Shown: positions 1 through 43,392 of the stretch, piece by piece
Position numbering within the stretch: position 1 is the stretch's first letter
How the letters are laid out: every line of letters starts with the position of its first letter
Made by a program: the position numbers and the translations under genes
Origin: Deltaproteobacteria bacterium
GTDB lineage: Bacteria > Desulfobacterota > Syntrophobacteria > BM002
Assembly: GCA_019309045.1 (NCBI GenBank)
Contig: JAFDGZ010000037.1
Location: 1-43,392 of the forward strand
Reading direction: 5' to 3'
DNA: 43,392 bases
Notes under the pieces: generated by a model
What the model was told of the DNA's origin: nothing
The model's database searches: none
Seen by the model: only the letters and a program-made list of their open reading frames with translations

Positions 1-2
1 CC

Positions 3-434
3 AAAAAGCAGGTTATGCTAACTGCCCCGAAAAACAGAAAGGCGCGGGAAGTGGACCTTTCAGCCGCCACCATAAAAGCATTGCGTGAGCTGAAGGCGGT
101 GCATGGCGAGGAGTATCAGGGCGCTATCTTTATAACGAAGGCAGGTAAAAGGCTTCACTACGACGTCATCAGCAGGCACTACCGCAAGATAAGGCCGCGT
201 CCTGTAGGTTTGCATGCATTGAGGCATACATACGCTACAATGCGCATTGCCAAGGGTGATAACATTGTGGATGTAAGCAACCAGCTAGGCCACCATGATG
301 CCGGTTTCACCTTGAGGAGATACGCTCACTGGCTGCCGCGGGCTCACAAGGCGCAGGTGGATGAACTGGACTACCTGCACCTTACGCACCCTGACCGCAC
401 CCAGGAGGAGCAAACCCGCATGGTTATGCACTAG
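3..434 (+). CDS. Tyrosine recombinase (phage-type integrase), C-terminal part
   Basis: The frame is open from the left window edge, so the gene is 5'-truncated by the window. The visible part is the end of the catalytic domain of the phage integrase family: the HALRHTYAT box carries a catalytic Arg, LGHHD is the usual LGH box, and RRYAHW carries the nucleophilic Tyr. Such enzymes make site-specific DNA exchanges through a 3'-phosphotyrosine link. A hydrophilic tail of about 30 residues follows the Tyr. It ends 69 bp before cdsA on the same strand, a place where uppS often sits in related bacteria, so it may mark one edge of an integrated element lying to the left. Family assignment is strong; element type (prophage, island, other) cannot be seen. 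Confidence 0.85.
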   Translation, partial: KKQVMLTAPKNRKAREVDLSAATIKALRELKAVHGEEYQGAIFITKAGKRLHYDVISRHYRKIRPRPVGLHALRHTYATMRIAKGDNIVDVSNQLGHHDAGFTLRRYAHWLPRAHKAQVDELDYLHLTHPDRTQEEQTRMVMH

Positions 435-503
435 GCGGACTATTTCATATTATGGTGACGCGTTGGCACAAGCCACTACCACCTTGCCCGAAGGAATAGA
501 ACC

Positions 504-1349
504 ATGAAAGACCGCCGCAGGGATCCAGCCCACCTGCAGAGGTGGCTGACAGCTTTGCTCCTCGTACCAGTTCTGGCAGGAGTCATTGCCCTGGGACCCG
601 GTTGGAGCGTATTGCTGCTGGTAGTCCTGGCCACAGCCGCGGCCCTGGCAGAACTCAGCGAACTCCTCCTGGCCGCGGCCAGCAGAGGGCTGCGCGCCAT
701 AACTTTTGGCCTGGGCCTCCTGTTGCCCCTGGGGGCGTATCTGGCCGGCATCAGTGGCCTGGCTGCTGCCACCGCCCTGGTTCTCTTTCTGAATATCGCC
801 ATCTTCCTGCTCCATTATCCCAGCAGAGACAACGTTATCCATTTCCTGGGCTCCACCACCTTTGCCCATCTCTACCTCTCTTTCATGCTGGCGCACATTG
901 TTCTCCTGTACCACCTGCCAGAAGGCCGCAGTTGGGTCTTCTTCGTCCTTGCTGTCATCTTTGCCGGGGATACCGGGGCCTACTATATAGGCCACCGCTG
1001 GGGGAGACACAAACTGGCGCCCACGCTCAGTCCTGGCAAAACCATGGAGGGAGCTCTGGGCGGCCTGCTGTGCTCCCTGGTGGTGGGCTTCATTGCTGCT
1101 GAAACTTTCTTCAGCGCCCTGGAGGTGACCATCTGGCCCATGCTGCTGCTCGCCGGCGTGCTGGCGCTCGTGGGCCAGCTGGGAGATCTTATCGAGTCAA
1201 TGCTAAAGCGCGTCTGTAGGGTAAAGGACGCCAGCAGACTGCTGCCAGGACATGGCGGCCTGTTGGATCGTCTCGATAGTCTGCTGTTCTCCTTTCCTTT
1301 GGCCTACTATGGCAGCCTCCTGCTCAGCCATTTCAGCAGCAGGCTGTGA
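504..1349 (+). CDS. cdsA: Phosphatidate cytidylyltransferase (CDP-diglyceride synthase)
   Basis: Makes CDP-diacylglycerol from phosphatidic acid and CTP in the inner membrane, the precursor for the PssA/Psd phospholipids encoded further along. The 281-residue product is mostly hydrophobic helices. The family signature is complete near the C-terminus: SMLKRVCRVKD followed by HGGLLDRLD, with the conserved K-R, K-D, H-G-G and D-R-x-D residues. The GDTGAYYIG and SPGKTMEGALGG segments are also typical. Start ATG has AAGGAA about 8 nt upstream. It is followed after 34 bp by dxr. The usual upstream partners uppS and frr are not present; a recombinase remnant is there instead. Confidence 0.95.
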   Translation: MKDRRRDPAHLQRWLTALLLVPVLAGVIALGPGWSVLLLVVLATAAALAELSELLLAAASRGLRAITFGLGLLLPLGAYLAGISGLAAATALVLFLNIAIFLLHYPSRDNVIHFLGSTTFAHLYLSFMLAHIVLLYHLPEGRSWVFFVLAVIFAGDTGAYYIGHRWGRHKLAPTLSPGKTMEGALGGLLCSLVVGFIAAETFFSALEVTIWPMLLLAGVLALVGQLGDLIESMLKRVCRVKDASRLLPGHGGLLDRLDSLLFSFPLAYYGSLLLSHFSSRL

Positions 1350-1383
1350 GCGAACAGCACCTGTCAATAACTGGAGGAGCAGC

Positions 1384-2541
1384 GTGAAAAAACTGGTGAT
1401 CCTGGGATCAACAGGCTCCATTGGCTGCAACACCCTCGAGGTGGTTGAACAGTTCCCGGATCGCTTCGCCGTCAGTGGGCTGGCAGCAGGCAGAAACATC
1501 GATCTTCTTGCCCGGCAGACAATTCGGCATCAGCCGCAAGCTGTGGCTGTATTCGACCATGAACTGGCTGCCGCACTCCAAGCAAGGCTGCAGGGGGTGG
1601 CTGCTCCCGAGGTGCTTGTCGGCGCCGAGGGCTATCAGCAGCTGGCGGCAAGTCCTGAGGCTGACATGGTGGTCTCAGCCATAGTGGGAGCTGCAGGGCT
1701 TCTGCCTACCTGGGCTGCCATCCAGGCGGGCAAGCAGGTGGCCCTTGCCAACAAGGAGACCCTGGTGATGGCGGGCAGCTTGATTATGGAGGAAGTCCGC
1801 AATCGCCAGGTGCGCTTGCTCCCTGTGGATAGTGAACACAGTGCAATTTTTCAGGCACTGCAGGGCCACCGTCGCCAGGATGTCAAGCGGATCCTTCTCA
1901 CTGCCTCAGGTGGACCTTTTCTGCACAAGTCCATGGAGGAGCTGGCCAGGGTTACCCCGGAGCAGGCCCTCGCCCATCCCAACTGGAAGATGGGCGCCAA
2001 AATTACCATCGATTCAGCTACCTTGATGAACAAAGGCCTCGAGGTCATTGAGGCGAGCTGGCTCTTCGACATGCCGGTGGACAGGATCGTGGTGCACATT
2101 CATCCCCAGAGCATAGTCCACTCCATGGTGGAATACGTGGACGGCTCTGTCATCGCCCAACTCGGCATACCAGACATGCGTGCTCCCATTGCCTACGCCC
2201 TGGCATATCCCGAGCGGCTCCCTCTGGATCTGCCTCCTCTCGACCTCTTTGCCGTGCACAGTCTCACCTTTCAGCCGCCGGACCTCAGCCGGTTTCCCTG
2301 CCTGCAGCTGGCCTTGCAAGCATGCGACATGGGCGGCACCATGCCAGCTGTTCTCAATGCGGCGAACGAGGTGGCGGTTGAGGGCTTCCTGGAGGGCCGC
2401 ATCCCCTTCATTGGCATTGCCGCATGCTTGCAGAGGGTATTGGACGAGCATCAATCCACAGCAGCGCCAGACATAGAGGCAGTGCTGGCAGCCGACGCCT
2501 GGGCCAGAGAAAAAATGGCGGAGATCCTCAAACGCATTTGA
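1384..2541 (+). CDS. dxr: 1-deoxy-D-xylulose 5-phosphate reductoisomerase
   Basis: Second step of the MEP isoprenoid pathway: DXP to 2-C-methyl-D-erythritol 4-phosphate with NADPH. The product is 385 residues, normal for the family. It opens with the NADPH-binding GSTGSIG loop; NKETLVMAG, DSEHSAIFQ, ASGGPF and the NWKMGAKITIDSATLMNKG metal/substrate segment follow in order. The start chosen is GTG at 1384 with GGAGGAG at 1373-1379; the frame is open further upstream into cdsA, but protein homology begins here. It sits between cdsA and rseP, a common arrangement. Confidence 0.96.
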   Translation: MKKLVILGSTGSIGCNTLEVVEQFPDRFAVSGLAAGRNIDLLARQTIRHQPQAVAVFDHELAAALQARLQGVAAPEVLVGAEGYQQLAASPEADMVVSAIVGAAGLLPTWAAIQAGKQVALANKETLVMAGSLIMEEVRNRQVRLLPVDSEHSAIFQALQGHRRQDVKRILLTASGGPFLHKSMEELARVTPEQALAHPNWKMGAKITIDSATLMNKGLEVIEASWLFDMPVDRIVVHIHPQSIVHSMVEYVDGSVIAQLGIPDMRAPIAYALAYPERLPLDLPPLDLFAVHSLTFQPPDLSRFPCLQLALQACDMGGTMPAVLNAANEVAVEGFLEGRIPFIGIAACLQRVLDEHQSTAAPDIEAVLAADAWAREKMAEILKRI

Positions 2542-2674
2542 ATATGGCCAGAGGAATGGTCGCCAGCCTCGTCATTCGGTCGATGGCACAGCGGTCACCC
2601 GGAGAAGTACAGAACGGCCTCAATGCTTTCGCGGCCAACAGCGCTCATTGCTGTAAAATCAGAGGCAAGCCACA

Positions 2675-2703
2675 TTGGCAAAACCGGACAAAGTGGTTAT
2701 ATT
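2675..2703 (+). promoter_or_regulatory. Predicted sigma-70 promoter upstream of rseP
   Basis: TTGGCA (2675-2680) and TATATT (2698-2703) are spaced by 17 bp, each one mismatch from consensus. They lie in the 215-bp gap between dxr and rseP, about 55 bp before the rseP start. This would give rseP-tsaB its own transcript. Sequence-only call. Confidence 0.5.
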
Positions 2704-2756
2704 AGCAAACTGTGTTATAACGTAATGGCAATCGTGGAGAACAAGGAGCAAATATT

Positions 2757-3857
2757 TTGGAGACTATCTGGCCAGCATTGCGGACGATGGCGGCATTCGT
2801 CGCTTCTCTCGGTATACTCATCTTCATACATGAATTTGGCCACTTTCTAGCGGCAAAACTCTTCGGCGTCACAGTTGAACGCTTCTCTCTGGGATTTGGT
2901 CCACGTCTGTTCGGCAAACAGCTTGGTGAAACCGACTATCGAATCTCTGCCTTTCCCCTGGGAGGCTACGTCAAGATGTTGGGCGAGTCTGCCGACGAGG
3001 AAATCCCACCGCACCTGCGACCCCGCTCCTTTGCCTATCAGAAGCTCAGACGCCGCATGGCCATTGTTGCTGCAGGACCCGGCTCGAATTTCCTGCTCGC
3101 CTTTCTTCTCTATACCCTTACTTTTGCATTTTTCGGCCTGGCTCGCACCACAACAGACGTGGGAGAAGTAACCCCCGACTCTCCAGCAGCTCACGCAGGA
3201 CTCCGTCCTGGAGATACCATCGTGGCCATCAACTCCACCCCGGTTCACGAGTGGGGAGAACTGTCCGAACTCATCCAGAAAAGCGGTACAGAACCTATTC
3301 GCATCCGGCTCAAGCGACACAATGAGTTCTTGAGCGTGGTGGTGACGCCCAGACTTACCAAGACCAAAACCATCTTCGGGGAGGAAGTGAGCCGGCCACT
3401 CATCGGCATTGTTGCCTCGAGCAAGGTTACCGTCCAGAAGGTGGGCCCCCTGCGCGCAATTGTCTACGGCGCCGACCAGACCTGGCAGGTTACCAGGCTC
3501 ACCTTCGTGGTCATAGGCAAGCTCATCAAGGGTGCTATCTCGCCCAGGACACTTGCAGGCCCCATCGGCATCGCCCAGATGTCGGGCAAGGTGGCTGAGG
3601 CCGGCCCCGTGGCCTTCTTGTCATTTCTTTCCCTGCTCAGCATCAACCTGGCAATTTTGAACTTGCTGCCTATACCGGTGCTCGATGGCGGGCATCTCCT
3701 GTTCTTCACCATTGAAGGTGTTATGGGCAAACCCCTGAGCATGAAAAAGCGGGAAGTGGCTCAGCAAGTTGGTCTCTTTTTGTTGATCGCCCTGATGGTG
3801 TTTGTGTTCTACAACGACATCTACCGGCTGGTCTATCCAGGCAAAGCCCTCCCCTAG
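2757..3857 (+). CDS. rseP: RIP metalloprotease, site-2 protease (RseP type)
   Basis: Intramembrane zinc protease of the S2P family; in model bacteria it cleaves anti-sigma factors after a site-1 cut. The product is 366 residues with HEFGH at residues 25-29 in the first membrane segment (zinc ligands and catalytic Glu), one PDZ domain (about residues 125-200, containing GLRPGD), and the LDGGHL motif near the C-terminus that supplies the third zinc ligand. Many Gram-negative RseP proteins have two PDZ domains and about 450 residues; this is the shorter one-PDZ form. The start is TTG at 2757, with AAGGAG at 2743-2748 spaced 8 nt. No sigma or anti-sigma gene is adjacent. Confidence 0.92.
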   Translation: METIWPALRTMAAFVASLGILIFIHEFGHFLAAKLFGVTVERFSLGFGPRLFGKQLGETDYRISAFPLGGYVKMLGESADEEIPPHLRPRSFAYQKLRRRMAIVAAGPGSNFLLAFLLYTLTFAFFGLARTTTDVGEVTPDSPAAHAGLRPGDTIVAINSTPVHEWGELSELIQKSGTEPIRIRLKRHNEFLSVVVTPRLTKTKTIFGEEVSRPLIGIVASSKVTVQKVGPLRAIVYGADQTWQVTRLTFVVIGKLIKGAISPRTLAGPIGIAQMSGKVAEAGPVAFLSFLSLLSINLAILNLLPIPVLDGGHLLFFTIEGVMGKPLSMKKREVAQQVGLFLLIALMVFVFYNDIYRLVYPGKALP

Positions 3858-3903
3858 TTTGCAGAGTTTTATCCCAGGCAGTTGCATGCCTCATTGTGCT
3901 GAC

Positions 3904-4602
3904 ATGAAAATCCTCGCAGTAGAAACATCTACGCCAGTTGGCAGCGTTGCTCTCATGGAAGCAGGGCAGCTCAGGGCCGAATACCTGGTCAATATCAGCA
4001 GGACCCATAATCAGCGTTTGCTGCCGGCTATTGATGGCATCCTGGCCCAGTGCGGTTGGCTGCTCAGCGACCTGGATGCTTTTGCCGTTGGTCTGGGACC
4101 TGGCAGTTTTACTGGTTTGCGCATCGGTCTGAGCACCATCAAGGGCTTGGCCTGGGCCACTGGCAAAGCCATGGTTGGCATCCCCACCCTGGATGCCCTG
4201 GCAGCCAATACCACACCCTCCACCTTGCCGGTTTGCCCTGTATTGGATGCCCGCAAGGGCGAAATCTATACAGCTCTCTACCGTTGGCAGGACCTCAGCC
4301 GCCTGGAGAAACAGAGCGACTACCTGGTGCTGCAGCCAGCAGAAATTGCTCAACTGGTCAGCGAGCCCACAGTTGTCCTGGGAGACGGTCTGTGCCGCTT
4401 TGCAGAGGTGCTGACTGCAGTCCTGGGGGAAAAATTGCTGCGGGCGCCCCAGCATCTCGACCATATCCGCGCCAGCGCCATTGCCTGGCTGGCAGCAGAA
4501 CGTTTGCAGCGCGGCGACAGCGATGATGTGGCCGACTGCACGCCGCTCTATATTCGCGCCTCAGAGGCTGAACTGCTGCAGCGCTCGTCCCGAGCCAGCT
4601 GA
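3904..4602 (+). CDS. tsaB: tRNA t6A biosynthesis protein TsaB
   Basis: Partner of TsaD and TsaE in making threonylcarbamoyladenosine at tRNA position 37. The product is 232 residues. It begins with an ASKHA-fold nucleotide-binding strand (ILAVETSTPVGSVAL), and GPGSFTGLRIGLSTIKGLA is the diagnostic TsaB segment. It starts 46 bp after rseP; no good Shine-Dalgarno sequence is visible, so it probably depends on translation coupling. The reading frame is open upstream within rseP but that part has no TsaB similarity, so ATG at 3904 is used. Confidence 0.93.
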   Translation: MKILAVETSTPVGSVALMEAGQLRAEYLVNISRTHNQRLLPAIDGILAQCGWLLSDLDAFAVGLGPGSFTGLRIGLSTIKGLAWATGKAMVGIPTLDALAANTTPSTLPVCPVLDARKGEIYTALYRWQDLSRLEKQSDYLVLQPAEIAQLVSEPTVVLGDGLCRFAEVLTAVLGEKLLRAPQHLDHIRASAIAWLAAERLQRGDSDDVADCTPLYIRASEAELLQRSSRAS

Positions 4603-4679
4603 CTCAAGCGGGTTCACAGCGGAGGGCCACTTTCGGAAAGGCGTCCCTGCAGCCTGGTAAAGTACTGTCAAAGGGGCAG

Positions 4680-4706
4680 TTGACAAAAATGTCATGATTG
4701 CATAAA
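4680..4706 (+). promoter_or_regulatory. Candidate promoter with overlapping inverted repeat before the ilv operon
   Basis: A perfect TTGACA (4680-4685) is followed 15 bp later by CATAAA (4701-4706), or 16 bp later by ATAAAA. A perfect 5-bp inverted repeat with a 4-A spacer, TGACA-AAAA-TGTCA (4681-4694), overlaps the -35 box and could be an operator. The DUF465 gene starts 77 bp downstream. The -35 is good and the -10 is mediocre. Confidence 0.4.
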
Positions 4707-4782
4707 AGTAGAGGTTATTCTTAGAGTGACTATGAAGACATCTGGAGATATACCATTAGAATTGCCCAGTCCGAGGTGAAGC

Positions 4783-5016
4783 ATGGAAAAATGGGACGAG
4801 GAATTGATAGCCCAACTTCTCCCCCAGAATGAAGAATTGCGCAAATACGTGGAGCAGCACCACAGGTATGAAGAGCAGCTGGAGGAGTTCAACAGTCGTC
4901 CCTACCTGACCACAGCCGAGGCCCTGGAAAAGAAGAGGCTGCAGAAGCTGAAATTGGCGGGTCGGGACAAAATAGAAGCCATTTTGGCCAAGTTCAGACA
5001 GGACGGTGAACCATGA
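4783..5016 (+). CDS. DUF465 (YdcH-like) small coiled-coil protein
   Basis: A 77-residue, highly charged protein. The pattern [20 protein letters not shown] followed by [20 protein letters not shown] matches the DUF465 family of small helical hairpin proteins whose function is not established. Its stop codon overlaps the ilvB start (ATGA, 5013-5016), so the two are translationally coupled. The coupling to acetolactate synthase is the notable point; a role in regulating or stabilising that enzyme is speculation. Confidence 0.8.
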
Positions 5017-6701
5017 AACTTACAGGTGCCCAGATTTTTTTCGAATGCCTCAAGGCAGAAGGCGTGGATACCATCTTCGGTTTTCCAGGCGGGGCAGTTA
5101 TCGATATCTACGATGAAATGCCAAAGCACGACATACGCCATGTGCTCGTCCGGCACGAGCAGGGTGCAGCTCATATGGCCGACGGCTATGCCCGGGCTAC
5201 GGGCAGAGTGGGAGTCTGTCTGGTAACTTCGGGGCCCGGCGCCACCAACACGGTGACTGGCATTGCTACCGCTTACATGGACTCCATTCCCATCGTGATC
5301 TTTACTGGCCAGGTACCCACAAGTCTCATCGGCAACGATGCCTTTCAGGAAGTTGACATCATCGGCATCAGCCGCCCCTGTACCAAGCACAACTACCTGG
5401 TAAAGGACATTGCCGATCTGGCGCGGATTATCCGGGAAGCCTTCTATCTGGCTCGCTCAGGTCGGCCAGGGCCTGTGTTGGTAGATCTCCCCAAAGATGT
5501 GATCAATGCCAAGACTGAATTCAAGTATCCTAAAAAGGTTTCTCTGCCTGGCTACCGGCCTACCTATGAAGCCCATCTGGGCCAAATCAAGCGCGCCTAC
5601 GCAGCTATTGCCAAGGCCAAGAAGCCTGTTATTTACGCCGGCGGCGGCGTCATAGCCTCCAGTTGCGCCAGAGAATTGAAGCGCTTGGCGGAAACCCTCC
5701 GCTGTCCGGTAACCACCACCCTCATGGGGCTCGGAGGCTTTCCAGCGCCCCATGATTTGTGGCTGGGGATGCTGGGCATGCACGGCACCTTCAGGGCCAA
5801 CATGGCGGTGGCCAATACAGATCTGCTCATAGCCATCGGCGCCCGTTTCGACGACAGGGTCACAGGCAAGCTCGACGAATTCGCCCCCAGAGCCAAGATC
5901 ATCCACATTGACATAGACCCCACCTCCATCAGCAAGAATGTGCGGGTCGACATCCCAATAGTCGGCGACTGCAAGGACGCCCTCAGAAAACTCCTGCATG
6001 TGCTCGATGAAAACCGCCTCGAGGGCCTTGATGCCACAAGGAAGCCCTGGTTGGAGCAGATCCAGAAGTGGAAGGAAACCTATCCCCTCGCCTATGAACA
6101 GAGTGACCATGAAATCAAGCCGCAATACGTGGTGGAAAAACTCTATGAACTCTCGGAAGGCAAAGCCATTATTACCACTGAAGTCGGCCAGAACCAGATG
6201 TGGGCTGCCCAGTACTACCACTTTTCTGAACCGAGAACCCTGCTCACCTCTGGCGGCCTCGGCACTATGGGCTACGGCTTCCCCGCAGCCATTGGCGCCC
6301 AGATTGCCTTCCCCGATCGGCTGGTCATAGACATCGCCGGCGACGGCAGCATCCAGATGTGCATTCAGGAGTTGATCACCGCAGTGGAGAACAACCTGCC
6401 GGTAAAAGTTGCCATACTCAACAATCAGTACCTGGGTATGGTGCGCCAGTGGCAGGAACTCTTCTACAACAAGCATTACTGCGGCACCTGCATCAAGGCG
6501 GCACCGGACTTTGTCAAGTTGGCTGAGGCCTATGGAGCCCTAGGATTGCGGGCAACCAAGCCGTCTGAGGTAGAAGCGGTCATCCGGGAGGCTTTTGCTA
6601 CCCCGAAGACAGTGTTCATGGATTTTGTGGTAAATCCTGAAGAGGGCGTCTATCCAATGGTACCGGCAGGCAAGGCCATGACCGAGATGCTTCTCGTTTA
6701 G
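5013..6701 (+). CDS. ilvB: Acetolactate synthase, large (catalytic) subunit
   Basis: First common step of valine, leucine and isoleucine synthesis: thiamine-diphosphate-dependent condensation of pyruvate with pyruvate or 2-oxobutyrate. The 562-residue product has the three expected domains: an N-terminal PYR domain with the catalytic Glu in [15 protein letters not shown] (Glu49), a central FAD-binding domain ([11 protein letters not shown]), and a C-terminal ThDP-binding domain with GDGS and, about 30 residues later, [11 protein letters not shown]. The length is standard for the anabolic enzyme. It is followed by its regulatory subunit after a 183-bp gap. Confidence 0.96.
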
Positions 6702-6884
6702 GCAACCCTGGCTGCGCGAAAATCTCCATGGCTGCCCCGCTGTTTGTCTGATGCTCGATCCATTGTTGCCAGGCATTGACAGGCCCATCCACAGGCAGCA
6801 GGTTCACGGAGTGGCTTTCAGAGAACTGGCGGCAGCCTCTGATGGAGCACGCATTTCAGTTTCTGGTCGACAAGGAGAATATCA

Positions 6885-7367
6885 GTGAAGCACATCCTAG
6901 GTGTCCTGGTGGAAAATCAGCCCGGTGTTCTCTCCCGGGTGGCTGGACTTTTCAGCGGCAGGGGCTTCAATATCGAAAGCCTGACTGTGGCGGAAACCCT
7001 CGATCCGAAGATCTCTCGAATTACTCTGGTGACGCGCGGCAATGAGCAGATCATGGAACAGATCATCAAGCAGCTCAACAAGCTCATCAATGTCATCAAG
7101 GTTATCGATTTTTGCGACATCGACTTTGTCGAACGTGAAATGGCTCTCATCAAGGTGAAGGCAGAAGCGAGCACCCGTGCTGAAGTACTGAGAATAGTCG
7201 ATATCTTCCGCGGCAAAGTTGTCGATGTGAGCCCCCACACCTACAGCGTAGAGGTGACTGGCGACGAGAAAAAAATCGAAGCCATTCTGGATCTCCTGGG
7301 TCATTTAGGCATTGTCGAAGTGGTCCGCACCGGTAAGGCGGCTATTGCCAGAAGCAAGAAGCATTAG
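6885..7367 (+). CDS. ilvN: Acetolactate synthase, small (regulatory) subunit
   Basis: 160-residue regulatory subunit. The N-terminal ACT domain is plain (HILGVLVENQPGVLSRVAGL, then GRGFNIESLTV); in the family this domain binds valine for feedback inhibition. The C-terminal half (EREMALIKVKAE onward) is the second conserved domain. Start is GTG at 6885 with AAGGAG at 6872-6877. ilvH is an equally valid symbol. The 183-bp gap after ilvB holds no recognisable gene. Confidence 0.95.
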   Translation: MKHILGVLVENQPGVLSRVAGLFSGRGFNIESLTVAETLDPKISRITLVTRGNEQIMEQIIKQLNKLINVIKVIDFCDIDFVEREMALIKVKAEASTRAEVLRIVDIFRGKVVDVSPHTYSVEVTGDEKKIEAILDLLGHLGIVEVVRTGKAAIARSKKH

Positions 7368-7520
7368 GCAAGGTCTGCATTGGCCGTACTGACACACACC
7401 CTGTCAAACCCCACTTCATATTCGAGATGTAGCCCTTGGCGGCAGTGAGGCTTCGCAGGCTCATGTGGTCGGTTCTGGCATGTGCACAACAGACTGAATC
7501 ACAATCCATGGGAGGTTCCA

Positions 7521-8507
7521 ATGCAAATTTACTACGATGCAGATGCTGATTTGAATGTACTCGAAGGTAAGAAGATAGCTATTATTGGCTACGGCAGCCA
7601 GGGTCATGCCCAGGCCCAGAATCTGAGAGACAGCGGCCTGGACGTTATCGTTGCCGAACTGGAGGAGAGCCCCAACTACCAGCTGGCCAAAGAACATGGC
7701 TTTGAACCCACCTCTGCCAGAGAGGCTTCAAAGGTTGCCGACGTGGTTCAGATCCTGGCGCAGGATGACGTGCAAGCCAAACTGTACCGGGAGGATGTGG
7801 CAGAGAACATGACCGAGGGCAAGACTCTGGTCTTCTCTCACGGATTCAATATCCACTACGGCCAGATCCGCCCGGCACCCTATCTGGACGTGGTCATGAT
7901 AGCACCGAAAGGACCAGGGCACCTGGTGCGAAGTGAATATCAAAAGGGGGCGGGAGTACCATCCCTGGTGGCCATCCACCAGGATGCCAGCGGCCAGGCA
8001 CTGGCCACGGCCCTGGCCTACGCCAGAGGCCTGGGTGCCACTCGGGCGGGCGTGATTGCCACTACTTTCAAGGAAGAGACCGAAACAGATCTCTTCGGGG
8101 AACAATCAGTGCTCTGTGGCGGCGTCAGCGAACTGGTCAAGGCTGGCTTCGACACCCTGGTGGAAGCAGGCTATCAGCCGGAGATTGCCTATTTCGAGTG
8201 TCTCCATGAGCTGAAGCTGATAGTTGATCTTTTTTACCAGGGCGGCATTTCCTATATGCGCTATTCGGTGAGCGACACCGCAGAGTATGGCGACTACACC
8301 AGGGGTAAACGCATTATCACTGAAGAGACTCGGCAGGAAATGAAAAGGATACTCACAGAGGTTCAGAACGGCAAATTCGCCAGGGAATGGATTCTGGAGA
8401 ATCAGGCTGGCCGGCCAGTGTTCAATGCGCTGCGGCGCATGGAAAAAGAGCATCCCATAGAGGAAGTTGGCAAGAAACTGCGCAGCATGATGCCGTGGCT
8501 CAAGTAA
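7521..8507 (+). CDS. ilvC: Ketol-acid reductoisomerase, class I, possibly NADH-preferring
   Basis: Second step of branched-chain amino acid synthesis: isomerisation and reduction of acetolactate or acetohydroxybutyrate. 328 residues is the short class I form. The Rossmann motif GYGSQGHA (about residues 23-30), [11 protein letters not shown], the metal ligands in TDLFGEQ and [13 protein letters not shown], and SVSDTAEYG are all present. The cofactor-specificity loop after the second strand reads [12 protein letters not shown], where NADPH enzymes typically have an Arg and two Ser (as in GLRxGSxSW): the Arg is missing and acidic residues are present, which points to NADH. Start ATG 7521 has GGAGG at 7511-7515. 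Confidence 0.95.
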
Positions 8508-8509
8508 CC

Positions 8510-9250
8510 ATGAAGTCAGAGAAGCAGAGGAACCGCTTGCAGGCAAAGAGCAGCAATCTGCAGTGGCGGCATGGACTGGGCGTGCCCCTCGTCAGGGTAG
8601 GTCTCCCTTATATCATTGCCGCAGCTCTATTGTTCGTGGCGACCCTGGTCATTGGCTGCCCCTTTCTAACCTTTGCCGCTTTCCTGGCCACTGTATTGGT
8701 GATAAGATTCTTCCGGGACCCCGAGAGGACTCCGCCAGACATCCCCCATGCCATGGTGGCTCCAGCCGATGGCAGGGTGGTGTTTGCTGGCAGAGTTGAG
8801 CAGTGCCGGTTTCTCGATTCGGCAGCGTTGAAAATCAGCATTTTCATGACTGTCTTCGACGTGCATGTAAACCGGATGCCATTCCATGGCCAGGTCACAG
8901 GCATCCGCTATCAGAAGGGCAAATTTGTCGCAGCGAACAAAGAGCAAGCATCCAGCCGCAATGAACAGAATGCCGTGATTCAGCGGTTGCCAACCGGAGA
9001 AAGCATGGCCGTGGTGCAGGTGGCCGGCCTGGTGGCTCGCCGCATCGACTGCTGGGTGCAGCCGGCCGACAAAGTACAGCGCGGGCAACGGTTCGGCATG
9101 ATCCGCTTCGGCTCCAGGCTGGACGTCTACCTGCCGGAGCATTGCCGCCTGGCTGTAACCGTCGGCCAGAAAATGAAAGCAGGGGAAAGCATCATATGTT
9201 ACTACCAAAAGAAAAAAAATCACGCCGAAGCCGCAGAGAGCGGCAGGTAA
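8510..9250 (+). CDS. psd: Phosphatidylserine decarboxylase proenzyme
   Basis: Converts phosphatidylserine to phosphatidylethanolamine using a pyruvoyl group made by self-cleavage. The 246-residue product has an N-terminal membrane segment (about residues 30-65), APADGRV, SIFMTVFDVHVNRMP, and RFGSRLDVYLP, where cleavage between Gly201 and Ser202 would create the pyruvoyl-bearing alpha chain. The length and GS site fit the short archaeal/type II-like group. It begins 2 nt after the ilvC stop without a clear Shine-Dalgarno sequence, suggesting coupling, and its end overlaps pssA by 55 bp. Confidence 0.93.
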   Translation: MKSEKQRNRLQAKSSNLQWRHGLGVPLVRVGLPYIIAAALLFVATLVIGCPFLTFAAFLATVLVIRFFRDPERTPPDIPHAMVAPADGRVVFAGRVEQCRFLDSAALKISIFMTVFDVHVNRMPFHGQVTGIRYQKGKFVAANKEQASSRNEQNAVIQRLPTGESMAVVQVAGLVARRIDCWVQPADKVQRGQRFGMIRFGSRLDVYLPEHCRLAVTVGQKMKAGESIICYYQKKKNHAEAAESGR

Positions 9251-10014
9251 AGCGAGGCATTTACGTTCTGCCCAATCTTTTTACCACGGCAAATCTGTTC
9301 TGCGGCTTCTATGGGATCGTGGCCGCCATCAACCATGACTTCAAGCTTGCGGCCATCGCCATTCTTGTCTCCTGTCTCTTTGACATCCTCGATGGCAAGG
9401 TGGCGAGGTACACTGGTTCCAACAGCCGCTTCGGCCTGGAATACGACTCACTGGCGGACCTGGTGGCATTCGGCGTGACACCTGCGGTGCTGGTCTATCT
9501 CTGGGCCTTGCAGCCATTCGGCCGCCTTGGCTGGGGAGCCGCCTTCGTTTTCGTGGCCTGCGGCGCCCTCAGATTGGCCCGCTTCAATGTGCAGGCCAAT
9601 AAGGTTTCCAAGAAGTACTTTGTAGGACTGCCCATACCAGGCGCTGCCTGCATGGTTGCCACCACTGTGCTCCTTTTTTACCGCCTTGGCGGCAGCGGCC
9701 CCACCAAGCATTTCTTGCTGCTGGCCATGACCTATTTGCTGGGCTTTCTCATGGTGAGCAGCATTCCATTCAACAGTTTCAAAGAGTTGGACAGCTTTCA
9801 ACAGATGCCGTTTCGAACCCTGGTTCTGGTGATTCTGCTCCTATCCGTGGTGGCGGCGCAGCCCGCCATCATGTTGTTCACCTTGATGTCGCTCTACCTC
9901 ATTTCAGGCCCGGCGTCGTATGTCCGCCGACTCTTCAAGGCCCGCAGGCAGTCGCCAGCCACCCGACAGACAGAGAACAACGAAGTCACCCCGGCCAAGC
10001 GACCGCAGCAATGA
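9196..10014 (+). CDS. pssA: CDP-diacylglycerol-serine O-phosphatidyltransferase
   Basis: Makes phosphatidylserine from CDP-diacylglycerol and serine, feeding Psd encoded just upstream. The 272-residue membrane protein has the full CDP-alcohol phosphatidyltransferase signature, D-G-x2-A-R-x8-G-x3-D-x3-D, at about residues 66-88 (DGKVAR ... GLEYDSLAD). The opening LPNLFTTANLFCGFYG is typical of the Bacillus-type integral membrane PssA. ATG 9196 is preferred over further upstream codons because of AGGGGAAAG just upstream and homology beginning there; it lies within the last 55 bp of psd. Confidence 0.93.
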   Translation: MLLPKEKKSRRSRRERQVKRGIYVLPNLFTTANLFCGFYGIVAAINHDFKLAAIAILVSCLFDILDGKVARYTGSNSRFGLEYDSLADLVAFGVTPAVLVYLWALQPFGRLGWGAAFVFVACGALRLARFNVQANKVSKKYFVGLPIPGAACMVATTVLLFYRLGGSGPTKHFLLLAMTYLLGFLMVSSIPFNSFKELDSFQQMPFRTLVLVILLLSVVAAQPAIMLFTLMSLYLISGPASYVRRLFKARRQSPATRQTENNEVTPAKRPQQ

Positions 10015-10135
10015 AGCTCAGGGGCAGTCCGAGTGACCCGGCCGCACCCTTTGAGGCGTTCGGCAAAGGATACTGCCTCATCAGGGAGCCTTCCACACCA
10101 CAGCCATCTTTGCCAGACAGCGAGGAAGCATTCTC

Positions 10136-11395
10136 ATGGCCATGACAATCAGCGAAAAAATACTTGCCGAGCACGCCGGCCGCGACCGGGTGGAGCCGGA
10201 GGAGCTGATCGAGGTTCGCATCGACTTCGGCCTCGGCAATGACATTACTGCACCCATTGCCATTCAGCGTTTCCGAGAAGCCGGCGCTGCGAGGGTATTC
10301 GATCCGCAGAGAATTGCTCTCATACCGGATCATTTCGTACCGAACAAGGACATCAATTCCGCCATGCAGGCAAAGCAGTTGCGCGAATTTGCTCTCGAGC
10401 ACAACATCCAGCACTACTTCGAAGTTGGCCGGATGGGCATCGAACACGCTCTGCTGCCGGAGAAAGGCTTGGTGCTGCCCGGGGATGTGGTCATAGGCGC
10501 AGACAGTCATACCTGCACCTATGGTGCTCTGGGGGCTTTTGCCACAGGCGTGGGCAGCACCGATCTCGCCGCGGCAATGATTACCGGTCGAATATGGTTC
10601 AAGGTGCCGCCTTCCATCAAATTCGTCTACCAGGGGCAGCTCCGTCCCTGGGTCAGCGGCAAGGATCTCATCCTCTGGACTATCGGCCAGATCGGTGCAG
10701 ACGGAGCCCGCTATCGGGCCATGGAATTTACCGGTCCTGTTATAGCTGCGCTGTCAATGGACCAGCGCTTCACCATGGCCAATATGGCAATCGAAGCAGG
10801 GGCGAAAAATGGCATCATCGCCCCAGACGAAACAACCCGCGCCTATGTAGAAACACGGGCTCAGAGGAGCTACCGCTTCTATGAAAGCGATCCCGAGGCC
10901 GCATACGAACGGACGATTACCTGCGATGTCAGCCAGATTGAACCCCAGGTGGCTGTACCCCCCTCCCCTGCCAACAGCCAGCCAGTGTCTACTCTAGCTC
11001 ACACAGCAGTGGATCAGGTAGTAATAGGCTCGTGTACCAACGGACGGCTCGAGGATCTCAGGATCGCTGCCAGAGTGCTGGCCGGCCGCCGGGTAGCGCC
11101 CCATGTTCGCTGCCTCATTATCCCTGCTACGCAGGCTGTCTACAGGCAGGCCATGGAAGAGGGGTTGTTCGCCGTCTTTCTGGAGGCCGAGGCAGCCATC
11201 AGCACACCCACCTGCGGCCCCTGCCTCGGCGGGCATATGGGAATCCTTGCCTCTGGCGAGCGGGCAGTGGCCACCACCAATCGAAACTTCGTCGGACGCA
11301 TGGGGCACCCCGAAAGCGAAGTCTATCTGGCATCGCCGGCAGTGGCAGCAGCTTCTGCAGTGCTCGGCAGAATCGGCAGTCCGGAAGAGTTGTGA
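10136..11395 (+). CDS. leuC: 3-isopropylmalate dehydratase, large subunit
   Basis: Aconitase-family [4Fe-4S] enzyme that isomerises 2- to 3-isopropylmalate with LeuD. At 419 residues it belongs to the shorter LeuC2/homoaconitase-like group rather than the 465-residue enterobacterial form. [21 protein letters not shown], and the cluster cysteines in [13 protein letters not shown] and [11 protein letters not shown] are visible. GAGGAAG lies 8 nt before ATG 10136; a second ATG two codons on is possible. 2-isopropylmalate synthase (leuA), which commonly sits between pssA and leuC in relatives, is absent here. Confidence 0.94.
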
Positions 11396-11556
11396 CCACA
11401 AGAGACGGAGCCGCTGCCTCAGAAAAGGCCTGGCATGGCCTCAGGACCAGGAACCATTCTCAGGCGCTGGGTTGCCTGGGCGCCACCTCAGCCTGAGGAC
11501 GACCCGCGGGTGATGGCCAGAGGGGCGCATGCAAAATCTTTCACGGGGAGAGACAG

Positions 11557-12057
11557 ATGAAGCTCACTGGCAAGGCCTGGAAATTTGGAGCTGATATAGA
11601 CACGGACCTCATTATCCCGGCCCGTTATCTCAACACCTCAGACCCGGGAGAGCTCGCCAAGCACTGCATGGAAGACGCTGATCCTGAATTTGCCGGTAAA
11701 GTGTTGCCTGGCGACATTATTGTTGCCGAGAGCAATTTTGGCTGCGGCTCCTCCAGGGAGCATGCCCCCATCGCCATAAAGGCTGCGGGCGTCTCCTGCG
11801 TCATTGCCGCGAGTTTTGCCAGGATTTTTTATCGCAATGCCTTCAACATGGGGCTGCCTATTCTGGAATCACCGGCTGCGGCCCGGGAAATAAGGAGCGG
11901 CGAGCAGCTGCAGGTGGATCTCAGCAGCGGTCAGATCGTCAATATCAGCCGAGACACTGTATACCAGGCCCAGCCGATTCCACCTTTCATGCAGGAGCTT
12001 CTGGACGCGGGCGGCCTCATTCCTTACGTGATGAAGACGTCTGCCAGCCGCAGCTGA
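11557..12057 (+). CDS. leuD: 3-isopropylmalate dehydratase, small subunit
   Basis: The 166-residue swivel domain partner of LeuC. GADIDTDLIIPARYL and FGCGSSREHAPIAIKAAG are the signature segments; the short length matches the archaeal-like LeuD2 type that pairs with the short LeuC. GGGGAGAG precedes the ATG. It lies 161 bp after leuC; that gap has no recognisable gene. Confidence 0.95.
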   Translation: MKLTGKAWKFGADIDTDLIIPARYLNTSDPGELAKHCMEDADPEFAGKVLPGDIIVAESNFGCGSSREHAPIAIKAAGVSCVIAASFARIFYRNAFNMGLPILESPAAAREIRSGEQLQVDLSSGQIVNISRDTVYQAQPIPPFMQELLDAGGLIPYVMKTSASRS

Positions 12058-12203
12058 GAACCCGGGCGGCTCCCGACGACAGCGGGGATTTTGACGGACA
12101 TTCTCGCTGCACACGGACTGGCTGAAGCGGTCCCCAGGCACTATGCTCCCATGGTGTGTTGCACAAGGATCATCTTTGGGGAAATTACCCACAGGAGGTT
12201 TAT

Positions 12204-13268
12204 ATGGCAGCCAGCTATAGAATTGGCGTGATTCCAGGAGACGGCACCGGGCCGGAGGTTGTGGCCGAGGGTCTCAAGGCCCTGGAAGCTGCAGCGCAAA
12301 AATACAACTTCAGCTATGAACTGCTCACATATGATGTGGGCGGCGAGCGCTACCTGCGCACTGGCGAGACTCTGCCAGAGTCTGTTCTCAGTGAATTGGC
12401 CGAGGTCGATGCCATCTACCTGGGCGCCATCGGCCATCCCGAGGTAAAACCAGGCATATTGGAGCACGGCATCCTGCTCAGACTGCGCTTTGCTTTTGAT
12501 CAGTATGTCAACCTGAGGCCCGTAGTCCTCTATCCGGGAGTCTGGACCCCCTTGCGCCACAAAGGGCCGGAGGACATTGACTTTGTGGTGGTTCGCGAAA
12601 ACACCGAAGGTCTCTATGCGGGCTGCGGCGGCTTTTTTAAAAAGGGCACGCCCGACGAAGTGGCCATCCAGGAGTCGGTCAATACCAGAAAGGGTGTGGA
12701 GCGCTGTATCCGCTATGCCTTCCAACTCTGTCAGCGTCAGGGCCGCCGCAAGGTTACCATGTGCAACAAGACCAATGTCTTGAATTACTCCGGGGACCTC
12801 TGGCAGCGAACCTTCGACGAAGTGGCCCGAGAATACCCTGACATCGAGAGGGACTATGCCCACACCGACGCCATCTGCATGTGGATGGTGAAAAATCCTG
12901 AATGGTTCGACGTCATTGTCACTGACAACCTGTTCGGAGACATCATTACAGATCTCGGCGCCATGATCCAGGGAGGTATGGGCATCGCCGCGGGCGGCAA
13001 CATAAACCCGGAGGGCATCTCCATGTTCGAGCCCATCGGCGGTTCAGCCCCTAAATATACCGGCAAGAATGTGATCAATCCCCTGGCTGCCATCGGCGCC
13101 CTGGCCTTGCTCCTGGACAATATAGGCGAAGAAGAAGCCGGCAGACAGCTGGAAAACGCCATCCGGGCTGTGGTCAAGAACGATCTCCAGAGCCTCGATG
13201 CCGGCCGCATGGGCAAGAGCACCACAGAAGTTGGTGATCTGGTGGTCAAATACCTGCTGGAACAGTGA
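12204..13268 (+). CDS. leuB: 3-isopropylmalate dehydrogenase
   Basis: Oxidative decarboxylation of 3-isopropylmalate, the third leucine step. The 354-residue product starts with IGVIPGDGTGPEV; RENTEGLYAG and the metal/substrate signature NLFGDIITDLGAMIQGGMG follow, then GGSAPKYTGKNVINPLA. The beta-decarboxylating dehydrogenase family also contains isocitrate and tartrate dehydrogenases, so function rests partly on position after leuCD. Start ATG 12204 has AGGAGG at 12193-12198. Confidence 0.92.
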   Translation: MAASYRIGVIPGDGTGPEVVAEGLKALEAAAQKYNFSYELLTYDVGGERYLRTGETLPESVLSELAEVDAIYLGAIGHPEVKPGILEHGILLRLRFAFDQYVNLRPVVLYPGVWTPLRHKGPEDIDFVVVRENTEGLYAGCGGFFKKGTPDEVAIQESVNTRKGVERCIRYAFQLCQRQGRRKVTMCNKTNVLNYSGDLWQRTFDEVAREYPDIERDYAHTDAICMWMVKNPEWFDVIVTDNLFGDIITDLGAMIQGGMGIAAGGNINPEGISMFEPIGGSAPKYTGKNVINPLAAIGALALLLDNIGEEEAGRQLENAIRAVVKNDLQSLDAGRMGKSTTEVGDLVVKYLLEQ

Positions 13269-13490
13269 GCAGGCTCTCATGGTAGATTCAAGGAAAAGCT
13301 GACAGCAAATGACCCCTATGACTTTTGTCCTTGACTTTTGCCTGGATTTGTCCTAATTTATAGGAGTGTCCAAGTTCCTTGAAAGCAGGAAGAATAACGT
13401 GAAAGGCAATCCTGAAGGGCGAGACTATTATTATTTCTTTTTTGTGTGGAGGAGTCTGCCCATGGATTGAGTCAATGTGTCTATCCTTCA
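13269..13490 (+). other. Non-coding stretch between leuB and aroK with mini-ORF and weak promoter
   Basis: The leuB-aroK gap is 353 bp. A weak promoter-like pair TTGACT (13331-13336) and TAATTT (13354-13359) with 17-bp spacing is visible. Further on, GGAGGAG (13448-13454) precedes ATG-GAT-TGA (13462-13470), a two-codon open frame, and an intrinsic terminator follows at 13491. This could be a leader that controls aroK, a small RNA gene, or just the 3' end of the leu transcript. Confidence 0.3.
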
Positions 13491-13527
13491 AGCCGTGGGC
13501 TGACAGAGCCCGCGGCTTTTTTATTTT
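13491..13527 (+). terminator. Rho-independent terminator between leuB and aroK
   Basis: An 11-bp stem with one G-T pair (arms 13491-13501 and 13507-13517), a 5-nt loop and a run of T with a single A from 13517 onward. It would end the leu transcript or a leader RNA upstream of aroK. Confidence 0.8.
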
Positions 13528-13621
13528 TGTCCCGCTGCCTGGCCCAGATTACCGCCAGCGGCCAGAAAAAAACAGCGTCAAGCGGCCGGACCGCTTTGCA
13601 CAGCTTCAAAGGATTGGCCCC

Positions 13622-14365
13622 ATGAACATAGTTCTCATAGGATATCGCTGCAGTGGCAAGACCTCCGTAGGCCGCCTTCTTGCGGATAGATTGCGCCGAA
13701 CCTTTCTGGACACTGATGTGCTTATTGAACAGAAATGTGGCAGGAGCATCCAGGCCATTGTTGCTGAGCAAGGCTGGGACCACTTTCGCCGGCTCGAAAG
13801 CGAGGTGGTCGAAGATCTCGGCTCCAGGGACAATCTGGTCGTTGCCACTGGCGGCGGTGTGGTGACCAGGCCGCAAAATGTGGCGGCCCTGCGGCGCCAC
13901 AGCAGACTTGTCTGGTTGAAGGCGGATGCGGCCACACTGCTGCAAAGAATGACCGCAGATGACAGGCAGACTTCTACCAGACCTCCCCTGCTCGGCGACG
14001 ATTCCAGCACTGAAATTGAAACCGTCCTGGCCCAGAGAACACCCCTGTATGAGAAAGCGGCCCACCTGATTGTGGACAGCAGTGGTCTCAGCATCCCTCA
14101 GGTTGTGGAAGCCATCATCACTGCCCTGCCAAGGATGCTCGAAGCAGAACAGCCGTCAGCAAAGGCGGCAGGACCGGCGGCTGGGCAGACCGGCTGCGGC
14201 AGACAGGAATCACTTGCTGCCGGCTCCGACGCAGACGCCCAGCGCAAGCGCCAGGCTGGGCTGCAAACTCTGCAATTCCCGGCTTGCTGCTTCTCTCATC
14301 AGTGCTTTGCCTGCTATTATCCGGGAGGTTTTTATTATTGCAGCCGCCCTGAGCCGCCCACCTGA
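13622..14365 (+). CDS. aroK: Shikimate kinase with long C-terminal extension
   Basis: Phosphorylates shikimate at the 3-hydroxyl. Walker A is G7-YRCS-GKT; the shikimate-binding Asp region is FLDTDVLIE (about 30-35), the RRLESEVV segment and the GGG of ATGGGVV follow, then RPPL in the lid region. The kinase domain fills about residues 1-172. The remaining roughly 75 residues are unlike the family: first Ala/Gln/Gly rich and probably disordered, then Cys/Tyr/Phe rich (ACCFSHQCFACYY). Typical enzymes are 165-190 residues, so the tail may be non-functional read-on to the first stop. ATG 13622 is chosen from homology; the frame is open further upstream across the terminator. Confidence 0.9.
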   Translation: MNIVLIGYRCSGKTSVGRLLADRLRRTFLDTDVLIEQKCGRSIQAIVAEQGWDHFRRLESEVVEDLGSRDNLVVATGGGVVTRPQNVAALRRHSRLVWLKADAATLLQRMTADDRQTSTRPPLLGDDSSTEIETVLAQRTPLYEKAAHLIVDSSGLSIPQVVEAIITALPRMLEAEQPSAKAAGPAAGQTGCGRQESLAAGSDADAQRKRQAGLQTLQFPACCFSHQCFACYYPGGFYYCSRPEPPT

Positions 14366-14404
14366 CCAGCCGGGAGACTATACAGCGCAAAAAGCAGGTG
14401 CCAG

Positions 14405-14444
14405 AAGGCCGCGGGCGGCAAAGAAACGCGGCCTTTTCTTTTTT
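14405..14444 (+). terminator. Rho-independent terminator or attenuator before ADH synthase
   Basis: A perfect 9-bp GC-rich stem (14405-14413 with 14427-14435), a 13-nt loop and a T-rich tail to 14444. It lies 50 bp before the ADH synthase start, so it either ends the aroK transcript or acts as an attenuator for the aro genes downstream. Confidence 0.8.
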
Positions 14445-14494
14445 CCGTTGTTGCTTTTTTTAGAAACATGGTTCACAAAAGAAAGGGGGTAACC

Positions 14495-15292
14495 ATGATT
14501 GGCAAAGACATTCGCTTGGAGAGAATTATCAACAGGAACACGGCCAAGAGCGTCATCGTACCCATGGACCATGGCGTAAGCTCCGGACCGATCCTCGGCA
14601 TCACAGACATGAAAGAGGCCATGAGCCAGGTGGCTGACGGCGGTGCTAATGCGGTGGTGGTGCACAAAGGAATGGTGGCCCGGGGACACCGCAAGAGCGG
14701 TCCGGACATGGGCTTGATTGTCCACCTGTCTGGCAGCACCTCTCTGTCGCCCGAACCCAACGCCAAGACCCTTGTCTGCACAGTAACGGAGGCAATCAGA
14801 CTCGGAGCTGACGGGGTGTCCGTTCATGTAAACATCGGCAACGGCCGCGAGAAAGAAATGCTGGCTGACCTGGGAAGGGTTGCCCGCGAGGCCGCTGAGT
14901 GGGGTATGCCTCTGCTGGCCATGATTTATCCCCGCGGAGAAAAAATCAGGGACGAGTACGATGTGGAGGCAGTAAAGCACGCTGCCCGTGTAGGCGCCGA
15001 GCTCGGCGCCGATGTGGTAAAGGTCTCCTATACAGGCAGCCCTGAATCTTTCCGACAGGTGGTGGAGGGCTGCCATGTGCCGGTCATCATTGCTGGAGGC
15101 CCCAAAATGGAGTCTGACCTGGCCATCCTGCAGATGGTAAAGGGCGCCAAGGAAGCAGGTGCTGCTGGCACCTCGATAGGCCGCAACGTGTTCCAGCACC
15201 AGAATCCCACCCGGATCGTCGGGGCTCTCTGTATGATAATGCACGAGGACAGTCCCGTGGAGGAGGCCCTGGCCTATCTCAGTGGCGACTAG
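14495..15292 (+). CDS. 2-amino-3,7-dideoxy-D-threo-hept-6-ulosonate (ADH) synthase, class I aldolase
   Basis: First enzyme of the archaeal-type shikimate entry route, condensing an aspartate-semialdehyde unit with a ketose-phosphate-derived unit to give ADH. The 265-residue product is a FbaB/DhnA-type aldolase. Catalytic residues can be placed: Asp25 (VPMDHG), Tyr145 (MIYPRG) and Schiff-base Lys176 (VVKVSYTGS), with the same spacing as Asp33, Tyr153 and Lys184 described for the Methanocaldococcus enzyme. A general fructose-bisphosphate aldolase is excluded mainly by the next gene. ATG 14495 has AAAGGGGGT upstream; an in-frame ATG 27 bp upstream lacks this. Confidence 0.88.
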
Positions 15293-15426
15293 CTGGACGA
15301 AATTTATGGTGTTGATACGGGCAATGAGACGACATTGTGGAAGTGACGCCTCCAGGTCCCCCGTCGAAAAGTGGGGACAGGGAAAAACAGCTTGCGGTTT
15401 TCCTCTTCCAGCCATCAGGCTTTATG

Positions 15427-15490
15427 GAATCCTCTCGAGAGAGGATTCTTCTGGAGCTCCGCAGATTCGTGATAATGAATCAGTCATTAT
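15427..15490. repeat. Two adjacent inverted repeats between ADH synthase and DHQ synthase II
   Basis: A 10-bp perfect inverted repeat with a 2-nt centre (15427-15436 with 15439-15448; GAATCCTCTC arms) is followed by a 7-bp perfect one, ATAATGA-ATCAG-TCATTAT (15472-15490). Neither is followed by a T run. The 262-bp gap has no convincing gene. They could be operators, RNA processing sites or elements of a cis-acting RNA. Confidence 0.55.
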
Positions 15491-15554
15491 GGCTGGGAGA
15501 AAGGCACTCATGCACTGAGCGTCATTCTGGCAACAGCGACATACTGGCGAGGAC

Positions 15555-16553
15555 ATGGCTATGAAAGAAGTTTGGGTAAATGCCGACCCCTGGGAAAAGA
15601 AGCTCGTGACCACAGCTCTCGAGGCTGGGGCCGATGCCGTGATAGTTGCGGCGGACAGGATTGCCGACGTCAAAGAACTCGGCCTCATCAAGACGGTTGC
15701 CGACAGCGGTGATCTCAGGTGGGGCGAGGATGTGGTCAGGGTCGAGATCAAGACTGCTGCTGACGAAGACAGCATCGTCACCCTCAGCCGTCAGAAGAAG
15801 GTTCTGGTCAAGACCACTGACTGGACCATTATTCCCCTGGAGAACCTCGTGGCCCGCACTGAAAACATCCTGGTGGAGGTCGACAGCATCGAGGCAGCAA
15901 AAACAGCTCTGGGCGTGCTGGAAAAAGGTGTCGACGGCATCGTCATAAACCAGAGCGATCCGAGTACGGTTCGCCAGATCATTCGCCAGGTCAAGGCGGA
16001 GCAGCTGCAACTGGAGCTGGTCGAATTCGAGATCGAGCGGATCAGGCCTCTGGGGATGGGCGACCGGGTGTGCATCGATACCTGCAGCATGATGGGCAGT
16101 GGAGAAGGAACGCTCGTGGGCAACAGCAGTCAGGCCCTTTTTCTGATACATGCCGAAAGCATAGAAAATCCTTACGTCTCTCCTCGGCCCTTCCGAGTCA
16201 ATGCCGGCGCGGTGCACGCCTATGTCATGGTGCCGGGCGGCAAGACCAGGTATCTCTCCGAGCTGAGATCCGGAGACGAGGTCCTTGGTGTAAACAGTGC
16301 CGGCCAGACAACCAGCCTGGTCCTGGGGCGGGTAAAAATAGAAAGGCGCCCTCTGCTGCTAATCGAGGCCAGGGGGCCAAATGGTCCGGCAACCACCATC
16401 TGTCAGAACGCCGAGACCATACGATTGGTGGCTCACGGCGGGGAAGCCATTTCTGTGGTAAAATTGCAGCCTGGAGATGTGGTTCTGGGCTACGTGGAAG
16501 AAGCGGGCCGACACTTTGGCCACAAGATTTCAGAGACCATCACCGAACTGTAG
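15555..16553 (+). CDS. 3-dehydroquinate synthase II
   Basis: Second enzyme of the alternative route: NAD-dependent oxidative deamination and cyclisation of ADH to 3-dehydroquinate; unrelated to classical AroB. The 332-residue product begins KEVWVNADPWEKKLVTTALE, as the family does, and contains GDRVCIDTCSMMGSGEG, LVGNSSQALFLIHAES and RPFRVNAGAVHAYV, all diagnostic. Start may be ATG 15555 or 15561; GCGAGG lies just upstream. Pairing with the aldolase upstream and aroE-aroA downstream supports the pathway. Confidence 0.93.
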   Translation: MAMKEVWVNADPWEKKLVTTALEAGADAVIVAADRIADVKELGLIKTVADSGDLRWGEDVVRVEIKTAADEDSIVTLSRQKKVLVKTTDWTIIPLENLVARTENILVEVDSIEAAKTALGVLEKGVDGIVINQSDPSTVRQIIRQVKAEQLQLELVEFEIERIRPLGMGDRVCIDTCSMMGSGEGTLVGNSSQALFLIHAESIENPYVSPRPFRVNAGAVHAYVMVPGGKTRYLSELRSGDEVLGVNSAGQTTSLVLGRVKIERRPLLLIEARGPNGPATTICQNAETIRLVAHGGEAISVVKLQPGDVVLGYVEEAGRHFGHKISETITEL

Positions 16554-16629
16554 GCTTGCCTGACCCGGGCAACATCAACAGCTGTGGTTGCTGGCTTCCT
16601 GGCAAAGGGTCCCCTGGTTTAGAGGAAAC

Positions 16630-17475
16630 ATGTGGAGGCATCTGCACGTGCGCATCAACCAACACACACAACTCTATGGAGTTATTGGTTCTCCAGTCGG
16701 CCACTCCCTGAGCCCCAGCATGCACAACGCCGCCTTCTCAGCTTTGCAGCTGAACGCGGTCTACCTGGCTTTCGAGGTGGCAGACCTGCAGGGCTGTCTC
16801 GCAGGGGTGCGAGCCCTCGGCATCAGGGGGCTCAGTGTCACCATACCCCACAAGGAGGCGGTAATGCCACTGCTTGACAGCCTGGACCACAGGGCCGCCT
16901 GCATCGGTGCTGTGAACACCATTGTCAACAGGGACGGCAAGCTCGTGGGCTATAACACCGACGGCAGCGGAGCTCTGCGGGCCCTCGAGGACAGAATCTC
17001 GGTTGCCGGCAGGACCTGCCTCCTGGTGGGGGCTGGCGGCGCAGCCCGGGCCATAGGCTTCGTTCTCAAAGAAGGAGGCGCCAGCATCACTGTTGCCAAC
17101 CGCTCTGCCGAGCGGGGCCAGGCCCTGGCCCGCTTTCTTGGTTGTTCCTTTGTTCCTCTGGCTCAACTGCCCAAGATAGCTGCAGACCTGCTTGTGCAGA
17201 CGACTCCTGTGGGTATGGCCCCGCAGGCAGACCAGTGCCCTGTGCCCGAGGATGTCCTCCGGACAGGCATGACTGTCATGGACATCATTTACAATCCTCT
17301 GGAAACCAGATTGCTGCAGATTGCCAGGTCCAGAGGCTGCCGCACTATCAATGGGCTTGCCATGTTTGTCTATCAAGGAGCCGAACAGTTCAGACTGTGG
17401 ACAGGCCTGCAGCCCCCCATTGAAGAAATGCAGCAGGCTGTGCGCCAGGCGCTGCATCCAGGAGCGACAGAGTAA
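16630..17475 (+). CDS. aroE: Shikimate dehydrogenase
   Basis: NADP-dependent reduction of 3-dehydroshikimate to shikimate. The 281-residue product has the shikimate site GSPVGHSLSPSMHN, catalytic Lys75 in TIPHKEAV, GAVNTIV, YNTDGSG with the conserved Asp, the GAGGAARAI nucleotide loop and an NRS segment typical of NADP specificity. ATG 16630 follows AGAGGAAAC; it is the best supported start though another Met lies 14 codons upstream in frame. No dehydroquinate dehydratase (aroD) domain is fused or adjacent, so that step must be encoded elsewhere. aroA begins at the next base after the stop. Confidence 0.93.
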   Translation: MWRHLHVRINQHTQLYGVIGSPVGHSLSPSMHNAAFSALQLNAVYLAFEVADLQGCLAGVRALGIRGLSVTIPHKEAVMPLLDSLDHRAACIGAVNTIVNRDGKLVGYNTDGSGALRALEDRISVAGRTCLLVGAGGAARAIGFVLKEGGASITVANRSAERGQALARFLGCSFVPLAQLPKIAADLLVQTTPVGMAPQADQCPVPEDVLRTGMTVMDIIYNPLETRLLQIARSRGCRTINGLAMFVYQGAEQFRLWTGLQPPIEEMQQAVRQALHPGATE

Positions 17476-18768
17476 ATGAAGGAAATCAGGCCCGCATCTC
17501 AGATTGAGGCGGTCGTCGCCATCCCCGGCTCCAAGAGCATGACTCATCGGCTCCTCATTGCCGCGGCTCTTGCTGAGGGCAGCAGCGTGCTCCACAGGCT
17601 GCTCAGTGCTGAAGACACCCTGCTCACGGCCCAGGCGCTCCGCTGCCTCGGCGTGCCCATCTCCTGGCATGGACAAAGCGCCAGGGTCTCGGGCAATGCA
17701 GGAGTGTTTCCCCCTGTCTCAGGCAGAAAAGAAGTCTTTCTGGGGAACTCGGGAACCTCGCTTCGTCTCCTCCTGTCCATCGCTGCCCTGGCCCGGGGAG
17801 AGTTTCTGTTCACCGGCACCCCGCGCCTGCGACAACGGCCCATAGGCGAGCTGGTGGCCGCCCTCCAGAAGCTGGGGGCAGGAATCTCTTTTGCTGCAGC
17901 TCAGGGCTTTCCTCCAGTGATTGTCAGTGGCGGCGGCATACCCGGAGGCCGGGTTGAGCTGTCGGGCAAGGAGAGCAGCCAGTTTCTCTCCTCCCTGCTG
18001 CTGGCAGCGCCCTACAGCCAGGAGGGCATCCGCATAGAGATTACCGGTGAGCTGGTTTCCAGGCCCTATGTGGACCTCACCGTGGACGTCATGCAGCGCT
18101 TCGGGGTCACAGTGCTCAGAGACGGCTACCGCTCCTTCCAGGTCGCCCCGGGCGGCAAGTACCAGGCTGGTGAGTACACGGTGGAGGGCGACGCTTCCTC
18201 AGCCTCTTATTTCTGGGCCGCTGCTGCCGTGACCCAGGGCGCCGTCACCACGGAAAACATATATCCCCTTGCCAGTTCGCAGGGCGATATAGGTTTGCTG
18301 GATGTCCTGGAAGTCATGGGCTGCCGTGTTCGCAGGAGCACTGACCGGGTGACTGTCGAGGGGGGGGTGCTGCGAGGGATCGAACTGGACATGGCCGGCA
18401 TGCCCGATATGGTCCCCACTGTGGCAGCCGTGGCGCTCTTTGCCGAAGGCAAAACCACCATCAGAAACGTGGCTCATCTGCGTCTGAAGGAAAGCGACCG
18501 CCTGCAGGCCATTGCCACGGAGTGGCAGCGCCTCGGCGCCAGGGTGGCAGAACGCCAGGACGGCCTCATTATTCACCCCGGCGGCGGCCTGGCAGGCGCC
18601 GTGGTAGACCCTCACGATGACCACCGCATCGCCATGGCCCTTGCCGTCATAGGTCTGCGCTTGCCAGGAGTAATTATAAGAAATGAAGATTGCGTGAGCA
18701 AATCCTTTCCCACCTTCTGGCAGCTCTGGGACAGCCTGGCATCTCAAGGAAAGTTTCACAGCAGCTAA
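17476..18768 (+). CDS. aroA: 3-phosphoshikimate 1-carboxyvinyltransferase (EPSP synthase)
   Basis: Transfers the enolpyruvyl group from PEP to shikimate 3-phosphate. The 430-residue product is complete, with GSKSMTHRLLIAAALAEG, GNSGTSLRLLLSIAAL, LRQRPIGEL, KESDRLQAIATEW and DPHDDHRIAMALAV. Start ATG directly follows the aroE TAA, so translation is coupled. It is the last gene of the aro cluster; chorismate synthase is not in the window. No terminator was seen after it. Confidence 0.95.
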   Translation: MKEIRPASQIEAVVAIPGSKSMTHRLLIAAALAEGSSVLHRLLSAEDTLLTAQALRCLGVPISWHGQSARVSGNAGVFPPVSGRKEVFLGNSGTSLRLLLSIAALARGEFLFTGTPRLRQRPIGELVAALQKLGAGISFAAAQGFPPVIVSGGGIPGGRVELSGKESSQFLSSLLLAAPYSQEGIRIEITGELVSRPYVDLTVDVMQRFGVTVLRDGYRSFQVAPGGKYQAGEYTVEGDASSASYFWAAAAVTQGAVTTENIYPLASSQGDIGLLDVLEVMGCRVRRSTDRVTVEGGVLRGIELDMAGMPDMVPTVAAVALFAEGKTTIRNVAHLRLKESDRLQAIATEWQRLGARVAERQDGLIIHPGGGLAGAVVDPHDDHRIAMALAVIGLRLPGVIIRNEDCVSKSFPTFWQLWDSLASQGKFHSS

Positions 18769-18935
18769 CCCGGCATTGTTGGCGCGGCAGTGAACTTGCA
18801 GCCGTTTTGCTCAACGTCGATACAGAGCCAGATACAGGCTGTGGTTCACCTCATCCGTCTGTTCGATACCCGACCCGCTCAACCGCCCTCTGAGACTCAG
18901 GCCTGGGCGAAAACCTGGCAGCAGGAAATATGCTG

Positions 18936-18985
18936 TTGACATGAAGCAAAAAAGTAGCTACTTTAACAAAAATTGTGGCTATAAT
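18936..18985 (+). promoter_or_regulatory. Toxin-antitoxin promoter region with 14-bp palindromic operator
   Basis: A perfect palindrome AAAGTAGCTACTTT (18951-18964) sits 34 bp before the antitoxin start. A TTGACA (18936-18941) lies just before it and a perfect TATAAT (18980-18985) just after; these two are 38 bp apart and cannot be one promoter. Either TTGACA pairs with TACTTT inside the palindrome (17-bp spacing) or TATAAT is used with a poor -35. The palindrome position fits autorepression by the antitoxin. Confidence 0.6.
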
Positions 18986-18997
18986 TAGAGGGACATA

Positions 18998-19270
18998 ATG
19001 GAGACCATAGGAGTAAAAGAACTCAAGAATAACCTCAGTCGTATCTTGAAGATGGTTGAACAGGGAAAGGTCATCAGGGTACTCCGTCACGGAAAAGATG
19101 TGGTGGAGTTGAGACCGATTGTGAAAGACGAGGAGCAAAATCTCATAGATCGTCTTCGCAGCAAGGGTCTTCTAAAAGGAGGTACCGGGAAAATCGGCCA
19201 GGTGCGCACCGTTGCCAACCAGAAACCTCACCAGCCTGTGTCAGACCTGGTGGTACAGGATCGAAGATGA
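18998..19270 (+). CDS. Antitoxin, Phd/YefM-like
   Basis: A 90-residue protein starting with METIGVKELKNNLSRIL, the DNA-binding N-terminal pattern of Phd/YefM-type antitoxins that insert a helix into the operator; RVLRHGKDVVELRP is the family's second conserved part. The C-terminal 40 residues are charged and would wrap the toxin. AGAGGGA precedes the ATG. It overlaps the toxin gene by 4 bp (ATGA). Binding to the palindrome upstream is inferred. Confidence 0.85.
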   Translation: METIGVKELKNNLSRILKMVEQGKVIRVLRHGKDVVELRPIVKDEEQNLIDRLRSKGLLKGGTGKIGQVRTVANQKPHQPVSDLVVQDRR

Positions 19271-19701
19271 TCGCCTATTTTGATACCAGCAGTATTGTAA
19301 AATGGTTCTTTGACGAACCTTACTGCCAACTGGCACGGGATGTCAAAAGCAATGCAAAAACAGTGGTCACTTCCCTTATTGCATTTCCGGAGTTTCTCTC
19401 GGCTGTGAACCGCGCCACGAGAGATGATAGATGCCTCAAAACTGACATGGAGTCCATACGGCAAGAATTCCTGCGAATCTGGCCAGACTTTCAATGGATC
19501 ACTGTGAATGAAGGGCTGGTAAAGCGATCGGCTGAGCTGATCTTTTTGCACGATTTGAGATCCTTCGACGCCATTCATCTAGCGTCAGCCCTTGTCTTGA
19601 AGGAAGAAAGCGCTGCAATGGAGGTGTTCTTCTCCTGCTTTGACCGGAATCTTAATCGAGCCGCTCTCGAGCATGGATTCATGATACATCGGTTTGACTA
19701 G
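19267..19701 (+). CDS. PIN-domain toxin (VapC-like ribonuclease)
   Basis: A 144-residue PIN domain, expected to cut RNA (often initiator tRNA or rRNA in studied cases) with Mg ions. The acidic quartet can be assigned: Asp6 in YFDTSSIVK, Glu42 in PEFLS, Asp101 in SFDAIHLASAL and Asp126 in CFDRNL. The overlap with the antitoxin stop is the classic arrangement of a type II pair. The ORF appears intact, so the module is probably functional. Confidence 0.88.
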   Translation: MIAYFDTSSIVKWFFDEPYCQLARDVKSNAKTVVTSLIAFPEFLSAVNRATRDDRCLKTDMESIRQEFLRIWPDFQWITVNEGLVKRSAELIFLHDLRSFDAIHLASALVLKEESAAMEVFFSCFDRNLNRAALEHGFMIHRFD

Positions 19702-19749
19702 AGCGTTGATCAAAAAGAGCCCCTTTCCTTATGTCAGCAGTTGCAAACC

Positions 19750-20028
19750 TCAGACCGCAGTGCCCTTCACCGGATCGCCGGCTATGCCTCTGGAGCGAAG
19801 ATATTCCAGAAAGGCCGCCATGGTCTCCTCGATGGCATAGAGGGCATCTGCCAGCTCTGCCATTGAACAGCACCTGGCCTGTTCTTTAACAAAACTCTCA
19901 ATTGCTGATTGCACTATCTTGTTGTCCGGCACGGCAGTAAAGCTGTATAGAGCAATCTGCGGCGCAACTGCCTGCCACAGTGCTTCCTGCAGGTCCCTCA
20001 TGACCATTACCTTGTTCGGTTTTCGCAT
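19750..20028 (-). CDS. Hypothetical small protein
   Basis: A 92-residue protein on the minus strand, not recognised. A good ribosome site (GGAGG with 4-nt spacing before ATG) supports it being real. The sequence looks helical, with no signal peptide or membrane segment; Cys-Cys occurs mid-protein (QARCCSMAEL). It converges on the toxin gene; the two stop codons are 48 bp apart. No function can be given. Confidence 0.6.
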   Translation of the reverse strand: MRKPNKVMVMRDLQEALWQAVAPQIALYSFTAVPDNKIVQSAIESFVKEQARCCSMAELADALYAIEETMAAFLEYLRSRGIAGDPVKGTAV

Positions 20029-20645
20029 CGATCCTCCAGATAGAAGCTGGCTGCCATGGTCAATACGTGGACTCGAGTTTCTTCTGCTCTTGCTGCAAAC
20101 GGCAGCTCCACCCGGCAGTAATGCGCCCGGCTGCCGCTGGCGGAGGACTCGCCTCGTTCACCGGAGGACCGCCCCGGGTGATTGCCGGGGGATTGCTGCT
20201 GGCTGATCCTGGAAGATCGCCCTGTCTGCCATCCACCTGGTGATGAGGCGAGGCAATGAGTCCCGAGCGTCTCTCTTCGGCTGAGCAATAAACGATACAA
20301 AGGTTAAATGCAAACAAAAAGTGCACCCTGACAACCAATATCGGCTAACAAGACGGGGCAGTGGATTGCAGGCACGCCAACTAACTGGCAGCCAACGACT
20401 CTAGCCTGCCCTGCTCGGTGTTGGTGTCGATTTCGAAAAGCAATTGTGCTATGGCTGGTCAGTTCAGTCAATTTTGAAGTGCAACACTCATTTCGCAGCC
20501 ATCGCCGAAGAGGCCTGCAAATATTTCCAGGGGAAACTCAGACCCGCTTTACATGCAAGCTTGCCCCTGCTGCCGCAAGAGACGACACGGATATTCCTGA
20601 GCCGAAATCTTCCAGCCGTCCGGCTTTCTCGGGGGAGCGCCGCTT
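20029..20645. other. Intergenic, no gene recognised
   Basis: A 617-bp stretch between the divergent hypothetical gene and the phospholipase D gene. Possible open frames here are low in complexity (Pro, Ala, Gly, Ser) without ribosome sites or recognisable motifs. The middle part (20090-20220) is GC-rich with many short complementary words, but no single stem stands out. Confidence 0.5.
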
Positions 20646-21818
20646 ATGAGGGGGACGAAACAAAAAATGCTGATCTTTGTGGGCGTCCTGGCCCTGGCCA
20701 TTCTGGTGGCAGCCTTCTTTTTCATATTCAATCCACTGGGACTGGGTCCCGAGCCCCAGACAGTGCTTTCCAGCAGCTTTTTCAGCAGGCCTGCTGGAGA
20801 CCTCAGCGAACTGCAGCTCCTGGTGGACGGCAGGGAGGCCTTCAAGGAAATCCTCGCTGCCATCGATGCTGCCAGCTCATCCATTTATATCCAGACCTAT
20901 ATATGGAAAGACGACCACATAGGCCGCCAGATTGTCAACAGGCTCAAAGCTGCCGCGGACCGGGGAGTCGAGGTGACCATCAGCAAGGATCTGCTCGGCA
21001 CGGTTTTCGAGCTGGCTGACATGCTGCGCGGCAGACCCAGTCCTGTTTTTACCAGAGCTGGTCTCAGGGGATATGACCACATCCAGGTGGAAACCGAACT
21101 TTTCCGTCATACCGACCACAGCAAGTATTTCATCATAGACAAACGGCTGGTCATCTTCGGCGGCATGAACATCGGCGACGAATACCATCTAGAGTGGCAC
21201 GACTACATGGCAGTTATCCGCGGTGAAAGATGGGCGGCAGCCTTCGAGAACAGGGTGCTCGCCGGCTCTGCCTGGCCAGAGCCCGCACCTTTCATACTGA
21301 CGGTCAACGACAGAGGCGTCACCGAGATCCGCACGGCCCTTGTTGAATTGCTGGACAACGCCAGGGAAAATGTCATCATCGAACATGCCTACTTTTCAGA
21401 CAACAAAGTGATAGCAGCAGTAAAACGGGCAGCTGCCAGGGGAGTGCAGGTGGCTGTAGTACTGCCGAAAAAACCAGACACCCATGGCTGTGCCAATATG
21501 GTCACCATAAACAAGCTGCTCACGGGAACCACGGTAAACGCTCCCAGAATCTTTCTTTATCCCGGGATGAGTCATGCCAAGATAATCCTGGTCGACGGGG
21601 CGATCGCTGCCCTGGGCTCTGCCAATCTGACCCCCCGCAGTATGCTCACCAGCCGCGAAGTCGCCCTCTTCGTACATGGCAAGGGCGATTGTCCGTTCAT
21701 AAGGAAATTGCGCCAGCAACTGCAAGCTGACATAGCCCAGAGCGAACAGGTGCAGGAGCCTTTCGAGCTGACTTTCGTTGACAGGATAAAGGCAGTGGTG
21801 GGGAAATATGTATGGTGA
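20646..21818 (+). CDS. Phospholipase D-like / cardiolipin synthase-like membrane protein
   Basis: A 390-residue member of the phospholipase D superfamily with one N-terminal membrane anchor (about residues 9-29) and two HKD motifs: HSKYFIID (first) and HAKIILVD (second), each followed by the usual GGxN or GSANLTPRS region. This layout is that of cardiolipin synthases, which join two phosphatidylglycerols in the inner membrane. It has a single anchor, not the two found in the longest Cls enzymes, so another phosphatidyltransferase role is possible. It stands alone, with long gaps on both sides. Confidence 0.85.
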   Translation: MRGTKQKMLIFVGVLALAILVAAFFFIFNPLGLGPEPQTVLSSSFFSRPAGDLSELQLLVDGREAFKEILAAIDAASSSIYIQTYIWKDDHIGRQIVNRLKAAADRGVEVTISKDLLGTVFELADMLRGRPSPVFTRAGLRGYDHIQVETELFRHTDHSKYFIIDKRLVIFGGMNIGDEYHLEWHDYMAVIRGERWAAAFENRVLAGSAWPEPAPFILTVNDRGVTEIRTALVELLDNARENVIIEHAYFSDNKVIAAVKRAAARGVQVAVVLPKKPDTHGCANMVTINKLLTGTTVNAPRIFLYPGMSHAKIILVDGAIAALGSANLTPRSMLTSREVALFVHGKGDCPFIRKLRQQLQADIAQSEQVQEPFELTFVDRIKAVVGKYVW

Positions 21819-21888
21819 ACATGGTGCTGCCACACTAGAGCCCAGATGCTGTAGCCACATTGCCCGACTCATTGCCTTCTTTCCATAC

Positions 21889-22161
21889 TTGACCGCGGCC
21901 TCCCTTTTGTACTATGATGCACGTATCGAAAATTAATAAACTTTTACACCCACCACACATCTAGGCACTCGAACCTGTTCTCGGATAGAGTGCCGGGGGC
22001 CGTCCTCACAATTAATTTAGCCGCCCGCTACCGGTCGAAGCAAACTGGATGTTTTCCAGCAGGGTGCTGGACTGGCCACAAAAAGGTGCACCAGTGGGTC
22101 ACATGCAGGATGAGGAGATGGCTGAGACCGAAAGGCAATTCAACAGAGGAGGGATGCAAGC
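21889..22161 (+). promoter_or_regulatory. Promoter and long structured leader of the ABC transporter operon
   Basis: TTGACC (21889-21894) and TATGAT (21913-21918) with an 18-bp spacer form a plausible promoter 244 bp before the binding-protein gene. The leader holds two clear stem-loops: GGCACTC with GAGTGCC (21964-21970 with 21988-21994, 17-nt loop) and CCAGCA-GGG-TGCTGG (22056-22070). I do not recognise a known riboswitch, nor a Fur box. Confidence 0.45.
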
Positions 22162-23163
22162 ATGGAAAAATGGAAAAAAAGATGGTTTTCGCTTGTTTTG
22201 CTGGCTCTTGGCATTACTGCTTTTACCTTGATCACACCGGTTCAAGCCGGCAAAGTACTCAAAGTTTATACCAATGCCGACGTGAATGAAATGGAGAAAT
22301 GGGCTCCTGAGGCGGAAAAGGCCATCGGCATGAAAATCGATTGGAGCCCCAGGATGTCATCAAACGAACTCTGGAGCAGGGTCCAGGCCGAGGCGCCCAA
22401 TTTCCATGCAGACATGATCTGGGGCTTCCTCAATGCCCACGCCCTGGTAGGCACCCAGCGCGGCTATTTTCTACCGTACAAGTCTCCAGTCTGGGATGAC
22501 ATTCCTGCCCAGTTCAAGGATCCCGAAGGCTATTGGCACGGCTACAATTACTGGTTTGCTGCCGTGGTGGTGAACAAGGACCTGCTGAAGAAGAAAAATC
22601 TGCCCAAGCCCAAATCATGGCTGGACCTGACCAATCCTGTGTACAGGGGCGAGATCGTCATGCCGAATCCTGGCACCAGTGGCACCGCCTTTCTTTCCGT
22701 CTCAGCAATTATGCAGATTTTTGGAGAGAAAAAGGGCTGGGACATACTCGAAAAGTTGGACAAGAACGTGGCGCAGTATACAAAATCAGGCTCAGCCCCA
22801 GCGCAACTGGTGGCCCAGGGTGAATACGCCATTGGCATCAGCTGGGACCAAGCCATCTACGGCAGGGTAGCAAAGGGATTTCCAATTGAGGGCATCATTC
22901 CCTCCGAGGGAACCGCCTATGATCTCGAGTCAGTGGCCATACTCAAGGGATGCAAGAATCTCGAGGGCGCCAGGAAACTGATCGACTGGCTTGGCTCCAA
23001 GGAAGGCATGACCTTCATTGGCAAATTCAGATCCAAGGTAACCAGGCCGGGGGTGCCCGGACTGGTGCAGCTCGATCCCGAACTGATCAAGTATGATGCG
23101 CTCTGGGCTGGTGAAAATCAGAAGAGAATCATGTCGGAGTGGAAGAGGCGCTTCCAGAAATAG
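22162..23163 (+). CDS. ABC transporter periplasmic binding protein, FbpA/AfuA-like
   Basis: A 333-residue extracellular solute-binding protein. A signal peptide of about 30 residues ends near VQAGKVL. The segments PKSWLDLTNPVYRGEIVMPNP and SGTAFLSVSAIMQIFG belong to the family that includes ferric-ion, phosphonate (2-aminoethylphosphonate) and polyamine-type binding proteins. I do not see the adjacent Tyr-Tyr pair that classical ferric FbpA uses for iron, so iron is not certain as the ligand. GGAGGGA precedes ATG 22162. Permease and ATPase genes follow. Confidence 0.85.
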   Translation: MEKWKKRWFSLVLLALGITAFTLITPVQAGKVLKVYTNADVNEMEKWAPEAEKAIGMKIDWSPRMSSNELWSRVQAEAPNFHADMIWGFLNAHALVGTQRGYFLPYKSPVWDDIPAQFKDPEGYWHGYNYWFAAVVVNKDLLKKKNLPKPKSWLDLTNPVYRGEIVMPNPGTSGTAFLSVSAIMQIFGEKKGWDILEKLDKNVAQYTKSGSAPAQLVAQGEYAIGISWDQAIYGRVAKGFPIEGIIPSEGTAYDLESVAILKGCKNLEGARKLIDWLGSKEGMTFIGKFRSKVTRPGVPGLVQLDPELIKYDALWAGENQKRIMSEWKRRFQK

Positions 23164-23191
23164 TCGCCGGAGAATATTGTTGTTGTCGACT

Positions 23192-23217
23192 GGGGCCCCG
23201 GCAAGTGCAGGGGCCTC
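23192..23217 (+). terminator. Stem-loop after the binding-protein gene (attenuator or mRNA stabiliser)
   Basis: An 8-bp, nearly all G-C stem (23192-23199 with 23210-23217, one G-T pair) with a 10-nt loop lies 29 bp after the binding-protein stop. A T5 run comes only about 12 nt later, so it is not a textbook terminator. Such hairpins commonly raise expression of the binding protein relative to the permease. Confidence 0.5.
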
Positions 23218-23359
23218 AGAATTCCCTGTTTTTGAATCAATCTTAGCAGTTTCCTCCTGCAGCCCTATCATTGACTCTCCAGGCCAGGTCAAGAGGCCAT
23301 AATTCAGCCAGACAACCACCTCCACCCGAAAGAGAGCAGAGCCAGGGCAAAGGGAGGCT

Positions 23360-25357
23360 GTGTGCGGCGGCGCGCGCATGGAGAATTCACCACACCAGAT
23401 GGATGACAGCATGAAGGCATCCATAGAGAACAGTTATTTCCAGGAGCTGGTCAGCGACACCAGGCATTTCCTGCGTAAACCCGGGCTGGTGGCTTTGACT
23501 TCTCTGGCGGTGGTGCTCATCCTTGTTTTCATCATCTTCCCCATTGGCTCTGTATTGCTAAGGAGCTTCACGGTTGCCTACCCGACCGTTACTGTGCGCT
23601 GTACCACTGCTGCCTCGAGCAGCCCCGCCTCCCAGCAGCTGGCAATAGAGTCCATTGTGCAGGCAATCAGCGCCATCGAAGGAATCGAAGAGACGCGCAG
23701 CACCGTAGGCGAGCACGGTGCGGAGATTGTTGTCAGGTTTCACAAGGACTGGGACGATCTCAGGGGCCTGCACGACATCAAGAGGGCCCTGCAGAAATTG
23801 CAGGGTCCTGCCAGCACCACCATAAAAAGCATCAAGTACCAGTTGGGTCGGGAAACCGTCAAGAGTCTTGCTACCTACGGCGAGTTTTTTGCAAAGAGCT
23901 ACTATTATCGCGCCCTGAGAAACAGCATTGTCCTGGCAATAGTCACCACCATCCTCGTTGTCATTCTTGCCTTCTGTTTTGCCTACCTCGGCCTGCATGC
24001 TCCTGGACACATCAGGAGGATTCTGCGGCTGCTCGGCCTTCTGCCTCTCATAGCGCCGCCGTTCATATTTGCCCTTTCTCTCATTCTGATCGGCGGCCGT
24101 ATGGGAATTCTCACCAGGCTCTTTCACCTGCCCTTCAATCTGTACGGCTGGCCCGGGGTCATCACCGCCCAGGTCATCACCTTCCTGCCTCTGGGTTATC
24201 TGCTCATTGAAAACGTCCTGCGCTCTCTCGGCACCAACTTTGACGAGGCTGCCAGTGATATGGGGGCCGGCAGCGTGGATATTCTTTTCAGGATCACCAT
24301 TCCCCTGTCTGCCCCGGGAATTCTGAAAGCAGGCCTGCTTGTCTTCATAATGTCCATTGCCGACTTCGGCAACCCCATGCTCATAGGAGGCGGGGTGTCA
24401 TTCCTGGCTACAGATGCCTACTTCTTGTGGATAAGTGAAAACAACCTGGAGATGGCAGCGGTGTTCTGCGTGTTTCTCATCCTGCCGAGTCTGGTCATTT
24501 TCATTATTCATCAGTACATCCTGGCAGGCAGGGAATACACCACTGTGGGCGGCAAGCCGCAGCAGACTGAACAGAAAAGAATCAGCCCGAAAATATTCTA
24601 TCCTATGATGGCCTTTGCTGCTCCCGTGGCAGCAATGATCATCATCTGCTTCGGCACCATTCTTGTCGGGGCCTTCACCAAGATTTTGATGATTGACAAC
24701 AGTTTTACCCTGGAGCACTTCCAGAGCACCAACGGCTTTCGCTCCCTGCTCACCAGCTTGAAGTTTGCCCTGGGCGCAGCCCTCATTGCCCCCATTATTG
24801 GCGTCACCCTGTCGTACATCCTGGTTCGCAAGCGTATTCCCCTGAAGAGGCTCCTGGAATTCATGGCCCTTCTAGGTTTTGCCGTGCCCGGAACGGTCAT
24901 GGGAATCGGCTACATCATTTTCTTCAATTCTCCCCCCCTGAAGCTCACCGGCACCTTCATAATCCTGATCATCAACGAGGCGTTCAGGAACCTCTCCGTG
25001 AGCCTGGAGGCCGGCGTAGGCAAGCTGCACCAGATAGATGTGGCCATAGAAGAGGCTGCCATTGATATGGGGGCCAGCTCTTTCCGCACCTTTACCAGGG
25101 TGGTGCTGCCGCTGATCAGCTCTGCTCTTGCCGCTGGCTTCATCTATACCTTTATGGTAGGCATGATCGCTGTCAGCGCGGTTATCTTCCTGATCACGCC
25201 GGGCAACAATCTGGCTTCACTGTATATACTTGCAGTGGCTGAAGAGGGCTTTCTCGGCATGGCCTGCGCCATTTCGGTGATGCTAATTGTGGTGGTAATG
25301 GCCTGTCTCGGTGCTCTGAAGGTTCTTTCCCATTACACCAAGACTACATTTTTCTAA
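23360..25357 (+). CDS. ABC transporter fused double permease (FbpB-like) with extra domain
   Basis: A 665-residue permease with two binding-protein-dependent transport (MetI) domains in one chain, about residues 185-400 and 440-660. Each has an EAA-type loop facing the ATPase (FDEAASDMGAGSVDILFRIT and EEAAIDMGASSFRTFTRV, about residues 294 and 563). Usual FbpB proteins have about 500-560 residues; here about 95 residues are inserted between the first membrane segment (43-68) and the first MetI domain, rich in charged residues and predicted outside the membrane. GTG 23360 is too close to GGGAGG; ATG 23378 or 23411 may be the true start. Confidence 0.85.
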   Translation: MCGGARMENSPHQMDDSMKASIENSYFQELVSDTRHFLRKPGLVALTSLAVVLILVFIIFPIGSVLLRSFTVAYPTVTVRCTTAASSSPASQQLAIESIVQAISAIEGIEETRSTVGEHGAEIVVRFHKDWDDLRGLHDIKRALQKLQGPASTTIKSIKYQLGRETVKSLATYGEFFAKSYYYRALRNSIVLAIVTTILVVILAFCFAYLGLHAPGHIRRILRLLGLLPLIAPPFIFALSLILIGGRMGILTRLFHLPFNLYGWPGVITAQVITFLPLGYLLIENVLRSLGTNFDEAASDMGAGSVDILFRITIPLSAPGILKAGLLVFIMSIADFGNPMLIGGGVSFLATDAYFLWISENNLEMAAVFCVFLILPSLVIFIIHQYILAGREYTTVGGKPQQTEQKRISPKIFYPMMAFAAPVAAMIIICFGTILVGAFTKILMIDNSFTLEHFQSTNGFRSLLTSLKFALGAALIAPIIGVTLSYILVRKRIPLKRLLEFMALLGFAVPGTVMGIGYIIFFNSPPLKLTGTFIILIINEAFRNLSVSLEAGVGKLHQIDVAIEEAAIDMGASSFRTFTRVVLPLISSALAAGFIYTFMVGMIAVSAVIFLITPGNNLASLYILAVAEEGFLGMACAISVMLIVVVMACLGALKVLSHYTKTTFF

Positions 25358-25370
25358 CAGGACAGTACAG

Positions 25371-26465
25371 ATGAAAAACAGCAGTAATTCTGCGATTCTC
25401 GAATTGAGAAACATCACCAAGAGGTTCGGCAGTCTGGTGGCGGTAAATGACGTCTCCTTTTCACTGCAGCGCGGCAAGCTGGTAACCTTTCTCGGCCCCA
25501 GCGGCTGCGGCAAGACTACCCTGCTGCGCACCATAAGCGGCTTTCTGGAACCAGATCAAGGAGAGATCATCCTGGACGGCGAGGAAATAACCAGTCTACC
25601 GCCAAACCGCCGCGACACCGCAATGGTCTTCCAGAATTATGCCCTCTTCCCCCACATGACGGTTGCCCAGAATATTGCCTTTGGCCTGCGGGTGAGGAAG
25701 AGGCCAAAAGAGGAAATCGACAGGGAGGTAGAACGGCTCCTGGACCTGATGCAGATGGCCGGTCTGGGCAGCAGAAAACCCCACGAGCTCTCAGGGGGTC
25801 AGCAACAGCGAGTGGCTCTTGCCCGGGCCCTCAGCCTCGAACCCAAAATCCTCCTTCTGGACGAACCCCTGTCCAATCTGGATGCCAATCTGCGCATTTC
25901 CATGCGGGGTGAAATTCGCAAGCTGCAGCGCAACCTCGGACTCACCATAATATTTGTCACCCACGACCAGGAAGAGGCCATGTCCATCTCTGACCTGCTG
26001 GTGGTCATGAATATGGGTGTTGTGAGGCAGATCGGCCCTCCCACCAACATTTACGAACATCCCGTGGACGAGTTCGTCGCCAACTTTATCGGCCACGTCA
26101 ACTTTTTCCCGGGAGAAGTGATCGCCGTCTCCGGCAAGGAAATGTCCTTCAGGATCTCGCAGGGAACCCTGAAAGTGGAGATTCCTTCATTCCCGGTGGC
26201 CGTGGGGGACAGGTTGAGGGCCGTGGTGAGACCTGAGTCCATAGAAATAGTGGACGGAGATCGACAGCCTGGCCACAAAGAAAATGTAATCGAGGGAGTA
26301 GTAACCGAGACCATGTACATTGGCTCGATCATGCGGGTGACTATTGCTGCTGGCGAGCAAACTGTCTGGGTGGATGAAGCAGATCCACAATACAGCGGCA
26401 TGCTTCAGGAAGGCCAGAGGGTGAAATTGATTCTGAAAAAAAGGATCCATATGCTGCGGGATTGA
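25371..26465 (+). CDS. ABC transporter ATPase, FbpC/PotA-like
   Basis: A 364-residue ATPase powering the permease upstream. Walker A is GPSGCGKTT, the Q-loop lies in MVFQNYALFPHMT, the signature is LSGGQQQRVALARAL, Walker B with its Glu is ILLLDEPLSNLD and the switch His is in IFVTHDQEEAM. The C-terminal 120 residues form a TOBE-type regulatory domain. It starts 13 bp after the permease stop. The family includes ferric-ion, sulfate, spermidine and maltose importers, so the substrate cannot be read from it. Confidence 0.92.
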   Translation: MKNSSNSAILELRNITKRFGSLVAVNDVSFSLQRGKLVTFLGPSGCGKTTLLRTISGFLEPDQGEIILDGEEITSLPPNRRDTAMVFQNYALFPHMTVAQNIAFGLRVRKRPKEEIDREVERLLDLMQMAGLGSRKPHELSGGQQQRVALARALSLEPKILLLDEPLSNLDANLRISMRGEIRKLQRNLGLTIIFVTHDQEEAMSISDLLVVMNMGVVRQIGPPTNIYEHPVDEFVANFIGHVNFFPGEVIAVSGKEMSFRISQGTLKVEIPSFPVAVGDRLRAVVRPESIEIVDGDRQPGHKENVIEGVVTETMYIGSIMRVTIAAGEQTVWVDEADPQYSGMLQEGQRVKLILKKRIHMLRD

Positions 26466-26468
26466 GCT

Positions 26469-26503
26469 GGGAGTTGTCCGCTGAGACGAGGCCCGCAACT
26501 CCC
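26469..26503. repeat. Inverted repeat after the ATPase gene
   Basis: An 8-bp perfect inverted repeat, GGGAGTTG with CAACTCCC (26469-26476 and 26496-26503), begins 3 bp after the ATPase stop. There is no T run after it, so it may stabilise the mRNA 3' end or weakly attenuate reading into the methyltransferase gene. Confidence 0.45.
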
Positions 26504-26596
26504 TGGCTCCGGGCGAGCTGGCTTTGCTTGCCGGGAAAAACCCTGAAAGCAACCAGATTCATCAAACAGAGACGGCTGCATGCCTCAGAGGTAGTT

Positions 26597-27229
26597 ATGA
26601 CAGAACGAGACAGGCTAAAATGGATTTATTCGTGCAAGGACAATCAGGAGCTCTGTGAGCGTTACAATCAGTGGGCTCAGGACTACGACGCCGAATTGAT
26701 GCAGGACTACGGCTGGCAGGCCCCTGTATTGGTCACCGAGTTCTTGAGCAAGTATGTCAGCAGAGACGCCCGGATTCTCGATGCCGGGGCCGGCACCGGG
26801 CTTGTGGGGCAGTGCCTCTACCACCAGGGCTACAGGGATCTGGTGGCCATCGATCTTTCTGAAAACATGCTCGCCAGGGCCAGAGACAAGAAAGTCTACC
26901 GAAAGCTTCACCAGATGGTACTGGGAGAGCCTCTGGATTTTCCTGACGCTGCCTTTGATGCGGTGGTCTGCGTGGGAGTGTTCACCTACGGCCACGCACC
27001 CGCCAGCTGCCTGGATGAACTGGCGCGCATCACCAGGGACGGGGGATACATTATTTTTATCCAGCGCTCTGACGCCAATGAGTCCCTGGGATTTCGGGAA
27101 AAACAGGAACAACTGGAGGCCACCGGCATCTGGAGGCTGGTGGAGGCGAGTGATCCCATCTGTGCCTTTTCCAGAAAGGAGGACGAGGTGCCCCACCAGA
27201 TCTGGGTCTACCAGGTGCTGGAAGATTAG
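26597..27229 (+). CDS. Class I SAM-dependent methyltransferase, METTL27/WBSCR27-like
   Basis: A 210-residue methyltransferase. The SAM-binding motif I is ILDAGAGTGLVGQCL, motif II acid is in LVAIDLSENML, and the post-I region (DFPDAAFDAVVCVGVFTYGHAP) is normal. The N-terminal YNQWAQDYDAELMQDYGW segment is shared with UbiE/METTL27-type proteins. The substrate is unknown. ATG 26597 is preceded by GAGG; the frame is open upstream to 26462 but that part has no homology. It lies 131 bp behind the ATPase, so co-transcription is possible but not shown. Confidence 0.82.
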   Translation: MTERDRLKWIYSCKDNQELCERYNQWAQDYDAELMQDYGWQAPVLVTEFLSKYVSRDARILDAGAGTGLVGQCLYHQGYRDLVAIDLSENMLARARDKKVYRKLHQMVLGEPLDFPDAAFDAVVCVGVFTYGHAPASCLDELARITRDGGYIIFIQRSDANESLGFREKQEQLEATGIWRLVEASDPICAFSRKEDEVPHQIWVYQVLED

Positions 27230-27538
27230 CCGGCCAACTCCCTCACTGCATAATCTTTATAGAGCAACATCCCTGCAGCCGCAAGACACGAGGCTGCCCT
27301 GCCCCTGTCCACTGCCGTCTCACATATTCAATTGACGCCACTGATCATTCTTTTGATGGTCCCCTGCGCAACCCGAAGGTTGCGGCTGCCATCCGGGGGC
27401 TGATTCACAGAATGGCCAAGCGGCATCTCGCCAGGACCGCGCCAGCCGCTGCCTTCAGACTGCTGGCAAACATTGATACTGGTTCGCTGGGCAGCGGCTA
27501 TATGCCTCCATTGATTCGCGGCTTACTCGGGGGCAACG

Positions 27539-27826
27539 CTAGAGTGAGCAGAGCCGGTATCTCGGCTCCTCGAGGTGCGTCTTCCTGCAGCGCGGGCAGC
27601 GCCCCGGCCGATTGTAGCGCTGACGTTTCCTGAAAACATAGCCACACGCCAGACACCTGACTGGCTGCACCATGAGCCTCATGTTCTGGGCCGCTGCGGA
27701 GCGGGCCACATGCGGCAGGTGCTGGTACACTTCCTTCTCAGGAATTCCCATTGCCTGAGATAGCTCTCTGGCAGTCATCTCTTTATCGGCCAATAGCGCG
27801 CCCATCTGTTGCCTGATTGTTCCCAT
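27539..27826 (-). CDS. Predicted HTH regulator fused to a zinc ribbon (COG3357-like)
   Basis: A 95-residue protein with an N-terminal winged-helix-like part (MTARELSQAMGIPEKEVYQHLPHV) and a C-terminal zinc ribbon with two Cys pairs, CLACGY and CPRC, followed by EEPRYRL. This matches the small predicted regulators of COG3357, which have no studied target. ATG at 27826 is preferred because homology begins there and GGAGGG lies upstream; a GTG start 30 bp earlier is possible. It stands alone on its strand; the 309-bp gap between 27230 and 27538 shows nothing. Confidence 0.75.
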   Translation of the reverse strand: MGTIRQQMGALLADKEMTARELSQAMGIPEKEVYQHLPHVARSAAAQNMRLMVQPVRCLACGYVFRKRQRYNRPGRCPRCRKTHLEEPRYRLCSL

Positions 27827-28092
27827 GTGACACGGACCCTCCGGGGTTGTCTGCACTTCAACTGCGGCGGAGACCTCCTCTGCGGAGATTCGCCTGCCTC
27901 CTGTGCTCCTGAGCTGTAATTCTAGCCCCTCTTGATCTGCAGGTTGGCAAGTCCGGGAGCAGCACCTGCTTATCTAGAGGGTTTTATCCCTTAATTATCA
28001 ATAAGTTATACCTGCGCGGCCAGAAAAACAAAATTTTTTGGTTGTCACAAGCGCATATCTATCGGAAAATGACGCCTGGCACAATCTCCTAT

Positions 28093-28192
28093 CATAGCAC
28101 ATCAAGAGCGGTGCTATGGCAGCGCTCGGAAGAGATTGGTCTGCCGCTCACCTGACCGTAAAACAGTTCCGGCAGATTGTGTGCAGACCAAT
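28093..28192. repeat. Tandem strong stem-loops in a 600-bp non-coding stretch
   Basis: The gap 27857-28444 has no recognisable gene. Within it, CATAGCAC and GTGCTATG form a perfect 8-bp stem with a 10-nt loop (28093-28118). Seventeen bases on, ATTGGTCTGC and GCAGACCAAT form a perfect 10-bp stem around 38 nt (28135-28192). Inside that loop CGGCAG (28170-28175) can instead pair with CTGCCG (28141-28146), giving two mutually exclusive folds. No T run follows. It could be a regulatory RNA, part of the 5' leader of the next gene, or a palindromic repeat. Confidence 0.5.
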
Positions 28193-28444
28193 GTTCACCA
28201 AGATTCTAACTCGACATGGCTGACAAGAATTCTATAAATCCTGGAGTACTGGAGAGATCCCTGGACAGGTAAAATTGCCCCAGTTTTTTGCCCTGAGTTC
28301 TCTACCCGAGTTCTCTATTTCGACAACGCCAAAATCTGCTTCGATGTACCACGTTGGATCTGGCAACCATCAGGTTCTTGCAGAGCTCGATTACATCTCT
28401 GCAAGCTCAAATGTAAAACTCTGCCATCAATGGAGAGGCTGCCA

Positions 28445-29731
28445 ATGAAACGACCTGTGTGCGCACTGTCTTTTCTCCTGGTGCTGTTCATCAGCTTTTC
28501 AGCCTACGGCCAGGGCGTCCGCCTGGGCCCGGACGGTAAAGTCACCCAGCAGACCCTCAGCCTTCCCTACGCCTTTTACAACGAGAGCTTCGGCTTCGCC
28601 CTGGCCTATGTCTACGCCCTTGTGGGCTATCCCCAGAAGCAGGCAACCATGCTGACAACCTTCATGGCCGGCAGCAAGGGCTCGGCCATGGGCTTTCTGG
28701 TCGGCCGTGATCTCAAGATGCCTTACCTGGAGAGGCTTTTTCTGGATCCGGTTGTTTCAGTGGGATATTTTCAAGATGCAGAAAGTTACGTCAACGGCAA
28801 GCCCCGATTTGCCGGGCAGCGGGCTGGGAGCAACGATTCAGATGAAGACAATTTCGTCAAAGGCGATGGCTGGGACAACTTTTTCCGCATGAAGTTCAAA
28901 TATCTGCTGCCCATCGGCAATGGCAAGGATGAGATCATCAGCACCTATGAAATCGACCGAGGCCTTCTGACATCGGAACCAACAGGCGGCACCTCTCTGA
29001 ACCCCCTGGCAAGCGGCAAAACCTACCTGGAACTGCGTCCCTTTTACCGCTCCCAGCAGCTGGACGGTAAACATGTGGACGACAAAACCAAGACCAGTGG
29101 CCTGGATATCGGCTTTTTCTGGGACAATCGCGACTTTTACGCCAATCCTTCCCAGGGACTCGGCCTGCGGGGAAAGTTGTCCCGGGATTTCGGCCTGTTC
29201 GACAGCTCCAATTCCTGGACGAATCTCGAGAGCGAACTGGATGTTTACATCCCGCTGCATCTGGCTGACTGGCTGCGGCAGACAGTGCTGGCTCTGGACT
29301 GCTGGACCTCCTACTCTCCCACCTGGGACAAACAGGCGGACGGCACTGTCAAGAACCGGCCGCCGGCCTACACCGGCCCCACTCTGGGCGGCTTGTGGAG
29401 AATGCGCGGCTATCCCACCCAGCGCTTCAGCGACAGGTCAGCCATCTATTATACTGCCGAGCTGCGGATGATACCCCACTGGAACCCCTTTCCGGGCTGG
29501 CCCAGGGTGCAGAAATATGTGGGCATCCAGTGGCTGCAGTTCGTACCCTTTGTGGAGATCGGCAGGGTAGCCTCCAGATGGAGTTTGTCGCGGCTGCACT
29601 CTGACATGAAATGGGATGTGGGCCTCGGCATGCGTGCCTGGGCCAAGGGCATCGTCATCCGCATAGACAGCGCCTATTCCGACGAAAACTTCGGCGTGCA
29701 GATGATGGTCAGCCAACCGTTTCAGTTCTAG
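28445..29731 (+). CDS. Omp85/BamA-like outer-membrane beta-barrel protein without POTRA domains
   Basis: A 428-residue protein with a signal peptide (about residues 1-23, ending ...SFSAYGQ). The rest alternates aromatic and polar residues as barrel strands do and ends in Phe, the usual outer-membrane signal. RGYPTQRFSDRSAIYYTAELR carries the RG(F/Y) motif of the barrel loop 6 of the Omp85 superfamily. No POTRA repeats are present ahead of the barrel, so it is a barrel-only relative; role unknown. ATG 28445 is chosen over 28430 because GGAGAGG lies 6 nt upstream of it and the signal peptide then begins MKRP. Confidence 0.75.
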   Translation: MKRPVCALSFLLVLFISFSAYGQGVRLGPDGKVTQQTLSLPYAFYNESFGFALAYVYALVGYPQKQATMLTTFMAGSKGSAMGFLVGRDLKMPYLERLFLDPVVSVGYFQDAESYVNGKPRFAGQRAGSNDSDEDNFVKGDGWDNFFRMKFKYLLPIGNGKDEIISTYEIDRGLLTSEPTGGTSLNPLASGKTYLELRPFYRSQQLDGKHVDDKTKTSGLDIGFFWDNRDFYANPSQGLGLRGKLSRDFGLFDSSNSWTNLESELDVYIPLHLADWLRQTVLALDCWTSYSPTWDKQADGTVKNRPPAYTGPTLGGLWRMRGYPTQRFSDRSAIYYTAELRMIPHWNPFPGWPRVQKYVGIQWLQFVPFVEIGRVASRWSLSRLHSDMKWDVGLGMRAWAKGIVIRIDSAYSDENFGVQMMVSQPFQF

Positions 29732-29850
29732 TTGTCTGATGGAAGCAGGACCTCGAAGATCTGTAAACAGGGTTCCTGGCAGCAAGCAAGGCAATAAAGT
29801 GGCGCGACATCTTGGGAACAGAATACCTGGTTCACCAGATGTGACCCCAA

Positions 29851-30141
29851 TTATAGCCCCAGCTTTGCGGCCACATCTTCAAAGTCGGGCGCCTGAGCAT
29901 AGAGCTTCTCGAGCTCGTTGCACGCCCGCTGCCGCTGGCCCTGGCCCTCGTGGACCAGGGCCTGCTCATACCTTAGCGCTCGCAGCAATTCCTGACCTGT
30001 GCCCTTTTTCCGGCGCAAGACGGTTGTCAGGACCTCTCGGGCCGCAGTCAGCAGGTCCAGCTGCCGCAGGGCCTTTGCCTCGTAGAGAAGCAGGGCTCCC
30101 TGAATCTCAGAGTTGTTTTCTACAGTCTCGGTAAAGCTCAC
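29851..30141 (-). CDS. Small helical-repeat (TPR-like) protein
   Basis: A 96-residue protein if started at GTG 30141 (MSFTETVENNSEIQG...). The pattern LYEAKALRQLDLLTAAREVL, RALRYEQALVHEGQGQ and ACNELEKLYAQAPDFEDVAAKLG looks like about two TPR units, and resembles the C-terminal part of longer TPR proteins, so it may be a shortened relative. AGGAG lies 8-9 nt upstream, and this GTG overlaps the stop of the small upstream frame (GTGA). The frame is open to a GTG at 30198 but that start has no ribosome site. Confidence 0.6.
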   Translation of the reverse strand: MSFTETVENNSEIQGALLLYEAKALRQLDLLTAAREVLTTVLRRKKGTGQELLRALRYEQALVHEGQGQRQRACNELEKLYAQAPDFEDVAAKLGL

Positions 30142-30290
30142 CAGAGCATCTCCTGCATGCGGCAGAAGCAATAAGTATAGTGAGGATGAATCACCCACCA
30201 GTAGCCGTCCACCTCAACATGAATAACCCTGCGCAGGTATGGCACTATCTGGGGTATTTCCCTGCGGAGATATTCAGTGAGTATCAACAT
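30138..30290 (-). CDS. Small 50-residue aromatic-rich open frame
   Basis: ATG 30290 opens a 50-codon frame whose product is basic in the first half (EYLRREIPQIVPYLRRVIH) and rich in Trp, Tyr, His and Cys in the second (DGYWWVIHPHYTYCFC). It ends with TGA overlapping the GTG of the TPR-like gene by 4 bp, which argues for coupled translation. No Shine-Dalgarno is visible. The same frame is free of stops for about 40 codons upstream but offers no better start. It could instead be the decayed front of the TPR gene. The 343 bp upstream (30291-30633) shows no other gene. Confidence 0.4.
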   Translation of the reverse strand: MLILTEYLRREIPQIVPYLRRVIHVEVDGYWWVIHPHYTYCFCRMQEMLW

Positions 30291-30633
30291 GGCTGCCGAC
30301 CTGTTGCTTTCAGTTCTGTTTCTCAGGCTGCTCCAACCTGTATCTCTGCCTGCTTCACAGCTTACTGCAGGGGAATGACAGATGAGGTCAAAGGGAGGGT
30401 ATTTTTCTCAAGCCCACTGCTTTGTCTTTCACCAGCAGCGACTCAGGGGATAACCCCGGCGCCAGCGGTCTCTCCCAGCCTCGCCCGGGCCTCAGGCAAT
30501 CCTTTCGAGACAACCATTTCCGGCGCCAGGAACATCTTGTCGAGGCAATGATCAGGACAACTCTTTTGTCGGGTTTATCCCTGAACTGTTGATAGCTGAC
30601 TCGATTCGACCTGCAGCGGCAGAAAATTTCCGG

Positions 30634-30663
30634 TTGCTCTTTTCACATTTTATAGCGTATAAT
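30634..30663 (+). promoter_or_regulatory. Predicted promoter of the repeat-protein gene
   Basis: TTGCTC (30634-30639) and a perfect TATAAT (30658-30663) with an 18-bp spacer, in AT-rich DNA 184 bp before the gene start. The -10 box is perfect and the -35 weaker. Confidence 0.5.
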
Positions 30664-30846
30664 ATTTTCGCATTTCAGCAAGTTACTTCAATATAATCTC
30701 ACTTTTTCACCTGCAGAGCAGCCACCTGATTTTTATTTGAGAAAATAGAGCTGCGTTTGTTCGAGCATGGTCCTGGCCGAGGCGAATCAACGGGCAAATC
30801 ATGGACTGATTTTGATGGACCTCCAGCGAATAGAGGAGAAATTCTC

Positions 30847-31999
30847 ATGAAAAAATGGGCGTTGGCTGTTTTCTTCGGATTTATTCTTTCTCTGGCTGTT
30901 CAAACGAGCGGCGGTGCCTCCCTGCTCTACGAATTTGCCGGCACAGGCAGTGAGGGGCTCAGGCCGTGGGACTCCTTGATCATGAACGGCTCAACACTTT
31001 ATGGCATGACGGAAAATGGCGGAAACCATTATTGCGGCATCATTTTCAAAATCGAAAGCAACGGCACTGGCTTCTCTGTCCTGCACTCATTTGCCGGAAA
31101 GCCCACTGGTGGCAGCTATCCAAAGGGCTCCTTGATCCTCAGCGGCTCCACTCTCTACGGCATGACCCAGCAAGGCGGAGCCAACGACCTGGGCGTCATC
31201 TTCAAAATCGAAACCGACGGCAGCGCATTCTCTCTCCTGCTCCTTGATCCTCAGCGGCTCCACTCTCTACGGCATGGCCTCTGGGGGCGGGGGCAGTGAT
31301 GAGGGAGCTATCTTCAAGATCAATAGCGACGGCAGCGCATTCTCTCTCCTGCACTCATTCACCGGGGCAGCCGATGATGGCAGCCAGCCTCGGGGCTCCT
31401 TGATCCTCAGCGGCTCCACTCTCTACGGCATGACCCAGCAAGGCGGAGCCAACGACCTGGGCGTCATCTTCAAAATCGAAACCGACGGCAGCGCATTCTC
31501 TCTCCTGCACTCATTCACCGGAGGAGCCAATGACGGCAACTATCCATGGGGCTCCTTGATCCTCAGCGGCTCCACTCTCTACGGCATGACCCGCGACGGC
31601 GGGGACAGCAACCTGGGAGTTATCTTCAAGATCAACACTGACGGCAGCGCATTCTCTCTCCTGCACTCATTCACCGGAGGAGCCAATGACGGCAGCCAGC
31701 CTCGGGGCTCCTTGATCCTCAGCGGCTCCACTCTCTACGGCATGTCCTGGTTGGGTGGGAACAGCGACCTGGGAGTTATCTTCAAGATCAACACTGACGG
31801 TACTGGCTTCTCTCTCCTGCACTCATTCACCGGAGGAGCCAATGATGGCAGAAACCCGTTCGGCTCTTTGATCCTCAGCGGCTCCACTCTCTATGGCATG
31901 ACCCCTTATGGCGGAGACCAGGACTGGGGAGTGGTGCTTTCACAGCCGCTCTCAGCAGTTAATCCCGGCGGACAATTACTGCTCCTGTTATCAGAATAG
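30847..31999 (+). pseudogene. Secreted GloVer-type tandem-repeat protein, frameshifted
   Basis: The gene starts at ATG 30847 with AGAGGAG upstream and a signal peptide (about residues 1-25). Seven repeats of about 52 residues (156 bp) follow, each with the core SGSTLYGM ... GVIFKI-TDGSAFSLLHSFTGGANDG, as in the Gloeo/Verruco 'choice-of-anchor' extracellular repeat family. After 31240 the second repeat jumps into the third and the frame changes; the original frame stops at 31299 and the correct frame continues to 31999. The missing 44 bp relative to the repeat register explains the shift. Without a sequencing error the product is truncated after about 150 residues. Function of the family is unknown. 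Confidence 0.8.
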
Positions 32000-32205
32000 G
32001 TACGGGACAAGGTGCAGCACCTGTGTCGCGGCATAATACCTTTGCGGTCCTGGCGCCTTTGGGTGAGGCCCCCAGCCCCTCAGTGATCTATAGTGACACT
32101 GCCCCGGCAGGTGTCGGAGGCATCTCTCGGTACAAGTTCTTGGGCCTTCCAGACAGGAGTCTGTTGTTTAGTGCGGCTGAATCACGGCTGCCCATCATCA
32201 CCGCA

Positions 32206-32325
32206 GGCCTCGGTCTGCGCTGCCCTTCATCGATATTGACTCTCGAATACAATACTCTACTGGCTGACCTGGTCCGACCACCAGTCGAGGTTCAGTAAGA
32301 ATTTTATAATTTTATGGACGTCCCC
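32206..32325 (+). repeat. Dispersed repeat, copy A
   Basis: Degenerate copy of the element also seen at 39938, 42421 and 42711. The core (CGGTCTGCGCTGCCC, then TGACTCTCGAATACAAT) is at 32210-32253, and the tail at 32293-32325 (TTCAGTAAGAATTTTATAAT, then TTTATGGACGTCCCC) matches the tail before copy D almost exactly. The tail runs into the last codons of the minus-strand dehydrogenase gene. The 206 bp before it (32000-32205) hold no gene. Confidence 0.65.
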
Positions 32326-33476
32326 ACCTTTCGCACAATCTCCATGCCGAATCTCGACAGTCCCTCGAGAAAGGGCTCTACTGGCACATCCCTTGCCGGG
32401 GAAAGGACCCCCCGTTTGTCTATGGTCTGCGAAGCGATCATTTGCGCCGCAATCGCAGCCGAAAAGCCCACCATACGATTCATGGCAAAGAGGCCGGTGG
32501 CAAGGTCGCGGCGGTCGATGAGGGTGTCTGTAATGGCGAGGTCTTGACCGTCTTTCGTTCCCACGGCCCTTATCGAAACAATGCCCAGATCGCGCTCATC
32601 TTCCTCGTACTGGAGCCTCGGTTCAAAGTGCTTCACCAGAAACATGAATGGAGAGACGCCCAGAGAGGGCGCCGGCGCTTCCTCGAAGAACCCCAGCTGA
32701 TGCCAGGTTCGAATAATGGCGGCATGGCCGGGCCAGCGCAGAGAATATCGTCCCATCTCCTCGAGCCTGTCTGCAGAAAGGCCGAGCAGATCAATGTAAG
32801 ACAGGGCATCTCCGTTGGGGATGGCGTCCAGGGCTCCCAGCTCCGGGTGCTCCACGGTGTGCAGGTTCTCTGCGGCGAAGACCTCGGCACCTGCCAGGAG
32901 AACCTCCCTGCCCCCCTTCAGCAGCCGCGCCGGCCGCACATAGGACGTCAGCACGCCCTCCCAGGTCCAGCTGATCTTGTAGTTGAGGATGTTGTTGCAG
33001 GCATCACGCTCGGGAATGCCGGCGCCGTAGGAATAGAATTCTCTGATCTGGTCAAAAGATGACAGCATACGACGGGCCATGACCAGGTCGATTCCCGGAT
33101 CCATCCCCATCTCCGGCAGGATGGTTACCCCGTTTTCCACGGCCGTCCTGTGCAGCTTTACAATCTCTCCCGCGTAAAAGGTGTTCACCAGATGCCTGCC
33201 AGCAGATATGGCAAGCCTTGCCATCGACTCGTTAAAGGTGATGGGCAGCATATCAATGATGACATCCGCCCTGCTCATCCATTCGGAAACCTTTGCCGAG
33301 TCAGCAGCATCCAGGCGAATGAATTCCGGGGAAGGTATTTCGACCCGTTCGACAAAGCGGCGTGCTGCTTCGGTTGACAGGTCTGCCACCAGGATATCTG
33401 CTTCAGGATCCAGTTGAAAAAGCCCATAGATGACCGCCCGCCCCTGAAGGCCGGCCCCCAACACCAGATACTTCAT
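32304..33476 (-). CDS. Saccharopine dehydrogenase family protein, lysine 6-dehydrogenase-like
   Basis: A 390-residue NAD(P)-dependent dehydrogenase with an N-terminal Rossmann fold (MKYLVLGAGLQGRAVIYGL). The segments ILPEMGMDPGIDLVMAR and NYKISWTWEGVLTSYVRPAR and the C-terminal MNRMVGFSAAIAAQMI, IDKRGVLSPARDVP resemble bacterial lysine 6-dehydrogenases and Lys9-type saccharopine dehydrogenases. It would oxidise an amino group of lysine or a similar compound, or reduce an imine. It overlaps the PLP-enzyme gene by 4 bp (ATGA). Its last seven residues (VGTSIKL) and stop come from dispersed repeat copy A, so the native C-terminus may have been replaced. Confidence 0.8.
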   Translation of the reverse strand: MKYLVLGAGLQGRAVIYGLFQLDPEADILVADLSTEAARRFVERVEIPSPEFIRLDAADSAKVSEWMSRADVIIDMLPITFNESMARLAISAGRHLVNTFYAGEIVKLHRTAVENGVTILPEMGMDPGIDLVMARRMLSSFDQIREFYSYGAGIPERDACNNILNYKISWTWEGVLTSYVRPARLLKGGREVLLAGAEVFAAENLHTVEHPELGALDAIPNGDALSYIDLLGLSADRLEEMGRYSLRWPGHAAIIRTWHQLGFFEEAPAPSLGVSPFMFLVKHFEPRLQYEEDERDLGIVSIRAVGTKDGQDLAITDTLIDRRDLATGLFAMNRMVGFSAAIAAQMIASQTIDKRGVLSPARDVPVEPFLEGLSRFGMEIVRKVGTSIKL

Positions 33477-34537
33477 GATGCCCTCCCCTGCGGGCTCCCT
33501 TTTCCAGAGCTCCCTTTTGCCCTGCCTGAATGTCTGTCATCGAGCAGAGGCAGAAATTCCTCGCCCTTGGGAAAGATGCCATAGTGGCCGCCCGTATGAA
33601 TGAACAGCACATTGGCCCCCTTGTGGATTTTTCCCTCTTTGATCTGCCCCACCATCCCCAGGAAGGTCTTGAGGGTATAGACCGGGTCAAGGATCATGCC
33701 TTCCAGCCTGGCAATGCGGACGAGCTCCTCGAGCTCTTCCAGGGTGTTGAGGCCGTAGCCTCTTCCCACAAAGCGGTCGTCGAAGTTCGTATCCAGCAAA
33801 TCAGCCGGAAGATCCACATCGTACCACCGGGAAAACTCCTTGAGAATCCTGGCAACTTCCTTCTCGAAGTAGGCCGCATCGTCGCATACGGCAATGCCGT
33901 GCAGGCTCCAGGGAATCTGGTAGTGCCGCAGACCGATCATGATGCCTGCGTAGGTGCCGCCAGAGCCGAGAGCGCAGAACATGACATCCATGGCAGGGTC
34001 CACCTCCTGAAGCTCGCCAACCATTCTCACGTAGCCCAGGCTCCCGGTGGCGTTGGAGCCTCCCATTGGAATGAGGTAAGGGCTGTATCCCTCCGCCTTG
34101 AAGGCTGCCACCGTTTCCTCTTCAATATCGTGAAGATGCTTGAAGTCGTCTCTGCTATAAAAGGAGCAGGTGGCGCCCAGGATCTCATCAATGAGCAGGT
34201 TGCCCACAGGAATTCGCGGTGGCTCTCCCCTGAGGATGAGATGACAGCGCATACCCAGCCGGGCAGCCACGGCAGCGGTGGCGCGGCAGTGGTTGGACTG
34301 GATGCCGCCGCAGGTGATCAGCATGTCGCAGCCGTTTTGCCTGGCATGGTAGAGCAGGTACTCCAGCTTGCGGATCTTGTTGCCTGAAGCCACGCTTTCG
34401 GTCAGGTCGTCTCTTTTGACGAAGAGGTTCACCTGGAGTTCCTCGGAGAGCTCCTCTAAGTTCTGGACGGGTGTGGGGAGCTGGGCAAGGGATATCCTCT
34501 TTTCCAGCAAGGCCTCGAGTTCAGGAAAGATCCCCAT
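33473..34537 (-). CDS. D-cysteine desulfhydrase / ACC deaminase family PLP enzyme
   Basis: A 354-residue fold-type II PLP enzyme. LFVKRDDLTESVASGNKIRKLEYLL contains the PLP Lys (SGNKIRK), GGIQSNHCRATAA is the conserved cofactor/substrate loop and GSGGTYAG binds the phosphate. Members deaminate ACC or D-cysteine, or act on other small D- or beta-substituted amino acids. Substrate cannot be told from the sequence. The last 25 residues are basic, Gly/Ser-rich and outside the family core. It overlaps the dehydrogenase gene and lies 15 bp after the second permease gene. Confidence 0.85.
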   Translation of the reverse strand: MGIFPELEALLEKRISLAQLPTPVQNLEELSEELQVNLFVKRDDLTESVASGNKIRKLEYLLYHARQNGCDMLITCGGIQSNHCRATAAVAARLGMRCHLILRGEPPRIPVGNLLIDEILGATCSFYSRDDFKHLHDIEEETVAAFKAEGYSPYLIPMGGSNATGSLGYVRMVGELQEVDPAMDVMFCALGSGGTYAGIMIGLRHYQIPWSLHGIAVCDDAAYFEKEVARILKEFSRWYDVDLPADLLDTNFDDRFVGRGYGLNTLEELEELVRIARLEGMILDPVYTLKTFLGMVGQIKEGKIHKGANVLFIHTGGHYGIFPKGEEFLPLLDDRHSGRAKGSSGKGSPQGRAS

Positions 34538-34552
34538 GATTCTTCCTCCTTT

Positions 34553-35215
34553 TCAGTGCGACTCGTAGCTCACCTTTTCCTCCAGATAGTGGGACAGGTG
34601 GATCAGGGGATAGCAGACCACAAAATAAAGGATTCCCACCAGACCAAAGACCATCAAGCCCTCGGGAATGCGCTGCACAGTCAGCCAGCCCACCCGCGTC
34701 ACATCAGTGAGCCCGATCACCGAGACTATGGATGAATCCTTGACCAGGAGCACATATTCACCCACCAGCGGTGGCAGGATGACCCGAACGGCCTGGGGGA
34801 AGATGATATAGCGCATGCGCTGCCAGGCATTGAGGCCGTATGCGGTGGCCGCCTCCCGCTGGCCCCGGGGAACAGAGAGGATGCCGGCTGCCACAATCTC
34901 GCTGATGTAGGCCCCTGCATACACAGTCAAGGCGATGGCAGCGGCGGGAAAGGGCTCGAGCTGGATTCCCACCTCCGGCAGAATAAAATAGATTATGAAG
35001 ATGTGCACCAGAAAGGGAACCCCCCGCATGTAGTCGGCGTAAGCCCCCATGAGCTTTGACAGTCCCCATTGTTTGACCGTGCGGAGAATGCCGCAGATCA
35101 CCCCAAGTAGGGTGCCGGCGACAAGGCTGATTCCCGACACCATGATGGTCACCCACAACCCCTTGAGAAAGAGAGGCAGAGTATGAATGAGCCCTTTGAA
35201 GTAAACGCCGATCAT
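34553..35215 (-). CDS. Polar amino acid ABC transporter permease (HisM/GlnP family), second
   Basis: A 220-residue inner-membrane permease. The EAA loop reads REAATAYGLNAWQRMRYIIFPQAVR, the hallmark of the polar amino acid uptake family (His/Glu/Arg/Lys type), and VKDSSIVSVIGLTDVTR follows. It pairs with the permease upstream as a heterodimer. The start has AAGGTGAGG just upstream and lies 3 bp after the other permease gene's stop. Confidence 0.92.
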   Translation of the reverse strand: MIGVYFKGLIHTLPLFLKGLWVTIMVSGISLVAGTLLGVICGILRTVKQWGLSKLMGAYADYMRGVPFLVHIFIIYFILPEVGIQLEPFPAAAIALTVYAGAYISEIVAAGILSVPRGQREAATAYGLNAWQRMRYIIFPQAVRVILPPLVGEYVLLVKDSSIVSVIGLTDVTRVGWLTVQRIPEGLMVFGLVGILYFVVCYPLIHLSHYLEEKVSYESH

Positions 35216-35218
35216 GCC

Positions 35219-35887
35219 TCACCTTCCCTCCATGTAGATGAGACGGCCCTGCCACCAGATTGACAGATGTTTCAGGACAAAATAGATGAGGAGATAGAAG
35301 GCAGCCACCGTGAAGAAGCCCTCTGCTGGCATGAACCGCTCGGAGGCCATGAGCTGGCCGGCCCGCGTCAGTTCGAGCACAGAGATCAGTGATACCAGTG
35401 AACTGTCCTTGACCAGGACGATGAACTGCCCCAGCAGGGCTGGAATGGTAACGCCCAGTGCCTGGGGGAGGATCACATAGCGCATGCGCTGCAAATAGGA
35501 CAGGCCGTAGGCTGTGGCCGCCTCGGTCTGGCCGCTGGGAATCGACACAATGCCGGCCCGGACGATTTCTGCAACATAGGCGCCGCTGTTGAGGCTCAGT
35601 GCCAGGATGCCTGTCTGGACTTCATTCAGATTGACGTGCAGGCTGGGCAGGCCAAAGTAGAAAAAGTACAGCTGGGCCAGCAATGGCGTGGAGCGAATCG
35701 ATTCGATATAGATCCCGGCAAGTCTCTGTAAAAAGGTCTTTTTCGAGAGCCGCATCCCACAGGCGACCACACCGATGAGCAGCGCAAGAACAATGCTGAT
35801 GCCGGAGATCCAGCTTGTGGCCCACAGGCCCTTGAGAAACAGGGGAATATATTGTCCGATGACCCGGAGGTTAAACTGCTCGAGCAA
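35219..35887 (-). CDS. Polar amino acid ABC transporter permease (HisM/GlnP family), first
   Basis: A 222-residue permease with the EAA loop TEAATAYGLSYLQRMRYVILPQAL and LVKDSSLVSLISVLELTR. The start is TTG at 35887, with AAGGGGGA close upstream. The stop precedes the second permease gene by 3 bp. A terminator-like hairpin lies between this gene and the binding-protein gene before it. Confidence 0.92.
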   Translation of the reverse strand: MLEQFNLRVIGQYIPLFLKGLWATSWISGISIVLALLIGVVACGMRLSKKTFLQRLAGIYIESIRSTPLLAQLYFFYFGLPSLHVNLNEVQTGILALSLNSGAYVAEIVRAGIVSIPSGQTEAATAYGLSYLQRMRYVILPQALGVTIPALLGQFIVLVKDSSLVSLISVLELTRAGQLMASERFMPAEGFFTVAAFYLLIYFVLKHLSIWWQGRLIYMEGR

Positions 35888-35906
35888 GGGTCCCCCTTAT
35901 GAGAGG

Positions 35907-35932
35907 AAAAAGGGGAGGCCTCTGGCCTCCCC
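35907..35932 (-). terminator. Intra-operon terminator hairpin after the binding-protein gene
   Basis: On the minus strand GGGGAGGCC-AGA-GGCCTCCCC (35932-35912) is followed at once by T5 (35911-35907). This is a strong 9-bp intrinsic terminator 10 bp after the binding-protein stop and before the permeases. Partial readthrough would give much more binding protein than permease and enzymes. Confidence 0.8.
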
Positions 35933-35941
35933 GGTGGCAGA

Positions 35942-36739
35942 TCAGTGGTCCTGGCGCCATCGGTTGGAATTGACCCAGTAGTCGAGATTCTGTTTCAGCC
36001 GGCCATCGCTTCTGATCCACAGGAAGAAGAGGTTGAGCCATTGCCGCAAATGAGTGTCTTCCGGACGAACAGCAAAGGAAAGGGGTTGAGCGCTGAGGGC
36101 GATTGGCAAAATGGCAATGGAGCCTTCTGGAAAGTTTTGCATCTGCCCCCGGATGGCGGAAAGATCGTTGACCCCGATGTCTGCCTTGCCTGAAATTACC
36201 GCATTGATCAGCAGGGGGCCGCCTCCCTTGTAGGGTTTGATTTCAGTGTTGGCCAGAAGACGCTTGGCGTCTGTTTCTCCAGTGGAGCCCAGGAGAACCG
36301 CCGTGCGCACGCCGGCTTTATTGCAGTCTTCAAGGGTCTGGTACTTTCCTGCATTTTCTCTTTTGGTGAAAACCACGCTCTTGGACACATAAAATGGATC
36401 CGTAAAGGATACTTTCAGAGCGCGTTTGAGGGTGGCAGTCATGTCCGCAGCCAGCATGTCCGCCTTTCTGGAAAGGAGAGCCGGGATCAAACCATCCCAA
36501 TCGTAATCCAGGAACTTGATCTTGACGCCCATCTCTTTGGCAATCAGGCGGCAGAGTTCCACTGAGCTTCCAGTGCGCTCTCCGTTTTTGTCCACGAAGG
36601 AAAAAGGAGGACCCTGTGTCTGAACCGCAACTCGAAGCTCCCCGCGCTTGACAATCTTGTCCACCGTGTCGGCAGCAGCGGGCAAGGCAAGCCCCATGAC
36701 CAGGGCCAGGATTATAAACAGTCTGGACAAGTGTTTCAT
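35942..36739 (-). CDS. Amino acid ABC transporter periplasmic binding protein (family 3)
   Basis: A 265-residue family 3 solute-binding protein with a signal peptide (about residues 1-23, ending LALPAAADTV). KRGELRVAVQTQGPPFSFVD, the GSSVELCRLIAKEMGVKIKF ligand region and RKADMLAADMTATLKRA are typical. The Ala-Asp-Met-Thr-Ala segment at the ligand site and an Arg- or Asp-bearing pocket fit amino acids, but the specific ligand is unknown. GGAGG lies 6 nt before ATG 36739. It follows the ATPase gene by 12 bp. Confidence 0.9.
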   Translation of the reverse strand: MKHLSRLFIILALVMGLALPAAADTVDKIVKRGELRVAVQTQGPPFSFVDKNGERTGSSVELCRLIAKEMGVKIKFLDYDWDGLIPALLSRKADMLAADMTATLKRALKVSFTDPFYVSKSVVFTKRENAGKYQTLEDCNKAGVRTAVLLGSTGETDAKRLLANTEIKPYKGGGPLLINAVISGKADIGVNDLSAIRGQMQNFPEGSIAILPIALSAQPLSFAVRPEDTHLRQWLNLFFLWIRSDGRLKQNLDYWVNSNRWRQDH

Positions 36740-36751
36740 GCCGCACCTCCT

Positions 36752-37483
36752 TTAATTGTGGGTTAGTATTTTGCTCAGAAACACCCTGGTACGCTCGTGC
36801 TCGGGGTGGTCGAAGAAGGCCTCCGGCGTGTTGGACTCAACGATCTGTCCGTCGTCCATGAAAAATATCCGGTGGGCGACTTGCCGGGCAAAACCCATCT
36901 CGTGAGTCACCACGATCATGGTCATGCCTTCTCTGGCAAGCTCTACCATGACATCCAGCACCTCCTTGATCATCTCGGGGTCCAGGGCGCTCGTGGGCTC
37001 GTCAAACAGCATGATTTTGGGATTCATTGCCAGGCCTCGGGCGATGGCAACTCTCTGACACTGCCCCCCCGAAAGCTGTGAGGGGTAGGCGTCCGCCTTG
37101 TCTGGAATGCCCACCCTTTCAAGAAGACGGCGGGCGTTTGCCTCAGCCTCGCTCCTCGGCAGCTTCTTGACCTTGATGGGTGAGAGCACCACATTTTCAA
37201 GCACCGTCAGGTGGGGATAGAGATTGAACTGTTGAAATACAAAACCGATCTGGCTGCGAAGCTTGGTCAGGTTCGTGGACCGCTTGTCCACCTGCATGCC
37301 ATCCACATAGATTTCACCCTGCTGAATCGGCTCGAGCTGATTGATGCAGCGAATAAGGGTTGATTTCCCTGAACCCGAGGGGCCGCAAACAACCACCACC
37401 TCACCGGGATGGATGTGCAATGTTATATCCTTGAGGACATGAAGAGAACCGAACCACTTGTTGACATTTTTGAAGACAATCAT
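36752..37483 (-). CDS. Amino acid ABC transporter ATPase (GlnQ/HisP family)
   Basis: A 243-residue ATPase. Walker A is GPSGSGKST, signature [16 protein letters not shown], Walker [16 protein letters not shown], switch His in [10 protein letters not shown]. First gene of the six-gene minus-strand operon. A perfect Shine-Dalgarno (AAAGGAGGTGA, 37518-37508) is present but 24 nt before ATG 37483, much too far; an in-frame TGA lies between, so no upstream start in this frame exists. The protein's beginning ([12 protein letters not shown]) is normal for the family. Confidence 0.92.
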
Positions 37484-37507
37484 TGAAAGGGATACCGCTG
37501 AATACCC

Positions 37508-37518
37508 TCACCTCCTTT
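37508..37518 (-). promoter_or_regulatory. Full-match Shine-Dalgarno placed 24 nt before the ATPase start
   Basis: AAAGGAGGTGA complements the 16S rRNA end over 11 bases, yet the start codon is 24 nt away. A seven-codon frame beginning with the rare start ATT (5-7 nt after the SD) would end with a TGA overlapping the ATPase ATG, so a coupled leader peptide is conceivable. Confidence 0.4.
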
Positions 37519-37559
37519 CCCGGAAAATGGCAAGGGTAATACTGCCGTGATGGGGTAGG

Positions 37560-37589
37560 AGTATAGGCAACATCCCGGTTGGGTGTCAA
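37560..37589 (-). promoter_or_regulatory. Promoter of the six-gene amino acid uptake operon
   Basis: On the minus strand a perfect TTGACA (37589-37584) and TATACT (37565-37560) are spaced by 18 bp, giving a transcript start near 37553 and a leader of about 70 nt before the ATPase gene. No operator palindrome stands out. Confidence 0.7.
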
Positions 37590-37729
37590 GGAGGAAGTCC
37601 GGGCCAGTCAGTACAACCCCTGTGCCCTGGGGCAGTCCAGGCGGGAAAACAACGATGGTTGACAGTGTCCTGGGACCCGGCCACTGGAGGCTGCATCACA
37701 AATCCTGGCTCCAGGCTGACAGGCCGGCC

Positions 37730-38104
37730 TCAGTACCCGACATAATCCAGAACCATCCTGTCTAAAGTTTCCGGGCAGTCAATTTGCCGGGTTGTCTTTT
37801 GTGGACCTATGTCCACATAGTCTTCGTCCACCGAGGATTCTCCATCGAAAAAATTGATTCTAACAGTTATGGAGGTATCCGGGGAACGAGCTGGCGCTGC
37901 CGTGATTGAAAAACTGTCACCATCCTCGGAAAAGGCAAGATCATAGATTCTAATTGCCTCGAGGGCCGAGTCAGTGACAACAAGTTTGATCACTTCGCCG
38001 CGTGGAGTGTGCAGGCGCCAGCTCCTGGCGGCCCGGGCCGTGGGCAGCAGCATCAGGCCGAGCAGAAGATTTCCCAGAACTATGGCAGAGGCCAGTTTTT
38101 TCAT
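37730..38104 (-). CDS. Hypothetical secreted protein
   Basis: A 124-residue protein with a clear signal peptide (MKKLASAIVLGNLLLGLMLL, cut after TARA). The mature part of about 100 residues is predicted beta-rich and acidic, with short strands (SWRLHTPRGEVIKLVVTDS, SITVRINFF). GGAG lies 6 nt before the ATG. I do not recognise the family. It lies upstream of the six-gene operon's promoter on the same strand. Confidence 0.65.
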   Translation of the reverse strand: MKKLASAIVLGNLLLGLMLLPTARAARSWRLHTPRGEVIKLVVTDSALEAIRIYDLAFSEDGDSFSITAAPARSPDTSITVRINFFDGESSVDEDYVDIGPQKTTRQIDCPETLDRMVLDYVGY

Positions 38105-38508
38105 TTCTTGCTCCTCAATGGTTGTCTGAACATCTCAGCCTGGTGTGAGTCAATCAGGTGTCCTGGGACCACCGCGGCCTCCCGGGCTGATTTTTTCATA
38201 TGCCAGCAACCATTTCCCTTGACAGAAAAGCACCCCGTTTTGTAGCCTCCTTTGCAAAAGAGATGCCCTGATTCATTACTTATGATCCAACCGACGGATT
38301 GTGCAGAACAGGAAAATTATGCCCAGAAGAAGGCGTTGGCCGGCAATTCAGAACCGTGATCTGCCCAATGAGCAGACATCTTCCCGTTGCCACGCTACTC
38401 AGGCAAAAAGTGCAAGAAATGCTGTACAGCCAACTAGCTCCAGCATAAAACCATTCTCGAGTCCACCCACCATGCACCCTCGCCAGGGGTGAAAGACAGG
38501 AGAAAAAT
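38105..38508. other. Intergenic between divergent genes
   Basis: About 400 bp without a recognisable gene. A perfect TTGACA occurs at 38219-38224, with only a poor -10 (TGTAGC at 38241) after it, so any promoter for the following plus-strand gene is weakly supported. Confidence 0.4.
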
Positions 38509-39747
38509 GTGACACGCCAGCCCAACAACAGACACGGCACTTCCAGAAGTGTAGACGCTCTCATCGACGAAATTCTCGTGGATACTTGCGGAGAAGATGA
38601 GGAGCTGTGGGCTTTCCACCAGGTATTCGCAGACGAGGTCAGGCTTCCTGCCGATGCCTTTGTCATTGGAGAACCCGTTTCTGTTGTGAAAATTGACTAT
38701 GATGGCAATACCCGACTCGGACTGACGGCCAGGTGTCGGAAGCAGGATGGCAGCAGCTATGTGGTGGCGCTTGTTGATGTTGTCTTCCCTGAAGCTGCCA
38801 GCGGTTTCCTGTATGTGTCGGCGTACCGCAGATGGGTCGGTCTGCCACCTCTAGCCGGGCCCGGAGAGCAGAAACCTGGACAGCAGCGCCGCCACAAGGC
38901 GGCTGACGAGGATATTGATCTCAGCGGTCCGGTTGAGCTCGTCGTTCTGAGCGTGAAAAAGAAAGCAGCTCGTTGTCGCCTGCCAGGGACAGAGCGTCAG
39001 ATCACCCTGCGTTCCTCTGACATTGCCGATATTGTTCCTGGTGAGACTATCACGGTGCAGCCACGCAAACGATGGAGATTCGCAGGGCATCCTTACCTGT
39101 CCGGCAAAGTGTTGTCCCAGCGGCTCGACCTTTACAATCTGGCTCTAAAACCTCTGCAGCTGCACCATCGCGGCACCTGGGATCCTGATGAAGAATACTG
39201 GGGCGAGCCCGACGAGCCAATCCCGCACTGGGCCAGGCCAATTATTGCACGCGGCCCAAGGCCATTATTTGAGATGGAACAGATAATCCCCGGCTGTGAC
39301 CTGGATGATCCATTTGACGACCCCATCATCCAGTCCAACGACTTGAAGGCGGCTGGCGACCTGGATGGAGCCCGCAGCCTGTTGATGGGTCTTCTGAGTG
39401 CAGACCTGCGCTGCCTCGATGCTCATGCACACCTCGGCAATCTGGTTCTTGACTACAGACCGGAAGTTGCAAAGCGCCATTATGAAATTGGCAGGCGTAT
39501 CGGTGAGCTTTCCCTGGGGCAGGACTTCGACGGAGTTCTTGCCTGGGGGCTCATCGATAACCGGCCTTACCTGCGGTGTCTTCACGGTTATGGACTTTGC
39601 CTCTGGCGCCTCGGACAGTTCCAGGAAGCCGAAAAAGTATTCGAGAGGCTGTTGTGGCTCAGCCCGAGCGACAACCTTGGTGCGCGGTTCCTTCTTGAAT
39701 TTGTGAGAAGCAAGAAGTCCTGGGAAAATTATGATGATGACGGCTGA
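38509..39747 (+). CDS. Uncharacterised cytoplasmic protein with C-terminal TPR-like repeats
   Basis: A 412-residue soluble protein without a signal peptide. The first 200 residues hold two beta-rich parts (about 50-110 and 135-190, the second with LVVLSVKKKAARCRLPG) and a middle linker. Residues about 285-405 are helical: ARSLLMGLLSADLRCLDAHAHLGNLVL and GYGLCLWRLGQFQEAEKVFERLLWLSPSDN read as TPR-like repeats ending in NLGARFLL. The acidic stretch CDLDDPFDDP lies between. Start is GTG 38509 (the ATG two bases earlier meets a stop at once) with ACAGGAG upstream. Function unknown. Confidence 0.75.
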   Translation: MTRQPNNRHGTSRSVDALIDEILVDTCGEDEELWAFHQVFADEVRLPADAFVIGEPVSVVKIDYDGNTRLGLTARCRKQDGSSYVVALVDVVFPEAASGFLYVSAYRRWVGLPPLAGPGEQKPGQQRRHKAADEDIDLSGPVELVVLSVKKKAARCRLPGTERQITLRSSDIADIVPGETITVQPRKRWRFAGHPYLSGKVLSQRLDLYNLALKPLQLHHRGTWDPDEEYWGEPDEPIPHWARPIIARGPRPLFEMEQIIPGCDLDDPFDDPIIQSNDLKAAGDLDGARSLLMGLLSADLRCLDAHAHLGNLVLDYRPEVAKRHYEIGRRIGELSLGQDFDGVLAWGLIDNRPYLRCLHGYGLCLWRLGQFQEAEKVFERLLWLSPSDNLGARFLLEFVRSKKSWENYDDDG

Positions 39748-39937
39748 GGAGCGGCACCTGGTATCCAGTATAGGTCAGGATGGAGACGGTTCCATGCTCC
39801 CAGCAGCAGAATGCCTCGGAGCATAAACCTGAAAGTTGACCTGGCCCCAGAGCCATTCATTAGTAATCGACACCAAGCGTCATGCTATTGATCGCTGCGG
39901 AGGCAATCCAAAAGATTGCCTCAGCTTTCAAAAATCA

Positions 39938-40071
39938 ATGCCTCGGCAACAATCTGGCAACCGAAAGCTTCAGCCTGCGCTGCCCATCTTTCTAGATCGA
40001 CTCTGGAATAAAATGCGCAGGTACCTGTCTCGGTCATATAGCGAGTCCACACTCCTGGGCTTATCAAGTTG
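39938..40071 (+). repeat. Dispersed repeat, copy B
   Basis: Matches copy D over nearly its whole core: ATGCCTCGGCAACAATCTGG, then AACCGAAAGCTTCAGCCTGC and GATCGACTCTGGAATA, and GGTACCTGTCTCGGTCATA with the following GAGTCCAC...CTGGGC. A short extra match to the start of the element (CAGCAGCAGAATGCCTCGG) lies at 39801-39819. It ends next to the remnant of a nucleotidyltransferase gene. Confidence 0.75.
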
Positions 40072-40077
40072 GCTGGT

Positions 40078-40200
40078 ATGAAAATCGAACTGAGCCAAAT
40101 CTTCGGCCGCAAGATAGATTTGAGAACAGCAGAGGACCTGAGCAAATATTTCAGACAGGAAGTCCTCCAAACGGCTGAGGTACAGTATGCGGAGGGATGA
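40078..40200 (+). pseudogene. C-terminal remnant of an MNT nucleotidyltransferase (antitoxin)
   Basis: Forty codons remain ([20 protein letters not shown], then [17 protein letters not shown]), the characteristic C-terminal end of minimal nucleotidyltransferases of MntA type. The catalytic GSxxxG...D part is gone; repeat copy B lies where it should be. In intact pairs MntA AMPylates and silences the HepT toxin. Its stop overlaps the ATG of the HepT remnant. Confidence 0.75.
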
Positions 40201-40531
40201 TCAGATACGCTTGCGCCACATGCGGCATGCCTGCAGAGAGGCTCTAGGCTCTTGACTTCGCTCGAAATGAAACGAGAGAATCCTTGAGCAAGGACCGAAA
40301 GCTGGAATTTGCTCTGGTCAAGGCGATCAAAATAGTCGGCGAGGCAGCATCAAGAGTATCAGAAAAATGCCGTGAAGATTTTCCCCAATCCCATGGATCA
40401 ACATCATCGGGATGAGAAACCGTCTCATTCATGCGTATTTTGACATCAATCTAGATATCCTTTGGAAAACCATAACCGAGGATCTGCCGCCTCTTATTGC
40501 AGAGCCTGAGAAAATCCTGCCGCTGGAATAG
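40187..40531 (+). pseudogene. HepT/HEPN toxin gene with frameshifts
   Basis: Three frames must be joined. [20 protein letters not shown] (from ATG 40187, stop at about 40253), then LDFARNETRESLSKDRKLEF and AIKIVGEAAS..., then from about 40383 PWINIIGMRNRLIHAYFDIN to TAG 40531. The last piece carries the RNxxxxH motif of HEPN ribonucleases (RNRLIH). At least two frameshifts make it inactive. Confidence 0.8.
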
Positions 40532-41101
40532 TCGTCTCCCGAATTTATCGCCCGCATCTATAATCCACAGCTTTTGCTTTACTCTAGCTTTCTCAGTGTT
40601 CCATCGAAGCGAGCACAAGAGAAAAGGAAGAAAGCCTTTGCCAGCAGGTCGATGCCGGGCTGTTCTGAAAATTAGGGAGATAAAGGAAGCGGCAGCCCAC
40701 AGTTTAATAAATCTCTCGCCGGTGTCGCTCCTGCTGCTTTCTTTTCAAAACCGGAACTTTTTAACCTCAAGAATGCAGCTCTAAGACCGAAATCAGCCCA
40801 ATTTTGAAGCCCTTATATTGACATTTCAATTATTTGTCTTGGTCGACCTCACTCAAAAGCTCTTGCCATTTCGCGGGCTCGCCGAAAAGGGCTTTTTTTG
40901 CCCCCAAAAAGAGCGTTATAGACCCAGATTGGACGTATTTTCGACAAGTTGTACAGTCCTGCAACCACTTGACTTGGCCCGACCAGGCGCAAATTGCTGT
41001 TGACAGGGTCACAATCATTCGCAAGAATAATCTTTGAACACAATACAAGAATAGCAGGTCGAAAGGGACACGCAAACAGATTAGTGATAAGGAAGAATAT
41101 C
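40532..41101. other. Intergenic, AT-richer, no gene supported
   Basis: 570 bp between the toxin remnant and the beta-helix gene. Open frames on either strand lack ribosome sites and recognisable motifs. GGGC-T7-GCCC (around 40899-40913) gives a short hairpin which, on the minus strand, is followed by T4. A perfect TTGACA occurs at about 41002 without a good -10. Confidence 0.45.
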
Positions 41102-42259
41102 ATGGAATTTTACCAGAACAACCGCCCAGGCCGTTCAAAGCAGGCTATGGTATCTTGCTTTCTTGCCGCTCTTTTTCTATTGTGCAGCACACTGTTTGTA
41201 AAGCTCGTAGCAGGAGCCAAACTTTTTGTCAGCCCCGGGGCAAGCGGAAGCACCTGTACTAGAGCAGATCCGTGCGCTCTGCAAGATGCTCTTGATCTTG
41301 CAGAAAACAACAGTGCGGCCGACACGATTTATCTGGCTCCGGGAACTTATGCCGGGAACTTCGAATACAGGCCTCCTGACTCAGAATCCTATTCTCTGGA
41401 AATCACCGGGGTGTCAGGTACAACCGCTGAGGACGTTATTCTCGATGGACAAAACAAAGGAAGGGTACTGGGACTTTTTTATTATCCTTACTATTCAGTG
41501 CCAGCATTCGATGTATGCATAAAAGGCATCACTATTGAAAACGGAGACAGCACACTCGAGTCGCATAGAAATGGCGGAGGAATTAGTATCGGCGTCTTTG
41601 ATGCCAATGTTTTTATTACCAGCTGCATCATCAAAAATAATACTGCTGAAGAGGAAGGCGGTGGCATCTGGGTAAACCCAACACGAGCCTTCTATCTGGA
41701 AAATAATCTAGTAGTCGACAACATCGTAAATGAGAGTTTCGCCCATATCAGCCGAGGTGCCGGAGCCTTTTTGATGATACCAGGAGGCTTCAATAACGTG
41801 ATTAGAAACAATGTGTTTGCAAGAAACACGGCCCTGGGATCATCTTCTGAGGGAGGAGGACTCTTTATGGGGTGGTCAGGCACCTGTACCCAACATGTTT
41901 TTGGAAACACTATCTATAACAATCACGCTTACGATGGCGGAGGTATCTATTTTTATAACGCCTCCACAGCCAATGTCTACAACAACAATTATTCCACAAT
42001 GCATGGCACCTGGACCGAGTCGGGAAACAACCAGGATATCGATCCAAAGCTCAGAGATCCCGAAAGCAACGACTTTCATTTACAGATGAACTCTCCCATG
42101 ATTGATGCTGGAACAGACACTGTTCCTGATCCGCCGGGACTGCCAGCTACTGATTTCGAAGGGAATACCAGAGCATTCGGCGCTGCCCCCGACATCGGGG
42201 CTGACGAACGCCTGTGCGTACTGGCACCTTCTTTAGACTTGCTTTTGCTCGGCAACTAG
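41102..42259 (+). CDS. Secreted right-handed beta-helix protein (choice-of-anchor Q type)
   Basis: A 385-residue exported protein. A long signal peptide/anchor (about residues 14-40: SKQAMVSCFLAALFLLCSTL...) is followed by KLFVSPGASGSTCTRADPCA and LQDALDLAENNSAADTIYLAPGTY, the standard opening of parallel beta-helix surface proteins. Rungs with repeated NN and GGGI turns (NGGGISIG, EEGGGIWVN, YDGGGIYFYN) follow. The end, SPMIDAGTDTVPD ... DFEGNTRAFG...PDIGADE, is the common C-terminal module of this group. ATG 41102 has AAGGAAG upstream. Carbohydrate binding or cell-surface adhesion is typical of the fold but unproven here. Confidence 0.85.
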   Translation: MEFYQNNRPGRSKQAMVSCFLAALFLLCSTLFVKLVAGAKLFVSPGASGSTCTRADPCALQDALDLAENNSAADTIYLAPGTYAGNFEYRPPDSESYSLEITGVSGTTAEDVILDGQNKGRVLGLFYYPYYSVPAFDVCIKGITIENGDSTLESHRNGGGISIGVFDANVFITSCIIKNNTAEEEGGGIWVNPTRAFYLENNLVVDNIVNESFAHISRGAGAFLMIPGGFNNVIRNNVFARNTALGSSSEGGGLFMGWSGTCTQHVFGNTIYNNHAYDGGGIYFYNASTANVYNNNYSTMHGTWTESGNNQDIDPKLRDPESNDFHLQMNSPMIDAGTDTVPDPPGLPATDFEGNTRAFGAAPDIGADERLCVLAPSLDLLLLGN

Positions 42260-42420
42260 CGCATTTCTGGGCCCCATTTGGCCAACCAGATCGGGAAGGT
42301 TCGTGAAGCGCCCCAGCAGTAAGCTATCATGGTTTTTTGAACACTTCTTTGCTCTGTTCAGACCACCAAGCTGCCACCTTGCACTGTCCAATCTCATGGT
42401 CTCTCGTGCTGCTTCTCACC

Positions 42421-42508
42421 CAGCAGCAATGCCTTGCCTCACGGCAATACGTAGGCAACCGAAAGCTTCAGCCTGCGCTGCCCATCTTCGAGATCGACTC
42501 AAAAATAC
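42421..42508 (+). repeat. Dispersed repeat, copy C (core)
   Basis: CAGCAGCAATGCCTTGCCTC, then GCAACCGAAAGCTTCAGCCT, GCGCTGCCCATCTTCGAGAT and CGACTC align with copies B and D. Its tail appears displaced to 42638-42702, which ends ATTTTATAATTTTATG-CCCGTCCCC and is nearly identical to the tail of copy A. Confidence 0.7.
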
Positions 42509-42710
42509 TTCCAGTTCCTCCTATCCCTCCCCTGTGCAATCCTTTTGAACCACCATTTCTCACACAAGAACATCATCCCAGGGCATATCCCAGGGTGCCT
42601 TTGAAGCATTTATTATAGAATATCAGCTAGTTGACGATACAGACCAGCAGCCTGCCTGGCAACTCAACAGAGAAATTTTATAATTTTATGCCCGTCCCCT
42701 CCTTCCTTAC

Positions 42711-42888
42711 AGCAGCAGAATGCCTCGGCAACAATCTGGCAACCGAAGGCTTCAGCCTGCGCTGCCCATCTTCGAGATCGACTCTGGAATACAATGCCCA
42801 GGTACCTGTCTCGGTCATACAGTCAGTCCACCTGGGCAACTCAGCAAGAAGAATCTTATGATTTAGGACCGTGCCCCGCCTCCTCCTT
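42711..42888 (+). repeat. Dispersed repeat, copy D (most complete)
   Basis: Core from CAGCAGCAGAATGCCTCGG through GGAATACAATGCCCAGGTAC, then CTGTCTCGGTCATACAGTCA and a tail of GGGCAACTCAGCAAGAAGAA leading to CGTGCCCCGCC. The tail stops 6 bp before the stop codon of the minus-strand HEPN gene. Between copies C and D lies an additional tail, so the arrangement is tandem (core-tail-core-tail). Confidence 0.75.
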
Positions 42889-42894
42889 TGTCGC

Positions 42895-43284
42895 CTATTC
42901 AACACTTCTGGTTAGTGCCCCCATCTCTTGCAAAAACAGTTCACTTCTCTCGATAATCTCTTTAACCTGATCCTGCTCAAATTGCACTAAAGGCCGATAG
43001 TCAGCCTTTTGTCTGTTATCAAAAAGCCAGTCGAAGTGCTTTCCCCACTCAGCCGCAATCTTCTTGGTCCGTATATAGTCGCGGTGCAGCGCTGATCTGA
43101 CTTCCCTGTGTCTTCTAAAGCTTTTTCCCTCGGCTAGTAGAACCGCAGAAAAAGCATGAAAACAGGCAAAATAAGCATCTCTCACAGCGTTCTGAAATCG
43201 TCCAGCCGAAAGGTTGTCCCGCGCAGAGTCAAGGTCCTGCTCCGCCTTCTCAATCCAGTAGGCTATGATTTTCTCCTCCTTCAT
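42895..43284 (-). CDS. HEPN-domain protein (COG1895/UPF0332 type), likely toxin of an MNT-HEPN pair
   Basis: A 129-residue all-helical HEPN protein: YWIEKAEQDLDSARDNLSAG, AVRDAYFACFHAFSAVLLAEG, FRRHREVRSALH and RQKADYRPLVQFEQDQVKEI are the family's usual blocks. HEPN proteins in such pairs are often ribonuclease toxins; in this subfamily activity is less well established. Its ATG overlaps the stop of an upstream nucleotidyltransferase gene (ATGA), as in MNT-HEPN operons. Intact and without frameshifts, unlike the related remnant at 40.2 kb. Confidence 0.85.
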   Translation of the reverse strand: MKEEKIIAYWIEKAEQDLDSARDNLSAGRFQNAVRDAYFACFHAFSAVLLAEGKSFRRHREVRSALHRDYIRTKKIAAEWGKHFDWLFDNRQKADYRPLVQFEQDQVKEIIERSELFLQEMGALTRSVE

Positions 43285-43392
43285 GCCACCAGAGCTCCAT
43301 CCCTGACAATTTCACGGTAAATCGGGAACTGACTGAACAGACCTCCATCCCATTCTTCGATGGTTGCAAACAGCGGACTGAAGATCACATCA
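43281..43392 (-). CDS. MNT-type nucleotidyltransferase, C-terminal end (cut by window)
   Basis: The frame is open from the right edge and ends with FSPLFATIEEWDGGLFSQFP, then IYREIVRDGALVA. The pattern of 'P-x-x-EEW ... PIYREIxRDG' followed by a stop is typical for minimal nucleotidyltransferases. The TGA overlaps the HEPN start. The catalytic part lies outside the window, so intactness cannot be judged. Confidence 0.75.
   Translation of the reverse strand, partial: DVIFSPLFATIEEWDGGLFSQFPIYREIVRDGALVA

Follow-up and report, generated by a model that had tools for sequence, protein, structure and literature searches.

A putative RND-related PN1 porter domain inserted in the first periplasmic loop of a PhnU2-like ABC import permease

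The window, by which we mean the whole stretch of 43,392 nucleotides analysed here, comes from a bacterium resembling sulfate reducers and encodes a binding protein, a double permease, and an ATPase of an ABC transporter, and the permease carries an additional domain directly after its first membrane segment (TM1). The features of the locus are the following.

22162-23163 (+): periplasmic binding protein, PhnS2-like, presumed partner of the permease (TIGR03261 phnS2, E 5.9e-78, 262 bits, below the cut-off of 392.75)
23360-25357 (+): double (two-MetI-domain) ABC import permease, 665 aa when read from GTG, with two PF00528 stretches, PhnU2/FbpB-like
23492-23566 (+): TM1, about residues 45-69, with the ABC-family type of ending, (K/R)S-F, located by hydropathy and by column-by-column match to insertless permeases
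23570-23863 (+): inserted PN1-like porter domain, residues about 71-168, predicted beta-alpha-beta-beta-alpha-beta, from ACR_tran, AlphaFold2, fold comparison, and profile searches
23750-23803 (+): best-conserved stretch within the inserted domain (residues 131-148, W-D-D-L-x-G-L-x-D-x-K-x-A....Q), where helix 2 begins, from columns invariant in 6 of 6 sequences
24239-24304 (+): first EAA loop, residues 294-315 (EAA at 296), taken as cytoplasmic and as the ATPase contact, from motif position
25049-25114 (+): second EAA loop, residues 564-585 (EAA at 565), from motif position
25371-26465 (+): ABC ATPase, PhnT2/PotA-like, partner (TIGR03265, E 6.4e-115, 384.1 bits, below the cut-off of 457.7)

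The permease is read as a single unbroken frame of 665 codons. Its start codon is uncertain, as the alignment with homologues begins only around residue 12-18, and the true start may be the ATG at 23378 or a later codon. PF00528 (BPD_transp_1) matches the protein in two stretches with 57.1 bits against a gathering score of 26.4, and the profile search of its own genome gave 47.2 and 33.9 bits. With an EAA loop in each half, and with a binding protein and an ATPase in the operon, the system has the makeup of a type I ABC importer. The binding-protein gene adjoins the permease gene in all three insert-bearing loci that have upstream DNA (L040, L041, and L042), and the ATPase gene lies downstream in 5 of 5. 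Among the NCBIfam models, the permease is nearest to PhnU2 (TIGR03262, E 1.5e-81), yet its 274.7 bits fall below the equivalog cut-off of 593.25, and we describe it as PhnU2-like without assigning it as PhnU2. Its closest solved relative by sequence is the iron ABC permease of PDB entry 9j4r, which covers residues 183-653 only. It shares two MetI domains, two EAA loops, and the operon makeup with the PhnU2/FbpB double permeases (TIGR03262; 9j4r), and differs from them by the missed PhnU2 cut-off and by an extra porter domain of about 93 residues in the TM1-TM2 loop. Our guess for the substrate, drawn from the family names, would be 2-aminoethylphosphonate, or else a small organic acid or amine related to it, perhaps a phosphonate.

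A SAM-dependent methyltransferase gene (Methyltransf_11; 26462-27229, +) directly follows the ATPase gene. Relatives of this methyltransferase were observed in three of five related loci, downstream in L039 and L040 and upstream of the binding protein in L041, and the enzyme is possibly linked with the imported substrate. The other neighbours differ among carriers. Those of L042:4763-7653 are a PHO4 phosphate transporter, PhoU_div, and SAM synthetase, which would fit phosphorus uptake, and those of L043:3375-7188 are a lactate-racemase N-domain protein and FAD (DAO) and GMC oxidoreductases. Elsewhere in the window, inspection by eye found a small gene pair resembling a Phd/PIN toxin-antitoxin (18998-19701, +) and a 390-aa phospholipase-D-family-like protein with a signal anchor (20646-21818, +); two adjacent BPD_transp_1 permease genes with frames of 221 and 225 aa are present at 34586-35782 (-).

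The preliminary description of this DNA had pointed to an extra charged, extracytoplasmic segment after TM1, and our analysis bears this out. TM1 stands out in the hydropathy window of residues 36-75 (maximum 3.07), and the next hydrophobic segment begins at residue 183. Between them, every 19-mer of the insert stays at or below a hydropathy of 0.83, and charged residues make up 23 of its 98 positions. The EAA loops of the permease are presumably cytoplasmic, as we take from the family in general, and counting back three membrane segments from them would place residues 70-168 in the periplasm.

The same description held that FbpB-type permeases normally lack the segment, and this was confirmed in the alignment of the query with 38 relatives: the insert is present in 6 of the 39 rows (the query and five close homologues) and absent in 32, one row having no coverage of the region. 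It is likewise absent from eight of eight further relatives at 44-47% identity, which brings the readable relatives without it to 40. The 32 insertless rows have '..KS' or a similar ending of TM1 and reach a '..Y..FF' loop within some 10-20 residues of it, indicating that the added piece amounts to about 93 residues placed directly after TM1. Since TM1 of the carriers aligns with that of the insertless permeases, the event was an insertion into an ABC permease and not a replacement of its N-terminus. In the searches around the carrier genomes G435 and G433, insert-bearing copies scored at least 923 bits against the query and the nearest insertless permease at most 490, with none between. One carrier, L041, has its first ~57 residues unaligned and TM1 in no frame (L041:3942-4005), which may reflect a misassembly or a real change; its insert was retained in the alignments.

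Judging from sequence profiles and the predicted fold, the insert and PN1, the porter subdomain that comes first in RND efflux pumps, are homologous; the preliminary description had missed this kinship. The Pfam profile ACR_tran (PF00873; AcrB/AcrD/AcrF) matches permease residues 46-147 with its positions 11-113 (E 2.2e-4), which in an RND pump make up TM1 and PN1, and the two proteins are in register. The score of 19.5 bits is below the gathering score of 28 and covers only positions 11-113 of 1021; the permease as a whole RND transporter was ruled out on these grounds. Almost all of the signal comes from the insert, which alone scores 18.4 bits. The profile matches four of the six homologous inserts, with a best E value of 8.2e-8, and in the PF00873 search of its own genome the permease is listed last, behind nine other loci.

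Searches in the opposite direction also led to RND pumps. A profile of TM1 plus insert (A3), run on 297 genomes around G434, found G434's own permease and matched 36 of the 296 other genomes at E<=1e-6 (best 3.3e-11) in frames of 490-1478 aa. On 55 genomes of the class, A3 found three insert permeases and three frames of 1050-1097 aa (1.9e-4 to 7.9e-4). After removal of TM1, the insert-only profile matched pump residues about 40-130 with up to 34.9 bits; the pumps used had been preselected by A3, and this result locates the match and is not an independent hit rate. The retrieved pumps (L085-L113) have their best domain in the N-terminal PN1 stretch. Four of four pumps typed by NCBIfam were RND_permease_2-like, scoring below the whole-protein cut-off of that model because only N-terminal halves were compared. 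By sequence, the nearest RND proteins are pumps of this RND_permease_2-like type from relatives of the carrier genomes.

Seven RND pumps of the own genome, chosen by PF00873 and not by the insert profile, gave a profile-profile score of 44.4, while 200 column shuffles reached at most 21.4 and the reversed profile 13.2. Single-sequence hmmsearch scores of the same seven pumps were weak, none above 21.8 bits, so that the kinship of the insert is with a different RND branch; in one of the own genome's pumps (L069) a weak match of the insert profile is divided between residues 58-112 and 723-772. Pairwise comparison gave best scores of 78-117 per insert against a maximum of 60 in 100 shuffles each, and the best pair, the L039 insert and the L088 pump, has 29 identities in 76 positions. 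Run against PDB sequences, the insert profile by itself found no RND match up to E 10. By hhalign, the insert profile scored 10.9-16.5 against the MacB_PCD frames of the own genome (two loci, single sequences), which is within the shuffle range.

The alternating strand and helix pattern, and the impression of a ferredoxin-like fold, had been noted from the letters alone, and structure prediction upheld both. AlphaFold2 folded the insert alone into a compact domain (mean pLDDT 86.1, pTM 0.75) with the order E-H-E-E-H-E, the predicted elements being strands at 71-83, 109-116, 120-127, and 155-168 and helices at 89-104 and 133-145. The segment is thus neither common in the family nor predicted as disordered, the two findings that would have spoken against the original observation. 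The insert also folds in the full-length AlphaFold2 model (six sequences), in which 558 of 665 residues are below pLDDT 50, and that model was rejected as unusable for the permease outside the insert. VIA-align 2 placed the predicted insert on AcrD 39-133 (Z 13.9, rmsd 1.8 A, 91 aligned residues), and the insert-alone model gave Z 13.0 and rmsd 3.1 over 100 residues; in each of the two runs, all 50 matches listed were RND pumps. MacB and FtsX were absent among the fold matches listed and may still be present further down. AlphaFold may have leaned on RND-like patterns, and the sequence and fold lines are therefore not fully independent.

The insert appears to have been gained once. In a tree of the permease core (38 rows, the partial L014 having been excluded beforehand, and L010/L011, which duplicate L039/L040, being counted once), the six carriers form one clade with support 100/100. 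This clade is nested among insertless permeases, and a single gain fits best. The six inserts also form one clade (100/100) in a PN1 tree, computed without the own-genome pumps L063, L064, and L068, whose best local profile match lies outside the N-terminus. Few other branches of the PN1 tree are resolved, and thus no donor lineage can be named.

The insert is under purifying selection. The three distant pairs with the least saturation give it a dN/dS of 0.19-0.24, where the MetI domains have 0.05-0.09; for L039/L040, the closest pair, the value is 0.59 and comes from very few changes. The insert diverges much faster than its host, with an identity to the query of 30-56% compared with 64-82% over the whole permease. 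Of its 101 positions, 21 are invariant in the six sequences; they cluster in beta1 (Y-P-T-V) and, where helix 2 starts, in W-D-D-L-x-G-L-x-D-x-K-x-A.

The carrier clade is small and is found in Thermodesulfobacteriota-type MAGs. A search of 84,980 species genomes yielded at least five insert-bearing loci, plus a single distant match that is partial and lies outside the inserted domain; this search needs short exact peptides, and more carriers may have escaped it. Among 395 genomes drawn from the phylum, the own genome alone has an insert permease at E<=1e-60. Three were found among 55 genomes of the class, and two overlapping sets of 389 genomes, one around G435 and one around G433, contained two each. 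Among plasmids, 930 records match the permease, none covering 80% of the protein and none with the insert, and no viral contig searched encodes a permease relative. A single-contig relative in G002 (L116:4257-5180, -) is 90% identical in its C-terminal half. It was considered as a truncated gene, which was rejected as the frame enters a run of N, an assembly gap, and the presence of the insert is therefore unreadable there.

Apart from its unexpected RND-related domain, the system is an ordinary type I importer. The insert and PN1 of the AcrB/AcrD/MexY type share the beta-alpha-beta-beta-alpha-beta order, the position directly after TM1, and homology over about 75-85 residues. In contrast to RND pumps, the domain here is a lone porter subdomain on an ABC permease, without PN2, PC1, PC2, the docking domain, and the 12-TM part. 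The MalF-P2 domain is likewise a folded periplasmic insertion in the permease of a type I importer, present once per transporter, and it contacts MalE (PMC3150292). It is larger (residues 91-271) than the insert. The two also differ in fold.

Type VII ABC proteins (MacB, FtsX, and LolCE) likewise combine an ABC system with a porter-like extracytoplasmic fold; their Porter subdomain is named for its likeness to AcrB and is called a likely part of mechanotransmission in PMC5985334. They differ from the present system in membrane fold and direction, and the Porter of MacB is split by the Sabre subdomain, whereas the domain here is contiguous. Porter folds are thus already known in type VII ABC proteins, and what appears to be new is a relative of RND PN1 in an importer permease. 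Pfam and NCBIfam hold no family model for the combination of an ABC permease with a PN1-like domain, and our literature search, with subscription journals mostly outside its coverage, found no RND-type PN1 relative in an importer permease.

We give somewhat better than even credence to a joint explanation in which a type I importer acquired, by one insertion, an RND-related PN1 that acts as a docking and coupling arm. The domain would have entered the first periplasmic loop of the single-chain permease in the ancestor of the clade. As both permease halves lie on one chain, each transporter would carry one such domain, standing in the periplasm over TM1 of the first half. A single periplasmic domain, tied to TM1 and beside a soluble binding protein, is read most simply as an arm for docking and coupling. 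From its position, the domain would most likely be a MalF-P2-like arm that holds the binding protein (22162-23163) over the permease and would help to couple docking to the ATP-driven gate, and the face formed by WDDLxGLxDxKxA (residues 131-148) is a candidate contact with the binding protein. The fuller proposal, that a stretch of an RND gene was captured by the importer permease and turned into an autonomous periplasmic docking or gating arm, is tentative, its chances being a little short of even.

Other roles for the domain were weighed against this one. The preliminary description suggested that the segment might bind the substrate or the binding protein. In the first case it would handle the ligand itself, binding the substrate or funnelling it into the permease vestibule. 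The topology, which sets the domain near the vestibule, would agree with this. In RND pumps, PN1 is part of the porter that handles substrate, and the porter subdomains line substrate pockets. However, a lone PN1 is without the neighbouring subdomains that form these pockets, the adjacent gene encodes a dedicated binding protein, and the conserved W, D, G, and K are scattered over beta1 and helix 2; we consider this reading unlikely. The domain might instead recruit another periplasmic or envelope protein, such as an adaptor, an enzyme, or an RND/MFP partner, or serve as a relay like the type VII Porter, since PMC5985334 connects the Porter subdomains of MacB and FtsX with contact to a partner and with mechanotransmission. 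The operon, however, is accompanied by no adaptor and by no conserved extra gene except the methyltransferase, and the comparison with the two MacB_PCD loci of the own genome (single sequences) gave scores within the shuffle range; we give this reading a rather small chance. A similarly small chance falls to the reading of the insert as a passenger that the permease tolerates and that is structural at most, as its fast divergence relative to the whole protein would allow; against this, the insert is kept without a frame break in 6 of 6 members of the clade, and its dN/dS in the three distant pairs and its invariant residues speak for constraint.

Two further explanations concern the origin of the domain. 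Ferredoxin-like folds are common, Foldseek alone placed other ferredoxin-like proteins at ranks 1-9, led by antibiotic-biosynthesis-monooxygenase-like and dimeric ferredoxin-like ones, with RND chains from rank 10, and there is a weak match to AsnC_trans_reg (E 0.13), all of which would suit a convergent fold unrelated to RND PN1. Against convergence stand a colinear similarity over 70-85 residues, profile searches that match both ways, scores exceeding those of shuffled controls, and a position behind TM1 in both proteins, and we regard it as very improbable. An assembly artefact joining an RND gene to an ABC gene could be suspected since all carriers, as far as titled, are metagenome assemblies; it is refuted by independent copies, namely six independent contigs with the same boundaries and with inserts diverged along the same clade as permeases that are themselves only 64-82% identical to the query, and its probability is close to nil.

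The docking and coupling arm that we favor bears on a small class, that of folded periplasmic insertions in importer permeases, for which MalF-P2 serves as the example. A second such arm, small, autonomously folding, and of known ancestry, would make it possible to test directly what these arms do. The finding also shows that RND porter subdomains are able to live outside RND pumps, and it bears on how RND and type VII ABC machines came to share porter-like folds. The fuller proposal of a captured RND stretch, if true, would represent a domain transfer between unrelated and oppositely directed transporter superfamilies, and PN1 would be a portable coupling module.
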